64,000 bases of DNA from Pseudomonas laurentiana (lineage in GTDB: Bacteria > Pseudomonadota > Gammaproteobacteria > Pseudomonadales > Pseudomonadaceae), in the NCBI RefSeq assembly GCF_014648275.1, contig NZ_BMQU01000007.1:62001-126000 (forward strand), given 5' to 3'. Numbering within the stretch: position 1 is the first letter of the stretch; each line of letters opens with the position of its first letter. Both the position numbers and the translations under genes were made by a program. The notes under the pieces were generated by a model that saw only the letters and a list, made by a program, of their open reading frames with translations, had not been told where the DNA came from and ran no database searches. This document shows, one piece after another, positions 1 to 64,000 of this stretch.

Positions 1-313
1 AACGGTCAGCGATTTCATCGTCGCCAAGCCCGCGTGGCATCGTCACCTCACAGCACATGACCGCCGACGCCGGCAGCGCCAAAGCAGCATCAACGGCTGT
101 AGCCCCGCTGCGCTTGAACGCCTGAGTCAATGCCGCGGCGAGCGAGTCAGGCGCCACCATGCGCCCATCAACCACGGCGCCTTGAGCCAGCGGCTCAATG
201 GCCCAGGCACGTACCCCTTCGCCACGACCCGCCAGTTGAACCAGGCGTACGGCAGTGGACGTGATTTCAATGCCCAAAAGTGAACCGGCATCCTTGCCGA
301 AGCGTCCAAACAT
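1..313 (-). CDS. pilM: Type IV pilus inner-membrane assembly protein PilM (N-terminal part, cut by window start)
   Basis: Actin-like cytoplasmic platform protein of the type IV pilus machinery, which binds PilN at the inner membrane. The visible 104 codons begin MFGRFGKDAGSLLGIEITS and continue with VRLVQLAGRGEGVRAWAIEP, the typical PilM start with its first actin-fold strands (LGIEIT). The rest lies outside the window. The gene is divergent from ponA, the usual Pseudomonas arrangement, in which pilMNOPQ follow. The family assignment is firm from N-terminus and context. Whether the operon is intact cannot be seen. Confidence 0.88.
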   Translation of the reverse strand, partial: MFGRFGKDAGSLLGIEITSTAVRLVQLAGRGEGVRAWAIEPLAQGAVVDGRMVAPDSLAAALTQAFKRSGATAVDAALALPASAVMCCEVTMPRGLGDDEIADR

Positions 314-496
314 TGGCTTTCCCTATTTTTGAAAGTGGCCGTTCGCCGCGCACAGCCTGTGCCAGCGGCAACCGAACACCTTGACAACTGCACGCGTAAC
401 GCGCAGCAGTGAAAATTGCTTATAATGCCCAGCGTTTTTTTTGACGTCCGCTGGGCCTGTGCTCAACTCACTCCTCTATCTGGACACCCCAAAGCC

Positions 497-2926
497 TTGA
501 TACGCCTGCTGAAGTTCTTCTGGTGGTCTTTCGTCGCAGTCATTTGTGCGCTCGTACTCGGTCTGAGCGGCGCCTTTCTGTATCTTAGCCCCAGCTTGCC
601 CTCGGTAGAGGCCCTCAGAAGCATCCAGTTGCAGATCCCCCTGCGGGTCTACAGCAGTGACGGCAAGCTGATCGCCGAGTTTGGCGAAATGCGCCGCTCA
701 CCCATCCGTTTTGCCGACATTCCGCCACATTTCATCCAGGCATTGCTGGCCGCCGAAGATGACAACTTCGCCAATCACTATGGGGTCGACCCCAGTAGCC
801 TGATGCGTGCTGCAACACAATTGGTCAAGTCGGGCCACATCCAGAGTGGCGGCAGCACCATCACCATGCAGGTGGCGAAGAACTTCTTCCTGAGCAGCGA
901 ACGCAGCTTCTCGCGCAAGACCAACGAGATTCTCCTGGCCCTGCAGATCGAGCGCGAACTGACCAAGGATGAAATCCTCGAGCTGTACGTGAACAAGATC
1001 TACCTGGGCAACCGCGCCTACGGCATTGAAGCCGCGGCCCAGGTCTACTACGGCAAGTCGATTCGCGATGTCAGCCTGGCGCAAATGGCGATGATCGCCG
1101 GCCTGCCCAAGGCACCATCACGCTTCAACCCGCTGGCCAACCCGGTTCGCGCCAAAGAACGCCGCGACTGGATCCTCGGCCGCATGTACAAGCTTGGCAA
1201 AATCGACGAAGCCAGCTATCTGAGCGCCTTGGCTGAACCGATCAACGCCAGCTACCACGTACCGACCCCGGAAGTGAACGCTCCCTACATCGCCGAGATG
1301 GCCCGTGCCGAGATGGTCGGCCGCTATGGCAGCGACGCCTACACTGAAGGCTTCCGCGTGACGGTCACCGTCCCTAGCGACCTCCAGGAAATGGCCAACG
1401 ACGCCGTACTCGAAGGCCTGCTCGCCTACGATCAGCGTCACGGCTACCGCGGGCCGGAATCGCGCCTGCCTGGCAAAACCCGTGCGGCCTGGCTGCAGGA
1501 ACTGACCAAGCAACGGCCGCTGGGCGGCCTGGAACCGGCCATCGTGACCAAGGTCGACAAGAGCGGCCTGCATGTCCTGACCCGCACTGGCGAAGAGCTG
1601 CCGGTTGCCTGGGACAGCATGAAATGGGCCCGCCCCTTCCTCAACACCAACAGTCAGGGCCGCAGCCCGCAGCAGCCAGCGGATGTTGCCCAGATCGGCG
1701 ACCTGATCCGGGTACAGCGCCTGAACAGCGGCACCCTGAAGTTCAGCCAGGTACCAACGGCGCAGAGCGCACTGGTCTCGCTGGACCCGCACAGCGGTGC
1801 CATCCGTGCGCTGGTCGGCGGCTTCTCCTTCGAGCAGAGCAACTACAACCGCGCCATGCAGGCCAAGCGTCAACCAGGCTCAAGCTTCAAGCCGTTCATC
1901 TACAGTGCCGCACTGGATAACGGCTACACCGCCGCCAGCCTGGTCAACGATGCCCCGATCGTGTTTGTCGACGAGTACCTGGACAAGGTCTGGCGCCCGA
2001 AGAACGACACCAACACCTTCCTTGGCCCGATCCGCTTGCGTGAAGCGTTGTACAAGTCGCGCAACATGGTTTCGATCCGATTGCTGCAAAGCCTGGGAGT
2101 CGACCCTACGATCGACTACATCACCAAGTTCGGTTTCAACAAACAGGACCTGCCGCGCAACCTGTCGCTGGCCCTGGGCACCGCGACCCTGACCCCGATG
2201 GAGATCGCCACCGGCTGGAGCACCTTTGCCAACGGCGGCTACAAAGTCTCGCCGTACCTGATCGAGCGCATCGAGAGCCGTAACGGCGAAACACTGTTCA
2301 CCGCCAACCCGGCGCGCGTGCCGCAGGGCGCTGAAGACCAGAACGGCATTGCTGCGCCGGAGCCGGGGCCAATCAGCGTCGATACCTCCAACCCGACGGC
2401 TGTGGCGCAAGCCCCCGTGATCGCACCGCGTGTAATCGATGGCCGCACCGCGTACATCCTTACCAGCATGCTGGAAGACGTGATCAAGCGTGGCACCGGC
2501 CGCCGGGCGATGGTTCTGGGGCGAACCGACCTCGCTGGCAAGACCGGGACCACCAACGAAGCCAAGGATGCATGGTTCTCTGGCTACAACGCTGACTACA
2601 CCACCACGGTGTGGACCGGCTTCGACCAGCCAGAGACCCTCGGCCATCGCGAGTATGGTGGCACGGTAGCCCTGCCGATCTGGATCAACTTCATGGGCGC
2701 AGCACTGAAGGACAAACCGGCCCATACCCTGGCAGAGCCGGAGGGTATCCTCAGCCTGCGGATTGACCCGGCCAGTGGCCGTGCGGCGACACCTAGCACG
2801 CCAAACGCCTACTTTGAGCTGTTCAAGGCTGAAGACTCACCACCATCAGTCAACGAACTGGGCAACAGCAACCTGCCGGGCAGCCCGCTGCCCGCAGATG
2901 AAGCCGCTCCGATCGACCTGTTCTGA
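497..2926 (+). CDS. ponA: Penicillin-binding protein 1A (bifunctional transglycosylase/transpeptidase)
   Basis: Class A PBP that polymerises and cross-links peptidoglycan at the outer face of the inner membrane. One N-terminal membrane helix (about residues 6-28) precedes the glycosyltransferase domain (EDDNFANHYGVD, GGSTITMQVAKNFF). The transpeptidase domain follows, with SSFKPF (SxxK serine), SRN and KTGTTNEAKDAW. I chose the TTG at 497 (809 aa, start MIRLLKFFWW). The frame is open from 416, but those extra residues look non-coding and overlap a TATAAT box at 421-426, the probable promoter -10 (no good -35 seen). No strong Shine-Dalgarno is visible at 497. Divergent from pilM. Confidence 0.93.
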   Translation: MIRLLKFFWWSFVAVICALVLGLSGAFLYLSPSLPSVEALRSIQLQIPLRVYSSDGKLIAEFGEMRRSPIRFADIPPHFIQALLAAEDDNFANHYGVDPSSLMRAATQLVKSGHIQSGGSTITMQVAKNFFLSSERSFSRKTNEILLALQIERELTKDEILELYVNKIYLGNRAYGIEAAAQVYYGKSIRDVSLAQMAMIAGLPKAPSRFNPLANPVRAKERRDWILGRMYKLGKIDEASYLSALAEPINASYHVPTPEVNAPYIAEMARAEMVGRYGSDAYTEGFRVTVTVPSDLQEMANDAVLEGLLAYDQRHGYRGPESRLPGKTRAAWLQELTKQRPLGGLEPAIVTKVDKSGLHVLTRTGEELPVAWDSMKWARPFLNTNSQGRSPQQPADVAQIGDLIRVQRLNSGTLKFSQVPTAQSALVSLDPHSGAIRALVGGFSFEQSNYNRAMQAKRQPGSSFKPFIYSAALDNGYTAASLVNDAPIVFVDEYLDKVWRPKNDTNTFLGPIRLREALYKSRNMVSIRLLQSLGVDPTIDYITKFGFNKQDLPRNLSLALGTATLTPMEIATGWSTFANGGYKVSPYLIERIESRNGETLFTANPARVPQGAEDQNGIAAPEPGPISVDTSNPTAVAQAPVIAPRVIDGRTAYILTSMLEDVIKRGTGRRAMVLGRTDLAGKTGTTNEAKDAWFSGYNADYTTTVWTGFDQPETLGHREYGGTVALPIWINFMGAALKDKPAHTLAEPEGILSLRIDPASGRAATPSTPNAYFELFKAEDSPPSVNELGNSNLPGSPLPADEAAPIDLF

Positions 2927-2939
2927 CCCTGTCGACAGC

Positions 2940-2962
2940 GTGCTCCTGCGATGCAGGAGCAC
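2940..2962. repeat. Perfect inverted repeat just after ponA
   Basis: Arms GTGCTCCTGC (2940-2949) and GCAGGAGCAC (2953-2962) pair perfectly around a 3-nt loop, 14 nt after the ponA stop. No T-run follows, so it may be a weak terminator or a REP-like hairpin rather than a classical intrinsic terminator. Confidence 0.6.
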
Positions 2963-3006
2963 GGCTCTTGCTGGCGATGGTGTCATCAGTGGGGTGTCAG
3001 CCAGAT

Positions 3007-3040
3007 CGCGGCGCCTGCATTGCAGGCAAGGCCCCCACAG
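3007..3040 (-). repeat. REP-like element
   Basis: Read on the minus strand it gives GTGGGGGCCTTGCCTGC followed by AATGCAGGCGCCGCG. This matches the REP copies at 49528 and 50301 of this window (core CTTGCCTGC-GATGCAGGC). It sits between the convergent ponA and maeB genes, a typical REP location. Confidence 0.6.
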
Positions 3041-3081
3041 GAATCCGTGCGCACTGGCTGATGTCTAAGGCATTCGCATAC

Positions 3082-3119
3082 AAAAAAGCCCCGACGCTCA
3101 CGCGCCGGGGCTTTTTTTT
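3082..3119. terminator. Bidirectional intrinsic terminator between ponA and maeB
   Basis: AAAAAAGCCCC, then GACGCTCACGC, then GCCGGGGCTTTTTTTT. The GC stem is flanked by an A-run and a T-run, so it can stop transcription from both the convergent ponA (plus) and maeB (minus) sides. It ends 19 nt from the maeB stop codon. Confidence 0.88.
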
Positions 3120-3138
3120 GCTGGAGCGCTACAACGGC

Positions 3139-4407
3139 TTAGCCGTTGAAGACGTCATCCACGCTTTTCAGCGGGTAGTTCTTCGGATACGGCAGGGTTG
3201 CCACACCGGTCTCGATCGCAGCCTTGGCCACAGCATCGGAGATAACGGTGATCAGGCGAGCATCCATTGGCTTCGGAATGATGTACTCACGGCCGAACTC
3301 CAGCGAGATACCGCCGTAGGCGTCGCACACTTCCTTCGGCACTGGCAGCTTGGCCAGCTCGCGCAGGGCGTTTGCAGCAGCGATCTTCATCTCTTCGTTG
3401 ATGCGCTTGGCGCGAACGTCCAGAGCGCCACGGAAGATGAATGGGAAGCCCAGAACGTTGTTGACCTGGTTCGGGTAGTCCGAACGGCCGGTGGCCATGA
3501 TCACATCGTTACGAGTGGCGTGAGCCAGCTCTGGCGAGATCTCTGGATCAGGGTTGGAGCAGGCGAACACGATCGGGTTGGCTGCCATGCGCTTGAGGTC
3601 TTCAGCGCTCAGCAGGTTCGGGCCAGACAGGCCGACGAACACGTCAGCGCCTTCCAACGCTTCGGACAGGGTGCGCTTCTCGGTAGCGTGAGCGAACACC
3701 GCCTTGTACTGGTTCAGGTCGTCACGGCCAGCGTGGATAACGCCAGTACGGTCAACCATGAAGATGTTTTCGATCTGCGCACCCATGCTCACCAGCAGCT
3801 TCATGCAGGAGATGGCAGCAGCACCGGCGCCCAGGCAGACGATTTTCGCCTCGCCCAAGGTTTTGCCAGCGATTTCCAGGGCGTTGATCATGCCGGCAGC
3901 GGTCACGATCGCGGTGCCGTGCTGGTCATCGTGGAATACCGGGATGTCGCACTGCTCGATCAGAGCACGTTCGATCTCAAAGCACTCGGGTGCCTTGATG
4001 TCTTCCAGGTTGATACCACCGAAGGTGATGGAGATACGCTTGACGGTGTCGATGAATGCCTGTGGGCTTTCCGAGTCGACTTCGATGTCGAACACATCGA
4101 TACCGGCGAAACGTTTGAACAGAACACCCTTGCCTTCCATGACAGGCTTGGAAGCCAGAGGGCCCAGGTTACCCAGGCCGAGGATGGCAGTACCGTCGGA
4201 AATGACTGCTACCAGATTGCCCTTGCCGGTGTACTTGTAGGCCAGCTCTGGATCGCGAGCGATTTCACGTACCGGCTCGGCGACGCCCGGGCTGTAGGCC
4301 AGGGCCAGGTCGCGAGCAGTCGCGGTAGGCTTGGTGAGCTCGACGCTCAGTTTCCCCGGACGAGGCTGAGCATGGTATTCGAGAGCGGCAGTTTTCAAAT
4401 CTGACAT
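3139..4407 (-). CDS. maeB: NADP-dependent malic enzyme (short form)
   Basis: Oxidative decarboxylation of malate to pyruvate, supplying NADPH and pyruvate. Start MSDLKTAALEYHAQ, 422 aa. The malic domain carries LALAYSPGVAEPVREI, TGKGNLVAVISDGTAI and GVLFKRFAGIDVFD (metal and substrate residues ED-DD in NLEDIKAPECFE and FHDDQHGTAI). The C-terminal Rossmann domain has VCLGAGAAAISC. The length is that of the short bacterial enzyme without the phosphotransacetylase-like extension of E. coli MaeB. The start is supported by GGAA 7-10 nt upstream. The reading frame extends further upstream, but those residues are not conserved-looking. Confidence 0.92.
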   Translation of the reverse strand: MSDLKTAALEYHAQPRPGKLSVELTKPTATARDLALAYSPGVAEPVREIARDPELAYKYTGKGNLVAVISDGTAILGLGNLGPLASKPVMEGKGVLFKRFAGIDVFDIEVDSESPQAFIDTVKRISITFGGINLEDIKAPECFEIERALIEQCDIPVFHDDQHGTAIVTAAGMINALEIAGKTLGEAKIVCLGAGAAAISCMKLLVSMGAQIENIFMVDRTGVIHAGRDDLNQYKAVFAHATEKRTLSEALEGADVFVGLSGPNLLSAEDLKRMAANPIVFACSNPDPEISPELAHATRNDVIMATGRSDYPNQVNNVLGFPFIFRGALDVRAKRINEEMKIAAANALRELAKLPVPKEVCDAYGGISLEFGREYIIPKPMDARLITVISDAVAKAAIETGVATLPYPKNYPLKSVDDVFNG

Positions 4408-4588
4408 GATGGGCATTCCGCTTTTACTGTTCTGACGAGCCGCCGAGGATACGCAAAGAGCAAGGGGCCGACAAGACTGCCCGGTCACTAGTGTCAAGGC
4501 CTTTAACCTACGACTTTCCGCCAAGAGCCGCGTCCTGCAAGGCTTTCAGTGTGTACAATTTATTTTAAAAATGTCCACAATTCTTTGC

Positions 4589-5389
4589 TTAATCAACCCG
4601 TTCGAGCATGCTCGGGTCGGTCAGCGGCAGCAACCAACGCGCCTGCCCCGACTTCAGAGCGCCTTTGCGGGAACGGTCCAGCACCCAACCCCGCGCTTCC
4701 ACTTGCCGCCCCTTGAGACCCTCAAAAAAGGACGACGGGAAGTCGTTCTGCAAGCGCGAGCTGACCTGAAGCACCAATCCTTCGTCGATTTCGATCCAGA
4801 TGCCCCCACGGTTACGCTCGACGGCCTGAACACGGCCAGTGATCAGCGCAAAGCCTGACTGCTCGATGTGCCCGGCAGTACGCACTGCAGGCATACGCCA
4901 AAGCCCCAGCCGTGCTTGGCGAGCCACCCGCTCAGCGTCCTGCTGGCACGTCACCAGCGCAACGTTAGGCGCCACCGCCACGCGATAGCCGAGGCCTTCA
5001 GCCAACAACTGCGCCTCAATATTGTCGCCATTGCGTGAATAGATATGTGCAAGTGTACGTCCGTACTTGTCGCGATCTTGCACACCCAGCTGTAGGCCAA
5101 CACGCCCGTCGCTGGCCTTGACCAATGCCTGCAGGCGTTGCCGGGCCGCTTCGGCAAACGGCTCGCTGCTGCGGCCCTTGCGACCGATTTCGGGGGCATT
5201 TACCCCGATCAGACGCACGCTGCGCCCATCATCCAGACGCACGGTATCGCCATCGACCACCTGCGTGACGCTTACCGACTGCAGACCAGCCGGTGCAGGA
5301 CAGAATGCCAGGGCGACACCCTGCCAAATCGCGCCCATAAAAAAGGCGCCCACAAGGGACGCCTTCTTCAGCAGCATGGACAGGCCCAT
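4589..5389 (-). CDS. Secreted staphylococcal-nuclease-like (thermonuclease family) protein
   Basis: About 266 aa. A hydrophobic signal segment (LLKKASLVGAFFMGAIWQGVA) precedes an SNase domain at about residues 35-165. The SNase signature residues are visible: VVDGDTVRLDDG, RLIGVNAPEIG (calcium and catalytic Arg-Glu region) and DKYGRTLAHIYS (second catalytic Arg). A further 80-100 residues after the domain (ITGRVQAVERNRGGIWIEI) resemble an OB-fold. The predicted location is periplasmic or extracellular, hydrolysing nucleic acid, though the substrate is untested. ATG at 5389 is used; ATG 5377 is an alternative. Only 23 nt separate it from the rpmE stop, so it is probably co-transcribed with rpmE. 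Confidence 0.8.
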   Translation of the reverse strand: MGLSMLLKKASLVGAFFMGAIWQGVALAFCPAPAGLQSVSVTQVVDGDTVRLDDGRSVRLIGVNAPEIGRKGRSSEPFAEAARQRLQALVKASDGRVGLQLGVQDRDKYGRTLAHIYSRNGDNIEAQLLAEGLGYRVAVAPNVALVTCQQDAERVARQARLGLWRMPAVRTAGHIEQSGFALITGRVQAVERNRGGIWIEIDEGLVLQVSSRLQNDFPSSFFEGLKGRQVEARGWVLDRSRKGALKSGQARWLLPLTDPSMLERVD

Positions 5390-5412
5390 AGAGGCTAGTC
5401 TTGTGCGCAATC

Positions 5413-5628
5413 TTACTTCTTGGCACCGAACATGCCGAAGCGATCGGCGAACTTCTGTACGCGGCCGCCGGTGTCCAGTACTTTTTGCTTACCGGTGTAG
5501 AACGGGTGGCACAGCGAGCACACGTCGAGGCTCAGTGGCTTGCACAGAGTCGAACGGGTTTCGATGACAGCACCGCAGCTGCAGGTGGCAGTAACGGCTT
5601 CGTATGTTGGATGAATTTCTGGCTTCAT
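5413..5628 (-). CDS. rpmE: 50S ribosomal protein L31, zinc-binding form
   Basis: 71 aa, start [12 protein letters not shown]. It is the zinc-ribbon (C+) type of L31: CSC near residue 17 and [13 protein letters not shown] near residue 39 supply the four cysteines. The reading frame opens two codons earlier (MTM), but MKPEIHP is the family start and AGGAAGTGACC precedes it. It is divergent from priA, as usual in Pseudomonas. Confidence 0.95.
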
Positions 5629-5795
5629 GGTCACTTCCTCGACTGCGTGCCGCCATCCAACACCATTGTTGAATACCGCACGTAATTAGGCGGCGAATAA
5701 TACCAGAGCCTACGGTCGACGCAAGTTGTCGCTTGCACCGACGGTCGTCTGATAGGCTCGACGGTTCAGGAATCACCCTTCAGAGAAATTACCGC

Positions 5796-8015
5796 GTGTC
5801 CGACGTCATTCTGCGCCTTGCTCTGCCCTCGCCCCTGCGGCGGCTGTTCGACTACAGGGCCCCAGCGAGCATGACCCGCATCGAATTGACACCCGGCATG
5901 CGTATTCGGGTGCCATTCGGCCGACGCGAAATGATCGGCATCCTGGTGGAGGTCTGCGACCACAGCGACGTCCCAGCCGATAAACTCAAGCCTGCGATCG
6001 CGCTGCTTGACCCGGTTTCTCCCCTGCCGCCAGCCTTCTTCAAGCTGTGCGTGTGGACAGCGCAGTACTACCAGCACAGCCTGGGCGACACCTTTAGCTG
6101 GGCTCTGCCAGTGTTTCTACGCCAAGGTGAACCGGCCGAAGCACGACAGGAGCGCTTCTGGCAGATTGCACCCGGCGCACGCCTGGACGACCCGCGCATT
6201 GCCCGGGCACCACGCCAGCGTGAAGCACTCTCGACCCTGGCCCAGCACCCACATGGCGTCGCCCACGGCCTGCTCGGCAAGCTGGGCCTGAACAAAGACA
6301 GCCTCGATCTGCTGCTGAGCAAAGCCCTGGTACAGGTTGAAGTGCGACGTCATGCCCCGCAACAACGCCATGAACATTGGCTGGCACAACCGGAGCTACC
6401 GCTGAACGAGGAGCAGCACGCGGCCTTCAATGCGGTGCGGGCCGGTTTCGACAGTTTCCACGCCTTCCTGCTCGCCGGGGTCACCGGCAGCGGCAAGACC
6501 GAGGTTTACCTGCAACTGATCCGTGAAACCCTGGAAGCCGGCAAGCAGGCACTGATCCTGATCCCCGAGATCAACCTTGGCCCGCAGACCCTGGCCCGCT
6601 TCGAGCAGCGCTTCAATGCCCGAATCGCCTTATTGCATTCGGCGGTCAACGATCGCGAACGCCTGGATGCCTGGCTGGCAGCCCGCGACGGCGAGGCTGA
6701 CATCATCATCGGCACCCGTTCAGCCCTGTTCACGCCCATGAAAACCCCAGGGCTGATCATCATTGATGAAGAGCACGACGGCTCCTATAAACAGCAAGAA
6801 GGCCTGCGTTACCACGCACGCGACCTGGCCTTGGTGCGCGCTCGCCAGGAAAACATCCCGATCGTGCTGGGCTCGGCCACGCCTTCCCTGGAAAGCCTGC
6901 ACAATGCCTACACGGGCCGCTATGGCCTGCTGCGCCTGAACCACCGCGCCGGGGGTGCCCAGGCACCGCGATTCCTGCGCCTGGATGTCAAGAGTCGCCC
7001 ACTGGACAGCGGCATCAGCGGCCCAATGCAACAAGCCATTGGCCAGACACTCGCCGCTGGCCAGCAGGTGCTGGTGTTCCTCAACCGCCGAGGCTTCGCC
7101 CCGACATTGCTTTGCCATGATTGCGGCTGGATGTCCGAATGCCCGCGTTGCGATGCTCGAATGACCGTCCATCAGCGCTCCGGCGAGTTGCGTTGTCACC
7201 ATTGCGGCTATGACGAGCGCATGCCGCGCCAATGCCCGCAATGCAATAAAGTCGACCTGCGCCCGGTCGGCGCCGGCACCGAACGCGCTGAAGAACGCCT
7301 GAGCATCCTGTTCCCGGACTACCCGGTGCTACGGGTCGACCGCGACAGCACCTCACGCAAGGATGCGATGAACCAGTTGTTCGCCACCATCCAGCGCGGT
7401 CAGCCGTGCATTCTGGTCGGCACTCAAATGTTGGCCAAGGGTCACCACTTCCCCCGCGTCACGCTAGTGGCCATTCTCGATGCCGATGGCGGACTGTTTT
7501 CCGGCGACTTCCGCGCCAGCGAGCGCATGGCGCAACTGATCGTTCAGGTAGCGGGTCGCGCCGGGCGCGCGGAAGAGCCCGGCAGAGTGATCATCCAGAC
7601 CCACCTGGCCGACCATCCGCTATTGGTCCAACTGACCGAACAAGGCTACTTCGCCTTTGCCGAACAGGCCTTGAGCGAGCGCCGTGCCGCCGGCCTTCCA
7701 CCCTTCGCGCACCTTGCCCTGCTCCGCGCCGAAGCGCACAAACCGGGCCAGGCTGAAGGCTTTCTCGATGAAGCCTGCGGTGCCGCCGAACACTTGCTGG
7801 CCGAGCACAACCTGCATGGCATCGAACTGCTCGGGCCGGTACCGGCGCCAATGGAGCGCCGGGCCGGCCGTTACCGCGCACAGTTGCTGCTGCAGGCGAA
7901 CGCTCGTGCGCCGCTGCATCGGCTGATCAATGCCTGGCTGCTATTGTTGGAACACATGCCAAGCGGGCGACAGGTGCGCTGGTCGCTGGATGTGGACCCG
8001 GTTGACCTCTATTGA
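5796..8015 (+). CDS. priA: Primosomal protein N' (replication restart helicase)
   Basis: 3'-5' superfamily 2 helicase that reloads the replisome at stalled forks. 739 aa from a GTG start (VSDVILRLALPSPL). Visible parts are the N-terminal 3'-DNA-binding domain, Walker A GVTGSGKTEVYLQL (near 228-241), DEEH box IIDEEHDGSYKQ, and the zinc-binding insertion with paired cysteines (CHDCGWMSECPRC, CHHCGYDERMPRQCPQC). Helicase motifs VLVGTQMLAKGHHFP and QVAGRAGRAE also occur. The frame continues upstream of 5796 without conserved sequence, so GTG 5796 is preferred. Confidence 0.96.
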   Translation: MSDVILRLALPSPLRRLFDYRAPASMTRIELTPGMRIRVPFGRREMIGILVEVCDHSDVPADKLKPAIALLDPVSPLPPAFFKLCVWTAQYYQHSLGDTFSWALPVFLRQGEPAEARQERFWQIAPGARLDDPRIARAPRQREALSTLAQHPHGVAHGLLGKLGLNKDSLDLLLSKALVQVEVRRHAPQQRHEHWLAQPELPLNEEQHAAFNAVRAGFDSFHAFLLAGVTGSGKTEVYLQLIRETLEAGKQALILIPEINLGPQTLARFEQRFNARIALLHSAVNDRERLDAWLAARDGEADIIIGTRSALFTPMKTPGLIIIDEEHDGSYKQQEGLRYHARDLALVRARQENIPIVLGSATPSLESLHNAYTGRYGLLRLNHRAGGAQAPRFLRLDVKSRPLDSGISGPMQQAIGQTLAAGQQVLVFLNRRGFAPTLLCHDCGWMSECPRCDARMTVHQRSGELRCHHCGYDERMPRQCPQCNKVDLRPVGAGTERAEERLSILFPDYPVLRVDRDSTSRKDAMNQLFATIQRGQPCILVGTQMLAKGHHFPRVTLVAILDADGGLFSGDFRASERMAQLIVQVAGRAGRAEEPGRVIIQTHLADHPLLVQLTEQGYFAFAEQALSERRAAGLPPFAHLALLRAEAHKPGQAEGFLDEACGAAEHLLAEHNLHGIELLGPVPAPMERRAGRYRAQLLLQANARAPLHRLINAWLLLLEHMPSGRQVRWSLDVDPVDLY

Positions 8016-8181
8016 TCAATCCGCCCCTTGTGTCGACAAGGCCGGTTTGTAACCACATTGCAGAAGATCAAGCGCAACACGGCCGTCAAAGGTTGGCAAG
8101 CTCGCGCCAGCAACGGATAATGTTCAGTTTTTCCACCTGCGCATCCAAGCGCCGCCGCGCTTGCGGTCGAAAGAGAAGCCC

Positions 8182-9918
8182 ATGAAAGACACCATTCGCC
8201 AGCTGATCCAGCAAGCCCTCACCCAACTCGTCACCGACGGTGTGCTGCCTGAAGGGCTTACGCCGGCGATCCAGGTGGAAAACGCCCGGGACAAGACCCA
8301 CGGCGACTTCGCCAGCAATATCGCGATGATGCTGGCCAAACCGGCCGGCATGAAGCCACGCGACCTGGCCGAAAAAATCATTGCGGCCCTGCCCGCCGAT
8401 GCCCAGGTCAGCAAAGTGGAAATCGCCGGCCCTGGCTTCCTGAACTTCTTCCAGAATACCCAGGCCCTGGCGTCACGCCTCGATGCCGCGCTGGCCGATA
8501 CCAAACTTGGCGTACAGAAAGCCGGCCCACAACAGAAAGTGGTCGTCGACCTGTCGGCGCCCAACCTGGCCAAGGAAATGCACGTTGGCCACCTGCGCTC
8601 GACCATCATCGGCGATGCCGTTGCCCGCGTGCTCGAGTTCCTTGGCGATAACGTGATCCGCCAGAACCACGTCGGCGACTGGGGCACCCAGTTCGGCATG
8701 CTGATGGCCTATCTGGAAGAAAACCCGATCACCAGCGACGAGCTGTCGGACCTGGAAAACTTCTACCGTGCCGCGAAAAAGCGCTTCGATGAGTCCGAAG
8801 CCTTCGCCGATCACGCCCGCAGCCTGGTGGTCAAGCTGCAAGCCGGTGACGCCCAATGCCTGAAGCTGTGGACCCGCTTCAAGGACATCTCGCTGTCGCA
8901 CTGCCAGAAGACCTACGAGCTGCTCAACGTCAAACTGACCATGGCCGACGTCATGGGCGAAAGCGCCTACAACGACGACCTGATCAACGTAGTCAACGAC
9001 CTCAAGGCCAAGGGGCTGCTGGTCGAAAGCAATGGCGCCCAGTGCGTGTTCCTTGAAGAGTACAAGACCGCCGACGGCGACCCACTGCCGGTGATCGTGC
9101 AGAAGGCCGACGGTGGCTACCTGTACGCCACCACTGACCTGGCCGCCGTGCGCTACCGCAGCAATGTGCTCAAGGCCGACCGCGCCCTGTATTTCGTTGA
9201 CCAGCGCCAGGCACTGCACTTCCAGCAAGTGTTTGAAGTAGCCCGCCGCGCCGGCTTCGTCGGCAACGACATGGTCATGGAACACATGGGCTTTGGCACC
9301 ATGAACGGTGCCGATGGCCGCCCGTTCAAAACCCGCGACGGCGGTACGGTCAAGCTGATCGACCTGCTGACCGAAGCCAAGGAACGCGCCTATACGCTGG
9401 TCAAGGAAAAGAACCCGCAACTGGCGGAGGACGAACTGCGCGCCATCGCTCAGGTGGTGGGTATCGACGCCGTGAAATACGCCGACCTGTCCAAGCATCG
9501 CACCAGCGACTACAGCTTCAACTTCGACCTGATGCTCAACTTCGAAGGTAACACCGCACCGTACCTGCTGTACGCCTACACCCGTGTGGCGGGCGTGTTC
9601 CGCAAGCTGGGCAAGGACTTCAGCGAAGTTGACGGCCATATCACCCTACAAGCTGCGCAGGAGCAAGACCTCGCTGCACGCCTGGCACAGTTCGGCGAAA
9701 TCCTGAACAACGTCGCGGAGAAAGGCACGCCGCACGTTCTCTGCAGCTACCTGTACGACGTCGCCGGCCTGTTCTCCAGCTTCTATGAGAACTGCCCGAT
9801 CCTGGCCGCCGAAACCGCCGAGCAGCAACAGAGCCGCCTGCGCCTGGCCGCACTGACCGCTCGCACCCTCAAGCAGGGCCTGGAGTTGCTGGGCCTGGAA
9901 ACCCTGGAGCGCATGTAA
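8182..9918 (+). CDS. argS: Arginyl-tRNA synthetase
   Basis: Class I aminoacyl-tRNA synthetase charging tRNA-Arg in the cytoplasm. 578 aa, start [13 protein letters not shown]. The N-terminal additional domain (Add1) recognises the tRNA D-loop. The HIGH motif is [12 protein letters not shown]. The KMSK position reads RPFKTRDGG, the usual ArgRS deviation. The C-terminal anticodon-binding DALR domain ends [10 protein letters not shown]. Downstream it is nearly contiguous with the SPOR gene (1 nt between stop and GTG), so the two are translationally linked. Confidence 0.97.
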
Positions 9919-9919
9919 G

Positions 9920-10612
9920 GTGGCAGCCAAGAAAAAGCCCGCCCCCAAGCGCGGCGCCAGCCGCTATCAGGCGCCAGAGAAAAAGCCGATCCCCGGCTGG
10001 CTGTGGCTGGCCGTCGGCCTGACGGTCGGCGCGTTCATTGTTTTTCTGATGAAGCTTGATCCGAGCACCGACGAGGTCAAGCGGAGCAAGCCCGAACAGC
10101 AGAAAGCCGAGCGAGCCGCCGAAGCGAACAAGACGCCCCCAAGCCCGCAACAGCCAGTGAAGCCGAAGTACGACTTCTACACCCTGCTGCCCGAGTCGGA
10201 AGTCATCGTGCCGCCAGAAGCCGTACCGGAGAAGACGCCGCCGGTACCCGCCCAACCACAGCAGCCAGTCACACCGGCTGAAGCGGCGAAAATCGACACT
10301 GCCAGGGCCCAGGCCGCACTGCTGGGGCAGACGCCACCGCCACCACCGGTGGTGAAACCGGCAGCAACCACTCAGTTTTTCCTGCAGGCTGGCTCGTTCC
10401 GCAAGCAAGCCGATGCCGACAAGGTCCGTGCGCAGATCATTCTGCTCGGTCAGGCGGTGCAGGTTGAGTCCGGCATGGTCCGCGACGAAACCTGGTACCG
10501 CGTACTGGTGGGCCCGTTCAGCAACCGCGAACAACTGACCGTGGCCCAGAAGCAATTGGCCGGCAGCGGCTTCAGCAACCTGCTCCTGCAGCAGCGCCAA
10601 AACCGCCAGTAA
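9920..10612 (+). CDS. SPOR-domain membrane protein (FtsN-like)
   Basis: 230 aa, GTG start (MAAKKKPAPKRGASR). A short basic cytoplasmic tail is followed by one membrane helix (IPGWLWLAVGLTVGAFIVFL). A long proline/alanine-rich periplasmic linker (about 60-150) leads to a C-terminal SPOR domain (FFLQAGSFRKQADADKVRAQ, TWYRVLVGPFSNREQ) that binds denuded septal peptidoglycan. The architecture matches FtsN-like division proteins. Whether it is the essential FtsN of this organism cannot be decided here. It sits directly after argS, as in other pseudomonads. Confidence 0.85.
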   Translation: MAAKKKPAPKRGASRYQAPEKKPIPGWLWLAVGLTVGAFIVFLMKLDPSTDEVKRSKPEQQKAERAAEANKTPPSPQQPVKPKYDFYTLLPESEVIVPPEAVPEKTPPVPAQPQQPVTPAEAAKIDTARAQAALLGQTPPPPPVVKPAATTQFFLQAGSFRKQADADKVRAQIILLGQAVQVESGMVRDETWYRVLVGPFSNREQLTVAQKQLAGSGFSNLLLQQRQNRQ

Positions 10613-10618
10613 GCCCCC

Positions 10619-10652
10619 GCCCGGCAGCGCCTTAGCGCTGCTGGGCGTTTTT
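10619..10652. terminator. Intrinsic terminator after the SPOR gene, overlapping the TM2 gene 3' end
   Basis: Arms GCCCGGCAGCGC (10619-10630) and GCGCTGCTGGGC (10635-10646) pair with one G-T wobble around loop CTTA, followed by GTTTTT on the plus strand. It includes the last codons and stop (10632-10634) of the convergent TM2 gene. Confidence 0.82.
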
Positions 10653-11051
10653 CAGCGACACCTGGTCGTTCAGGGTCCAGAAGTCGTACAGCACGCCCAC
10701 CAGAAACAGCCCACCCGTTACCAGGTAGATCAGGCCGCTGATCCATTTGCCCTGGTACATGCGATGCACGCCGAATACCCCGAGAAACGTCAGCAGAATC
10801 CAGGCAATGTTGTAATCCAGCGGCCCGGAGTGAAAGCGCATGTCAGCCTCACGGTCCATCGACGGGATCAAGAACAGGTCGATCAGCCAGCCAATACCAA
10901 GCAGCCCCAGGGTAAAGAACCAGATCGTGCCCGTGACCGGCTTGCCATAGTAGAAACGGTGCGCGCCAAGGAAGCCAAAACACCACAGCAGATAGCCGAT
11001 AACCTTGCTGTGCGTGTCATGGTACGGCGGGCTCTGTTGATAACTGTTCAT
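10632..11051 (-). CDS. Membrane protein with two tandem TM2 domains
   Basis: 139 aa, start MNSYQQSPPYHDTHSK with GAGG 7 nt upstream. It holds two copies of the TM2 hairpin: GFLGAHRFYYGKPVTGTIWF and then GVFGVHRMYQGKWISGLIYL. Each is a GxxGxHRxYxGK signature followed by a glycine-rich helix ending in an acidic turn (WLIDLF, VLYDFW). Four membrane segments are predicted. TM2 proteins have no defined bacterial biochemical role, so I assign none. It is convergent with the SPOR gene and divergent from the NlpC/P60 gene. An AT-rich stretch lies upstream at 11070-11100. Confidence 0.85.
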   Translation of the reverse strand: MNSYQQSPPYHDTHSKVIGYLLWCFGFLGAHRFYYGKPVTGTIWFFTLGLLGIGWLIDLFLIPSMDREADMRFHSGPLDYNIAWILLTFLGVFGVHRMYQGKWISGLIYLVTGGLFLVGVLYDFWTLNDQVSLKNAQQR

Positions 11052-11206
11052 TCGTAGCCTCAGCGGGTTATGTGAAAATTTTCTAAATAAAAATGTGACT
11101 TTTCTGTAGCAAGCCGACGTATGGTGTCGCCGAAATCGACCAGCGGAGCAGAGTAGCGCAAAAAAGCTGTTATAAAGTTGCGCGCTAACCAACAAGAGCC
11201 CTGCCT

Positions 11207-11830
11207 ATGCGTCCCCTTTTCAAGACATGGCTGACTATTTGCCTATTATTGCCCCTGGCCGCCCACGCCACCAACCGTGAGCAACGTCTTCCTACTGGCT
11301 TCTCTGGCTACACCGCCAATGCCACCGGCGTACACGCCAACAAAGGTTCGGTATCCAAGGTTCACTATGCCAGCCGTAGTGCCACACCGAAAAAACCAAC
11401 GGCCAACCTGTCGGCCAAGCAGAGCAGCGATGTGCTGAGCCGCGCCGTCAATGCCCTAGGCACGCCCTACCGCTGGGGCGGCAGCAGCCCAAGCAAGGGC
11501 TTCGACTGCAGCGGCTTGGTCAAGTACGCCTTCAACGATATCGATGAAGTCGACCTGCCTCGCACCTCCAACGCCATGGCCAGCGGCCACGGCATCAAGG
11601 TCGATCAAAAAGACCTGAAGCCGGGTGACCTGCTGTTTTTCAACATCAAGAGCCGCAAGGTGAATCACGTCGCCATTTACCTGGGCAACGACCGTTTCAT
11701 CCATGCGCCACGCACGGGCAAGCGCGTCAGCATCGACACGCTGAACAAGCCTTACTGGCAGAACCACTATGTGGTCGCAAAACGTGTACTGCCCAAGGAC
11801 CAGCAACAGCTGAGCCTGGCCAAGCGCTAA
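11207..11830 (+). CDS. Secreted NlpC/P60 (C40) peptidoglycan endopeptidase
   Basis: 207 aa. Signal peptide MRPLFKTWLTICLLLPLAAHA ends near residue 21. A variable linker of about 60 residues follows, then the NlpC/P60 domain with NALGTPYRWGGSSPSKGFDC (catalytic Cys in DCSG), NHVAIYLGNDRFIHAP (catalytic His and third polar residue). Members cleave stem-peptide bonds, commonly gamma-D-Glu-mDAP. The stop codon overlaps that of the convergent PilT-like gene by 4 nt. A possible -10 (TTATAAAG) lies about 35 nt upstream of the start. Confidence 0.88.
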   Translation: MRPLFKTWLTICLLLPLAAHATNREQRLPTGFSGYTANATGVHANKGSVSKVHYASRSATPKKPTANLSAKQSSDVLSRAVNALGTPYRWGGSSPSKGFDCSGLVKYAFNDIDEVDLPRTSNAMASGHGIKVDQKDLKPGDLLFFNIKSRKVNHVAIYLGNDRFIHAPRTGKRVSIDTLNKPYWQNHYVVAKRVLPKDQQQLSLAKR

Positions 11831-12861
11831 AACGCACCGGGCGCACATCCCGCCATCCGGAGCGTACCCGCACTGATGGTACCCCTTGCCAGCAGACCCT
11901 GCAGACAACTGTCCAGGGTCTGCATGCCCAGTGCACCACCGGTCTGAATCGCAGACTGGATCTGTACCACCTTCCCCTCCCTGATCAAATTGCGGATCGC
12001 CGGCGTCATCAGCATGATTTCGTGTGCGGCCACCCGCCCGCCACCCGGCTTGCGCACCAGCACCTGCGACACAACAGCCTGCAGCGACTCGGCCAGCATC
12101 GTGCGCACCAATTGCTTCTCCTCGGCGGCAAACACATCGACGATTCGATCAACGGTCTTCGCTGCTGAACCGGTGTGCAGGGTGGCCAATACCAGATGCC
12201 CGGTTTCAGCCGCCGTCAGGGCCAGGCGGATCGTTTCCAGGTCCCTTAGCTCCCCCAGCATCAGTACATCGGGGTCCTGACGCAGTGCTGCACGCAATGC
12301 CGCGGCAAAACTGTGACTGTGACGCGGCACTTCGCGCTGACTGATACGGCCACGCACAGGGCTGTGGATAAACTCGATGGGATCTTCAACGGTGAGGATA
12401 TGCAGGGCGCGCTCGCGGTTCAGGTGATCGATCAAGGCTGCCAAGGTGGTGGACTTTCCCGAGCCGGTCGGACCGGTCACCAACACAAGGCCGCCGCGCA
12501 GTTCGGCGATTTGCCGGAAAACCGCACCCAGCCCCAACTCAGCGAGGCCACGCACCGACGAGGGGATCAACCGGAACACCGCCCCCACGCCTTGCAACTG
12601 CTCGAAGGCATTGACCCTGAAGCGCCCCACACCCGCCATGGCAAAGGAAAAATCGAGATCCTGAAGGGTTTTGAAATCCTTTTTTTGCTGATCCGTCATG
12701 ATGTGCGCGATTAACGCCCGCGCCTGATCAGGCTCAAGCGACGGCAAATCCAGCCGCAGCATCTCGCCATCCAGGCGGATCATTGGCACATCACCCGCCG
12801 CCAGGTGCAGGTCCGAGGCCCCCGCCTTGGCAGCAAGGGCCAGCAGTTCAGTCACATCCAT
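11827..12861 (-). CDS. pilT: PilT-like type IV pilus retraction ATPase
   Basis: 344 aa, the PilT length, start MDVTELLALAAKAGASDLHL. It has an N-terminal PAS-like domain, Walker A VTGPTGSGKSTTL (near 131), the Asp box (TVEDPIEFIH), Walker B DPDVLMLGELRDLETIR and the His box LATLHTGSAAKT. The C-terminal PilT signature LIREGKVVQIQSAIQTGG is present. It powers pilus depolymerisation in the canonical system. The sequence is recognisably PilT but diverges in the N-domain and C-terminal tail from well-known Pseudomonas PilT, and no pilU follows. It shares a 65-bp divergent promoter region with yggS. Confidence 0.85.
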   Translation of the reverse strand: MDVTELLALAAKAGASDLHLAAGDVPMIRLDGEMLRLDLPSLEPDQARALIAHIMTDQQKKDFKTLQDLDFSFAMAGVGRFRVNAFEQLQGVGAVFRLIPSSVRGLAELGLGAVFRQIAELRGGLVLVTGPTGSGKSTTLAALIDHLNRERALHILTVEDPIEFIHSPVRGRISQREVPRHSHSFAAALRAALRQDPDVLMLGELRDLETIRLALTAAETGHLVLATLHTGSAAKTVDRIVDVFAAEEKQLVRTMLAESLQAVVSQVLVRKPGGGRVAAHEIMLMTPAIRNLIREGKVVQIQSAIQTGGALGMQTLDSCLQGLLARGTISAGTLRMAGCAPGAF

Positions 12862-12926
12862 AAGACTCCCCAAACATCGCCAAGCAGGTAGAATGCCGCA
12901 GACCCAAAGAGCCGCTGGCATCGATC

Positions 12927-13613
12927 ATGTCCACCATAGCAGACAACATTTCCACCCTCGCCGAGCGCATCCACCGTGCCGCCGAGACTGCCGGGCGAGA
13001 TCCGGCCAGCATCAAGCTGCTGGCCGTGAGCAAGACCAAACCTGCCGCCGCCGTGCGCGAAGCATTCGCCGCCGGCCTGCGCGACATGGGCGAGAACTAC
13101 CTGCAGGAAGCCTTGGGCAAACAGGTCGAATTAACCGACCTGCCCTTGACCTGGCACTTCATCGGCCCCATTCAGTCGAACAAGACGCGCGCAATCGCCG
13201 AGCACTTCGACTGGGTACATTCCGTGGATCGCCTGAAAATCGCTCAACGCCTTTCCGAACAACGCCCCGAAACGCTTGAGCCACTGAATATCTGTATTCA
13301 GGTCAACGTCAGCGGCGAAGACAGCAAATCCGGCTGTACCCCAGAGGAATTGCCCGCGCTGGCCGCTGCCATCGCGGCGCTGCCACGGCTGCGACTGCGC
13401 GGTTTGATGGCAATACCCGAGCCTACCGACGACCGCGCCGCGCAGGACGCAGCCTTTGCCAAGGTACGCGACCTGCAGGCCAGCCTGGCCTTGCCACTCG
13501 ACACGTTGTCCATGGGCATGAGCCACGACCTGGAATCGGCGATTGCACAGGGCGCGACCTGGGTGCGCATCGGTACCGCACTGTTTGGTGCGCGTGACTA
13601 CGGCCAACCCTGA
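12927..13613 (+). CDS. yggS: YggS/PipY family pyridoxal-phosphate homeostasis protein
   Basis: 228 aa PLP-binding protein of the alanine-racemase-like TIM-barrel fold, without known catalytic activity, that keeps PLP and amino/keto-acid pools in balance. The PLP lysine lies in LLAVSKTKPAAAVREAF. GENYLQEALGKQ, WHFIGPIQSNKTR and LSMGMSHDLESAI are family signatures. It is followed after 35 nt by proC and then yggT, the conserved order. Confidence 0.94.
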   Translation: MSTIADNISTLAERIHRAAETAGRDPASIKLLAVSKTKPAAAVREAFAAGLRDMGENYLQEALGKQVELTDLPLTWHFIGPIQSNKTRAIAEHFDWVHSVDRLKIAQRLSEQRPETLEPLNICIQVNVSGEDSKSGCTPEELPALAAAIAALPRLRLRGLMAIPEPTDDRAAQDAAFAKVRDLQASLALPLDTLSMGMSHDLESAIAQGATWVRIGTALFGARDYGQP

Positions 13614-13648
13614 CCCTGTTTTATTCACTTTTTCGACAAGGACCTGAC

Positions 13649-14467
13649 ATGAGCAAGACTCGTATTGCCTTTATCGGTGCGGGCAACATGGCCGCCAGCC
13701 TGATCGGCGGCCTGCGCGCACAGGGCCTGGAGGCTGCGCAAATTTGCGCCAGCGACCCTGGTGCCGAACAGCGCGCCAAGATTCACGCCGAACACGGCAT
13801 CGAGATGTTCGCCGACAACGCCCAGGCCATCGATGGCGCCGACGTAATCGTGCTGGCCGTCAAACCCCAGGCCATGAAAGCCGTTTGCCTGGCCCTGCAA
13901 CCCAGCCTCCAGCCAAACCAACTGATCGTCTCGATTGCTGCCGGCATCACCTGTGCCAGCATGAACCAGTGGCTGGGTGCCCAGCCGATCGTGCGCTGCA
14001 TGCCCAACACCCCGGCACTGCTGCGCCAGGGCGTTAGCGGCCTGTTCGCCACCGCCCAGGTCAGTGCCGAACAGCGCCAGCAGGCCGAACAACTGCTCTC
14101 GGCCGTTGGCATCGCGCTGTGGCTGGAACAGGAACAACAACTGGACGCGGTCACCGCCGTATCCGGCAGCGGCCCGGCTTACTTCTTCCTGCTGATCGAG
14201 GCCATGACCGCAGCCGGCGAGAAGCTTGGCCTGCCACGTGAAACCGCAGCACGCCTGACCCTGCAAACGGCACTGGGCGCCGCGCAAATGGCGGTCAACA
14301 GCGATGTAGACGCAGCCGAGCTGCGCCGTCGAGTGACCTCCCCAGCGGGCACTACAGAAGCTGCGATCAAGTCCTTCCAGGCCGATGGATTCGAAGCGCT
14401 GGTGGAAAAAGCGCTGGGCGCAGCTGCGCATCGCTCGGCCGAACTGGCCGAACAACTAGGCAATTAA
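13649..14467 (+). CDS. proC: Pyrroline-5-carboxylate reductase
   Basis: Last step of proline synthesis: NAD(P)H-dependent reduction of P5C. 272 aa, start MSKTRIAFIGAGNMAASLIG with the Rossmann GxGxMA motif. VLAVKPQAM, RCMPNTPALLRQGVSGLFA and the signature AVSGSGPAYFFLLIEAMTAA are present, with the C-terminal dimer helix RRVTSPAGTTEAAI. SD AAGGA lies 7 nt upstream. Cytoplasmic; operon with yggS and yggT. Confidence 0.97.
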   Translation: MSKTRIAFIGAGNMAASLIGGLRAQGLEAAQICASDPGAEQRAKIHAEHGIEMFADNAQAIDGADVIVLAVKPQAMKAVCLALQPSLQPNQLIVSIAAGITCASMNQWLGAQPIVRCMPNTPALLRQGVSGLFATAQVSAEQRQQAEQLLSAVGIALWLEQEQQLDAVTAVSGSGPAYFFLLIEAMTAAGEKLGLPRETAARLTLQTALGAAQMAVNSDVDAAELRRRVTSPAGTTEAAIKSFQADGFEALVEKALGAAAHRSAELAEQLGN

Positions 14468-14477
14468 GGAGCCGAAG

Positions 14478-15068
14478 ATGATCGGACTGAACACCGCTGC
14501 AATCTACATTCTGCAGACCCTCGGCAGCCTGTTCCTGCTGATCGTGATGCTGCGCTTCATCCTGCAGCTGGTTCGCGCAGACTTCTACAACCCGCTCAGC
14601 CAGTTTGCCGTGCGCGCCACCCAGCCGCTGCTCAAGCCATTGCGCCGGATCATCCCAAGCCTGTTCGGCCTGGACATGTCGTCGTTGCTGCTGGCACTGG
14701 CGGTGCAACTGCTGCTGATGGGCCTGACCTTGCTGTTGGCCTACGGCACTACCGGCAATCCGGTGCAACTGCTGATCTGGTCGATCATTGGCGTAACCGC
14801 GTTGTTCCTGAAGATCTTCTTCTTCGCCCTGATCATCAGCGTGATCCTGTCGTGGGTAGCACCGGGCAGCCACAACCCCGGTGCCGAGCTGGTCAACCAG
14901 ATCTGCGATCCGTTCCTGGCCCCGTTCCGGCGCCTGCTGCCAAACCTGGGCGGCCTGGATATCTCGCCGATCCTGGCATTCATGGCGCTGAAACTGATCG
15001 ACATGCTGGTCATCAACAACCTGGCCGCCATGACCGCCATGCCAGAGATCCTGCGCCTGCTGGTCTGA
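14478..15068 (+). CDS. yggT: YggT family integral membrane protein
   Basis: 196 aa with two copies of the YGGT hairpin unit, each with a hydrophobic helix, an RxxxPLLxPLRR-type segment (FAVRATQPLLKPLRRIIP, then NQICDPFLAPFRRLLPNLGG) and a following helix. It is an inner-membrane protein of uncertain role, linked in the literature to osmotic tolerance. It starts 10 nt after proC with SD AAGGAG and is certainly co-transcribed. Confidence 0.92.
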   Translation: MIGLNTAAIYILQTLGSLFLLIVMLRFILQLVRADFYNPLSQFAVRATQPLLKPLRRIIPSLFGLDMSSLLLALAVQLLLMGLTLLLAYGTTGNPVQLLIWSIIGVTALFLKIFFFALIISVILSWVAPGSHNPGAELVNQICDPFLAPFRRLLPNLGGLDISPILAFMALKLIDMLVINNLAAMTAMPEILRLLV

Positions 15069-15101
15069 TTTCAGGCCTGACAACACCGCGCCTGTAGACG
15101 C

Positions 15102-15144
15102 GGCCTTGCCGACGATGAATTCATACCGCTTCGTCGGCAAGGCC
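15102..15144. terminator. Long inverted repeat after yggT, probable terminator or REP-like hairpin
   Basis: Arms GGCCTTGCCGACGA (15102-15115) and TCGTCGGCAAGGCC (15131-15144) are perfectly complementary over 14 bp, with a 15-nt loop. It lies between yggT and metX. No T-run follows, so termination strength is uncertain. Confidence 0.6.
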
Positions 15145-15220
15145 AGCCATCTACCACGCGGCTTGCCCCCCACCCCAGCGGTCTTTAGACTTACGCCTCA
15201 TTTAAGCGTGAGCAGGGTCG

Positions 15221-16360
15221 ATGTCCACTGTCTTTCCCGAAGATTCGGTCGGTCTGGTAACACCGCAACTGGCGCACTTCAGCGACCCACTGGCCCTGGC
15301 CTGCGGTCGATCGCTGGCCGCCTACGACCTGATGTACGAAACCTACGGCACACTCAACAGCAGCGCGAGCAACGCCGTGCTGATCTGTCATGCCCTGTCG
15401 GGGCACCACCACGCGGCGGGCTATCACAGCCCCGATGACCGCAAACCCGGCTGGTGGGACAGTTGCATCGGCCCCGGCAAACCCATCGACACCAACCGTT
15501 TCTTCGTCGTCAGCCTGAACAACCTCGGGGGCTGCAACGGATCGACCGGCCCGAGCAGCGTGAACCCGGCGACCGGCAAGCCTTTTGGTGCCGAGTTCCC
15601 GGTACTCACCGTGGAAGACTGGGTACACAGCCAGGCACGCCTGGCCGACCGGCTCGGCATCAGCACCTGGGCGGCGGTCGTGGGTGGCAGCCTCGGCGGC
15701 ATGCAGGCACTGCAGTGGACCATCAGCTACCCCGAGCGGGTACGCCACTGCCTGACCATCGCCTCCGCACCGAAGCTCTCGGCACAGAACATCGCCTTCA
15801 ACGAAGTGGCGCGCCAGGCCATCCTGTCCGACCCGGAGTTCCATGGCGGCTACTTCCAGGAGCATGGCGTAATTCCCAAGCGCGGCCTGATGCTGGCGCG
15901 CATGGTCGGGCACATTACCTACCTGTCCGATGACTCGATGGGCGAGAAGTTTGGCCGCGAGCTGAAAAGCGACAAGCTCAACTACGACTTCCACAGCGTG
16001 GAGTTCCAGGTGGAGAGCTACCTGCGCTATCAGGGCGAAGAGTTCTCCGGGCGTTTCGACGCCAACACCTACCTGCTGATGACCAAGGCGCTGGACTACT
16101 ACGACCCGGCTGCTGCCCATGGTGGTGACTTGGCCGCAACCCTGGCCGGCGTCAAAGCCGACTTCTGCGTGATGTCGTTCACTACCGACTGGCGTTTCTC
16201 GCCGGCTCGCTCGCGGGAAATCGTCGACGCACTGATGGCCGCGAAGAAAAACGTCTGCTACCTGGAGATCGACGCGCCTCAAGGCCACGATGCCTTCCTG
16301 ATCCCGATCCCACGGTACCTGCAGGCCTTCTCCCGCTACATGAACCGCATTGCCCTCTGA
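15221..16360 (+). CDS. metX: Homoserine O-acyltransferase (MetX; succinyl-type in Pseudomonas)
   Basis: First committed step of methionine synthesis, acylating homoserine. 379 aa alpha/beta hydrolase fold. The nucleophile serine sits in [14 protein letters not shown], the catalytic Asp in the FTTDWRFSP region and the His in [24 protein letters not shown] is the family oxyanion region. In pseudomonads MetX uses succinyl-CoA, but the acyl donor cannot be read with certainty by eye. It is followed 7 nt later by metW, its usual partner. Confidence 0.95.
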
Positions 16361-16367
16361 GGACCCC

Positions 16368-16988
16368 ATGAGAGCCGATCTGGAAATCATCCAAGACTGG
16401 ATCCCCGCCGGCAGCCGGGTACTCGACCTTGGCTGCGGTAATGGCGAGCTATTGGCTTCGCTGCGCGCCAACAAACAGGTAACCGGCTACGGCCTGGAAA
16501 TCGACCCCGACAACATCGCCGAATGCGTGGCCAAGGGCGTCAACGTCATCGAACAGGACCTCGACAAGGGCCTGGGCAACTTTGCCAGCAACAGCTTCGA
16601 TGTCGTGGTCATGACCCAGGCCCTGCAGGCCGTCGAATACCCAGACCGGATTCTCGACGAAATGCTGCGGGTCGGTCGCCAGTGCATCATCACCTTCCCC
16701 AACTTCGGTCATTGGCGCTGCCGCTGGTACCTGGCGACCAAAGGCCGCATGCCGGTTTCGGACTTCATGCCGTATACCTGGTACAACACGCCGAACATCC
16801 ACTTCTGCACCTTCGAAGACTTCGAGGCGCTGTGCCGCGAGCGCCGGGCACAAGTACTCGACCGCCTGGCGGTAGACCATTTGCACCGTCACGGGTGGGC
16901 AAGCAAGCTTTGGCCTAATCTACTAGGGGAGATCGGCATTTACCGTGTCAACAGCCCGGGCCTGCAGGAACATCAGGTCGCGGTTTAA
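16368..16988 (+). CDS. metW: Methionine biosynthesis protein MetW
   Basis: 206 aa, start MRADLEIIQDWIPAGSRVLD. Class I SAM-methyltransferase-like fold with VLDLGCGNGELL. YLATKGRMPVSDFMPYTWYN is the MetW signature. MetW is required with MetX for full homoserine acylation in proteobacteria, and its catalytic role is unsettled. SD GAGGA sits just upstream. The frame opens six codons earlier without support. Confidence 0.93.
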   Translation: MRADLEIIQDWIPAGSRVLDLGCGNGELLASLRANKQVTGYGLEIDPDNIAECVAKGVNVIEQDLDKGLGNFASNSFDVVVMTQALQAVEYPDRILDEMLRVGRQCIITFPNFGHWRCRWYLATKGRMPVSDFMPYTWYNTPNIHFCTFEDFEALCRERRAQVLDRLAVDHLHRHGWASKLWPNLLGEIGIYRVNSPGLQEHQVAV

Positions 16989-17015
16989 CCCCGCCCTTTT
17001 TCGAGGAGTACGATC

Positions 17016-17450
17016 ATGCGCCGTCTAGTCCTGTTTCTATGCAGCCTGTGCCTGGCCATCCCGGTCCTGGCTGCCGATGCCGCCAAGCCCGAGCGCAAGG
17101 AAGTCTTCGGTGATGTGACTGTTCACTACAGCGTCTTCAATTCCGGCTTCCTGCAACCCGCGACTGCACAGGCCGCAGGCCTTGTGCGCAGCAAGAACCA
17201 GGGCGTACTGAACATTACGGTGCTCAAGGACGGCAAGGCCAGCACCGCCTCGGTCAGCGGCACTGTCAGCGACCTGACCAGCCGCAAGACCGACCTGACC
17301 TTCAAGCAGGTCAGTGATCAGGGCGCGGTGTACTACATTGCCCAGTTCCCGGTGCAGCAGCCCGAAACCTACACCTTCACGGTCACTGTCGGTGCCGCTG
17401 GCAAAACCAACAGTTTCAGCTTTAACCAGGAAGTATTCCCAGGCGAATGA
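17016..17450 (+). CDS. DUF4426 periplasmic protein
   Basis: 144 aa. Clear signal peptide ([19 protein letters not shown], cleavage after LAADA). The mature part is predicted beta-rich ([30 protein letters not shown]), a single DUF4426 domain. The function is unknown. SD CGAGGAG precedes the start. The stop overlaps the rdgB start (ATGA), so the two are translationally coupled. Confidence 0.85.
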
Positions 17451-18043
17451 TGACTTTTCCACAGCTCGTATTGGCCAGCCATAACGCCGGCAAACTGAAA
17501 GAACTCCAGGCCATGCTCGGCGATTCGGTTCAACTGCGTTCAATCGGTGAATTCAGTAGCGTAGAGCCCGAGGAAACCGGCCTGTCGTTCGTTGAAAATG
17601 CCATCCTCAAGGCCCGTAATGCAGCGCGCATTTCCGGGTTGCCGGCGTTGGCCGACGATTCAGGGCTGGCCGTGGACTTCCTCGGTGGCGCCCCGGGCAT
17701 CTACTCGGCACGCTACGCCGATGGCCAGGGCGACGCGGCCAACAACACCAAGCTGCTCGATGCCCTCAAAGACGTGCCACACGACCAGCGCGGCGCACAG
17801 TTCGTGTGCGTCCTGGCACTGGTACGACACGCTGACGATCCACTGCCCATTCTCTGCGAAGGTCTCTGGCACGGTCGTATCCTGACCGAAGCCAGCGGTG
17901 CCAACGGTTTTGGTTATGACCCGTTGTTCTGGGTGCCGGAGCGCAACTGCTCCAGCGCCGAACTGAACCCGGTGGAGAAAAACCAGTTGAGCCACCGCGC
18001 ACGCGCCATGAGCCTGCTGCGACAGCGCCTGGGCCTGGCATGA
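17447..18043 (+). CDS. rdgB: Non-canonical purine NTP pyrophosphatase (ITPase)
   Basis: Hydrolyses dITP/XTP to clean the nucleotide pool. 198 aa. [11 protein letters not shown] binds the substrate phosphates, and [15 protein letters not shown] with [16 protein letters not shown] carries the catalytic and metal acids. [12 protein letters not shown] and SHRARAM are also typical. The start is ATG 17447 or the next codon, ATG 17450. Start and stop overlap the neighbours by ATGA on both sides. Confidence 0.96.
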
Positions 18044-19254
18044 CCGAGCATTCGCCAGCACAGCCTCTGCACCTGAGCGAGGCTGGCTTCAGCTCCCAGG
18101 CACCTCGGCTGGCACTGCCGCAGCTGCCACCACTCGCGCTGTATATCCACATCCCCTGGTGCGTGCGCAAATGTCCGTACTGCGACTTCAACTCTCATGC
18201 AGCCAGTGCCGAGTTGCCGGAAGAGGCCTACGTCGACGCCCTGCTGGCCGACCTTGAGCAGGAATTGCCCGCAGTTTATGGCCGCCCGCTGAGCTCGATC
18301 TTCTTCGGGGGGGGTACCCCCAGCCTGTTCAGCGCGCAAGCACTGGGTCGGCTGCTGGCGGGTGTCGAACAGCGCATCCCGTTCGCCAGCGACATTGAGA
18401 TCACCCTGGAGGCCAACCCCGGAACGTTCGAGCAGGAGAAGTTCACCGCCTACCGGCAACTGGGCATCAACCGCCTGTCGATCGGCATCCAGAGCTTCCA
18501 ACAAGCCAAGCTCGAAGCCCTGGGGCGTATCCACAACGGTGAAGAAGCCGTGCGTGCGGCCGACATGGCGCGACGTGCCGGGTTCGACAACTTCAACCTG
18601 GACCTGATGCACGGTTTGCCCGATCAGTCCCTGGATGACGCCTTGAGCGACTTGCGCCAGGCTATTGCCATGGGCCCGACCCACCTGTCCTGGTACCAGT
18701 TGACCCTGGAACCGAACACGGTGTTCTGGAACCAGCCACCGGTTCTGCCCGAGGACGACATCCTCTGGGACATCCAGGAAGCCGGCCAAGCCCTGCTTGC
18801 CGAGCACGGCTACGCCCAGTACGAAGTGTCCGCCTATGCCCAGCCCGGACGCGCCGCACGGCACAACCTGAACTATTGGAGCTTTGGCGACTTCATCGGC
18901 ATTGGCGCGGGCGCCCATGGCAAGCTCAGCCACCCGGACGGGCGCATCGTTCGCACCTGGAAGACCCGCCTGCCCAAGGACTACCTGAACCCGGCCAAAG
19001 CCTTCAAGGCGGGTGAAAAACTGCTGCCCGTAGACGAACTGCCGTTCGAGTTCCTGATGAATGCCCTGCGCCTGACTCAAGGGGTAGATGCCGAGCTGTT
19101 CAGTCAGCGCACCGGACTGCCGATGGCACAGCTGGCGGCGGCACGTCGTGAAGCCGAACAAAAAGGACTTTTGCAGGTCGAACCGACGCGACTGGTGGCC
19201 ACACCACGCGGCCAGTTGTTCCTCAACGACCTGCTGCAGTATTTCTTGACCTAA
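18040..19254 (+). CDS. hemW: Radical SAM protein HemW (heme chaperone, formerly HemN-like)
   Basis: 404 aa. The radical-SAM cluster motif is [13 protein letters not shown] (CxxxCxxC), followed by [23 protein letters not shown]-like [16 protein letters not shown] and the C-terminal HemW domain ([12 protein letters not shown]). It lacks the extra N-terminal region and cysteine of true coproporphyrinogen dehydrogenase HemN, so the HemW heme-chaperone assignment is preferred. ATGA overlap with rdgB. Confidence 0.92.
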
Positions 19255-19263
19255 GGATTGCGA

Positions 19264-19587
19264 ATGGACTTGGTACTCGACCTGCTCTCAACCGTTTCCC
19301 GCTGGAGCCGCAGTAACCTGTCGGAGATTTCCTTGGCGCTGGTCGGCTGCCTGCTAGTGCTGTTCGGTACGGATATCAAGGGCTGGATCGAACAACGGAT
19401 CGGCAATCTGGCGGGCGCCTTGCGCGTCCCGTTCATGGCCCTGCTGTGCCTGATCGGCAGCGGCGCTGCACTGATCTATGCCACGCCCTGGGTGGTGCGC
19501 GGCCTGAGCCAGTTCAACAACTATGCCCTGGCACCCGTGCTACTGGTGGTACTGGTACTGATCGGCGTTGTTGCCGACCGCCGCTGA
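19264..19587 (+). CDS. DUF3392 small inner-membrane protein
   Basis: 107 aa, start MDLVLDLLSTVSRWSR. Three hydrophobic helices (near 15-35, 50-72 and 85-103). It matches the DUF3392 family of gammaproteobacteria with no known function. It begins 9 nt after hemW with SD AAGGA, so it belongs to the same transcript. Confidence 0.82.
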   Translation: MDLVLDLLSTVSRWSRSNLSEISLALVGCLLVLFGTDIKGWIEQRIGNLAGALRVPFMALLCLIGSGAALIYATPWVVRGLSQFNNYALAPVLLVVLVLIGVVADRR

Positions 19588-19592
19588 CTTGC

Positions 19593-19615
19593 GCGAGCCG
19601 GCATTGCCGGCTCGC
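19593..19615. terminator. Hairpin between DUF3392 and trmB
   Basis: Arms GCGAGCCGGC (19593-19602) and GCCGGCTCGC (19606-19615) with an ATT loop, between convergent genes. There is no strong T-run. It probably serves as a shared transcription stop. Confidence 0.62.
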
Positions 19616-19623
19616 ACAGGCAC

Positions 19624-20346
19624 TTACGCCAGCTTCTCGAACTTCAAGTCCCAGACGCCATGCCCGAGCCGCTCACCGCGACGCTCGAACTTGGTGACTG
19701 GGCGCTCTTCAGGACGCGGTACGCATTTGCCATCTGCCGCCAGGTTGCGATAACCCGGTGCGACGTTCATGACTTCCAGCATGTACTCGGCATAGGGTTC
19801 CCAGTCAGTGGCCATGTGCAGCACACCACCGACCTTCAGCTTACTGCGTACCAGCTCGGCGAATGCCGGCTGAACAATGCGCCGCTTGTGGTGACGGCTC
19901 TTGTGCCAAGGGTCCGGGAAGAACAGCAGCAAGCGATCAAGGCTGTTGTCAGCCACACACTTGTTCAGCACTTCGATGGCATCGCAGTCATACACCCGCA
20001 GGTTTTTCAGGCCTTGGGTCAGCACGCCATTGAGCAGCGCACCGACACCCGGCCGGTGCACTTCGACACCGATGAAATCCTGCTCAGGCGCAGCAGCGGC
20101 CATTTCCAGCAGGGAGTGGCCCATGCCGAAACCAATCTCCAGCGTGCGCGGGGCAGCGCGACCGAAGACCTGGTCGAAATCCACCGGGCTGTCGCTCAGC
20201 GGCAGGACAAACAGCGGCGCGCCCTGATCCAGGCCACGCTGCTGGCCTTCAGTCATGCGGCCGGCACGCATCACGAAGCTCTTGATGCGGCGGTGTTGGC
20301 GCTCTTCGCCTTCAGGAGAGATCGGCGGTTGTTGCGATTCAGTCAT
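19624..20346 (-). CDS. trmB: tRNA (guanine-N7)-methyltransferase
   Basis: Forms m7G46 in tRNA. 240 aa. The SAM site is [16 protein letters not shown], and the family motif [20 protein letters not shown] holds the catalytic Asp and tRNA-contact residues. [17 protein letters not shown] closes the protein. Last gene of the thiS-thiG-trmB minus-strand operon, 9 nt after thiG. Confidence 0.96.
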
Positions 20347-20355
20347 CGGGGGCTC

Positions 20356-21150
20356 TTACTTGATCAGACCATCCAGCGGCGACGAGGCGCTGGCATAGAG
20401 TTTTTTCGGCATACGACCGGCCAGGTACGCCAGGCGCCCCGCAACGATTGCATGTTTCATGGCCTCGGCCATCATGATCGGCTGCTGAGCGTGGGCAATC
20501 GCCGAGTTCATCAGCACGGCCTCGCAACCGAGCTCCATGGCGATGGTCGCGTCCGAGGCGGTACCGACACCGGCATCGACCAGCACAGGCACCTTGGCTT
20601 CTTCCAGGATGATTTGCAGGTTATAGGGGTTGCAGATACCCAGGCCGGTGCCAATCAGGCCCGCCAGCGGCATCACGGCAATACAGCCGGCTTCGGCCAG
20701 TTGCCGGGCGATGATCGGATCATCGCTGGTGTACACCATGACATCGAAACCGTCCTTGACCAGCACTTCAGCGGCCTTCAGGGTTTCGATCACATTGGGG
20801 AACAGGGTCTTCTGGTCTGCCAGTACTTCCAGCTTCACCAGGTTATGTCCATCGAGCAGTTCGCGGGCCAGGCGGCAGGTGCGCACAGCCTCGACTGCGT
20901 CATAGCAACCGGCGGTATTCGGCAGGATGGTATAGCGATCTGGCGGCAACACGTCGAGCAGGTTCGGCTCGCCCGGGTTCTGGCCGATGTTGGTCCGGCG
21001 CACGGCGACGGTGACGATCTCAGCCCCCGAGGCCTCGATGGCCAGACGGGTTTCTTCCATGTCACGGTACTTGCCGGTGCCAACCAGCAGGCGCGACTGG
21101 AAGGTACGGCCAGCCAGAGTGAAAGGCTTGTCGCTACGAACATTGCTCAT
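20356..21150 (-). CDS. thiG: Thiazole synthase
   Basis: Makes the thiazole phosphate ring of thiamine from deoxyxylulose phosphate, dehydroglycine and ThiS-thiocarboxylate. 264 aa, start [23 protein letters not shown] barrel with the Schiff-base lysine in [10 protein letters not shown] (Lys106), [14 protein letters not shown], and phosphate-binding [15 protein letters not shown] and [10 protein letters not shown]. The frame continues 33 codons upstream, but MSN is the family start. Confidence 0.97.
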
Positions 21151-21200
21151 CGGAAATCCTCTTGGGGGTTGAGGGGCTTGCAGGTGGATCGCGGGGCGGC

Positions 21201-21401
21201 CTAGCCGCCACCAATGGCGTGGACGACTTCGACCTGATCGCCTTCGCACAGGGCGGTGGCGGCGTGCTGACTGCGCGGCACGATATCCAGGTTGAGTTCC
21301 ACTGCAATCCGGCGGCCGACCAACTCCAGCCGGGTCAACAATGCCTCGACGGTCGTACCGTCAGGCAGCTCATAGGGTTCACCGTTCAATTGAATGCGCA
21401 T
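21201..21401 (-). CDS. thiS: Sulfur carrier protein ThiS
   Basis: 66-aa ubiquitin-fold sulfur carrier, start [15 protein letters not shown]. The C-terminus ends VVHAIGGG; the terminal glycine is adenylated and thiocarboxylated. It has one more glycine than the usual GG, which needs no special explanation. Start ATG 21401 fits the family length better than the ATG five codons upstream. 50 nt before thiG. Confidence 0.93.
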
Positions 21402-21504
21402 GCGGACGGCAGCCATTATTTTCAGGGGGCCAGCATTCTAGCCCCGATCCGCATCGATGACCAAGGCAAAGCAGCGCCATTCGTCCCGGTTTTCGACCGA
21501 TCAG

Positions 21505-21876
21505 TCAACTCAAGCGCCAGGCGGTAAGCCCCAGGCACAACCAGCCGGCGAGGAACGCCGCACCGCCCAGCGGCGTGATGATCCCCAGCTTGCCGACGCC
21601 AGTCAGTGTCAGCAGGTACAAACTGCCGGAGAACAGCACGATACCCAGGCTGAACAGGCCACCAGCCCAGCCCACCAGGCGTCCGGGGAGCTGTGTTGCG
21701 AGCAGCGCTACCGCCAGCAGGGCCAGGGTGTGAATCAGTTGATAGGTCACACCGGTTTGGAAGATCGCCAGGTACTCACTGCTCAAGCGTGCTTTCAGAC
21801 CGTGGGCGGCAAAGGCGCCGAGGGCGACACCGGTAAAACCGAAAAAGGCAGCGAGTAACAAGAAACTACGAAGCAT
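21505..21876 (-). CDS. DUF423 family small membrane protein
   Basis: 123 aa, start MLRSFLLLAAFFGFTG. Four hydrophobic helices and the DUF423 signatures GALGAFAAHGLKARL-like (VALGAFAAHGLKARLSSE), QTGVTYQLIHTLALL and PLGGAAFLAGW. Role unknown. It is divergent from mtgA with 84 bp between starts. Confidence 0.9.
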   Translation of the reverse strand: MLRSFLLLAAFFGFTGVALGAFAAHGLKARLSSEYLAIFQTGVTYQLIHTLALLAVALLATQLPGRLVGWAGGLFSLGIVLFSGSLYLLTLTGVGKLGIITPLGGAAFLAGWLCLGLTAWRLS

Positions 21877-21960
21877 CAGACAACTCCCAGTCAGGACCAT
21901 GGCGAGGCAGAGGGTCTGTATAATGGCCCGCTCCATCGGTTCGGCCAAGCCATCTCTCTT

Positions 21961-22683
21961 ATGCTGTCATCCCTACTGCGTCGCCTCACTCGTGCCCTGC
22001 TCTGGTTCGCGGCCGGCAGTGCCCTGCTGGTGCTGCTCTTTCGTTGGGTGCCACCACCAGGCACCGCGCTGATGGTCGAGCGCAAGGTCGCCTCCTGGTT
22101 CAACGGCCAGCCGATTGACCTGCAGCGCGACTGGCAACCGTGGGAACAGATCTCCGACGATCTGAAAGTGGCGGTGATCGCCGGAGAAGACCAGAAATTC
22201 CCTGAGCATTGGGGTTTCGACTTCACTGCGATCCAGGCCGCGCTGGCCCACAACGAACGCGGTGGCAGCATCCGCGGCGCCAGTACGCTGAGCCAGCAGG
22301 TGGCGAAGAACCTGTTTCTCTGGTCGGGGCGCAGCTGGTTGCGCAAGGGGCTGGAAGCCTGGTTCACGGCACTGATCGAAATGCTTTGGTCGAAAGAACG
22401 CATCCTTGAGGTCTACCTCAACAGCGCTGAATGGGATGACGGGGTATTTGGCGCACAGGCCGCAGCCCGGCACCACTTCGGCGTCGACGCCCGCAACCTG
22501 TCCCAGCAACAGGCCAGCCTGCTCGCCGCCGTGCTGCCCAGCCCACGCAAATGGAGCGCCAGCCGCCCCAGCACCTACGTCGCACGACGCGCCAGCTGGA
22601 TACGCCAGCAGATGCGCCAGTTGGGCGGCAGCAGTTACCTGAGCTTGCTCGATAGCAAACGTGCGGCGCCCTGGAATCAGTAA
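21961..22683 (+). CDS. mtgA: Monofunctional biosynthetic peptidoglycan transglycosylase
   Basis: Polymerises lipid II into glycan strands. 240 aa with one N-terminal membrane helix (ALLWFAAGSALLVLLF) and a GT51 domain. VIAGEDQKFPEHWGFD carries the catalytic Glu, and RGASTLSQQVAKNLFLWSGR, KERILEVYLNSAEWDDG and FGAQAAARHHFG are motifs. No transpeptidase domain follows, which separates it from ponA-type PBPs. Confidence 0.96.
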   Translation: MLSSLLRRLTRALLWFAAGSALLVLLFRWVPPPGTALMVERKVASWFNGQPIDLQRDWQPWEQISDDLKVAVIAGEDQKFPEHWGFDFTAIQAALAHNERGGSIRGASTLSQQVAKNLFLWSGRSWLRKGLEAWFTALIEMLWSKERILEVYLNSAEWDDGVFGAQAAARHHFGVDARNLSQQQASLLAAVLPSPRKWSASRPSTYVARRASWIRQQMRQLGGSSYLSLLDSKRAAPWNQ

Positions 22684-22771
22684 GCCGCTGCCTCGTGCGG
22701 CCTGCCGTCCCCACACACCGCGGACATGGCCATAGGGACATGTGGCCCTATTGAGCCAAAGCCTGAAAAGC

Positions 22772-22803
22772 AAAAACCCCTGGCCTTTCGGTCAGGGGTT
22801 TTG
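22772..22803. terminator. Bidirectional intrinsic terminator between mtgA and ilvD
   Basis: AAAAACCCCTGGCC, loop TTTC, then GGTCAGGGGTTTT: a GC stem flanked by an A-run on one side and a T-run on the other, between convergent genes. Confidence 0.88.
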
Positions 22804-22826
22804 TCTGCCGGGGTTAACCCAACACC

Positions 22827-24668
22827 TTACAGCCCGTCGAGCATGGCCTTGTTGCGTACCGCACCCTTGTCGGCGCTGGTCGCCAGCAGGGCGTAGGCTT
22901 TCAGCGCAGTGGTCACTTTACGTGGGCGCACTTCAACCGGTTTCCAGCCTTTCTTGTCCTGCTCAACCCGGCGTGCAGCCAGTTCGGCGTCGTCCACCAG
23001 CAGGTTGATCGAGCGGTTCGGAATGTCGATCAGTACTTTGTCGCCATCACGTACCAGGCCAATCGCACCACCGGCTGCCGCTTCGGGCGAGGCATGGCCA
23101 ATCGACAGACCGGAGGTACCGCCAGAGAAACGACCGTCGGTCAGCAGCGCGCAGGCCTTGCCCAGGCCCTTGGACTTCAGGTAAGAGGTCGGGTAGAGCA
23201 TTTCCTGCATGCCCGGGCCGCCTTTCGGGCCTTCATAACGGATGATGACGATGTCACCTTCCTTCACCTCGTCAGCAAGGATGCCGCGTACCGCGCTGTC
23301 CTGGCTTTCGAAGATCTTCGCATTGCCTTCGAATACGTGGATCGACTCATCCACACCGGCCGTTTTCACCACGCAGCCGTCCAGGGCGATGTTGCCGTAA
23401 AGCACAGCCAGGCCGCCTTCTTGCGAGTAGGCGTGTTCAACGCTGCGGATGCAGCCGTTTTCACGGTCGGCGTCGAGGGTTTCCCAACGGGTCGACTGGC
23501 TGAAGGCGGTTTGGGTCGGGATACCGGCCGGGCCTGCACGGAAGAAGGTATGCACCTCCTGGTCATCGCTCTGGGTGATGTCCCACTTGGCAATGGCATC
23601 AGCCATGGTCTTGCTGTGCACGGTTGGCAGGTCGGTGTGCAACAGGCCGCCACGGGCCAGTTCACCAAGGATGCTGATGATGCCACCGGCGCGGTGCACA
23701 TCTTCCATGTGGTACTTCTGGATGTTCGGCGCCACTTTGCACAGCTGCGGCACTTTGCGTGACAGGCGATCGATGTCGCGCAGGTCGAAATCGATTTCGG
23801 CTTCCTGGGCAGCGGCCAGCAGGTGCAGGATCGTATTGGTCGACCCGCCCATGGCGATGTCCAGGGTCATGGCGTTCTCGAACGCCTTGAAGCTGGCGAT
23901 ATTGCGCGGCAGAACGTTCTGGTCATTCTCGCCGTAGTAACGCTTGCACAGCTCGACGATGGTCCGGCCAGCCTGCAGGAACAGCTGTTCACGGTCGCTG
24001 TGGGTGGCCAGGGTGGAGCCGTTGCCCGGCAGGGCCAGGCCCAGGGCTTCGGTCAGGCAGTTCATCGAGTTGGCGGTGAACATGCCGGAGCAGGAACCGC
24101 AGGTCGGGCAGGCGCTGCGCTCATACTCGGCGACTTTTTCATCGGAGGCCGAGGTATCGGCAGCGATGACCATGGCATCGACCAGGTCCAGGCCGTGGCT
24201 GGCCAGCTTGGTCTTGCCGGCTTCCATCGGGCCACCGGAAACGAAGATCACCGGGATGTTCAGGCGCAGGGCGGCCATCAGCATGCCAGGGGTGATCTTG
24301 TCGCAGTTGGAGATGCAGACAATGGCGTCGGCGCAGTGGGCGTTGACCATGTACTCGACCGAGTCGGCAATGATCTCGCGGCTCGGCAGCGAGTAGAGCA
24401 TGCCGTCATGGCCCATGGCGATGCCATCGTCAACCGCGATGGTATTGAATTCCTTGGCCACGCCACCGGCGCGTTCAATCTCACGGGCGACCAGTTGGCC
24501 GAGGTCCTTGAGGTGGACGTGGCCCGGTACGAACTGGGTGAACGAGTTGGCAATGGCGATGATCGGTTTCTTGAAATCGTCGTCTTTCATACCCGTGGCG
24601 CGCCACAGGGCGCGGGCGCCGGCCATGTTGCGACCGTGGGTGGACGTTTTCGAGCGGTAATCTGGCAT
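22827..24668 (-). CDS. ilvD: Dihydroxy-acid dehydratase
   Basis: Third step of valine/isoleucine synthesis, an Fe-S enzyme. 613 aa, the long E. coli-type length, start [20 protein letters not shown] with SD GGAG upstream. Cluster ligands lie in [12 protein letters not shown] and [23 protein letters not shown]-like [32 protein letters not shown] and the terminal [12 protein letters not shown] agree with the family. Confidence 0.97.
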
Positions 24669-24974
24669 GGAGCACTCCTGGCGGCTAAGCAGGTAACAAA
24701 AAGGGGAGTGAGCGTCTCTTGTCCTTTGCACCGAAGGCAGGTGGCCGCTGGTGCGGATGAAGCCGAGAACGCCGCGGGATCGCCGTGCGCTCGGCCAGAG
24801 CTCATAAACCCGCCGGGGATGACTGGCGATGAATAGGCCGATTCTACACGGCTGGCAGCGGGAAGGAATGGCGCTGTGGAGGGTTGGTGCATCAGCGGCG
24901 CCTCCAAGGGGAAAATCTGGCGGCACTTGGTTAGACTGCCGCCCTTCGCAGCTCCCCCGGCAAAAGGACTTGGC
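24669..24974. other. Intergenic region between divergent ilvD and DUF4153 genes
   Basis: 306 bp without a credible gene. It must hold both divergent promoters. I see no attenuator-like leader peptide rich in branched-chain codons, no clear dyad and no REP element. A reading frame from the plus strand runs from 24876 into the DUF4153 gene, but its extra residues do not look coding. Confidence 0.5.
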
Positions 24975-26657
24975 ATGCCCGCGTTATCCCCTTCGTTGTA
25001 TTTCTATCTGGTGGTTGGTTTGCTTCAGGGGCTTTTGCTCTTGAGCGCCATATGGCTGGAGATCCCTTGGATCAGCACGATGCTGATAACACTGGCCGCC
25101 GTCGGCGGGATCAACCTGCAGCTGCTCGGGCGTTCAGTGCTGCTACGTGGCACCTGGGTGCTGGTCACACTGATGACGCTGGTGATGACGGCGATCAGCG
25201 GTTGGGTTTTCTCCGACAACGGCTCGCAGTGGCTGCAAGGGTCCTGGGCAGTCTGCGCGAGCCTGCTGGGTTACATTGGCTGCGCCTTTATCGCCAGTTG
25301 GCCAAGCCGTGAAGGACGCGGGCCACGCTACGAAGACCTGTTCAGGCATGCGTGGGGCAATATCTTCATTGTGCTGCTCGCGCAGCAACTGGTCATGGTG
25401 GTGATGCTGCTGGTGCTGTTGTGCGGCGCACTGTTCACGATGCTGGGCGTGCCGCACGTCAAGGCGGTGCTGGAGTCGCCGCTGTTCCTCGCGATTGCCC
25501 TGACACTGGTGTTCTCCCTCGGCATGCGCATAGGCCGTGAGAAGGAGGCGGTCATTGGACTGCTGCGCGGCGTGCTCTTGGCGGTGTGCCGTTTCCTGCT
25601 GCCATTCAGTGCCCTGATGACCGTGCTGTTCATCCTGACGTTGCCGTTCAGCGGCCTGCAACCGGTCTGGGATACGGGCTCTTCGACCCTGATCCTGCTC
25701 TGCCTAGTGGGGCTCAACCTGTTCCTGGTCAATGGCGTGTTTCAAGACGGTCACGACAGCGCCACCTATGGCAGCGGCTTGCGGCGGCTGGTGGACCTGT
25801 CCCTGCTGTGTTTGCCGGTGCTGGTCGTACTGGCAGGGTATTCAACCTGGCTGCGAATTGAACAGTACGGCCTGACACCGCAACGCTTCATGGCGATCCC
25901 ACTGCTCTTGGTTGCACTGCTGTACAGCCTGGCGGCTGTGTGGGCGGTTGTTCGTCGGCAGTCGGTATGGCTGGGCCCTCTGCGCACCAGCAACCCGCTC
26001 ATTGCCCTGTTCGGCTGTGTGGTGTTGGTACTAGTACATACGCCACTGGTGAGCCCGGAAGCCTGGAGTGCACAGAACCAGGTGCAGCGCTTGCTCAGTG
26101 GACGTACGCCTGTAGCAGACTTCGATGCCTGGTCCCTGCGCTACCGGCTTGGTGCAGCCGGGGTCGAACAATTCGAGTGGTTGAAAGCAGAGGTAGAACG
26201 CAACCAGATTCTCGATGTGCAAGGGCGTGAGCGGTTGCGCGACGTGCTGAGCGAGCCGACCTATCGCTCGAATACTGCCGAGTTTGACGGCCGTGATAAT
26301 GCCCTGAACATGGAATGGGTGGGCGATGCCGAGGACGGTGTCGAGGCCATGCTGAAAGGCGCATTCATCGGTATGCATTGCCAGGGTGCCGGCTGCGTAC
26401 TGCATGCCATGGACCTGAACGATGACGGTCGAAACGAGGTGTTGCTCGTGTCCAAGGAAGAATGGGGGTTCAAGGCTTACATTCTGGACCGTGACGAGCA
26501 CGGAGAGTGGCGGGCGGCCGCGGACCTGGAGGGTCAAGAAGACCCGGCGCGCTTGATCGAATTGATCCGCCAGAGCGCGCTAAAGCCGGTCAAGCCACGC
26601 TTCAACACGTTCAACATCGACGGCGTGGAGCTGAGCGCTGTACCGATGCGCGACTAG
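24975..26657 (+). CDS. DUF4153 polytopic membrane protein with C-terminal soluble domain
   Basis: 560 aa, start [27 protein letters not shown]. About ten hydrophobic helices fill residues 8-370, the DUF4153 region. A soluble part of about 190 residues follows. It contains [16 protein letters not shown] near residue 480, an acidic Asp-Asn-Asp-Gly loop of the FG-GAP/calcium-binding type. Function unknown. It is convergent with rlmI. Confidence 0.82.
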
Positions 26658-26684
26658 GTGTTGGGCTGCCGTGCAGCCCAACAC
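26658..26684. terminator. Perfect hairpin between DUF4153 gene and rlmI
   Basis: Arms GTGTTGGGCTGC (26658-26669) and GCAGCCCAACAC (26673-26684) with a CGT loop, starting at the DUF4153 stop codon. No T-run follows, so it is a likely but not classical terminator for both convergent genes. Confidence 0.65.
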
Positions 26685-26696
26685 GGGTACCGCGTA

Positions 26697-27893
26697 TTAG
26701 CTGTTAGGCAGCAGACGGCAGGTCAGGCTCTTGATGTAGCGGGTTTCCGGAATCGCCGGGTGAACCGGGTGGTCCGGGCCCTGGCCGCCACGCTCCAGCA
26801 GCTGGATGTTGCGGTCCAGGTGGCGGGCACTGGTCAGCAGGATGTTCTGCAAGTCGTCTTCGGGCAGGTGCATCGAGCACGATGCGCTGACCAGGATGCC
26901 GTCCTTGGTGAGCAGGCGCATGGCTTGCTCGTTCAGGCGACGGTAGGCGCCCTCGCCGTTTTTCAGGTCTTTCTTGCGCTTGATGAATGCAGGCGGGTCG
27001 GCCACGATCACGTCGAAACGCTCTTCGGCGGCTTTCAGTTCCTTCAGCGCTTCAAACACGTCGCCTTCGACGCAAGTAACTTTTTCGGCAATACCGTTGA
27101 GCGCGGCGTTGCGCTCAACGCCGTCCAGGGCAAAACCCGAGGCATCGACGCAGAACACTTCGCTGGCACCAAAGGCACCGGCCTGCACGCCCCAGCCACC
27201 GATGTAGCTGAACAAGTCGAGTACGCGCTTGCCTTTGACATACGGCGCCAGACGCGCACGGTTCATGCGGTGGTCATAGAACCAGCCAGTTTTCTGGCCT
27301 TCCATTACTGGCGCTTCGAACTTCACACCGTTCTCTTCCAGGGCAACCCACTCCGGCACCAGGCCGAACGCGGTTTCCACGTAGCGGTTCAGGCCCTCGG
27401 CATCGCGCGCAGCAGAGTCGTTCTTGAACAGGATGCCACTTGGCTTGAGCACCTGGATCAGCGCGGCCAGGATGTCGTCGCGGTGCAGTTCCATGGTGGC
27501 CGAAGCCAATTGCACGACCAGAATGTCACCGAAACGGTCAACCACCAGGCCCGGCAACAGGTCGGAATCACCGTAGACCAAACGGTAGTACGGCTTGTCG
27601 AACAGACGCTCACGCAGCGACAGGGCCACGTTCAGACGGTGCACCAGCAGTGACTTGTCCAGTGGCAGCTTGGCGTCACGCGACAGCAGGCGGGCGCAGA
27701 TCAGGTTGTTCGGGCTCATGGCGACGATGCCCAGGGCTTTGCCGCCTGCAGCTTCCAGCACCGCCTGATCGCCGGCCTTGAAGCCATGCAGCGGGGTCGC
27801 GGCGACGTCGATTTCGTTGCTGTAAACCCACAGGTGGCCGGCGCGCAGGCGGCGGTCGGCGTTGGCTTTGAGACGAAGGCTGGGCAGGGACAT
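26697..27893 (-). CDS. rlmI: 23S rRNA m5C1962 methyltransferase RlmI family
   Basis: 398 aa SAM-dependent methyltransferase. The N-terminal PUA domain (LRAGHLWVYSNEID, GKALGIVAMSPNNLICARLL) is followed by the Rossmann domain with VLDLFSYIGGWGVQAG. The motif IVADPPAFIKRKKDLKNGEG is typical, and ASCSMHLPEDDL carries the second cysteine-containing motif. The RlmI/RlmK group is clear; the precise target base is by family inference. Confidence 0.88.
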   Translation of the reverse strand: MSLPSLRLKANADRRLRAGHLWVYSNEIDVAATPLHGFKAGDQAVLEAAGGKALGIVAMSPNNLICARLLSRDAKLPLDKSLLVHRLNVALSLRERLFDKPYYRLVYGDSDLLPGLVVDRFGDILVVQLASATMELHRDDILAALIQVLKPSGILFKNDSAARDAEGLNRYVETAFGLVPEWVALEENGVKFEAPVMEGQKTGWFYDHRMNRARLAPYVKGKRVLDLFSYIGGWGVQAGAFGASEVFCVDASGFALDGVERNAALNGIAEKVTCVEGDVFEALKELKAAEERFDVIVADPPAFIKRKKDLKNGEGAYRRLNEQAMRLLTKDGILVSASCSMHLPEDDLQNILLTSARHLDRNIQLLERGGQGPDHPVHPAIPETRYIKSLTCRLLPNS

Positions 27894-28076
27894 GACGTCG
27901 CTCCGGGAAAAAAGAGCGGGATTATAGCGCGTCGACGGGGTTCAACGCGTGGCCCGGTAGAAATAGCTGCCAAGTGGTGGGTCAGGGTAGCAATAAGTTG
28001 CAATCAAGCCGTTCTGCCGGTGTCCCTCGTGCGCGCAGCAAGGTTAAAATCGCCGTTCAGCCCCGAGTGTGTACTT

Positions 28077-28943
28077 ATGTCCCAAGAGCTTTCCCCCGAA
28101 CAGATTCAGCAGGCCCTGCAGGGCATCAGTGTGCCCCCCCAGCCGCAAATCATGGTTGATCTGCAGATGGAGCAGTACATGCCTGATCCCGATCTGGAGA
28201 CGATCGCCAAGCTGATTTCCCAGGATCCGGGGCTTTCGGGGGCGCTGCTCAAACTGGTCAACTCGCCGCATTTCGGCCTGACCAACAAGATCGCCTCGAT
28301 TCAACGCGCAGTGAATCTGCTCGGTAGCCGTTCGATCATCAACCTGATCAACGCACAGTCGATCAAGGGCGAGATGAGCGATGAAACCATCGTCACCTTG
28401 AACCGTTTCTGGGACAACGCTCAGGATGTGGCCATGACCTGCATGACCCTGGCCAAGCGCCTGGGCTCCCAGGCGGTAGATGAAGCCTATGCCTTGGGGT
28501 TGTTCCACGACTGTGGCATTCCGTTGATGCTCAAGCGCTTCCCGGAGTACATGAGCGTGGTCGAGGACGCCTATGCCAGCGCCGGGCCGGGACAGCGCGT
28601 GGTCGACACCGAAAACCAGGTGTTCAACACCAACCATGCGGTGGTCGGCTACTACACCGCCAAGTCGTGGCGTTTGCCGGAACACTTGGGCAATGCCATT
28701 GCCAACCATCACAATGCCCTGGCGATATTCAGCGATGAATCGGCGCGCAACAGCCAGTTGAAGAACCTGCTGTCGATCCTGAAAATGGCCGAGCACATTT
28801 GTGCTTCGCACCGGGTGCTGGGTGGCCAAAGCGAAGACCACGAATGGAACACCATCAGCCATCTGGTGCTCGATTACGTCGGATTGCCCGAGTACGACTT
28901 CGAGAACCTGAAGCAGACCATCCGCGAACTCGGTGGACACTGA
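28077..28943 (+). CDS. HDOD-domain signalling protein
   Basis: 288 aa, start MSQELSPEQIQQALQGISVP. One HDOD domain covers most of it: MPDPDLETIAKLISQDPGLS, LVNSPHFGLTNKIASIQRAV and LGLFHDCGIPLMLKRFPEY. HDOD proteins are divergent, usually non-catalytic HD relatives in signalling. No GGDEF, EAL or REC domain is attached. It stops 3 nt before mutM, so the two are co-transcribed. The functional link to DNA repair is unknown. Confidence 0.88.
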   Translation: MSQELSPEQIQQALQGISVPPQPQIMVDLQMEQYMPDPDLETIAKLISQDPGLSGALLKLVNSPHFGLTNKIASIQRAVNLLGSRSIINLINAQSIKGEMSDETIVTLNRFWDNAQDVAMTCMTLAKRLGSQAVDEAYALGLFHDCGIPLMLKRFPEYMSVVEDAYASAGPGQRVVDTENQVFNTNHAVVGYYTAKSWRLPEHLGNAIANHHNALAIFSDESARNSQLKNLLSILKMAEHICASHRVLGGQSEDHEWNTISHLVLDYVGLPEYDFENLKQTIRELGGH

Positions 28944-28946
28944 TCG

Positions 28947-29759
28947 ATGCCTGAATTACCCGAGGTCGAGACAACGCGACGCGGTATTGCACCCTACCTG
29001 GAAGGCCAGCGGGTTAGCCGGGTAATCGTTCGCGACCGGCGCCTGCGCTGGCCGATTCCTGAAGACCTCGATGTTCGCCTGTCCGGCCAGCGCATCGTCA
29101 GTGTGGAGCGGCGAGCCAAGTACCTGTTGATCAATGCCGAAGTCGGCACCTTGATCAGTCACCTGGGCATGTCCGGCAACCTGCGGCTGGTTGAAATCGG
29201 CCTGCCGGCGCTCAAGCACGAGCATGTGGACATCGAACTGGAGTCCGGGCTGGCGCTACGCTACACCGACCCCCGGCGCTTTGGTGCGATGCTCTGGAGC
29301 CTGGACCCGCTGCACCATGAACTGCTGATCAAGCTGGGGCCTGAGCCGTTGACCGACCTGTTCGACGGTGAGCGCCTGTTCCAGCTGTCACGGGGACGCT
29401 CGATGGCGGTCAAGCCGTTCATCATGGACAACGCGGTGGTGGTGGGCGTCGGCAATATCTATGCGACCGAAGCGTTGTTTGCTGCCGGCATTGATCCTCG
29501 GCGCGAAGCAGGGAGCATTTCCCGGGCGCGTTACTTGAAACTGGCCATCGAGATCAAACGAATCCTGGCCAGTGCCATCGAACGCGGAGGAACCACCCTG
29601 CGTGACTTTATTGGCGGTGACGGCCAGCCAGGCTATTTCCAGCAGGAGCTCTTCGTTTACGGGCGCGGGGAAGAACCGTGCAAGGTGTGTGGCAGTACCT
29701 TGCGTGAGGTCCGCCTGGGTCAGCGTGCCAGCGTGTACTGCCCACGCTGCCAGACCTAG
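28947..29759 (+). CDS. mutM: Formamidopyrimidine-DNA glycosylase (Fpg/MutM)
   Basis: Removes 8-oxoguanine and nicks abasic sites. 270 aa, start [14 protein letters not shown]: Pro2 is the catalytic amine after Met removal and Glu3 assists. [17 protein letters not shown] is the helix-two-turn-helix, and the C-terminal zinc finger is [11 protein letters not shown] with YCPRCQT (CxxC-CxxC). Confidence 0.97.
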
Positions 29760-29765
29760 GCCGCG

Positions 29766-31453
29766 TCAGCGTGGGTTGAATACGTCGGAGGTGCCCAGCC
29801 CGCGCGGATCGCTGGCCGCCTCCAGGGTATGCCCGGCCTTGTCCCAGAACAGCACCTGTTGATTCCCATAAGCGCGACCCACATCCTTGAGCGTGTAGCC
29901 GCGCGCCTGCAACTCGCGCTGCTGCTCGGTACTGAAGGCACCCGGTTCGTGTTCGACCACATCCGGCAGGTACTGGTGATGGTAGCGCGGTACCGCTGGC
30001 CACGTAGCCACGGGGCGCCCCTCCAGAAACTCCAGCACCGATAGCAGCACCATGCTCGGAATACGGCTGCCGCCAGGCGTACCAAACGCGGCGAACTGGC
30101 TGGGGCTCTCGATAAACGTGGGGCTCATGCTCGACAGCGGTCGCTTGCCTGCCGCGACCGCATTGGCCTGGCTGCCAGCCAGCCCGTAGCTGTTGCTGCC
30201 GCTGGGGTCGGCCGCGAAATCGTCCATTTCATTGTTCAGCACCACACCCGTGCCAGGGGCACTGTAGGCGGCGCCAAACGGCAGGTTGACCGACAAGGTG
30301 GCCGCTACCGCATTACCCTCGCCGTCGATTACCGCGAAATGGGTAGTGTGGTCCCCTTCGCGCCAAGCCGAAGCAGGCGGCAAATCGGCGCTGGGGGTTG
30401 CCTTGTAGACATCGATGCCATCAGCCAACCCCTGCAGGTAACTGCGCGAAAGCAACTGGGGGATCGGGTTGCTGACGTAATCCGGGTCACCCAGCAAGCC
30501 ACGGTCCCGGTAGGCGCGACGTAGCACTTCAAGCACGTAATGGCTGCGCTGCACTGGGTCGGCGCCCTGCCACGGCAGACGCTGAAGCATGACCAGGCTC
30601 TGTGCCAGGGCCACGCCGCCCGCAGACGGTGGCGGCGCACTGATGAGTTCACGGCGGTCCGCCAGCGCGTAGCGCAACGGCTCACGGTGCACGACGCGAT
30701 AGTCGCTCAGGTCTTCCTCGCGCCAGATACCGCCTGCGCCCTGCACGCCACTGAGCAGTGCCTGGGCAGTAGTCCCGGCATAGAACCCGTCACGCCCTTG
30801 CTCGGCCAAACGTGTCAGGGTAGCGGCCAGTTCTGGCTGACGAATAGACGTACCCAATACCGGAACCTCGCCGTCCTTCAAGAACAAGCGGGCACTTTCC
30901 GGATCGTCACGCAGGGCACTCAGGCGCATCTGGGCACGGTCGCGGTAAACCCGGTCGACAGCAAAGCCTTGATTGGCCAAACGAATGGCCGGCGCCAGCG
31001 AGCGGGTCAACGGTAATTTGCCGTAGTTGGTCGCAAGGTCGGCCAGCGCAGCGGGCAGGCCCGGAATGGCGGCAGCCAGCGGCCCGTTGATCGACAGGCC
31101 CGGCTGAACCTTGCCGTCCTTGAGGTACAGGGTCGCGGTGGCTTTGCCCGGTGCACGCTCGCGAGCGTCGATGAACTGATAGCTGGCCGGTGAGCCAGGC
31201 TGACGCAGCAGGAAGAACCCGCCGCCGCCCAGCCCTGAGCCGTAAGGTTCAACCACCGCCAGGGTGGCACTCACGGCAATTGCCGCATCGAACGCGTTAC
31301 CGCCCTGCTCCAGAATTTCCCGAGCAGCTGCCGTGGCTTCCGGGTGCGGGCTGGCAATCGCCGCCCGCCCCGGACCGTCAGCCAAGGCTTGCGTGGCACA
31401 CAGCGCCAGCGCGGCGCCAAACAGCAGTGTACGGAACGCGGTGCTGCCAGGCA

Positions 31454-31454
<1 letters not shown>
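29766..31454 (-). CDS. ggt: Periplasmic gamma-glutamyltranspeptidase
   Basis: 562-aa precursor with a signal peptide ending LCATQALA. It cleaves glutathione and other gamma-glutamyl compounds in the periplasm. Autoprocessing would occur before the threonine of GDHTTHFAVIDGEGNAVAAT, which becomes the N-terminal nucleophile of the small subunit. VVEPYGSGLGGGGFFLL, SAPPPSAGGVALAQ and FGTPGGSRIPSMV match the family. The start overlaps the ferredoxin stop by 1 nt (TGATG). Confidence 0.94.
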
Positions 31455-31768
<314 letters not shown>

Positions 31769-31771
31769 TTA

Positions 31772-31794
31772 GCGCCCGCGATGCACGCGGGCGC
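31772..31794. terminator. Hairpin between coaD and the ferredoxin gene
   Basis: Arms GCGCCCGCG (31772-31780) and CGCGGGCGC (31786-31794) around ATGCA, just beyond the coaD stop. On the minus strand it is followed by TAATGCGG rather than a T-run, so termination is likely but weak. Confidence 0.55.
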
Positions 31795-31813
31795 TCGGTT
31801 CAGGCCGGAAGAA

Positions 31814-32380
<567 letters not shown>

Positions 32381-32405
32381 CTATAGACAGCATGAATAAG
32401 GCTTG

Positions 32406-34004
32406 TCACCCGCCTTTCGACAAGCGCTTGGCCAAGGCATCGCTGAGCTTGGCACTCAAGCCATACACCGATAATTGAGGGTTGGCACCAATGCTGGTGG
32501 GAAACAACGAACCGTCGTGAATCGACAGATTGGCCAATTGATGATGCTGGCCAAGGCTGTTGCAAACGGCCTGTCGCGGGTCTTCACCCATGGCGCAGCC
32601 GCCCATGACATGGGCACTGCCCAGCCGTGTGAGGTAGCGCTCAAGGTTCAGGCCGTCAATCATCAGCCGGGCTTCGGCCAGGCTCTTTACGTAGTGCGCG
32701 TCGCTGTGCAGCGGCAGCACAGCCTCGGCACCGGCTGCGAACTGGATCTCGGCCATGCTGTGGAACGCCCGGCGCAGGCCGTCCCACGTGTAGTCGGAAA
32801 TCGAATAGTCGAGCACGGGAGCGCCATCATCACGCAGCGAGACCTCGCCACCGACACTCTGCGGATGAAAGCCATCACGCATCAGTGCCAGCATCACATG
32901 AGTGTTTGGCAGTTGTGCCATGCGCAAGGCGTTTTCCCGGCCGAAACGGCCTAGCAGGGTGCTGGCCAGTGCCGGGTGAAGTGGCGGCACCTCAAGTTTG
33001 TAGGCCATGGGCCCGGTGACGCCATCGCGCCACTGGAAGTAGTCAGAGTAAATCGACTGTGGGGCACCGTAGAACGGGTTCACAGCGTCCTTGAACTGCG
33101 CGGCGCTGAAGTTCACCAGGTGCAGAAAGGTGCGCTTGCCAAGGCGCTGGTAGGGGTCTGGGGCATCGGAGCGTAACAACAAGGCCGGGCTGTTGATACC
33201 GCCACCCGCCAGCACATAGTGCCGTGCCTTGACGGTGATGCGCCGCCCGGTGGGCGCCACGCAGCGGTTGTCCATGGCCACGCACTCCAACTGCGTGATG
33301 CGCTCGCCGTTATGCAGCAGGCGCTCGGCGCGACTCAAGTACAGCAACTCGCCGCCGCTTTCCAGCGTCGCCGGAATACTGGTCACCAGCATCGACTGTT
33401 TGGCGTTGACCGGGCAGCCCATGCCGCAGTACCCCAGGTTCCAGCAGCCACGCACATTGCGCGGAATGACTTTCCAGGTGTAGCCCAGTTGTTCACAGCC
33501 ACGACGCAATACCTCGTTGTTGGCATTGGGCGGCATCGCCCACGGCTCAATCCCGAGGCGTTTTTCCATGCGCTCGAACCACGGCGCCAGTGCTTCGGCA
33601 CTGTGGCCGATGACGCCGTGATCGGTGGCCCAGTGATCCAGGGTTTGCACCGGGGTGCGAAAGCTGGAGGTCCAATTGATCAACGTGGTGCCACCGACCG
33701 CCCGGCCCTGCAGGATGGTAATGGCACCGTCCTTGCTCATGCGACCGATGCCTTCCTGGTAGAGGCTGGCATAGGCCTGGTCTTCGAGCAGATGGAAGTC
33801 ACTGCTGGTCTTCAGCGGGCCCTCCTCGATCAGCAGCACCTTGAGCCCGGCGGCACTGAGCAACTCGGCAGTGGTCGCGCCACCGGCACCACTGCCGATG
33901 ATCGCCACGTCGGTTTCCAGGGTCAGGTCCTGGCTCAGGGCAGAACCGTCGTGGGTCTTCCAGCCGCGGGCCAGGCCTTCGCGGAACAGATCGGGTACGG
34001 GCAT
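32406..34004 (-). CDS. GMC-family FAD-dependent oxidoreductase
   Basis: 532 aa. Start MPVPDLFREGLARGWKTHDG. FAD Rossmann motif AIIGSGAGGATTAELLSAAG (near 34), GRAVGGTTLINWTSSFRTP, a cysteine-containing NVRGCWNLGYCGMGCPVNA, and the C-terminal GMC domain SAHVMGGCAMGEDPRQAVC with HDGSLFPTSIGANPQ. It has no signal peptide of its own. It lies in an apparent operon behind a Tat lipoprotein and an aldehyde dehydrogenase, so oxidation of an alcohol to an aldehyde is inferred; substrate unknown. Related families include membrane-bound gluconate/alcohol dehydrogenase large subunits and fatty alcohol oxidases. Confidence 0.85.
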   Translation of the reverse strand: MPVPDLFREGLARGWKTHDGSALSQDLTLETDVAIIGSGAGGATTAELLSAAGLKVLLIEEGPLKTSSDFHLLEDQAYASLYQEGIGRMSKDGAITILQGRAVGGTTLINWTSSFRTPVQTLDHWATDHGVIGHSAEALAPWFERMEKRLGIEPWAMPPNANNEVLRRGCEQLGYTWKVIPRNVRGCWNLGYCGMGCPVNAKQSMLVTSIPATLESGGELLYLSRAERLLHNGERITQLECVAMDNRCVAPTGRRITVKARHYVLAGGGINSPALLLRSDAPDPYQRLGKRTFLHLVNFSAAQFKDAVNPFYGAPQSIYSDYFQWRDGVTGPMAYKLEVPPLHPALASTLLGRFGRENALRMAQLPNTHVMLALMRDGFHPQSVGGEVSLRDDGAPVLDYSISDYTWDGLRRAFHSMAEIQFAAGAEAVLPLHSDAHYVKSLAEARLMIDGLNLERYLTRLGSAHVMGGCAMGEDPRQAVCNSLGQHHQLANLSIHDGSLFPTSIGANPQLSVYGLSAKLSDALAKRLSKGG

Positions 34005-34025
34005 GTCGGTGCTCTGGATAAGGGG

Positions 34026-34547
34026 TCAGATTTTCGGCGGACCGGGGTAGCCACAGTCGACCCACGCGTCGGGCAGGCCGTACCACGCCATCTGCAACAG
34101 TTGCAGCAGCGAGCCATGCCCCATGCGCAGCAGGTCGAACGAGCTGTGCTGCCAGCGCCTCAAAAAGGCCTGGATCTGTTCGCTACTGGCCTGATCCCAC
34201 GCCCCCCATACGCCGGTGAGTGGGCCCCGGGTCAGGGGCAGGCTCAGCACGTCGAGTAACTGACGGGTCAGCTTCAGCATTGCCGGGGAAAGGTAAGCGA
34301 GTTTGTCATCCAGACTGCGCAGCACCGGCTCCACCGCGTGCACGGCAGCCGTGCCTTCCAATACCACGGGGATCAGCGCCCGCAGCACCGGCAAGTCGCT
34401 GTCGCGCAACACATAGAGGCCCTTGGCCGAAGGCGCCGGGGTACAGCCGCTCAGCCCGACAGTGGCAAACAGTGCCGTGGCCCCCAAGCCAAGCTTGAGC
34501 AGGTTGCGACGGTTTAGAGCGTGCAGTTCAGACAGGCTTGTTGTCAT
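34026..34547 (-). CDS. Tat-exported lipoprotein, likely small subunit of the GMC dehydrogenase
   Basis: 173 aa. The N-terminus NRRNLLKLGLGATALFATVG is a twin-arginine signal and ends in LSGC, a lipobox, so a Tat-dependent lipoprotein is predicted. The mature part is helical without known motifs (LRALIPVVLEGTAAVH, SFDLLRMGHGSLLQLLQMAW). By size, position and export signal it resembles the Tat-bearing small subunit of gluconate 2-dehydrogenase-type complexes, which carries the signal-less FAD subunit across the membrane. This role is inference. 21 nt separate it from the GMC gene. Confidence 0.75.
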   Translation of the reverse strand: MTTSLSELHALNRRNLLKLGLGATALFATVGLSGCTPAPSAKGLYVLRDSDLPVLRALIPVVLEGTAAVHAVEPVLRSLDDKLAYLSPAMLKLTRQLLDVLSLPLTRGPLTGVWGAWDQASSEQIQAFLRRWQHSSFDLLRMGHGSLLQLLQMAWYGLPDAWVDCGYPGPPKI

Positions 34548-34576
34548 TGTTATCAGGCCGGGAGTCGATCGCCGAG

Positions 34577-36013
34577 TTAACGGATGAACAGTTTGTACAC
34601 CAGCTTTTGCAGGGCCTTGCCGTAGGGCGGGTAGATCAGCCGTGCCGCATTCAGTCGCTGTTTGATCAGTACCGCCTTGGCCTTGCTGAAGGTCAGAAAA
34701 CCATCATGCCCGTGGTAATGCCCCATCCCGGATGGACCGACGCCGCCAAACGGCAGGTCATCCTGGGCGACATGCAGCAGGGTGTCGTTCAGGCATACGC
34801 CTCCGGAATGGGTCTGTTCCAGCACTCGCTGCTGTTCTCGGCGGTTGTAGCCGAAGTAATACAACGCCAGCGGACGGGGCCGCTGGTTGACGTAGGCCAG
34901 GGCATCGTCAAGCTGGCGGTAGGGAACAACGGGCAACAGCGGGCCAAAGATCTCGTCCTGCATGACCCGCATGTCATCGTTGACCTGCAACAACAGATGA
35001 GGTGCCAGTTGCCGGCCCTCGCCGGACTCGCCGGGGTACAGGTCAAGCACCTGCGCACCCTTCTCTCGCGCATCGCTCAGGTAGTCGTTGAGCCTGGCCA
35101 ACTGGCGCGGGTTGATAATCGCGCTGTAGTCCGGGTTACCCGCGATCCGTGGATAGAACCGCTGCACGGCCTTGCGGTAGGCGTCAACGAACCCGGCCAG
35201 GCGCTGCTCAGGCACCAGTACATAGTCCGGGGCAACACAGGTTTGCCCGGCATTAAGGGTTTTACCGAAGGCAATCCGTTCGGCTGCTGCCTCCAGCGGC
35301 ACATCGGCCGAGACAATGGCCGGGGATTTGCCACCCAGCTCCAGTGTCACCGGCGTCAGGTTGTGTGCCGCGGCCTGCATGACCTTGCGCCCGATAGACG
35401 TCGCACCGGTGAACAGCAGGTGGTCGAACGGTAAGCGTGAAAATGCTTCACCGACCTCGGCCTCCCCCACTACCACACTGACCAGGTCGTCGGGGAAAAC
35501 ATCCTGCAACAGGCCTTTGAGCAGCTCACCGGTGGCCGGTGTGGCTTCGCTGAGCTTGAGCATCACCCGGTTGCCGGCCGCCAAGGCACCGGTCAGGGGG
35601 CCGATGGCGAGAAACAGCGGGTAGTTCCAGGGCACGATCACCCCAACCACACCCAATGGCTGGTACTCCACGCGCGCGCTGGCAGGCTGGAATGCCAGGC
35701 CGACCGGCCGGCGAGTCGCTCTCATCCAGCGCTGCACATGTCGCTCGGCGTGACGCAGGCCTTGAACGCTGGGCATCAATTCGGCCAGCAAGGTTTCATC
35801 GGCACTGCGCATGGAAAAATCGCGGCCAATCGCCTCGACCAATTCGTCCTGACGCGCCAGCAGGGCCAGACGCAGGTGCTTCAGCCACTGCCGGCGTTGT
35901 GCCGCAGGCGGCATCGGGTTACCGGCAAACGCCTGTCGTTGAGCGTTAAACGTCATGTTCATTGCATCAAGTGCAGTAGGTAGCGGTAGCGTGCTGGCAG
36001 TGTCGACGGTCAT
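34577..36013 (-). CDS. calB: Coniferyl-aldehyde-type dehydrogenase (ALDH superfamily)
   Basis: 478 aa. VVGVIVPWNYPLFLAIGPL and FTGATSIGRKVMQAAA bind NAD(P). Catalytic Glu sits in TLELGGKSPAIV and catalytic Cys in NAGQTCVAPDYVL. FGGVGPSGMGHYHGHDGF is the C-terminal loop typical of the coniferyl aldehyde/class 3-like group. The start MTVDTAST is chosen because TGGAG precedes it; ATG four codons earlier lacks this. First gene of the operon with the Tat lipoprotein and the GMC oxidoreductase. The true substrate may be another aldehyde; calB is a family name here. Confidence 0.82.
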   Translation of the reverse strand: MTVDTASTLPLPTALDAMNMTFNAQRQAFAGNPMPPAAQRRQWLKHLRLALLARQDELVEAIGRDFSMRSADETLLAELMPSVQGLRHAERHVQRWMRATRRPVGLAFQPASARVEYQPLGVVGVIVPWNYPLFLAIGPLTGALAAGNRVMLKLSEATPATGELLKGLLQDVFPDDLVSVVVGEAEVGEAFSRLPFDHLLFTGATSIGRKVMQAAAHNLTPVTLELGGKSPAIVSADVPLEAAAERIAFGKTLNAGQTCVAPDYVLVPEQRLAGFVDAYRKAVQRFYPRIAGNPDYSAIINPRQLARLNDYLSDAREKGAQVLDLYPGESGEGRQLAPHLLLQVNDDMRVMQDEIFGPLLPVVPYRQLDDALAYVNQRPRPLALYYFGYNRREQQRVLEQTHSGGVCLNDTLLHVAQDDLPFGGVGPSGMGHYHGHDGFLTFSKAKAVLIKQRLNAARLIYPPYGKALQKLVYKLFIR

Positions 36014-36032
36014 GCGGTGCTCCACGACAGGG

Positions 36033-36065
36033 GCAATATGAATAGAGCTAATGCTCTAATATTGC
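36033..36065. promoter_or_regulatory. Inverted repeat, candidate TetR operator between calB and tetR genes
   Basis: Arms TAGAGC (36043-36048) and GCTCTA (36053-36058) around TAAT. They are extended outward by GCAATAT (36033-36039) and its complement ATATTGC (36059-36065), with three extra bases (GAA) in the left half. It lies 20 nt upstream of the calB start and about 100 nt upstream of the TetR start. That placement suits an operator controlling the operon. Binding is inferred. Confidence 0.5.
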
Positions 36066-36167
36066 ACTGTTGTACCAATTTTTAAAGCCTCTCGCCGGGT
36101 ACATCCTGCGGTCGATAAACCGTAAGATGGGCATAATCATTCAAGCTCATGTTTTGGGAGCTGACCT

Positions 36168-36833
36168 ATGGCCCCACGAATCAATACCCGCGAACGCATC
36201 GTGCAGAACAGCCTTGAGCTGTTCAACCAGCAGGGCGAGCGCAGTGTGAGTACCAACCATATCGCCGCGCACATGGAGATTTCGCCCGGCAACCTGTACT
36301 ACCACTTTGCCAACAAGCAGGAAATCATCGCCGTACTGTTCACTCAGTACGAAGAACAGGTGGACAGTTTCCTGCGACCGCCCGAGGGGCGAATGGCAAC
36401 CGTGGAGGACAAGCGCTTCTACCTCAAGGAATTGCTGGCAGCGATGTGGAACTATCGCTTCCTGCATCGCGACCTTGAGCACCTGCTCGACAGCGACAGG
36501 GAACTGGCCGCACGTTACCGGCGTTTTTCCCAGCGCTGCCTGCTGCAGGGCCAGGCCATCTATCGCGGCTTCGTCGAAGCCGGCATCGTTATGATGGACG
36601 CCGTACAGATCGAATCGCTGACGCTGAATGCCTGGATCGTGCTGACCTCCTGGGTGCGGTTTCTCTGCACGACCCGTGAGCACTCCGCGCACCTGAGCGA
36701 ACAGGCATTCAAGCGTGGCGTTTACCAGGTGCTGGTGCTCGAACTGGGCTTCGTCACCGCCCAGGCGCGCCCGGCGGTGGATGCCCTGTGTGAGGAATTC
36801 TACGTTTCGCTGAACAAGGCACTGGAGCAGTGA
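36168..36833 (+). CDS. TetR-family transcriptional regulator
   Basis: 221 aa, start MAPRINTRERIVQNSLELFN. The N-terminal HTH is visible (VSTNHIAAHMEISPGNLYYH, then FANKQEIIAVLF), with an all-helical ligand domain (from about residue 60). It is divergent from the aldehyde dehydrogenase/GMC operon and so likely represses it in response to an alcohol or aldehyde ligand. SD GGGAG lies upstream. Confidence 0.88.
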   Translation: MAPRINTRERIVQNSLELFNQQGERSVSTNHIAAHMEISPGNLYYHFANKQEIIAVLFTQYEEQVDSFLRPPEGRMATVEDKRFYLKELLAAMWNYRFLHRDLEHLLDSDRELAARYRRFSQRCLLQGQAIYRGFVEAGIVMMDAVQIESLTLNAWIVLTSWVRFLCTTREHSAHLSEQAFKRGVYQVLVLELGFVTAQARPAVDALCEEFYVSLNKALEQ

Positions 36834-36881
36834 CGCCCCGGCCTTTGCTATCCACCCCATTTGAACGATAAGGAGATGGTC

Positions 36882-37736
36882 ATGCCCCTCGCGCAACTGA
36901 TGAGCCCTGAGCAACTGGCCGAACGGCTCGAACAGCCAAAGCTGGTGGTGCTCGATTGCCGCTTTGCCCTGGACGATGTCGATTATGGTCAGCGCAGTTA
37001 TGCCGGAGGGCATATCGCCGGTGCGCATTTCGCCGACCTGGAGCGCGACCTCAGTGGCCCGGTGGTCAAGGGCGTGAGCGGACGTCATCCACTGCCACAG
37101 CCAGGGCGATTGATCGAGCGCCTGCGAAGCTGGGGCGTGGATAACGACAGTGACGTCGTGCTCTATGACGATGGCCCAGGCGCCTTTGCCGCGCGAGCCT
37201 GGTGGCTGCTGGCCTGGTTGGGCAAACGCAATGGTGTGTACCTGCTCAATGGTGGGCTCAAGGCCTGGCACGCGGCGGGACTGCCATTGAGCCTGGACCC
37301 TGCGGAAAAGCGAGAAGGGAATTTTTCGGGCAAGCCGGATCAGGCGATGCTGGTCTCGGCGCAACAACTGAGCAAACGTCTGGGCTCGCCTGAACTGACC
37401 TTACTCGACGCCCGTGCCTTGCCGCGTTTCCGTGGTGAAGTAGAGCCTATCGACCCGGTTGCAGGGCACATCCCGGGCGCCCAGTGTGCAGTCTTCACCG
37501 ACAACCTGGACGCTGATGGTCGTTTCCTGCCAACTGAGCAACTGCATCAGCGCTTCGCCGCTGCCTTGGGCACACGTCAACCGGAAGGGCTGGTGGCCTA
37601 TTGCGGTTCAGGCGTGACGGCCTGCCATAACCTGTTTGCCCTGTGCCTGGCGGGTTACCCGATGGCGCCACTGTACGCAGGCTCCTGGAGCGAGTGGATT
37701 ACCGACCCGCAAAACCCAGTCGCCACCGGCGATTAA
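36882..37736 (+). CDS. sseA: 3-mercaptopyruvate/thiosulfate sulfurtransferase (two rhodanese domains)
   Basis: 284 aa. An inactive N-terminal rhodanese domain (VVLDCRFALDDVDYG, YAGGHIAGAHFADLERDLSG) is followed by an active C-terminal domain with LLDARALPRFRGEVEP and the active-site loop YCGSGVTACHN. CGSGVT is the loop of mercaptopyruvate-type enzymes. ATG 36882 is used because AAGGAG is 6 nt upstream; ATG 36876 would overlap it. Confidence 0.9.
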   Translation: MPLAQLMSPEQLAERLEQPKLVVLDCRFALDDVDYGQRSYAGGHIAGAHFADLERDLSGPVVKGVSGRHPLPQPGRLIERLRSWGVDNDSDVVLYDDGPGAFAARAWWLLAWLGKRNGVYLLNGGLKAWHAAGLPLSLDPAEKREGNFSGKPDQAMLVSAQQLSKRLGSPELTLLDARALPRFRGEVEPIDPVAGHIPGAQCAVFTDNLDADGRFLPTEQLHQRFAAALGTRQPEGLVAYCGSGVTACHNLFALCLAGYPMAPLYAGSWSEWITDPQNPVATGD

Positions 37737-38731
37737 ACCCCTCGCGCCAACCACTGCGGAATGCGCCGTTCCAGGTAATAACCCGGATGGCGCAAGCTGC
37801 CATCGACAAAGCCGACATGCCCGCCGCGTGCATGCAACTCCAGGCGGGTCTGTGTCGGAAGTTCGTTGCTACCCGGCACGCTGTGACGGAATACAAACGG
37901 ATCGTCGCTGGACTGGATGATCAGCGTTGGCGTTCGATTCTCCCCAAGAAAGTAACGGCTTGATGAACGCCGGTAGTAGTCGTGGGCGTCGTCAAAGCCG
38001 TTCAGCGGCGCGGTGACCTTGCCGTCGAAATCCCAGAAGGTGCGCAAATTCTCCAGTGGCCCCAGGCGTTCAATAGCGCGGAGCCCGTCTTGATGGCCGT
38101 GGCGCTGGAAATGCCGCTGCTTGTCTTTCACATAGGCCAGCATTGCACGCATGAAATGGGCTTGATACACCCGCGAAAAACCTTGGCCAATGCGGTCGGC
38201 GCACTGATCCAGGCGAAACGGTACCGAAACCGCCACGGCGGCTTGCAAGGGGCAGGCCGTGCCGGTTTCCCCAAGGTACTTGAGCAGTATGTTGCCACCC
38301 AATGAGTAACCGACAGCGTAGAGCGGTGCGACGGGACGTTGAGCCTGCACATGAGTAATGACTTCGGCCAAGTCTTCGCTGGCACCCGAATGGTAGCTGC
38401 GTGGCAACAGGTTCGGCTCCCCTGAACAGCCTCGCCAGTTCACCGCGACACTGCCCCAGCCCTGCTCCGCGAGTGCCTGCTGCAAGCCGAGGATATACGG
38501 CGATGATGAGGACCCCGTCAGGCCATGTAGCAGCAGTACCTGGGGAGCATCAATGCGATGCGGGCCGTACCAGTCCAGGTCGAGAAAATCACCGTCCTTT
38601 AACCAAAGTCGCTCACGGCTGCGTGACGGCGTGGGGAGCTTGCGCCATAGCGGCCCCCACAAGGTCTGCAGATGAGGGTTGCCCAGCCCCAGGGCTGGGC
38701 GAAATACGGGTGTATTGAGGGCTTTGGGCAA
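37733..38731 (-). CDS. YheT-family alpha/beta hydrolase
   Basis: 332 aa from TTG 38731, which has AGAGGA 7 nt upstream; no ATG is available nearby. FRPALGLGNPHLQTLWGPLW is the YheT N-terminus, LLLHGLTGSSSSPY the oxyanion region, AVGYSLGGNILLKYLGE the nucleophile elbow and LHARGGHVGFVDG the catalytic His. Putative carboxylesterase of unknown natural substrate. Its stop codon overlaps that of sseA by 4 nt (convergent). Confidence 0.88.
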   Translation of the reverse strand: MPKALNTPVFRPALGLGNPHLQTLWGPLWRKLPTPSRSRERLWLKDGDFLDLDWYGPHRIDAPQVLLLHGLTGSSSSPYILGLQQALAEQGWGSVAVNWRGCSGEPNLLPRSYHSGASEDLAEVITHVQAQRPVAPLYAVGYSLGGNILLKYLGETGTACPLQAAVAVSVPFRLDQCADRIGQGFSRVYQAHFMRAMLAYVKDKQRHFQRHGHQDGLRAIERLGPLENLRTFWDFDGKVTAPLNGFDDAHDYYRRSSSRYFLGENRTPTLIIQSSDDPFVFRHSVPGSNELPTQTRLELHARGGHVGFVDGSLRHPGYYLERRIPQWLARGV

Positions 38732-38790
38732 CGTCGATTCCTCTTCTAGCGTCAACTAAGTTGCCACAAACCATAATCGTTGTACCGCCA

Positions 38791-40233
38791 CTATTCGTCG
38801 GCTTGTGTAATCAACAATAGCTCGGGCAATGGCTCCTGAGGCACCTCGGGGCCAACACTGATGAACACCGACTTCTTAAGGTCCAACGTGCGATTTACAG
38901 CAAGCCTGACAGCCTCTGGGGTCAAGGCGAGGGCGTCTTCCTGTTGACGCTGAATGTAATCAAGCGGTCTACCGTTGAAGCCTATGGCAGAAATTTCCCG
39001 CACCGCGAGGGCGTTGACCGAAATTGCGTTGAGCGCTTCGCTACGAAATAGCTGTCTGGCCAGGTCCAGCTCTTCCTGGGTCGGGCCGTTACGCAAGAAT
39101 GTCTCCAGCATTTCACTGACCAACGCCTGGGAAGCCTCGTTGTAGCGTGGTTCTACATCCCATTTGATCTGCAACGAACCGCCAGCCTTGAACGGCATGA
39201 ACGTGGCCACAACACCATAGGTCAGCCCACGTTTCTGGCGCAGCTCATTCGTCAGGCGTGAGTTGGGATGGTTGCCCAATAAAATACTGGCAATCTCCAT
39301 GGCAACATAATCCGGGTCGTCTAGCGTGATGCTCGGAAATGCCAGCATGACATCGGTTTGTGCATTCGGGCGCTCAAAATGCAGAACCTCGGGCTCAGCT
39401 TCTGACGTACTGGCAATCGGAGGTTGAGCCGGCCCTTCGGGCAGCGCCTGACTAACGGTTTCGGCAATGGCCTTGGCCTCCTCCACCGTCAGATCACCGA
39501 TCAGTGAAATGACCATGTTCTGCGAGGTGTAGGTCTGGCTGTGGAACCTGTGCAAGGCTTCGCGGGTAACCGCTGCAATACCCTCTGGCGTGCCCCCTGA
39601 CGGCTGAGCGTAGGGGTGACCACGAAAGAGCTGGGCGTATGACTCGCTCTTCAGGAAAAACGGCATCCAATTGTTGTCATCGTTCAACTGATTGAGCATC
39701 TCCCCTTTCAACCGCTGCAACTGAGTGGCGCCCAGCGTGGGCTTGCCAACCACCTCGGCGAACAGCTCAACCAGCGGTATGCGGTGCTCGGCAGCGCTCA
39801 GGCTGCGCAGCGAAACAGAGACATAGTCCGCTTCATAACGGGTCGCGAATTTAGCGCCGTGCTGCTCGAACAGTTCGGCAATTTCGTCGGTGTTGTAGTC
39901 GTTGGTCCCTTCGTTGAGCATGCTCACGGTGAGCGCGGATAACCCGGGCGTGTCGCCATCCCGGACGCTGCCGGCATCAATCTTCAGGACCAGATCGAAC
40001 ATGGGCAGGCCAGGCGAATGCACGAACAACACCTGAGTGCCTGCGTCGGTACGCCAGGTCTGAATGTCCTGCTTTATCTCCGGGTGGCTGAGCAGATCAA
40101 TCTCGTGAGGCGAGGTAAGACCGCCGAACAGTTCATCTGTTGCTGTTGCGGCGGTCGATGTCATCAGGGTGAAGAGCGTAATGTTTAATACACCCATCAC
40201 GCCATGACGCAGGCGTGCCTTGAGGTTATTCAT
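38791..40233 (-). CDS. M16 peptidase-like protein, non-catalytic partner (second pair)
   Basis: 480 aa with signal peptide (ITLFTLMTSTAATA). Two M16 domains but no HxxEH: the corresponding place reads LTVSMLNEGTNDYNTDEIAE. The substrate-binding Arg/Tyr motif is present as ELRQKRGLTYGVVATF, as expected for the non-catalytic subunit of heterodimeric M16B proteases. Its start overlaps the stop of the catalytic partner by 8 nt. It is a paralogue of the protein at 42291-43787. Confidence 0.88.
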   Translation of the reverse strand: MNNLKARLRHGVMGVLNITLFTLMTSTAATATDELFGGLTSPHEIDLLSHPEIKQDIQTWRTDAGTQVLFVHSPGLPMFDLVLKIDAGSVRDGDTPGLSALTVSMLNEGTNDYNTDEIAELFEQHGAKFATRYEADYVSVSLRSLSAAEHRIPLVELFAEVVGKPTLGATQLQRLKGEMLNQLNDDNNWMPFFLKSESYAQLFRGHPYAQPSGGTPEGIAAVTREALHRFHSQTYTSQNMVISLIGDLTVEEAKAIAETVSQALPEGPAQPPIASTSEAEPEVLHFERPNAQTDVMLAFPSITLDDPDYVAMEIASILLGNHPNSRLTNELRQKRGLTYGVVATFMPFKAGGSLQIKWDVEPRYNEASQALVSEMLETFLRNGPTQEELDLARQLFRSEALNAISVNALAVREISAIGFNGRPLDYIQRQQEDALALTPEAVRLAVNRTLDLKKSVFISVGPEVPQEPLPELLLITQADE

Positions 40234-41578
40234 GGTCGACCTCCTTGGTCTGCAGATAGGCAATGGTCAAACGCTCACGCGTCAACAGGCTTTGGGCTGC
40301 GCGCTGAACATCCTCGGCGGTAACAGCTTGCAGTGCCTGGCTTTCGTCGTTCAGGTAGGTCAGCGGTAAACCACTGCCGACGAACTCGCCGATGGCGTCG
40401 GCCTGTGCACCCAATTCGTCGCGGACATACACCTGCGAGGCGATCAGGCGCGCTTTGGCACGTGCCAGTTCGGCGGCTGTAGGGGGTGTGGACTTGAGTG
40501 CTTCGAGCATTTCCCAGACCCGCATTTCGACGTCAGCCAATGCGGGTTGCGTGGTCGGGTTTGGGAAGGCATGCAGCGTCAGCAGCGTGTCGCCGCGCCG
40601 GTAGGGCTCGTAGGTAGACTGCACATAGGACAACAGTTTTTCATGACGAAGCAGCTGGGCATTCATGCGTGAACTGAAGCCTTCCGTGAGTATCTGCGGA
40701 ATCAGGCGCAATGCCTGGGGCAGATAAGGCGCTTCAGCCGTCGCCGCGCTGGGGACGTTAAACGCCAGTATCAGGCCAGGCTCCAGCTGGGGCAGGCGCA
40801 GGTCCAGGCGACGCTCACCCACGCTACCCTGCTCGCGAGGCACCTTCTTCACCGGAGTGTCTCGGCGCGCAATGGCACCGAAATAGCGCTCGACCAAGGG
40901 TTTAAGCGTTTCAAGGCTTACATCACCCACCACCACAAGGGTGGCGTTGTTGGGGACATACCAGTCGCGATACCACTGCCGCAGCTCCTCGACGTGCATC
41001 TGCTCAAGGTCGTTTGCCCAACCAATGGTCGGCGTCCGGTAACTGCTCTGTGCATAGGCATGGGACAGGACGCGCTCCTCAGCCAGCATAATGGGCGTGT
41101 TGTCCACCCGTCTGCGGCGCTCAGCCTTTACTACCTCGATCTCACGCGCATATTCCGTTGCGCCCAAACGTGCGGTTTCCATCGCGTCAGCTGCTGCCTC
41201 CAGGGCAATTGCAAGCCGGTCGCTGGGCAAGGTCTGGTGAAATACCGTCGCGTCATGTGTCGTGAAGGCGTTTTCCGTGGCCCCGATGCGGGCGAAAATC
41301 TTTGCAAACTGGCCAGGGCCGATTTTGCTGCTGCCCTCGAACATCAAGTGTTCCAGTGCATGGGACAATCCCGATTGACCGGGATATTCGTAGCTGGAGC
41401 CGACGTGGTACCACAGCTGCGATTCAACGAGAGGGGCACGACGATCCTCTCGCAAAATGACCTGCAGGCCATTGTCGAGGGTGAAGTGCTGCAAGGGGGC
41501 GGGTTCACTGGCCGTTGCCAATAGCGGCAGGCCGGGGGCAAGACAGGCGAGCGCCCATCGTAAGGTTTTCTTGAGCAT
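40226..41578 (-). CDS. M16 zinc peptidase, catalytic subunit (second pair)
   Basis: 450 aa, start MLKKTLRWALACLAPGLPLL, a signal peptide ending LLATAS. Inverted zinc motif HALEH in SGLSHALEHLMFEGSSK, with the third ligand Glu in REIEVVKAERRRRVD. It is secreted to the periplasm and pairs with the downstream non-catalytic subunit. It is a paralogue of the protein at 43780-45135. It is separated from rsmD by 119 bp containing a hairpin, so it may have its own promoter. Confidence 0.9.
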   Translation of the reverse strand: MLKKTLRWALACLAPGLPLLATASEPAPLQHFTLDNGLQVILREDRRAPLVESQLWYHVGSSYEYPGQSGLSHALEHLMFEGSSKIGPGQFAKIFARIGATENAFTTHDATVFHQTLPSDRLAIALEAAADAMETARLGATEYAREIEVVKAERRRRVDNTPIMLAEERVLSHAYAQSSYRTPTIGWANDLEQMHVEELRQWYRDWYVPNNATLVVVGDVSLETLKPLVERYFGAIARRDTPVKKVPREQGSVGERRLDLRLPQLEPGLILAFNVPSAATAEAPYLPQALRLIPQILTEGFSSRMNAQLLRHEKLLSYVQSTYEPYRRGDTLLTLHAFPNPTTQPALADVEMRVWEMLEALKSTPPTAAELARAKARLIASQVYVRDELGAQADAIGEFVGSGLPLTYLNDESQALQAVTAEDVQRAAQSLLTRERLTIAYLQTKEVDHE

Positions 41579-41664
41579 GAGAAGTACTCCATAAAGTGGC
41601 ATCAAGTGCCGGAGTAGCTTCTGCGTTCCGCCAAGGGGGATGGGTGTAGATAGTTATTGAGGTG

Positions 41665-41690
41665 TCAGGCCCGCCAGAAGGCGAGCCTGA
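41665..41690. terminator. Imperfect hairpin downstream of rsmD
   Basis: TCAGGC-CC-GCC, loop AGAA, GGC-GA-GCCTGA: arms pair with a 2x2 internal mismatch. It lies 8 nt beyond the rsmD stop on the minus strand and could end the M16-M16-rsmD transcript before the second M16 pair. No T-run is present. Confidence 0.45.
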
Positions 41691-41697
41691 CGCGCTA

Positions 41698-42291
41698 TCA
41701 GGTGCGCTGCCACAAGGCATAGTGTACCTGGCCAGCCTTTTTCTCCCGGTGCAAGCGCCAGTTCCCTGGCATTTGCAGGCTCGACGGTGCGGTCTCGCTC
41801 TCGGTGTAGATCCAGGCGCGTGGCGCCAGCCATTGGCGCTCTTCAAGCAGGCTGCAGGTCGTACTCAGCAAGTCCTGATGAAACGGCGGATCGAGAAACA
41901 CCACATCAAAGGGAGCGCTCGGCTCCCCCTGCAGGTAACGCTGGGCGTCACTCTGGATCACCTGGCCAAGTGGGCAGCGCAGGAGTTCCAGGTTCTGCTT
42001 GAGGCTGGCGATCGCTGCCGGATTGTTGTCCAGCGCCACCGCAGAGGCGGCGCCGCGCGACAACGCCTCAAGGTACAACGCCCCGCTGCCACTGAACGCG
42101 TCCAGCACACGGGCGCCTTCAATGTAGGCGGCCAACCAGTTGAACAGGGTTTCTCGAACCCGGTCCGGGGTCGGACGCAGGCCCGGACCGTCGGGAAAGT
42201 TCAGACGACGGCTACGCCATTCGCCGCCAATGATGCGCAGCTGGCCCTGGCCGTTGTGGGCCCGGGCCGGTTTTGCGGAGGGACTGGCCAT
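41698..42291 (-). CDS. rsmD: 16S rRNA (guanine-N2-966)-methyltransferase
   Basis: 197 aa. RIIGGEWRSRRLNFPDGPGLRPTP is the RsmD N-terminus. VLDAFSGSGALYLEALSRGA binds SAM and DVVFLDPPFHQD is the catalytic DPPF motif. The start overlaps the stop of the upstream M16 partner by 1 nt, so it is translationally linked to that operon. Confidence 0.95.
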   Translation of the reverse strand: MASPSAKPARAHNGQGQLRIIGGEWRSRRLNFPDGPGLRPTPDRVRETLFNWLAAYIEGARVLDAFSGSGALYLEALSRGAASAVALDNNPAAIASLKQNLELLRCPLGQVIQSDAQRYLQGEPSAPFDVVFLDPPFHQDLLSTTCSLLEERQWLAPRAWIYTESETAPSSLQMPGNWRLHREKKAGQVHYALWQRT

Positions 42292-43787
42292 TAATGCTCC
42301 GGAACACCGAGCGGCTGCTCGGCGGGTTTGTCAGTAGGTGGCGGCAAAGGCTTTTGCGGCACGCTTGGCCCTGCCGTGACAATGACCATCTTGTCGGCGA
42401 CCAGATGCTTGTTCAGTGCCGCCTTGACCTGTTCAGTGGTCAGGCTTTGGGACTGCTGCATGTAGTCTTCAAGGTAGGTCAGTGGCAGGTTGTAGAAGCC
42501 GATGGCACCCAACTGGCCGACGATGCTGGCGTTACTGGCGTTGGACAGCGGGAAGCTACCGGCCAGTTCACGCTTGGCGTCGTCCAGCTCTTGCTGGGTC
42601 GGGCCGGTTTTCAGGTAGTCACGCAGAATGTCCTGAACCAGCTTCAGGGTGCCCTCGCTGAGTTCGGCGCGGGTTTGCAGGTTGATCAGGAACGGGCCGC
42701 GTACCTGCATCGGGCTGAAGCCAGAGTACACCCCGTAGGTCAGACCCCGCTTCTCTCGTACTTCGCTCATCAACCGAGTACCGAAAGTGCCACCCCCGAG
42801 GATCTGGTTACCCAGCGTCAGCGCAGCGTAATCCGGGTCGTTGCGGTCAATGCCCAATTGGGCGAGCAGCAGATGGGTCTGCTTGGACGGGAAGTCGATA
42901 TGGCTGGCGCCCGGCGCGGGCTCGCTCGGCTCGGCGACTTTGGCCAGTGCCGGACCTTTAGGCAGCGCGGCAGACACCTGAGCTGCGATCTTTTCGGCGT
43001 CCTCGCGGCTCAAATCACCGACCAGTGCGATCACGACGTTGCCGGCCGCATAGGCCTTGGCATGGAAAGCCCGCAGTTGTTCGACAGTAATCGGGGTAAT
43101 GCTCTTGGCATTGCCATCGCTCGGGTGAGCGTAGGGGTGGCTGCCATAGAGGCGCTCGAACAATTGCTGGCTAGCCAGTTTCCCGGGGTTCTGTTTCTGG
43201 TACTCGAAACCTGCCAGCAACTGGTTCTTGATTCGTGCCAAGGCATCACTTGGGAACGTCGGCTTGCCGACCACCTCAGCGAACAGTTTGAGCGCAGGTT
43301 CACGCTTGCTTGTGCTGCTCAAGCTACGCAGGGTCGCGACAGCCATGTCGCGGTAGGCGCCGTTACCGAAGTCTGCGCCCAAGCCTTCAAAGCCTTCGGC
43401 AATAGCACTGACGTCCTTACCGGCGACGCCTTCGTTGAGCATGGCGTTGGTCAGGGTCGCAAGGCCTGGCGCATCGCCATCCTGGCTGCTGCCTGCAGCG
43501 AAGGTCAGGCGCAGGTCGAACATCGGCAGCTCGCGGGCTTCGACGAACAGCACCTTGGCGCCTTCAGCGGTATTCCAGGTCTGGATATCCAGTTGGCGGC
43601 GGCTGGGCGCCTTGTTGTCGAGCTCAGCCAGCGACTGCAAAGTACTGCTTGGCTTTGCCGCCGGTTTTTCTGCGACAGCAGCGTTATCGGACTGGGCGGG
43701 GCGAGCCAGGAAGAATGCCAGCAGTGCTACCGCCAGCAGGATACCCAGGCCCATCAGGGTGTAACGGGGAGTCGTGCGCTCACTCAT
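42291..43787 (-). CDS. M16 peptidase-like protein, non-catalytic partner (first pair)
   Basis: 498 aa. An N-terminal hydrophobic anchor (LMGLGILLAVALLAFFLA) is followed by two M16 domains. No HxxEH (TLTNAMLNEGVAGKDVSAIA at that place), but EVREKRGLTYGVYSGFSP carries the Arg/Tyr pair. Non-catalytic partner of the M16 enzyme upstream, with an 8-nt overlap (43780-43787). It likely acts at the periplasmic face; substrate unknown. Confidence 0.88.
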   Translation of the reverse strand: MSERTTPRYTLMGLGILLAVALLAFFLARPAQSDNAAVAEKPAAKPSSTLQSLAELDNKAPSRRQLDIQTWNTAEGAKVLFVEARELPMFDLRLTFAAGSSQDGDAPGLATLTNAMLNEGVAGKDVSAIAEGFEGLGADFGNGAYRDMAVATLRSLSSTSKREPALKLFAEVVGKPTFPSDALARIKNQLLAGFEYQKQNPGKLASQQLFERLYGSHPYAHPSDGNAKSITPITVEQLRAFHAKAYAAGNVVIALVGDLSREDAEKIAAQVSAALPKGPALAKVAEPSEPAPGASHIDFPSKQTHLLLAQLGIDRNDPDYAALTLGNQILGGGTFGTRLMSEVREKRGLTYGVYSGFSPMQVRGPFLINLQTRAELSEGTLKLVQDILRDYLKTGPTQQELDDAKRELAGSFPLSNASNASIVGQLGAIGFYNLPLTYLEDYMQQSQSLTTEQVKAALNKHLVADKMVIVTAGPSVPQKPLPPPTDKPAEQPLGVPEH

Positions 43788-45135
43788 GAGCCTTTTCCTC
43801 GGGCAATACGTGGGCGATGCTCAGGCGCTCGCGGGTGAAGTAGGTGCTCGCGGCCTTCTGGATGTCAGCCGGGGTCACGCTTTTCAGCTCCTCCAGCTCG
43901 TTGTCGATCAGTTTCCAGGAAAGGCCAACCGTCTCCAGCTGACCAATGGTCGTGGCCTGACTGCTGATGGAATCGCGGTTGTAGACCAACCCGGCGATCA
44001 CTTGGGCACGCACGCGTTCTAGCTCTTCAGCCGACGGCGGTGTGGTCTTCAGCTCTTCGAGCAGCTTCCAGATACCGGCCTCGACGTCGGCCAATGTCTT
44101 GTTCTTCTGGGTATTGGGCGTGGCCGAAATCACGAACAGGCTGTCGCCACGGGCAAACGCGTCGTAGTTGGTGGACGCACCAGACACCAGTTCCTGTTCA
44201 CGCTCGAGGCGGGTCGACAGGCGGGCACTGTAGCCCCCATCCAGCAGGGCCGAGATCAGGCGCAGGGCGTGTACGGTACGTGGGTCCTTTGCAGTCGCCA
44301 GGCTCGGGACGTTGAAGCCATAGATCAGGCTTGGCAGTTGAGTGCGTACATGCAGGGTCAGCTGACGCAGGCCAGGCTCGGCCAGTTCCAGCGGAAGCTT
44401 CGCCGATGGCACCGGACGCTTGGGGATACCCCCGAAAAAGCGCTGGGCGAGGTTTTTGACCTCGTCCGGGGTGACATCACCGACCACGACCAAGGTGGCG
44501 TTGTTCGGCACATACCAGGACTGGTACCAATGGCGCAGGTCTTCGACGGTCATCCGATCAAGGTCGGCCATCCAGCCGATGGTCGGAGTGTGATAGCCGC
44601 TGGCCGGGTAGGCCATGGCGTTAAACCGCTCGTAGGCCTTGGCTGTAGGCTGGTCGTCGGTGCGCAGGCGGCGCTCTTCCTTGATGACTTCGATTTCACG
44701 GCTGAATTCATCGGCCGGCAGGCGCAGGCTGGCCATTCGGTCGGCTTCCAGCTCAAAGGCCACCGGCAAGCGGTCACGGGCCAGCACTTGGTAATAGGCG
44801 GTGTAGTCATCGCTGGTGAAGGCGTTTTCTTCGGCACCCAGGTCACGCAGGATGCGGGAAGCTTCGCCAGGACCCAGTTTCTCGCTGCCTTTGAACATCA
44901 TGTGCTCCAAGGCATGGGACAAACCGGTCTGCCCCGGCGTCTCATAGCTGGAGCCCACCTTGTACCAGACCTGCGAAACCACCACGGGGGCGCGGTGATC
45001 TTCACGCACGACCACCTTGAGGCCGTTGTCGAGAAAGAACTCGTGAGTGGGCTGCGGATCGGCGGCAAAGGCCGCGAACGGCAGAATAACTGTGCTGAGC
45101 AGCAGGCCAGCGGCGCGGCGGGCTAGAGCATTCAT
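43780..45135 (-). CDS. M16 zinc peptidase, catalytic subunit (first pair)
   Basis: 451 aa, start MNALARRAAGLLLSTVILPF with signal peptide ending AAFAA. HALEH in TGLSHALEHMMFKGSEKLGP and the downstream Glu in REIEVIKEERRLRTDD form the inverted zinc site. PNNATLVVVGDVTPDEV is a family signature. First gene of the operon M16-M16-rsmD; divergent from ftsY. Confidence 0.92.
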   Translation of the reverse strand: MNALARRAAGLLLSTVILPFAAFAADPQPTHEFFLDNGLKVVVREDHRAPVVVSQVWYKVGSSYETPGQTGLSHALEHMMFKGSEKLGPGEASRILRDLGAEENAFTSDDYTAYYQVLARDRLPVAFELEADRMASLRLPADEFSREIEVIKEERRLRTDDQPTAKAYERFNAMAYPASGYHTPTIGWMADLDRMTVEDLRHWYQSWYVPNNATLVVVGDVTPDEVKNLAQRFFGGIPKRPVPSAKLPLELAEPGLRQLTLHVRTQLPSLIYGFNVPSLATAKDPRTVHALRLISALLDGGYSARLSTRLEREQELVSGASTNYDAFARGDSLFVISATPNTQKNKTLADVEAGIWKLLEELKTTPPSAEELERVRAQVIAGLVYNRDSISSQATTIGQLETVGLSWKLIDNELEELKSVTPADIQKAASTYFTRERLSIAHVLPEEKAHE

Positions 45136-45365
45136 TCGTTGTTCAACCTGTAGGACTGCCCGCTTGGTCTTAGCGTCTGCGGGCGAGGAGGTGCTAGGAT
45201 ACTGATCCGGTTGCCAGACGACCATGCCTGTCGGGGTTCAAGCCCGAGAGCTTCTCGACAAAATGTGCGCATGAACAAGTCGGTTTAAACATAGTCTGTT
45301 CTGCGTTGAAAGAATTTTTTGAGGCGCCGCAGTGGCGCATCGCTACCCTGAGATAGCCGTCTTCC

Positions 45366-46802
45366 ATGTTTGGTTCCAACGACGACAAAAAGAACCCGGC
45401 CCCGGCCGGTGAAAAGAAGGGCCTGTTCGGTTGGCTGCGCAAAAAGCAGCCGGTTGTCGAACAGCCACAGCCGCCCGCCCAGGATGCACCTGAGCCGGTC
45501 GCGCCACCCGTCGCCGAGCCGGCGATCAACGTCGCCCCGACTTCGGCCCCGACGCCCGCGCCTGAGCTTGCCCCCGCTGTTGCCCCGGCAGCACCGACTG
45601 CCGGGTTGACCTTGCCGGTTCCTGAGGAGCCGGTGGCATTGGTGGCCGACCTTGAGCCGCATTCGCCGCCGCCGATTCCGCACCGCGCCGCACCGGTTGA
45701 GCCGCTTGAGCCGCTTGAGCCGCACCCTCCGGTGGTTGCAACGCCTGAGCCAGCCGTCGAGCCTGCACCTGCACCTGCACCCGTCGCGCCTGCGCCTATC
45801 ACCCAGGCCGCACCCCCTACGCCTGTGGCTACGCCGGTCGAGCCGGTGCCAGAGCGCACCGAGGAAGCCAAAACCGGTTTCTTTGCCCGCCTCAAGCAAG
45901 GCCTGTCGAAAACCAGCGCCAGCATCGGCGAAGGCATGGCCAGCCTGTTCCTGGGCAAGAAAGCCATCGACGACGACCTGCTCGACGAAATCGAAACCCG
46001 TCTGCTGACCGCCGACGTCGGCGTTGAAGCCACGTCGGTGATCATCCAGAGCCTGACCCAGAAGGTCGCGCGCAAGCAGTTGGCCGACAGCGATGCACTG
46101 TACAAGTCGCTGCAAGGCGAACTGGCCGACCTGCTCAAGCCGGTTGAGCAACCGTTGCGCATTCAGTCACAGAGCACGCCATTCGTGATTCTGGTCGTCG
46201 GCGTCAATGGCGCGGGCAAGACCACCACCATCGGCAAACTGGCGAAGAAACTGCAGCTTGAAGGCAAGAAAGTCATGCTGGCGGCCGGCGACACCTTCCG
46301 TGCCGCCGCAGTCGAGCAGTTGCAGGTCTGGGGTGAGCGCAACAATATCCCGGTCATTGCCCAGCACACCGGTGCCGACTCGGCCTCAGTCATCTTTGAC
46401 GCGCTGCAGGCCGCCAAAGCCCGTGGTATCGACGTGCTGATCGCCGACACCGCAGGCCGCCTGCACACCAAAGACAACCTGATGGAAGAGCTCAAGAAGG
46501 TCCGTCGGGTAATGGGCAAACTCGATGCCGCTGCCCCACACGAAGTCCTGCTGGTGCTGGACGCCGGTACCGGGCAGAACGCCATCAATCAGGCCAAGCA
46601 CTTCAACCAGAGCGTTGAGCTGACCGGCCTGGCATTGACCAAACTCGACGGCACGGCCAAAGGCGGGGTGATCTTCGCCCTGGCCAAGCAGTTTGGCTTG
46701 CCCATTCGTTACATTGGTGTGGGCGAAGGCATCGACGATCTGCGGACCTTCGAGGCCGAACCCTTTGTTAAAGCACTGTTTGCCGAGCGGGAGCATCCAT
46801 GA
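45366..46802 (+). CDS. ftsY: Signal recognition particle receptor FtsY
   Basis: SRP receptor GTPase that docks ribosome-SRP complexes at the inner membrane. 478 aa. A long N-terminal acidic/proline-alanine A-domain (about 1-160) includes a short VEPLEPLEPH repeat, then the N-domain helix bundle and G-domain: VVGVNGAGKTTTIGKLAKKL (G1), DTFRAAAVEQLQVW, ADTAGRLHTKDNLMEELKK, TKLDGTAKGGV and GVGEGIDDLRTFEAEPFV. The ATGA overlap with ftsE marks the operon. Confidence 0.96.
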   Translation: MFGSNDDKKNPAPAGEKKGLFGWLRKKQPVVEQPQPPAQDAPEPVAPPVAEPAINVAPTSAPTPAPELAPAVAPAAPTAGLTLPVPEEPVALVADLEPHSPPPIPHRAAPVEPLEPLEPHPPVVATPEPAVEPAPAPAPVAPAPITQAAPPTPVATPVEPVPERTEEAKTGFFARLKQGLSKTSASIGEGMASLFLGKKAIDDDLLDEIETRLLTADVGVEATSVIIQSLTQKVARKQLADSDALYKSLQGELADLLKPVEQPLRIQSQSTPFVILVVGVNGAGKTTTIGKLAKKLQLEGKKVMLAAGDTFRAAAVEQLQVWGERNNIPVIAQHTGADSASVIFDALQAAKARGIDVLIADTAGRLHTKDNLMEELKKVRRVMGKLDAAAPHEVLLVLDAGTGQNAINQAKHFNQSVELTGLALTKLDGTAKGGVIFALAKQFGLPIRYIGVGEGIDDLRTFEAEPFVKALFAEREHP

Positions 46803-47470
46803 TCCGATTCGAACAGGTCGCCAAACGCTATCCGAATGGTCACGTTGGCCTGCATGAATTGAGTTTTCGGGTACGTCGGGGCGAATTCCTGTTCGTCACC
46901 GGCCATTCCGGCGCAGGCAAGAGCACCTTGCTGCGCCTGCTGCTGGCCATGGAACGTCCAACCAGCGGCAAGTTGCTGCTGGCTGGCCAGGACCTGGGGC
47001 AGATCAGCAACGCACAGATTCCGTTTTTGCGCCGCCAGATTGGCGTAGTGTTCCAGAACCACCAGTTGCTGTTCGACCGCACCGTGTTCAACAACGTCGC
47101 CCTGCCACTGCAGATTCTCGGCCTGTCCAAGGTCGAAGTGGCCAAGCGAGTCGACTCCGCACTTGAACGCGTGGCCTTGTCGGACAAGGCCGAGCTGTAC
47201 CCGGGCGACTTGTCCACAGGGCAGCAGCAGCGCGTCGGTATCGCCCGGGCCATCGTTCACCGCCCGGCCTTGCTGTTGGCCGACGAACCGACCGGTAACC
47301 TTGACCCGCGCCTGGCCGCGGAGATCATGGGTGTTTTTGAAGACATTAACCGCCTGGGCACCAGTGTGCTGATCGCCAGCCACGACCTGACCCTGATCGC
47401 ACGCATGCGTCATCGCATGCTGACCTTGCAGCGCGGCCGCTTGATCGGCGATGGGGAGGCCGGGCAATGA
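46799..47470 (+). CDS. ftsE: Cell-division ATP-binding protein FtsE
   Basis: 223 aa ABC ATPase that with FtsX activates septal peptidoglycan hydrolases through their periplasmic partners. Walker A is VTGHSGAGKSTLLRLLLA, the signature is PGDLSTGQQQRVGIARAI (SxGQ variant: LSTGQ rather than LSGGQ), Walker B is ALLLADEPTGNLDP and the switch His lies in VLIASHDLTLI. ATGA overlaps on both sides. Confidence 0.95.
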   Translation: MIRFEQVAKRYPNGHVGLHELSFRVRRGEFLFVTGHSGAGKSTLLRLLLAMERPTSGKLLLAGQDLGQISNAQIPFLRRQIGVVFQNHQLLFDRTVFNNVALPLQILGLSKVEVAKRVDSALERVALSDKAELYPGDLSTGQQQRVGIARAIVHRPALLLADEPTGNLDPRLAAEIMGVFEDINRLGTSVLIASHDLTLIARMRHRMLTLQRGRLIGDGEAGQ

Positions 47471-48495
47471 GTGCAACACGTAGTCCCAAGGTTTCCGAGC
47501 GGGTGGCACCGAAACCGGCCGACCCAGCCCCGGAGAAGAAAAAACGCGGCAACGACGAGGATGACGGCCCGGACTTCGGCACCCTGCTGCGCGCGTGGCT
47601 GGAAAGCCACCGCTCGAGCCTTCTCGACAGCCTGCGGCGCCTGGGCAAACAACCGATTGGCAGCTTCTTCACCTGCCTGGTGATGGCCGTCGCCCTGAGC
47701 CTGCCCATGGGCCTGTCGTTGCTGCTGAGCAACGTCGAACGACTCGGTGGCTCCTGGCAGCGCGCAGCGCAAATCTCCCTGTACCTGAAACTGGACGCCA
47801 GCAGCCGTGATGGCGAAGCCTTGCGCGACCAGATCAAGGGCATTGCCGGTGTCGCCGAAGCGGAGTTTGTCAGCCGAGACCAGGCGCTCAATGAGTTTCA
47901 AAAGCAGTCCGGCCTCGGCGAAGCCCTGCGCGAACTGCCCGAAAACCCGTTGCCCGGCGTGATCGTGGTCACCCCGAAAGAAGTCGACAAACCGGCCCTT
48001 GAGGCCTTGCGTCAGCGCCTGGCCGAACTGCCACGGGTTGAACTGGCCCAGCTGGATCTGGTCTGGGTCGAGCGCCTGGCAGCGATTCTGAAGCTGGGTG
48101 ACCGCTTTGTCTTCGGCTTGACCGTGCTGCTGGTTTCAGCGCTGCTACTGGTAATTGGTAACACTATTCGTCTGCATATCGAAAACCGTCGCATCGAAAT
48201 CGAGGTCATCAAGCTGGTCGGTGGCACCGATAGCTATGTCCGCCGGCCGTTCCTGTACATGGGCGCGCTCTACGGATTTGGCGCAGGCGTACTGTCCTGG
48301 GGCGTGCTGGCATTTGGCTTGAACTGGCTGAATGATGCCGTTATCGGGCTTTCTGGTCTCTACGGTAGCGATTTCGCACTGGCAGGCGTTCCACCAGCCG
48401 ATGGTCTATCGCTCTTGCTTGGTGCAGTGTTGTTAGGGTATATCGGTGCTTGGATTGCGGTCGCTCGTCACTTGAGCGAGCTCGCACCGCGATAA
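47467..48495 (+). CDS. ftsX: Cell-division permease FtsX
   Basis: 342 aa. A charged cytoplasmic N-terminus of about 70 residues precedes the first helix (FFTCLVMAVALSLPMGLSLL). A periplasmic loop (residues about 90-215) contains the EnvC/NlpD-type contact region. Three C-terminal helices (FGLTVLLVSALLLVIGN, YMGALYGFGAGVLSWGVLAF, LLLGAVLLGYIGAW) complete the fold. Partner of FtsE. Confidence 0.95.
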   Translation: MSATRSPKVSERVAPKPADPAPEKKKRGNDEDDGPDFGTLLRAWLESHRSSLLDSLRRLGKQPIGSFFTCLVMAVALSLPMGLSLLLSNVERLGGSWQRAAQISLYLKLDASSRDGEALRDQIKGIAGVAEAEFVSRDQALNEFQKQSGLGEALRELPENPLPGVIVVTPKEVDKPALEALRQRLAELPRVELAQLDLVWVERLAAILKLGDRFVFGLTVLLVSALLLVIGNTIRLHIENRRIEIEVIKLVGGTDSYVRRPFLYMGALYGFGAGVLSWGVLAFGLNWLNDAVIGLSGLYGSDFALAGVPPADGLSLLLGAVLLGYIGAWIAVARHLSELAPR

Positions 48496-48532
48496 AAGTG
48501 TCTTTTTGCCTGCATTGACGTATCGCTTGGGG

Positions 48533-48559
48533 GAACTTGTTTTGGGTTCCCCGGTCAAT
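48533..48559 (+). promoter_or_regulatory. Candidate AlgU/sigma-E-type promoter of rpoH
   Basis: GAACTT (48533-48538), 16-nt spacer, TCAAT (48555-48559). The first box matches the AlgU/RpoE -35 consensus; the second is a fair -10 (TCtga-like). It overlaps a hairpin formed by GGGGAAC (48530-48536) and GTTCCCC (48546-48552). Sigma-E control of rpoH is established for E. coli and P. aeruginosa. Here it is inferred. Confidence 0.45.
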
Positions 48560-48608
48560 GCTGGCAGTGCCCACGGGCACAAATTCAGTGAGTCGGAGGT
48601 TTTTTCGT

Positions 48609-49463
48609 ATGACCACTTCGTTGCAACCTGCTTATGCCCTGGTCCCCGGTGCAAACCTGGAGGCCTACGTACACACGGTCAACAGCATCCCTTTGCTGAC
48701 CGTCGAGCAGGAGCGTGAACTGGCCGAGAGTCTCTACTACCAGCAGGATCTTGAGGCGGCTCGGCAAATGGTGCTCGCCCACCTGCGTTTCGTCGTGCAT
48801 ATCGCCCGCAGCTACTCGGGTTACGGGCTGGCCCAGGCTGACCTGATCCAGGAAGGTAACGTTGGCCTGATGAAAGCGGTCAAACGCTTCAATCCGGAAA
48901 TGGGCGTTCGCCTGGTGTCGTTCGCCGTGCACTGGATCAAGGCCGAGATCCACGAATTCATCCTGCGTAACTGGCGGATCGTCAAAGTCGCGACCACCAA
49001 GGCTCAGCGCAAGCTGTTCTTCAACCTGCGCAGCCAAAAGAAACGTCTGGCCTGGCTGAACAACGATGAAGTGCATCGTGTCGCCGAAAGCCTGGGCGTC
49101 GAACCGCGTGAAGTGCGCGAGATGGAAAGCCGCCTGACCGGTCAGGACATGGCCTTCGACCCCGCCGCTGAAGCGGATGACGACAGCGCCTTCCAATCGC
49201 CAGCCAACTACCTGGAAGACCACCGTTACGACCCGGCCCGTCAGCTTGAGGATGCCGACTGGAGCGACAACTCCACCAGCAACCTGCACGAAGCCCTGCA
49301 GGGCCTGGATGACCGTAGCCGCGACATTCTCTACCAACGCTGGCTGGCCGAGGAAAAGGCTACCCTGCATGACCTGGCCGAGAAGTACAGCGTGTCGGCT
49401 GAGCGTATTCGCCAGCTGGAAAAGAACGCGATGAACAAGGTCAAGGCACTGATCGTCGCCTGA
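48609..49463 (+). CDS. rpoH: RNA polymerase heat-shock sigma factor RpoH (sigma-32)
   Basis: 284 aa, start [20 protein letters not shown] with SD GGAGG. Region 2 ([34 protein letters not shown]), the RpoH box ([16 protein letters not shown]) and region 4 HTH ([20 protein letters not shown]) are all present. A second small hairpin (GTGCCC/GGGCAC, 48567-48580) in the leader could affect translation. It follows ftsX by 113 bp. Confidence 0.97.
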
Positions 49464-49484
49464 GACCGCCTTAGCGGCCCAAAC

Positions 49485-49566
49485 CCATCGTTGGCAAGCC
49501 AACTCCCACACCGCCTTGTGCAATCCAGTGGGAGCCAGGCTTGCCTGCGATGCAGGCGTCGTGAAC
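49485..49566. repeat. Inverted REP pair (REPIN-like) after rpoH
   Basis: The right element GTGGGAGCCAGGCTTGCC... GATGCAGGCGTCGTGAAC covers 49528-49566 (plus). The left element reads GTGGGAGTTGGCTTGCCAAC on the minus strand (49485-49512). The facing CTCCCAC and GTGGGAG ends are separated by about 18 nt, the arrangement of a REP doublet. It lies between rpoH and the convergent DUF3077 gene. Confidence 0.65.
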
Positions 49567-49622
49567 CGGCGCCCCCACCGATACCTTCCCAGGCAAGCCC
49601 GCCCTGCAGAATCATGCGCTCG

Positions 49623-49943
49623 CTACGTTGACGTAGGCGCCGGCCCTGCCGACGACACCGGCATCCCATCCAACACGCCTTCAACCAATGCCTTGGCCAT
49701 CTCCGCCGAATGCAACACCGACCACAACATCCCACGCCCGGTTTCTTCGGCATGGTGCTGACAGTAGTAGTCGGTAACGTCACGGATACCGCGCAGCAAT
49801 AGGGTCGCATGAACCAGCGCGTCTTCGGCCTGGATACCGCTGCAAACGCTGAACATCGGAGGATGACTGGACTGGCAGGTGCCAAAAGGGATGGCGGCAG
49901 TGGTGCCAAGGGCGGGAGGTGGATCGGGGACGATTTTTTTCAT
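49623..49943 (-). CDS. DUF3077-family protein of pseudomonads
   Basis: 106 aa, start MKKIVPDPPPALGTTAAI with strong SD AGGAG 7-11 nt upstream. The proline-rich N-terminus and FSVCSGIQAEDALVHATLLL, then RGIRDVTDYYC, match the short Pseudomonas proteins called DUF3077/DUF6124. They are predicted alpha-helical and have no known function. The open frame extends upstream through the structured leader at 50002-50076, but that extension is not conserved in frame in the second copy of the leader, so the short start is preferred. A decayed paralogue lies at 50371-50436. Confidence 0.72.
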   Translation of the reverse strand: MKKIVPDPPPALGTTAAIPFGTCQSSHPPMFSVCSGIQAEDALVHATLLLRGIRDVTDYYCQHHAEETGRGMLWSVLHSAEMAKALVEGVLDGMPVSSAGPAPTST

Positions 49944-50001
49944 GGTGCACTCCTGTACCTGATGAAGGAGCTGCCATCCGATCTTTCTCACGAGATAGGG
50001 T

Positions 50002-50076
50002 GGCAGCCGTACGCGGGGTGAGAAACCGAGGATACAGGAGCTCGGCCAGACCGAAGTCTGCCCGCGCACGGCTACC
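50002..50076 (-). ncRNA. Structured leader element, copy 1 (predicted three-way junction RNA)
   Basis: On the minus strand a 16-bp stem forms between GGTAGCCGTGCGCGGG (5') and CCCGCGTACGGCTGCC (3') with two G-U wobbles and no mismatch. Inside it are hairpin CAGAC-TTCG-GTCTG (UUCG tetraloop) and hairpin CCGAG-10 nt-CTCGG, with junction strand TTTCTCAC. On the plus strand the wobbles would be A-C mismatches, so minus-strand transcription is favoured, the same strand as the DUF3077 gene that starts 58 nt downstream. I do not recognise a named RNA family. cis-regulatory leader or small RNA are both possible. Confidence 0.6.
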
Positions 50077-50200
50077 ATGACATAACGCCATAAAGGGTTG
50101 CGCCCTGTATCTGACTGGCGGGTTCTCACGCCCGATCACTGGATTTTCAGTGACAGGTCGAAGCTAATACCGAGACATACACAGGACAAGCACCCCAAGG

Positions 50201-50239
50201 CGACAGCGCTCGTAGGATAGTTCCTAAAACCTAGAATTA
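50201..50239 (-). promoter_or_regulatory. Conserved 39-nt upstream motif, copy 1
   Basis: 34 of 39 positions match the copy at 50654-50692. On the minus strand it contains CTAGG, then the dyad TAGGA-ACTA-TCCTA, then CGAGCGCTGTCG. It lies 124 nt upstream of the structured leader. It is a candidate promoter/operator of the DUF3077 unit; no standard sigma-70 boxes are clear. Confidence 0.45.
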
Positions 50240-50300
50240 CAGCAGTGCGATCAACAAGGTCCGGGCAAATCGTTGGCCCGCCAAATTTTCGCGCAGTCCC

Positions 50301-50338
50301 GTGGGAGCCAGGCTTGCCTGCGATGCAGGCGCCGCGAA
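50301..50338 (+). repeat. REP element
   Basis: GTGGGAGCCAGGCTTGCCTG then CGATGCAGGCGCCGCGAA, nearly identical to 49528-49566. It stands downstream of the decayed DUF3077 remnant, just as the other copy stands downstream of the intact gene. Confidence 0.75.
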
Positions 50339-50370
50339 CTGACTGACACCCCTCTCATACCTCCCCATCG

Positions 50371-50436
50371 CTATGGTGAGGCAGACGCCAGCCCTGCCGA
50401 TGAAACCGACCTCACTTCCAGTGCGCTCTCAACCGT
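50371..50436 (-). pseudogene. Remnant of a second DUF3077 gene (C-terminal 21 codons)
   Basis: Minus-strand translation TVESALEVRSVSSAGLASAS-P-stop aligns with the C-terminus of the intact gene, VEGVLDGMPVSSAGPAPTST-stop, with about 10 of 20 identities and no gap. The start codon, SD and first about 85 codons are missing: 33 nt upstream the sequence already belongs to the second structured leader. An internal deletion of a duplicated gene is the simplest explanation. Confidence 0.6.
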
Positions 50437-50469
50437 GAACGGACGGAATCACTTTCACAAGATTAAGGT

Positions 50470-50543
50470 GGCAGCCATGCGCGGGGTGAGAAACCGGGAG
50501 TTTGAAAACCGGCCAGACATGAGTCTGCCCGCGCACAGCCGCC
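50470..50543 (-). ncRNA. Structured leader element, copy 2 (predicted three-way junction RNA)
   Basis: Same fold as 50002-50076: outer stem GGCGGCTGTGCGCGGG with CCCGCGCATGGCTGCC (16 pairs, three G-U), hairpin CAGAC-TCAT-GTCTG, hairpin CCGG-TTTTCAAACTC-CCGG, and the same junction strand TTTCTCAC. Relative to copy 1, five stem pairs change yet all still pair, and loops vary freely. Total length differs by 1 nt, so a common reading frame is not kept. It leads into the gene remnant at 50371-50436. Confidence 0.6.
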
Positions 50544-50653
50544 ATAACTTCACTGATGCACGTAAGGTCCTCGGTTTCGCACACCCGACCGCCGATTACG
50601 CACCAATTGAACGAAAGTAGTCTCACACCTTCCCCCGGACAATCTTTCAAGTT

Positions 50654-50692
50654 CGACAGCGCTCGTAGGACAGCTCCTAGCACCTAGAGTTA
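50654..50692 (-). promoter_or_regulatory. Conserved 39-nt upstream motif, copy 2
   Basis: Minus strand: CTAGG, dyad TAGGA-GCTG-TCCTA, CGAGCGCTGTCG; 34/39 identical to copy 1 at 50201-50239. The dyad arms are invariant while the 4-nt centre varies. It lies 110 nt upstream of structured leader copy 2. Confidence 0.45.
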
Positions 50693-50864
50693 GCGTGGCC
50701 CGTCACCCCCTTTTACTATCGCATCAACGCTTCGCAACACTTTTTATTCCAAAAACAACTAAGCAAATTCCATTTCGATATAAATTCGTCAGTTTTCATG
50801 CTGTTAGCATTTCTGTTCGCAATCGCACACAGAAGCGATGCCCCTGCTTTGTTCTGGAGCTTCA

Positions 50865-52256
50865 ATGAATCTGCCGTTAACCCTTAACCTGCTGGCGTTC
50901 CTCGCATTGTTGCTAGGCCTGGCACAAACCCGTAACAGTACCTGGAGCCTGGCGAAGAAGGTCCTCGCGGGCCTGATCCTCGGCGTATTGTTCGGAACCG
51001 CTCTGCATGCCATTTATGGCGCCGGCCACCCGGTGCTCAAGGCCACCCTCAGTTGGCTCGATCTGGTCGGTAACGGCTATGTGCAGTTGCTGCAGATGAT
51101 CGTCATGCCGCTGATCTTCGCGTCGATCCTCAGCGCCGTAGCGCGCCTGCACAACGCATCGTCACTGGGCCGGATCAGCTTCCTGACCATCGGCACCCTG
51201 TTGTTCACCACGGCCATTGCCGCGTTGATCGGCATCCTGCTGACCAACCTGTTTGGCCTGAGTGCCGAAGGGCTGGTCGCCGGCACTCAGGAAATGGCGC
51301 GAATGCAGACCATCCAGAGTGATTACGCCGGCAAGGTCGCCGACCTGAATATCCCGCAATTGCTGCTGTCGTTCATCCCGCAGAACCCGGTAGGCGATCT
51401 GGCCCGGGCCAAGCCAACCTCGATCATCAGTGTGGTGATCTTCGCAGCCTTCCTCGGTGTGGCCGCGCTGCAGTTGCTCAAGGATGATGCAGAAAAAGGC
51501 AACCGAGCCCTGGCGGCCATCGACACCCTGCAAGCCTGGGTAATGCGCCTGGTACGCCTGGTGATGAAGCTGACCCCCTACGGCGTGCTCGCACTGATGA
51601 CCAAGGTGGTGGCCAGCTCGAACCTGGACGACATCCTCAAACTGGGCAGCTTCGTGGTGGTGTCCTACATCGGCCTGGGGCTGATGTTCGTGGTACATGG
51701 CCTGTTGTTGTCGCTGAGCGGCATCAACCCGCTGCGTTTCTTGCGCAAGGTCTGGCCGGTGCTGACCTTCGCCTTCACCAGCCGCTCCAGTGCAGCCAGT
51801 ATTCCGCTGAGCATCGAAGCGCAAACCCAGCGCCTGGGCGTGCCGCAGTCGATTGCCAGCTTCGCTGCCTCGTTCGGCGCCACCATTGGCCAGAACGGCT
51901 GTGCCGGCCTGTACCCGGCAATGCTGGCGGTCATGGTTGCACCTGCGGTGGGCATCAACCCACTCGACCCGCTCTGGATCGCAACCTTGGTGGCGATTGT
52001 GACCCTGAGTTCGGCCGGTGTTGCCGGCGTGGGTGGCGGGGCAACGTTCGCCGCGCTGATCGTGCTACCGGCGATGGGCTTGCCCGTGGAGCTGGTGGCG
52101 CTGCTGATTTCGGTAGAACCGCTGATCGACATGGGCCGCACGGCACTGAACGTCAGCGGCTCCATGACAGCGGGCGTGATTACCAGCCAGATGATGCAGC
52201 AGACCGACAAGGCACTGCTGGCGGCGGATGAACACGCGGCGCTGTCACATACCTGA
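50865..52256 (+). CDS. tcyP: L-cystine/dicarboxylate-type sodium symporter (TcyP-like)
   Basis: 463 aa, start [20 protein letters not shown] with SD TGGAG. DAACS-family transporter with about eight membrane helices and two re-entrant hairpins: [20 protein letters not shown] (serine-rich HP1) and [20 protein letters not shown], plus HP2 [20 protein letters not shown]. The length and NG-CAG motif favour the L-cystine transporter TcyP/YdjN group over glutamate or C4-dicarboxylate members. The upstream 170 bp is AT-rich. Confidence 0.85.
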
Positions 52257-52271
52257 GTTCGGCGTCAGCGC

Positions 52272-52793
52272 CTACAAGGCCTTCTCCCAGACCTCGAAGT
52301 GATAGGCCGGGGTCTGTTCATTGGCCGGGTTTTCCTGGGTGGATGCCAAGCGCCATTGCGCAGCATCAAACTCAGGGAACCAGGCGTCCCCTTCCGGGTT
52401 CAACTCAACACGGGTCAGGTACAAGCGATCTGCCAGGCCACGCGCCAACGCCTGGGTGTAGAGCTGCGCACCGCCGATCAGCATCAGTTCGTCCACACCC
52501 TGCTCACGTGCCCAGGCGTCGGCACGGGCGATGGCCGCCTCCAGCGAATCGAACACCTCGGCGCCGTCCAGCGTCAGCCCGGGCTGGCGGCTAACCACCA
52601 GGTTGAGCCGGCCCGGCAATGGCCGACCGAGCGAATCCCAGGTCTTGCGCCCCATGATGATCGGTTTGCCCAAGGTGGTGGCCTTGAAGTACTTGAAATC
52701 CCCCGGCAGGTGCCAGGGCATGCGGTTGTCGATGCCGATCACACGGTTCTCGGCGAGGGCCGCGATCAGGCTGAGGGGAAGTGATGTTTTCAT
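52272..52793 (-). CDS. folA: Dihydrofolate reductase
   Basis: Regenerates tetrahydrofolate; target of trimethoprim. 173 aa, start MKTSLPLSLIAALAENRVIG. NRMPWHLPGDFKYFK holds the catalytic acidic residue (Asp) and Trp. PIIMGRKTWDSLGRPLPGR and LIGGAQLYTQAL bind NADPH. Chromosomal type. Convergent with the cystine transporter gene. Confidence 0.95.
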   Translation of the reverse strand: MKTSLPLSLIAALAENRVIGIDNRMPWHLPGDFKYFKATTLGKPIIMGRKTWDSLGRPLPGRLNLVVSRQPGLTLDGAEVFDSLEAAIARADAWAREQGVDELMLIGGAQLYTQALARGLADRLYLTRVELNPEGDAWFPEFDAAQWRLASTQENPANEQTPAYHFEVWEKAL

Positions 52794-52856
52794 GTCGGCG
52801 AGGATAGCAAAGCCCGCTGTGCCACGCCTGGGTTATGCTCTGCGCTGACGTGATCA

Positions 52857-54242
52857 ATGGACTTTTGCGTGACTGGACTGACAGACCTGGACAAGCGCTG
52901 GCTGACCGAAGCGGTGCGCTTGCGCGAAGAACACGCCGGCCACCTGGACGATCAGGAGGCTAATCGCCGTGCCCGCCAACTGGGGGGTGATCTCGCAACG
53001 CGGATCGAAAACCGTGCGCTCTGGCTGGCAGAGCGCGACGGCATGCGTGCCGCACTGCTGCATTGGAAACAGGGGGCGCGACTGGCCCTGCTGGTGCTGT
53101 TGGTGGCGGCCGCGCTGAGCGGTGCCGGTTTGGCCTTTGCCGCACTGGGCGACGGCCAGCGACCGGTGAACGTGTTCTGGGCCGTGGGCAGCCTGCTTGG
53201 GGTCAACCTGCTGCTATTGCTGAGCTGGGCGATGAGTTTTTCCTTGGCCGGCGAGCAAGGTGCAAGCCTGGGCCGTGTGTGGCTATGGCTAAGCGAAAAG
53301 CTCGCCCGTGACGCTCAGGCGGTGCATCTGGCGCCGGCCTTACTCCTGTTGTTGCAACGCCAGCGCCTCAACCGCTGGCTGCTCGGGACACTGGTCAACG
53401 GTCTCTGGCTGTTGGCACTGGGCAGCGCCCTGCTGGTGCTGCTGGTGCTGCTGGCAACCCGTCGTTATGGCTTTGTCTGGGAGACCACCATTCTCGGCGA
53501 CCAGACCTTCATTGACCTGACCCAGGCACTGGGCGCCTTGCCGGCACTGCTGGGTTTCAGCGTACCTGACGTGGACATGATCCGCGCCAGCGGCGTCAGC
53601 CAACCGGTGCTGGAGCTGGCCCGCCAGGCCTGGGCGGATTGGTTGCTGGGCGTGCTGGTGGTTTACGGCCTGCTGCCGCGCCTGCTGCTGGCCGCTACCT
53701 GCCTGTGGCGCTGGCGGCGTGGTCGTCAGCACTTGAGCCTGGACCTGCCCGGCTACAGCACCTTGCGTGAGGCGCTGATGCCCAGTAGCGAACGCCTGGG
53801 CATCAACGACCCAGAACCCGCAGCCATGCCCGAGGTCACCCGCTTGGCCGACGCGGAACACAGCGCAGGCGCCCTGCTGGTGGGTCTTGAGCTGGACGAC
53901 CAGCGCCCGTGGCCCCCGGCGCTACCCGCCACCGTCGTGGATGCCGGCGTCCTCGATAGCCGCGAGTCGCGCAACCGGCTACTCGAGCAGTTGAGCCGCT
54001 TCCCTCCTGCACGCTTGGCGATAGCCTGCGACCCACGCCGCTCGCCTGACCGAGGCAGCCTGGCCTTGATCGCCGAACTGGCGCGCAGCGCCGGGGCCAC
54101 GCGAGTCTGGCTGATGCCGGCTCCCCCAGGGCAAGCACTGGACAGCGAGCGCCTGAGCGACTGGCATCAGGCCCTGGAAAAACTGGACCTGACGTTCGCC
54201 GACACGGCCCCCTTGCACTGGCTGGAGCATGGCCATGACTGA
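52857..54242 (+). CDS. DUF2868 membrane protein
   Basis: 461 aa; ATG 52857, or GTG 52869 (VTGLTDLDKRWLTEAV), which is the commoner family-like N-terminus. There are about four to five hydrophobic helices: ALLVLLVAAALSGAGLAFAA, VGSLLGVNLLLLLSWAM, LLALGSALLVLLVLLAT and ADWLLGVLVVYGLLPRLLLA. A C-terminal soluble part is present (PPARLAIACDPRRSPDRG, TRVWLMPAPPG). Family function unknown. The stop overlaps the next gene's start by 8 nt, so it is translationally coupled to the GTPase. Confidence 0.82.
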   Translation: MDFCVTGLTDLDKRWLTEAVRLREEHAGHLDDQEANRRARQLGGDLATRIENRALWLAERDGMRAALLHWKQGARLALLVLLVAAALSGAGLAFAALGDGQRPVNVFWAVGSLLGVNLLLLLSWAMSFSLAGEQGASLGRVWLWLSEKLARDAQAVHLAPALLLLLQRQRLNRWLLGTLVNGLWLLALGSALLVLLVLLATRRYGFVWETTILGDQTFIDLTQALGALPALLGFSVPDVDMIRASGVSQPVLELARQAWADWLLGVLVVYGLLPRLLLAATCLWRWRRGRQHLSLDLPGYSTLREALMPSSERLGINDPEPAAMPEVTRLADAEHSAGALLVGLELDDQRPWPPALPATVVDAGVLDSRESRNRLLEQLSRFPPARLAIACDPRRSPDRGSLALIAELARSAGATRVWLMPAPPGQALDSERLSDWHQALEKLDLTFADTAPLHWLEHGHD

Positions 54243-55599
54243 GCCCTTGAAGCTGGCCGTGGTCGGCCACACCAACGTCGGCAAGACCTCGCTGCTGCGC
54301 ACCCTTACCCGTGACGTGGGGTTTGGTGAAGTCTCGCACCGCCCCAGCACCACCCGCCACGTGGAAGGTGCACGGCTGTCGGTGGCGGGCGAGCCCCTGC
54401 TGGAGCTTTACGACACACCCGGCCTGGAAGACGCCATCGCCCTGCTCGACTACCTCGAACGCCTGGAGCGGCCCGGCGAACGCCTCGACGGCCCGGCACG
54501 ACTGGAGCGGTTTCTTCAGGGCAGCGAAGCCCGACAGCGTTTTGAACAGGAAGCCAAGGTGCTGCGCCAGCTACTGGCCAGCGATGCCGGGCTATACGTG
54601 ATCGACGCCCGCGAGCCGGTACTGGCCAAGTACCGCGATGAACTGGAAGTGCTGGCAGGTTGCGGTAAACCGTTGCTGCCGGTGCTCAATTTCGTTGCCA
54701 GCAGCAACCACCGTGAGCCGGACTGGCGCGAAGCACTGGCCCGTTTGGGGCTGCATGCGCTGGTGCGCTTCGACAGCGTGGCCCCGCCGGAAGATGGCGA
54801 ACGCAGGCTCTATGAGAGCCTTGGCATTCTGCTGGAAAGTGCTCGCCCGGCCCTGCAGCGGTTGATCGAAGACCAACAGGCGCAGCGCGAAGCGCGACGG
54901 CACAGCGCCCGCCAACTGATCGCCGAGCTGCTGCTCGATTGCGCAGCCTGTCGCCGCAGTGTGGTGGCAGAACCCGCACAGGAAGCGGCAGCTATCGAGC
55001 AGTTGCGCCAAACCATACGCCAACGCGAGCAACGTTGCGTCGACGCCCTGCTCAAGCTCTATGCCTTCCGTAGCCAGGATGCCAGCGCCGAAGATCTGCC
55101 ATTGCTCGACGGACGCTGGGGTGATGACCTGTTCAACCCGGAAACCCTCAAGCTGCTGGGTGTTCGCCTGGGTAGCGGCGTAGCAGCGGGAGCCGCCGCA
55201 GGCGCCGGCGTTGACTTGCTGGTGGGAGGCCTGACCCTGGGTGCGGCGGCACTGGCGGGTGCCATTGCCGGCGGCGCACTGCAGACCGCGCGCAACTATG
55301 GTTCGCGCTTGCTGGGCAAGCTCAAAGGGCAACGCGAACTGACGGTGGACGATGGCGTGTTGCGCCTGCTCGCCTTGCGTCAACGCCAACTGGCCCACGC
55401 GTTGGACAGCCGTGGGCACGCGGCGCAGGACCGCATCAAACTGGGCACGCCCCAGGACAACAGTTGGCGTGACGGCAAGCTGCCCGAGGCGCTCAACAAG
55501 GCGCGGGCGCACCCGCAATGGTCGTCACTCAATGCGGGGGCGAGGTTGAGCCAGGCCGAGCGCCAGGAGCAGCTTGAAGCCCTGGTGCAAGAGTTGTAG
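54235..55599 (+). CDS. DUF3482-containing membrane-associated GTPase
   Basis: 454 aa; ATG 54235 has GGAG 7 nt upstream, ATG 54229 does not. The N-terminal Era/TrmE-like G domain has G1 VVGHTNVGKTSLLRTL, G2 Thr in PSTTRHVEG, and G3 LYDTPGLEDAI. The G4 NKxD position reads LPVLNFVASS, without the standard Lys-Asp. The C-terminal DUF3482 region ends with a glycine/alanine-rich hydrophobic stretch (GSGVAAGAAAGAGVDLLVGG), likely membrane-inserting. Paired with DUF2868; role unknown. Confidence 0.82.
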   Translation: MTEPLKLAVVGHTNVGKTSLLRTLTRDVGFGEVSHRPSTTRHVEGARLSVAGEPLLELYDTPGLEDAIALLDYLERLERPGERLDGPARLERFLQGSEARQRFEQEAKVLRQLLASDAGLYVIDAREPVLAKYRDELEVLAGCGKPLLPVLNFVASSNHREPDWREALARLGLHALVRFDSVAPPEDGERRLYESLGILLESARPALQRLIEDQQAQREARRHSARQLIAELLLDCAACRRSVVAEPAQEAAAIEQLRQTIRQREQRCVDALLKLYAFRSQDASAEDLPLLDGRWGDDLFNPETLKLLGVRLGSGVAAGAAAGAGVDLLVGGLTLGAAALAGAIAGGALQTARNYGSRLLGKLKGQRELTVDDGVLRLLALRQRQLAHALDSRGHAAQDRIKLGTPQDNSWRDGKLPEALNKARAHPQWSSLNAGARLSQAERQEQLEALVQEL

Positions 55600-55609
55600 G
55601 CCCTGTCGC

Positions 55610-56635
55610 TTACTGCTGCGCCACCTTTTCCGACTTTCCGTCATAGCGCTTGCGCCATTCAGCCAGGATGCTGTCGCGGTTTTTCGAAGCCCAGCCGAAG
55701 TCGTTCTTGATCAGGCGCTGTTCGTAGTCGGCGGGCAGTTCGGTCTGTGGCTTGGCGACGCCCGGCTGGGCCAGTACCGCAAAGTTTTCCTTATACAGCT
55801 CCATTGCCGCCGGGCTGGCAGAAAAGTCCGCTAAACGCTTGGCGGCCGTTTCATGCTGGCTACCCTTGAGCACGGCCGTTGCCTCGATCTCCCAGCCCAA
55901 GCCTTCTTTCGGCAAGACGATCTCCAGCGGCGCGCCTTGACGCTTGAGTTGAACCGCTGGGTACTCAAAGGAAATACCTATCGGAAATTCACCCGCCGCG
56001 GCTAACTTGCACGGTTTGGAACCGGAGTGGACATACTGACCGATGTTCTGGTGCAAAGCGTCCATGTACGCCCAGCCCTGCGGCTCGCCAAAGGTCTGCA
56101 ACCAGGCGCTCACGTCCAGGAAGCCGGTACCGGAGGACGCTGGGTTCGGCATGACAATCTTGCCCTTGTATTCCGGCTTCGTCAGATCCTGCCAACTCAC
56201 GGGCTTGCTGAGGCCCTGCTTCTCGGCCTCGATGGTGTTGAAGCAAATGGTCGCCGCCCAGACGTCCATGCCAACCCAGGCCGGTGGGTTGGCCGCGTCG
56301 CGGTAGTTGCCGCCGATTTTTTCCAGGTCTTGCGGGGCATAGTGTTGCAGCATGCCCTGCTGGTCGAGGATCGCCAGGCTGGAGGCTGCCAGGCCCCAGA
56401 CCGCATCGGCTTGCGGACGATCCTTTTCCGCCAGCAGCTTGGCGGTGATGATGCCAGTGGAGTCACGTACCCATTTGATCTCGATATCCGGGTTGGCCTT
56501 CTCGAACGCCTGCTTGTAGGTCTTCAACTGCTCGGCTTCCAGTGCGGTGTACACCGTCAGTTGAGTCGTAGCGGCCTGGGCCTGCACAGTCATGGCAGTG
56601 AGGAGGGCAGCGGCAAGAGCACATGGCTTGAACAT
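55610..56635 (-). CDS. phnS: Periplasmic binding protein, 2-aminoethylphosphonate-type ABC transporter
   Basis: 341 aa with signal peptide (ALAAALLTAMTVQAQA). Fe3+/AEP-type class II binding protein: TQLTVYTALEAEQLKTYKQA, KWVRDSTGIITAKLLAEKDR, GMDVWAATICFN and PNPASSGTGFLDVSAWLQ. The gene set (binding protein, fused permease, ATPase, LysR) matches the PhnS2/PhnU2/PhnT2 2-aminoethylphosphonate group. The substrate is by family inference. Last gene of the operon. Confidence 0.8.
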   Translation of the reverse strand: MFKPCALAAALLTAMTVQAQAATTQLTVYTALEAEQLKTYKQAFEKANPDIEIKWVRDSTGIITAKLLAEKDRPQADAVWGLAASSLAILDQQGMLQHYAPQDLEKIGGNYRDAANPPAWVGMDVWAATICFNTIEAEKQGLSKPVSWQDLTKPEYKGKIVMPNPASSGTGFLDVSAWLQTFGEPQGWAYMDALHQNIGQYVHSGSKPCKLAAAGEFPIGISFEYPAVQLKRQGAPLEIVLPKEGLGWEIEATAVLKGSQHETAAKRLADFSASPAAMELYKENFAVLAQPGVAKPQTELPADYEQRLIKNDFGWASKNRDSILAEWRKRYDGKSEKVAQQ

Positions 56636-56671
56636 GGTGCGGTTCCTTGAGCAGTACAGGTTAGAGGGTAA

Positions 56672-58396
56672 TCAGTGGCCTGGCGCGCGCTGGCGCCAGG
56701 CCTGGGAACGTTGCAGGAGGCCGCGCGAAGCCCAGGCCAACAGCAGCGATACGCTCGCACTGGTCAGCAGAATCAGGGTGGACATGGCCGCCGCGCCGCC
56801 GACGTTGCCGGCATCGTCCATGTTCAACACGGCAACGGCGGCGAGGATGGTGTCGGGGCTGTAGAGGAAGATCGCCGCCGATACCGTGGTCATCGCCGAG
56901 ACGAACAGGTAGCGAATGATGTCCAGCAGTGCGGGTAGGCAAATCGGCACAGTGACCCGCAGGAAATGCCGGTACAGCGGCGCCTTGAGCGACAGCGCAG
57001 CGGCCTCGAACTCGCTGTCGAGTTGGCGTAGCGCGGTGGTCGCGGTCATCTGGGCGGTGGTCAAATAATGAGCAATGGTGCACACCACCAGCAGCGTCAT
57101 GCTGCCGTAGAACACGTGCAGCGGGTTGCCACTCAGGTTGAAGAAGAAGACATAGCCCAGACCCAGCACCAGCCCCGGCACGGCCATCGGCACAAAGCTG
57201 AGCAGGCGCAACAGCAGGTTCAGGCTGCGTTGGCCGCGGGTTTTCTCCATCAGGTAGGCACCGGTGAAGATCAGCACACTGCCAATCAGTGCCACGCCCA
57301 GGGCCATGCTCAGGCTGTTGCGATAAGCGAGCCAGCCGCCACCGGCGGTGTCGTCGAACTGGTAGTGCTTGAGTGAAAGCGACAGGTTGTAAGGCCAGAA
57401 CTTCACCAGCGACGAGTACACCGCCATGCCCACTACCAGCAACAGGATCGCGCACACCAGCAGCACCAGCGCCAGGAACCAGCCATCGCGCTGCCGCGAT
57501 GCTGCCGGCAGGAAGACCTGCGCCCGACCACTCATTGCATCGCCCTGACGGCGGCGCAACCAGGCATCGACCGCGAAACTGAACAGCGCCGGCAGCAACA
57601 GCACCATACCGATCAGTGCCCCGCGACCGAACTGCTGCTGCCCCACCACGGCCTTGTAGGCTTCCAGTGCCAACACCTGATAGTCGCCGCCCACCACGAC
57701 CGGCACACCGAAGTCCGTGATGGTCAGGGTGAATACCAGACAGAACGCAGCGAATACCGCCTGCCGGGTTGCAGGCCAGGTAATGCTGTGGAAAGCCCGC
57801 CAAGGTCCTGCGCCCATGCTGGAGGCGGCATCGAACAGCCGCGCATCGGCCAGTGACAGCGCCGACAGCAGGATCATCAGGGCATGGGGAAAGGTGTAGA
57901 TCGCCTCGCCAAGGACAATGCCCCAGAAGCCATAGATGTTGTCGTTGAGCAGACCGCGCAGCAGCCCCTGGTTCCCGAACAGGTAAACCAGTGCAATGGC
58001 TGGCAACATCGACGGCGCCAGCAGCGGCAACAGCGAGATCCCGCGCCAGATCGACTTGCCCGGAATCAGCGTACGCTGCAGGGCATAGGCGAACAGGTAG
58101 GCCACGGGCACGACAATGGCGGCCACGCTCAGCGATACCTTGAGACTGTTACCCAGCAGCCAATGAAAGTTGGCGCTGGTCACCAGTTCAATGGCCGCCG
58201 TCAGGCCGCCGCCCTGCCCGGCCTCACTGCTGAAACCACGCCAGAAGATCGCAAGCAGCGGCAACAGGACAGCGATGGTCAAAAGCAGCAGCAACACCAC
58301 CTTGCCGCCGACCACGAACAGGCGATCACCCCGTGCGATGCGGGCCGATTGAGTGCGGGACGCCTGGGCGCCCGGCAGTGCGATTGGCGCAGCCAT
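56672..58396 (-). CDS. phnU: ABC transporter permease with two fused permease domains (AEP-type)
   Basis: 574 aa, start MAAPIALPGAQASRTQSARI. About twelve membrane helices in two BPD_transp_1 halves, each with an EAA-type loop (GPWRAFHSITWPATRQAVFA and KAPLYRHFLRVTVPICLPAL). The fused architecture is that of FbpB-like and PhnU2 permeases. The start lies 1 nt after the ATPase stop. The frame extends 42 codons upstream inside the ATPase gene without meaning. Confidence 0.85.
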   Translation of the reverse strand: MAAPIALPGAQASRTQSARIARGDRLFVVGGKVVLLLLLTIAVLLPLLAIFWRGFSSEAGQGGGLTAAIELVTSANFHWLLGNSLKVSLSVAAIVVPVAYLFAYALQRTLIPGKSIWRGISLLPLLAPSMLPAIALVYLFGNQGLLRGLLNDNIYGFWGIVLGEAIYTFPHALMILLSALSLADARLFDAASSMGAGPWRAFHSITWPATRQAVFAAFCLVFTLTITDFGVPVVVGGDYQVLALEAYKAVVGQQQFGRGALIGMVLLLPALFSFAVDAWLRRRQGDAMSGRAQVFLPAASRQRDGWFLALVLLVCAILLLVVGMAVYSSLVKFWPYNLSLSLKHYQFDDTAGGGWLAYRNSLSMALGVALIGSVLIFTGAYLMEKTRGQRSLNLLLRLLSFVPMAVPGLVLGLGYVFFFNLSGNPLHVFYGSMTLLVVCTIAHYLTTAQMTATTALRQLDSEFEAAALSLKAPLYRHFLRVTVPICLPALLDIIRYLFVSAMTTVSAAIFLYSPDTILAAVAVLNMDDAGNVGGAAAMSTLILLTSASVSLLLAWASRGLLQRSQAWRQRAPGH

Positions 58397-58397
58397 C

Positions 58398-59462
58398 TCA
58401 GGCAAACACCTGCAGGCTGCGCGGAGGCAGGGCCACCCAGATGTCCTGTGAGCCCAAGCGTGGCATGGCCTCCGGAGCGACTTCCGCCAACAGCGGATGG
58501 CCAGGCAGTTCGTTGAACTCAAAGCTCATGCGACAGCGGTTGCCGAGGAACGTGATTTCCCGCACCCGCGCCGGAAACAGGTTTTCTTCGTGGGTCGGCG
58601 GGTTGACACTGATCGCCTCGGGTCGGCAGAACAACCGACCGCTGCGGGCCTGGCTAACTCCTTGGTCGAGGCGCATGTTCATCGAACCGACCTGAGCATG
58701 GCTGTCGCTGCTGCGCTGGAACGGAAGCCAGTTTCCCTGGCCGACGAACTCGGCCACAAACGGGGTGGCGGGCTTGTCATATATCGCCTGCGGGGCGGCG
58801 TACTGCTCGACCTGCCCGTTGTTCATCACGGCAATGCGGTCGGCCATCAGCATGGCCTCGTCCTGATTGTGAGTCACCATCAGGGTGGTGATGCCAAGCT
58901 GGCGCTGCAACTGGCGTAGCTCGCTGCACAAGTGTTCACGCACACGGGCATCGAGCGCCGACATCGGTTCATCGAGCAGCAACAATGACGGGGCTGGCGC
59001 CAGGGCACGCGCCAAGGCAACGCGCTGCTGCTGCCCGCCAGAGAGTTGACCGGGGTACTTTTTCTCACTGCCCGACAGGCCCACCAGTTCGAGCATCTGC
59101 GCCACCCGTCGGCGCACTTCATCACGGCCACTGCCGCTCAGGCCATAGGCAATGTTGGCTTCGACTGTCAGGTTGGGAAACAGCGCATAGGACTGGAACA
59201 GAATGCCGTAGTCCCGCGCCTGCGGTGGCAGGTCGGAAATATCACGATCACCGATGTACAACGTGCCACGGTCCTGACGCTCCAGCCCGGCGATGCAACG
59301 CAACAACGTGGTCTTGCCGCAACCGGAAGGACCAAGCAGGCAGACCAGTTCGCCTGCGGCGACATCCAGGGATACATCCTGCAGGGCCGTGAAGGCGCCG
59401 AAACGTTTGTGGATACCGCGCACCTTCATCTGTGCGCCAGGGTTTACGAGCGGGTTGTTCAT
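58398..59462 (-). CDS. phnT: ABC transporter ATP-binding protein (AEP-type)
   Basis: 354 aa. Walker A is CLLGPSGCGKTTLLRCIAG, the Q-loop LFQSYALFPNLTVEAN, the signature GQLSGGQQQRVALARAL, Walker B LLLLDEPMSALD and the switch His MVTHNQDEAM. The C-terminal TOBE-type regulatory domain extends from about residue 245. First gene of the three-gene transport operon. Same strand as its LysR neighbour, with 218 bp between. Confidence 0.88.
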   Translation of the reverse strand: MNNPLVNPGAQMKVRGIHKRFGAFTALQDVSLDVAAGELVCLLGPSGCGKTTLLRCIAGLERQDRGTLYIGDRDISDLPPQARDYGILFQSYALFPNLTVEANIAYGLSGSGRDEVRRRVAQMLELVGLSGSEKKYPGQLSGGQQQRVALARALAPAPSLLLLDEPMSALDARVREHLCSELRQLQRQLGITTLMVTHNQDEAMLMADRIAVMNNGQVEQYAAPQAIYDKPATPFVAEFVGQGNWLPFQRSSDSHAQVGSMNMRLDQGVSQARSGRLFCRPEAISVNPPTHEENLFPARVREITFLGNRCRMSFEFNELPGHPLLAEVAPEAMPRLGSQDIWVALPPRSLQVFA

Positions 59463-59633
59463 GGCAGAGCCTCACCGAGCAGATGAGGGCCATGCTAGGA
59501 GGCGAATGCGAAGCTTCTGTGGCGCGCAGGCAAAAGCTACCGATAGTGGTATAGGCAGTTTTGGGTTACCTGCCATCACCCGCGACCCCATGCTCAAAAG
59601 AACCTGTCTACAAAACGAAGCGTAAAGACCGTT

Positions 59634-59663
59634 CTGTGGCAGGCTTGCCTGCGATACAAAGGC
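59634..59663 (+). repeat. Truncated REP-like element
   Basis: CTGTGGCAGGCTTGCCTGCG then ATACAAAGGC: it keeps the GTGG-(N)-AGGCTTGCCTGCGAT core of the copies at 49528 and 50301 but loses the 3' arm. It lies between the LysR gene and the ABC operon. Confidence 0.5.
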
Positions 59664-59680
59664 TCATACGTGGCCTTGAT

Positions 59681-60550
59681 CTACAGGTCGCAGGCAGCGA
59701 CTTCCTGGGCAAGGCCAAGAAATGCCGCAGGCAAACGGGCCTGGCGCCGTTCTTTCAGGCAGTAGAGGTACTCGTACATGTGCGGGGCGCCTTCCAGGGT
59801 GAGCACACGCAACTCCGGGTTATGCGGCACTTCATGGCGGGCAATGATGCTGATGCCGATGTTGCGCAGCACGCCCTCGCGAATCGACTCGCGACTGCCG
59901 ATCTCCAACAACGAGCCGACCTTCACCCCGGCATCGGCCAGCATCTGCTCGGTCAGGCGGCGAGTCGTCGAACCCTGCTCGCGCATCAGCAGGCAATGCC
60001 CGCTCAAGGCACTGAGCGGCACTGACTCACGATTGGCCAACGGATGATTGCGGTGCACCGCCACCACCAGCGGGTCGGTGCCGAGCACCCGCCGTACCAG
60101 CCGGGCATCTTCAAGTAACTGCGAGGAGGCCGCGAGGTCCACTCGGTAGTCTTCCAGCAACTCCAGCACCTGCTGGGAGTTGCCGATTTCTACCGAAACC
60201 TCAACCTGCGGCAAGCGCTCACGGAAGATTTTCACCAGATCGAGGATGTAGTACGGCGCTGTCGCGGCGACACGCAAGGTGCCCTGAGCCTGGCCGCTGT
60301 TACGCAGAAAGAACTCGATATCCGCTTCCTGCTGCAACAGCACCTTGACCATGGGCAACAAGCGCACCCCATCGTCACTCAAGGTCAGGCGTCGACCTCC
60401 ACGGTAGAAAAGCTCAACACCATACTGACTTTCCAGGTTGCGGATCTGCGTGGTCACGGTCGGTTGGCTGAGCCCAAGCTTCTTCGCCGCCAGGGTAATG
60501 CTGCCCAACCGCGCGACCATGTAGAACGCTTTCAACTCGGCACTCAACAT
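59681..60550 (-). CDS. LysR-family regulator associated with aminoethylphosphonate transport
   Basis: 289 aa, start MLSAELKAFYMVARLGSITL. N-terminal winged HTH (AAKKLGLSQPTVTTQIRNLE) and a LysR effector domain (LRVAATAPYYILDLVKIF, LLMREQGSTTRRLTEQMLAD). It matches the LysR group found beside 2-aminoethylphosphonate genes and probably controls the adjacent transporter. It begins 6 nt after the cadA stop with SD GAGGA inside that junction, so it may also be co-transcribed with cadA. Confidence 0.82.
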   Translation of the reverse strand: MLSAELKAFYMVARLGSITLAAKKLGLSQPTVTTQIRNLESQYGVELFYRGGRRLTLSDDGVRLLPMVKVLLQQEADIEFFLRNSGQAQGTLRVAATAPYYILDLVKIFRERLPQVEVSVEIGNSQQVLELLEDYRVDLAASSQLLEDARLVRRVLGTDPLVVAVHRNHPLANRESVPLSALSGHCLLMREQGSTTRRLTEQMLADAGVKVGSLLEIGSRESIREGVLRNIGISIIARHEVPHNPELRVLTLEGAPHMYEYLYCLKERRQARLPAAFLGLAQEVAACDL

Positions 60551-60556
60551 ACATCC

Positions 60557-62821
60557 TCATTTTCTCAGCAGGCGCAGGCCGTTGAAGACCACCAACAAAC
60601 TGACACCCATATCGGCAAACACGGCCATCCACATGGTCGCCATGCCAGCAAAGGTGATGCCCAGGAAAATCGCCTTGATCCCCAGGGCCAGCACGATGTT
60701 TTGCTTCAGAATCGCCGCGCTTTCGCGCGAGAGCCTGACGAAGGCCGGAATTTTGCGCAAGTCGTCATCCATCAACGCCACATCAGCCGTTTCAATGGCA
60801 GTGTCGGTACCGGCTGCCGCCATGGCGAAGCCGATTTCGGCCCGTGCCAGTGCCGGGGCATCGTTGATCCCGTCACCGACCATACCCACCCGATGGCCCT
60901 TGTCGTAGAGGTCTTCGATCGTCTTGAGCTTGTCGGCGGGTAACAGGTTACCGTAGGCCCGATCAATGCCCACCTGGGCAGCAATGGCCTCGGCGGTGTG
61001 CGGGTTGTCGCCGGTCAGCATGACGGTATGAATCCCCAGCTCATGCAATTGGGCAATGGCCTCACGGCTGCTGTCCTTGACTGTGTCGGCCACGGCAAAC
61101 AGCGCCAACGGGCCAGAACCGTCGAGCAACAGCACCACACTCTTGCCTTGGCGCTCCAGATGGTCGAGGCGGGATTCCAGTTGCGGCGAGCACAGGCCGA
61201 GGTCTTCCACCAGCCGATGGTTGCCCAAATGGTACAAGGTACCCTCGACCTGCCCACGAACGCCTCGCCCCGGCAGGGCCTGGAAGTCATGAACCTCGTG
61301 CACGACGACACCCTGCTGTTCAGCCTGCTGCGCTACCGCACGGGATACGGGGTGGTCGGAGCGTGCGGCGAGGCTGGCGGCGATACGCTGCGCTGCGCTC
61401 TCGAACAGTGGATCGAGCAGTTGGAAATCAGTTTGCACAGGCTTGCCGTGAGTGATGGTACCGGTCTTGTCCAGGGCCAGGAAATCAAGCGTGCGGCCGC
61501 CCTCCAGGTAAACGCCACCCTTGATCAGAATGCCCTTGCGCGCAGCCGCGGCCAGGCCGCTGACAATGGTCACCGGGGTAGAAATCACCAGGGCGCAGGG
61601 GCACGCGACCACCAGCAAGACCAAGGCCCGATAAATCCAGTCGAACCATGCCGCCCCGGTAAACAATGGCGGCACTACTGCTACGAGCAGGGCAAGGGCA
61701 AACACCACCGGGGTGTAAATGCGTGCGAACTGATCAACGAAGCGTTGCGTCGGCGCCCGTGCGCCTTGTGCCTGCTCCACTGCCTTGATGATCCGCGCCA
61801 GGGTCGATTGACCGGCAGGTGCGGTCACGCGGAACTCCAGGGCGCCGGCATGATTGATGGTGCCGGCGAACAATTTGTCACCCGGCCGCTTCTCGACCGG
61901 TAGGCTTTCGCCGGTGATCGGCGCCTGATCGACGCTGGATTGTCCTAGCAGCACCTCGCCATCCAGCCCGATGCGCTCTCCGGGACGAACCCGTACACGA
62001 GCGCCCAGCAGCACCTGTTTGACCTCCGTCTCAAGCCACTGGCCATCCGCCTGCTGCACAGTGGCGCGGTCAGGGCTCAACTGCATCAAGCTGCCGATGG
62101 CATTGCGCGCACGGTCCAGCGAGCGCGCCTCGATCAGCTCGGCCAGCGTGAACAGGAACATCACCATCGCCGCTTCCGGCCATTGACCAATCAACACCGC
62201 ACCCGTCACCGCGATGCTCATCAGGGCGTTGATGTTCAGGTTGCGGTTTTTCAGGGCGATCCAGCCCTTCTTGTACGTACCCAGGCCACCGCTGAGGATC
62301 GCCACCAGCGCAACCAGCGCAACCACCCAGTTCGGCGCGACCGCCGTGAAGTGAATCACTTCCGCCACCAGTGCTGCGACGCCAGAAAGCGCCAGCGGCC
62401 ACCAGGGCTTCTTCGCCGCTACATGCGGTTCATCCTGCGCCTCGGCGTTCTCTGCCAGCGGTTCGGCCTGCATGCCCAGGCCAGCGATAACCTGTTCGAT
62501 AACCTTTGCCTCAGCCAGGGTATGGCGCACGCCAAGCACACGGTTGATCAGGTTGAATTCCAGTTGCTCGATCCCTGCCAGCTTACCCAGTGCATTCTGG
62601 ATCAGGGTCTGTTCGGTCGGGCAATCCATGGCCTCGATACGGAAGCGACTCAGGCGAGCGTGAGCACTGCTCGCCTCGCTCAGTTGAATCAGCGCCGGTG
62701 CCTCGGCGGCCGAGCAGCAGGCGTGGGCGTGCGCTTCATGACCATGATCGTGGTCATGGCCGTGATCATCATGCGCATGCTGGGCGTGATTGTGGCTGAC
62801 AGGCGGGTTCATACGGTTCAT
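60557..62821 (-). CDS. cadA: Cd2+/Zn2+/Pb2+-exporting P1B-type ATPase
   Basis: 754 aa. A histidine-rich N-terminus (HNHAQHAHDDHGHDHDHGHE region, residues 10-35) with a CC pair precedes one HMA domain (RIEAMDCPTEQTLIQNAL). Eight membrane helices are predicted. The transport motif is VACPCALVISTPVT, phosphorylation DKTGTITHGKP, actuator TGES in QAPITGESLPVEKRPG and hinge GDGINDAPALA. CPC with the HMA type supports Zn/Cd/Pb export. The start is ATG 62821; ATG 62812 is possible. Controlled by CadR. Confidence 0.93.
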   Translation of the reverse strand: MNRMNPPVSHNHAQHAHDDHGHDHDHGHEAHAHACCSAAEAPALIQLSEASSAHARLSRFRIEAMDCPTEQTLIQNALGKLAGIEQLEFNLINRVLGVRHTLAEAKVIEQVIAGLGMQAEPLAENAEAQDEPHVAAKKPWWPLALSGVAALVAEVIHFTAVAPNWVVALVALVAILSGGLGTYKKGWIALKNRNLNINALMSIAVTGAVLIGQWPEAAMVMFLFTLAELIEARSLDRARNAIGSLMQLSPDRATVQQADGQWLETEVKQVLLGARVRVRPGERIGLDGEVLLGQSSVDQAPITGESLPVEKRPGDKLFAGTINHAGALEFRVTAPAGQSTLARIIKAVEQAQGARAPTQRFVDQFARIYTPVVFALALLVAVVPPLFTGAAWFDWIYRALVLLVVACPCALVISTPVTIVSGLAAAARKGILIKGGVYLEGGRTLDFLALDKTGTITHGKPVQTDFQLLDPLFESAAQRIAASLAARSDHPVSRAVAQQAEQQGVVVHEVHDFQALPGRGVRGQVEGTLYHLGNHRLVEDLGLCSPQLESRLDHLERQGKSVVLLLDGSGPLALFAVADTVKDSSREAIAQLHELGIHTVMLTGDNPHTAEAIAAQVGIDRAYGNLLPADKLKTIEDLYDKGHRVGMVGDGINDAPALARAEIGFAMAAAGTDTAIETADVALMDDDLRKIPAFVRLSRESAAILKQNIVLALGIKAIFLGITFAGMATMWMAVFADMGVSLLVVFNGLRLLRK

Positions 62822-62841
62822 CCCTAAAGGTCCTGTTGCCA

Positions 62842-62872
62842 AGTACACACCCTGTAGCCACTATAGGGTCAA
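62842..62872 (-). promoter_or_regulatory. CadR-controlled cadA promoter with MerR-type operator
   Basis: On the minus strand -35 TTGACC (62867-62872) and -10 TGTACT (62842-62847) are separated by 19 bp, the overlong spacing of MerR-family promoters. Within it lies the dyad ACCCTATAG-TGG-CTACAGGGT (62849-62869), with one mismatch between arms. It sits 21 nt before the cadA start and 23 nt before the divergent cadR start. Confidence 0.82.
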
Positions 62873-62894
62873 GCAATCTGCCGAGGAATGTGCG

Positions 62895-63338
62895 ATGAAA
62901 ATCGGTGAACTGGCGAAAACCACCGACTGCCCAGTGGAAACCATCCGCTATTACGAACGCGAAGGCCTGCTGCCGGAGCCCGCGCGCAGTGAGGGTAACT
63001 ACCGGCTCTACACCCAGGCTCATGTCGAGCGCCTGACCTTCATCCGCAACTGCCGCACCCTCGACATGACCCTGGATGAAATCCGCAGCCTGCTACGCCT
63101 GCGCGATAGTCCGGAGGACCAGTGTGAAAGCGTCAACGCGCTGATTGACGAACACATCCTGCACGTCAAGGCCCGAATCGATGGGCTACTGGCCCTGCAG
63201 GAACAATTACTGGAACTGCGCCAGCGTTGCCATGCCCAGGAGGTACAGTGCTCGATCCTGCAGCATCTTGAGGTGAACGGGGCGATAACCGCACCGGATG
63301 CAGAGCATTCACACGTAGGCCGCAGCCACGGCCACTGA
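62895..63338 (+). CDS. cadR: MerR-family metal-responsive activator CadR
   Basis: 147 aa, start MKIGELAKTTDCPVETIRYY. Winged HTH (ELAKTTDCPVETIRYYEREG), dimer helix and metal-binding residues: Cys near residue 77 (SPEDQCESVNALIDEH), Cys in LRQRCHAQEVQC, and the His-rich tail HSHVGRSHGH typical of Pseudomonas CadR. It activates cadA when Cd/Zn/Pb is bound. Divergent from cadA. Confidence 0.93.
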   Translation: MKIGELAKTTDCPVETIRYYEREGLLPEPARSEGNYRLYTQAHVERLTFIRNCRTLDMTLDEIRSLLRLRDSPEDQCESVNALIDEHILHVKARIDGLLALQEQLLELRQRCHAQEVQCSILQHLEVNGAITAPDAEHSHVGRSHGH

Positions 63339-63353
63339 CATCCCTAACGGTGC

Positions 63354-64000
63354 CTAGGGATAAGCTGCCAACTGCGCCTTGACCGCCTCTGCTTGCTGGC
63401 GCAGGGCGTCCTCGAACAGGCTGACCAACTGCGACGGTGGCCGATGCAGGGGTTTGACGATGTTCACAGTAAAAGGAATCGAGACCGTGAAAGGGCGGAT
63501 CTGTACACCCTGCCCCACGAAGTCCAGGGCGGTCAGCGGGTTGACGATCGCCAGGCCAATCCCTTCGCGCACCATCGAACACACCGATGCCGCACTGTGG
63601 GTGTCCAGCACCAGCCGTCGCTCAACCTGCGCCTGCCGGAAGATTTCGTCGATCTGCTGCCGGTAGGTGTCCAGCGTGGACAGGCTGATAAAGGGCTGCC
63701 CGGAAAAATCGGCAGGCGCCAGCCGTTGCTTCTCAAGCAACGGATGCCCGTTGGGCAAGACACAGACCTCATCCACCGTCATCAGCGGCGATAACGTGGT
63801 GCCAGGTGGCGTGCTGCTCACTTCGGTCAGGCCGATATCGTGCCGTTGCGCGGAGAGCCATTCTTCCAGCAGCGGCGACTCCTGCTGGCTGATGGTGACG
63901 CTGGCCTTGGGAAACTGCGCCATAAAGCGTTGGCACGTCTTGGGCAACAGCGACTGGGAAAACACCGGCAGGCAAACAATCGATAACTGCCCCTGCTCGA
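63354..64000 (-). CDS. LysR-family regulator (C-terminal effector domain; N-terminus beyond window)
   Basis: The open frame runs off the window end. The visible 215 residues cover the LysR substrate-binding fold: EQGQLSIVCLPVFSQSLLPK, QRHDIGLTEVSSTPPGTTLS, VCVLPNGHPLLEKQRL and MVREGIGLAIVNPLTALDF. The HTH is not visible, and the regulated pathway cannot be told from this part. It is convergent with cadR (15 nt between stops). Confidence 0.82.
   Translation of the reverse strand, partial: EQGQLSIVCLPVFSQSLLPKTCQRFMAQFPKASVTISQQESPLLEEWLSAQRHDIGLTEVSSTPPGTTLSPLMTVDEVCVLPNGHPLLEKQRLAPADFSGQPFISLSTLDTYRQQIDEIFRQAQVERRLVLDTHSAASVCSMVREGIGLAIVNPLTALDFVGQGVQIRPFTVSIPFTVNIVKPLHRPPSQLVSLFEDALRQQAEAVKAQLAAYP

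Follow-up and report, generated by a model that had tools for sequence, protein, structure and literature searches.

A duplicated C4 antisense RNA in the chromosome of Pseudomonas laurentiana and its predicted control of a DUF3077 gene

What are the two similar structured elements that lie beside a DUF3077 gene in Pseudomonas laurentiana, and what would they do there? Both are found in the window, by which we mean the whole stretch of 64,000 nt of DNA analysed here. A sequence-only reading had described them, at 50002-50076 (copy 1) and 50470-50543 (copy 2), as elements of the minus strand that fold alike, and this description holds. The minus-strand fold reaches -46.2 kcal/mol (z -6.66) in copy 1 and -44.0 kcal/mol (z -5.73) in copy 2, none of 200 dinucleotide shuffles being as stable in either case, and the minimum-energy structures contain the helices that had been listed, namely an outer stem of 16 bp, a CAGAC/GTCTG hairpin, and a second GC hairpin. 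The choice of strand is borne out by the weaker plus-strand folds (-35.8 kcal/mol for copy 1 and -34.4 kcal/mol for copy 2), and the five outer-stem positions at which the copies differ while their pairing is kept are seen directly in the sequence. Likewise, copy 1, when taken to end at 50002, does lie 58 nt ahead of the start codon of the DUF3077 gene (49941-49943).

The same reading knew of no named family for these elements. Here it was wrong, since both are recognized as the Rfam C4 antisense RNA (RF01695), whose covariance model scores 79.2 bits on copy 1 and 73.9 bits on copy 2, against a gathering cut-off of 45. This match, an outcome that the reading itself had named as refuting, also rules out an unnamed RNA family. 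The model extends the copies to 49996-50082 and 50464-50549, respectively, both on the minus strand, so that their location stands but their extent has to be drawn slightly longer, with an outer stem of 17 bp. The junction strand TTTCTCAC, which had been called invariant, turns out to be a variable stretch, common to these two alone among the 26 C4s of the genome. A plain REP was considered as an explanation of the elements and rejected; a REP-like repeat does occur downstream of both units. The model of isrK (RF01394) finds a weak match in the copy 1 unit (28.8 bits, under its gathering cut-off of 50).

The 26 C4s that score above the cut-off in this genome show the covariation expected of homologues of a structured RNA. 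Fourteen of the 27 base pairs are changed on both sides at least once, 99.1% of the cells are paired versus at most 42.4% when the pairing is slid, and the covariation score of 0.390, versus 0.207 in shuffles, is reached by none of 500 shuffles. The genome also has 14 DUF3077 genes; 12 of them are preceded, on their own strand, by a C4 no more than about 300 nt away, and no C4 was found upstream of the other two. In two of these own-genome units (L022 and L029), a short leader ORF has a stop codon overlapping the DUF3077 start (ATGA), which suggests translational coupling.

Copy 1 is a complete C4 circuit. Read along the minus strand, on which all of its features lie, the order is palindrome, likely promoter, a1b1 region, a1, C4, b2, a2, and the ATG of the DUF3077 gene at 49943. 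The gene (49623-49943, including the stop codon) encodes a protein of 106 aa that begins with MKKIVPDPP and matches PF11275 with 27.2 bits (cut-off 21). The hairpin-2 loop of the C4 contains the a' core CTCCTGTA (50033-50040), a perfect complement of the a2 target TACAGGAG (49950-49957) that lies over the Shine-Dalgarno sequence of the gene, whereas b', the junction strand given above (50018-50025), is a perfect complement of the b2 target GTGAGAAA (49984-49991), located 4 nt past the C4. Each of these matches is 8 nt long and exact, and the a'/a2 duplex comprises 11 bp, with a predicted energy of -18.0 kcal/mol. The sequence-only reading had overlooked this relation, in which both the loop and the junction strand run antisense to the region of the gene's own ribosome site. 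Upstream of the C4 lies a c4-a1b1-like region (50115-50167; RF03163, 43.3 bits, E 2e-9, just below the cut-off of 46.7), where b1, GTGAGAA (50123-50129), is a second, 7-nt exact match to b'; just past this region, a1 GATACAGG (50104-50111) is a second, 8-nt exact match to a'. Further upstream, a likely sigma-70 promoter (50161-50189), picked out by eye, would consist of TTGTCC (50184-50189) and TAGCTT (50161-50166), separated by 17 nt, and the palindrome TAGGAACTATCCTA (50213-50226), with the half-site bases of TAGGA-N4-TCCTA, may be a regulator site. The neighbouring genes in the window are ftsX, a sigma factor gene taken as rpoH, a dicarboxylate symporter gene, and a DHFR gene, none of which is a phage gene. 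Elsewhere in the window, Rfam recognizes the anti-ponA RNA asponA (RF02812) at 476-769 on the minus strand, with 184.5 bits.

We give a probability of about 0.85 to the reading that this locus is a chromosomal C4 antisense unit, in which the C4, cut from the leader, pairs with a2 and b2 and keeps DUF3077 off. From the anatomy described above we infer transcription, processing, and translational repression as follows. One minus-strand transcript would start from the promoter near 50160-50190 and continue through a1b1 and the C4 into the DUF3077 gene. The C4 would then be excised from this transcript, as it is by RNase P in P1 (PMC5320573). Its targets lie in the leader of that mRNA, where the loop a' would pair with a2 and the junction b' with b2. 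The pairing at a2 would mask the Shine-Dalgarno sequence and silence the gene, and the a1b1 copy upstream may offer a second binding place, either by titrating the C4 or by promoting early termination.

The matching between C4s and targets was measured as the longest exact complement of the a' loop or the b' junction, with a threshold of 7 nt, in cognate pairs versus all other pairings. Whole-region duplex energies had been tried as a cognate test and proved weak, with the own target ranking first in just 4 of 26 cases; the exact-run measure was adopted once this result was known, and was then kept unchanged on three further sets. In the own genome, b'/b2 reached the threshold in 18 of 26 cognate versus 24 of 650 mismatched pairings, and a'/a2 in 13 versus 39, with corresponding figures of 17 versus 49 for b1 and 12 versus 49 for a1; none of 20000 permutations reached the observed sum for b2 or a2, and no permutation did so for b1 or a1. 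The next set comes from other genomes of the genus, at loci picked for a high score of either C4 or DUF3077, and comprises 41 C4s distinct in loop and junction, of 57 matches. Here the threshold was reached by b2 in 38 loci, b1 in 40, a2 in 24, and a1 in 22, versus noncognate rates of 9.5, 10.7, 5.4, and 5.0%, respectively (0 of 10000 permutations). A protein-selected set of 66 distinct loci was taken from 80 DUF3077 loci of named Pseudomonas genomes, which are the best 80 of 252 relatives, chosen by KIVPDP-type protein patterns. It gave 65 matches for b2, 66 for b1, 48 for a2, and 32 for a1 (noncognate 17.7, 22.3, 6.2, and 8.4%; 0 of 5000 permutations). Finally, the 35 C4s of G010, a single-contig genome picked for its C4 richness, gave 33, 34, 24, and 19 in the same order (noncognate 6.8, 9.9, 5.8, and 5.9%; 0 of 5000 permutations). 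In all four sets, a C4 is far more likely to match its own target than the target of another C4, with the reservation that the permutations overstate independence, because related loci inherit both partners.

Of the 48 a2 matches in the protein-selected set, 45 begin no further than +52, which places them within the leader or just at it, and the remaining three lie beyond +52, inside the gene; in the other three sets, no counted a2 match begins beyond +52. The a2 pairing stays below the 7-nt exact-run threshold in 13 of 26, 17 of 41, 18 of 66, and 11 of 35 loci (own, other-genome, protein-selected, and G010 sets, respectively), and eight of the 26 own C4s, including copy 2, have no 7-nt b2 match. 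The specificity of a C4 for its own target is not absolute. Among the 14 own loci where a2 and b2 both reach at least 6 nt, the own leader outranks every other target in 10. Some cross matches occur as well, including one of 9 nt between the loop of copy 1 and the leader at C9:95709.

Structurally, copy 2 is a C4, but it is an orphan, its gene being mostly deleted. The idea that the elements serve the DUF3077 gene as a leader, a small RNA, or both is supported, but copy 1 alone leads a gene. On the minus strand, copy 2 keeps the promoter region, the palindrome TAGGAGCTGTCCTA (50666-50679, a match in the TAGGA-N4-TCCTA scan), and the C4 itself. Its a1b1 has decayed, with the b1 region placed at 50569-50584 by alignment with copy 1 and P. 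defluvii, and b2 and a2 have been lost. What is left of a second DUF3077 gene downstream of it is a 3' remnant at 50368-50434, with 75% identity to 49620-49686. With the target region deleted, the longest complements between copy 2 and its own downstream stretch are just 4 and 4 nt. The duplication exceeds the RNA, since it includes the promoter region (D2, 77% over 56 nt), the C4, and a 3' segment of the gene (D1, 75% over 67 nt), as well as the REP-like repeat downstream (D3, 91% over 47 nt). The duplicates are spaced by about 468 nt between the C4s, 748 nt between the gene ends, and 773 nt between the downstream repeats. These spacings fit a tandem duplication of about 770 nt, after which one copy would have lost roughly 300 nt; copy 2 would be the leftover of this duplication, with the gene gone and the C4 staying.

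The same locus in P. defluvii WCHP16 contains one unit with the same neighbours (sigma factor and symporter each with 99% identity) and a DUF3077 protein 99% identical to that of the window. Its loop reads CTCCAAACTC, versus CTCCTGTATC in the window, and its a1 GCGAGTTT (8 nt) and Shine-Dalgarno region differ from those of the window and fit its own loop. That is, a', a1, and a2 all differ between the two genomes and still match one another within each. The duplexes between loop and leader reach -18.0 kcal/mol in the window and -17.3 kcal/mol in P. defluvii for the own pairs, versus -6.9 and -5.9 kcal/mol crosswise. The orphan loop of copy 2 gives -10.4 kcal/mol with the P. defluvii leader and -3.7 kcal/mol with that of the window, so that, on these predicted energies, the specificity of copy 2 leans to the P. 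defluvii type, whereas copy 1 has another. The two genomes represent a same-locus pair in which the specificity differs and the protein is nearly unchanged. A search of 1.5 kb on either side of the sigma-factor match found no C4 in a further 15 genomes of the genus.

Across the genus, RF01695 was found in 110 of 119 genomes, in 109 of them above the cut-off, the C4s of each genome being counted among at most 33 scored candidates. Of 229 genomes drawn from the class, the own one included, at least 12 have RF01695, the other 11 carrying 1-4 copies among the 18 candidates scored for each. DUF3077 occurs in 93 of the 119 genomes of the genus and in one of the 229, namely the own genome. A C4 at E<=0.001 accompanies 27 of the 30 high-scoring DUF3077 loci of the genus survey, and of the remaining three, one has a weak C4 match (23.2 bits) and two have none. 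In all 80 kept loci of the protein-based selection, the C4 lies 43-57 nt ahead of the protein match.

Other genes take the place of DUF3077 behind the C4 in other genomes: DUF6124 (PF19619), Bro-N (PF02498), an unnamed protein of about 52 aa, and an unnamed 89-aa protein. The protein of about 52 aa is found in 9 of the 41 other-genome loci, five of which have DUF3077 behind it, within 1.2 kb. In G010, a C4 lies within 500 nt upstream of 27 of the 29 DUF6124 genes, the other two having none within that distance, and the 35 C4s are a median of 95 kb apart. A Bro-N antirepressor-like gene starts 49-50 nt after the C4 in seven genomes (L049, L051, L052, L053, L055, L056, and L059), all with one common C4 loop and junction, and with a broken frame in L055. 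One viral contig (L192, 749-1241) combines a C4 with a DUF6124 gene, and their neighbours are genes for phage tail (Phage_tail_S, GpR) and lysis (muramidase). Outside the genus, 11 C4 loci reach 7 nt in 9 cases for b2 and 11 for b1, counted without a mismatched control, and the genes downstream of them include Bro-N and Phage_pRha. This fits a descent of the C4/small-protein units from a phage antirepressor circuit, which we consider a plausible origin.

As for the protein itself, the predicted fold of DUF3077 has two long helices and short strands (mean pLDDT 86.3, pTM 0.68), and gave no Foldseek match at E<=0.001 in the PDB or in viral models. Searched by sequence, it found nothing in the PDB up to E 1 or in PADLOC up to E 0.1 and just weak matches in PHROG (E about 0.05), and no match to the window's DUF3077 was found in phage and plasmid records up to E 0.01.

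The palindrome TAGGA-N4-TCCTA, with at least 9 of its 10 half-site bases, is found upstream of the C4 in 44 of the 80 DUF3077 loci, versus 0.3 expected from shuffles, and in 9 of 26 own and 1 of 41 other-genome loci, mostly 125-175 nt ahead of the C4. Lying ahead of the likely promoter, it is possibly the site of a shared regulator.

The C4 may work mainly by transcription attenuation, in the manner of the P4 CI RNA with seqA/seqC, where binding to a1b1 causes early termination and the block of translation is secondary. A terminator-like hairpin with a T run lies between a1b1 and the C4 in 30 of the 41 other-genome loci (L041-L100), versus 2.1 expected from shuffles, b1 is matched at least as well as b2 (in 40 of 41, 66 of 66, and 34 of 35 loci), and a P4 parallel is drawn for IsrK in a passage of PMC4825925. 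However, this terminator is absent at both window copies. It occurs in 7 of the 26 loci of the own genome, where 1.6 would be expected, and in just 12 of the 66 in the DUF3077 set, against an expectation of 4.8. Nor would attenuation need a2 to lie at the Shine-Dalgarno region, as it does in most matched loci. Attenuation through a1b1 is thus a serious rival or addition to the translational block, even if we doubt that it is the main mode of action.

The target could also lie elsewhere, with C4s acting mainly in trans on host or incoming-phage mRNAs and the downstream gene as a bystander. Such a role was offered for the C4-like sRNAs of Acinetobacter baumannii in passages of Weiss 2016 (PMC5320573), and orphan C4s exist. 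In one of these (C3:4013-4099 of the own genome, G000), 11 nt of the a' loop exactly match the leader at C13:162912, which belongs to another unit and may be a target in trans; this is the sole cross match of at least 10 nt among the 650 mismatched pairings. In every set, b2 ties most C4s to the leader next to them, so that the evident target is the own gene; trans roles would be additional, and a mainly trans action is improbable. Least credible of all is a reading of the elements as dispersed repeats of DNA or as relics of decaying prophages, without present RNA function. Their many dispersed copies, the several orphans and decayed units, and the 15 genomes with no C4 near the sigma-factor gene would suit such relics, but the compensatory base pairs, the cognate matching in four sets, the near-fixed distance to the gene, and the window neighbours, which are not phage genes, speak against them. 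The silencing of DUF3077 by its own C4 is the reading that we retain. A wider extension of it is far more speculative: Pseudomonas chromosomes might carry self-silencing cassettes of a C4 and a small protein as one large family, whose members would have mostly independent specificities and evolve like phage heteroimmunity. Loop and ribosome site would change together, a cognate C4, even an orphan, would make its cell immune to a cassette that enters, and a naive cell would express the small protein upon such entry.

The C4 antisense RNA of phages P1 and P7 was reportedly described by Citron and Schuster in 1990. It is the RNA of their immI system that silences the antirepressor, according to passages of several papers (PMC5320573, PMC8201110, PMC8546580, PMC12197685), one of which adds its processing by RNase P to about 77 nt and a GGW motif (PMC5320573). 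Both C4 and c4-a1b1 are among the RNA motifs of Weinberg 2010, as listed in part of PMC2864571, and the C4 prediction by Weinberg in Pseudomonadales is mentioned in a passage of Weiss 2016 (PMC5320573). In Burkholderia cenocepacia, C4 and isrK are treated as one transcription unit in an excerpt of PMC4603805. Among open-licence PMC papers, none was found that ties C4 to DUF3077 or DUF6124, although papers using other gene names would escape such a search, and none on DUF6124; DUF3077 appears in part of a paper on furfural tolerance. The C4 family is known, and the genus-wide set of cis-matched C4/small-protein units is undescribed as far as the literature was searched. These units offer a regulatory logic to two almost unstudied protein families, DUF3077 and DUF6124, and represent a natural set of many RNA regulator-target pairs.

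Among known systems, the C4 of P1 and P7 shares with the window unit the three-stem RNA, the a' and b' loops, the targets at the ribosome site of the downstream gene, an upstream region that is a1b1 in the phages and a1b1-like here, and a specificity set by a few loop bases, in so far as excerpts on P1/P7 describe it. Unlike in the phages, the gene predicted to be silenced is DUF3077 instead of icd/ant, there are many copies per chromosome, and no phage genes lie beside the unit; moreover, a2 lies here on the Shine-Dalgarno sequence and b2 just after the C4, whereas a passage of PMC5320573 puts b' at the ribosome site. The isrK-orf45-anrP operon of Salmonella Gifsy-1, as far as it is described in sections of PMC4825925, is similar in its isrK-like leader with a processed RNA downstream and in the ATGA overlap between leader ORF and gene seen in two own-genome units, but copy 1 of the window has neither such a leader ORF nor an antirepressor, and its isrK match is weak. 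The CI RNA of satellite phage P4, in a passage of the same paper, is likewise an antisense RNA that is excised from a leader and flanked by two targets, one on either side; it acts by termination, and it is likened here by description, not by sequence or structure. Finally, the chromosomal C4-like Group 1 sRNAs of A. baumannii, described in passages of Weiss 2016 (PMC5320573), share the chromosomal expansion and the variable a' loop. There, expression and apparent processing were shown and the targets left open, whereas in Pseudomonas the cis targets are mostly readable from the sequence alone. To a C4 known from a few phages, Pseudomonas would add many uncharacterised small proteins, among them DUF3077, DUF6124, and some Bro-N proteins, each with an antisense RNA of its own in front.
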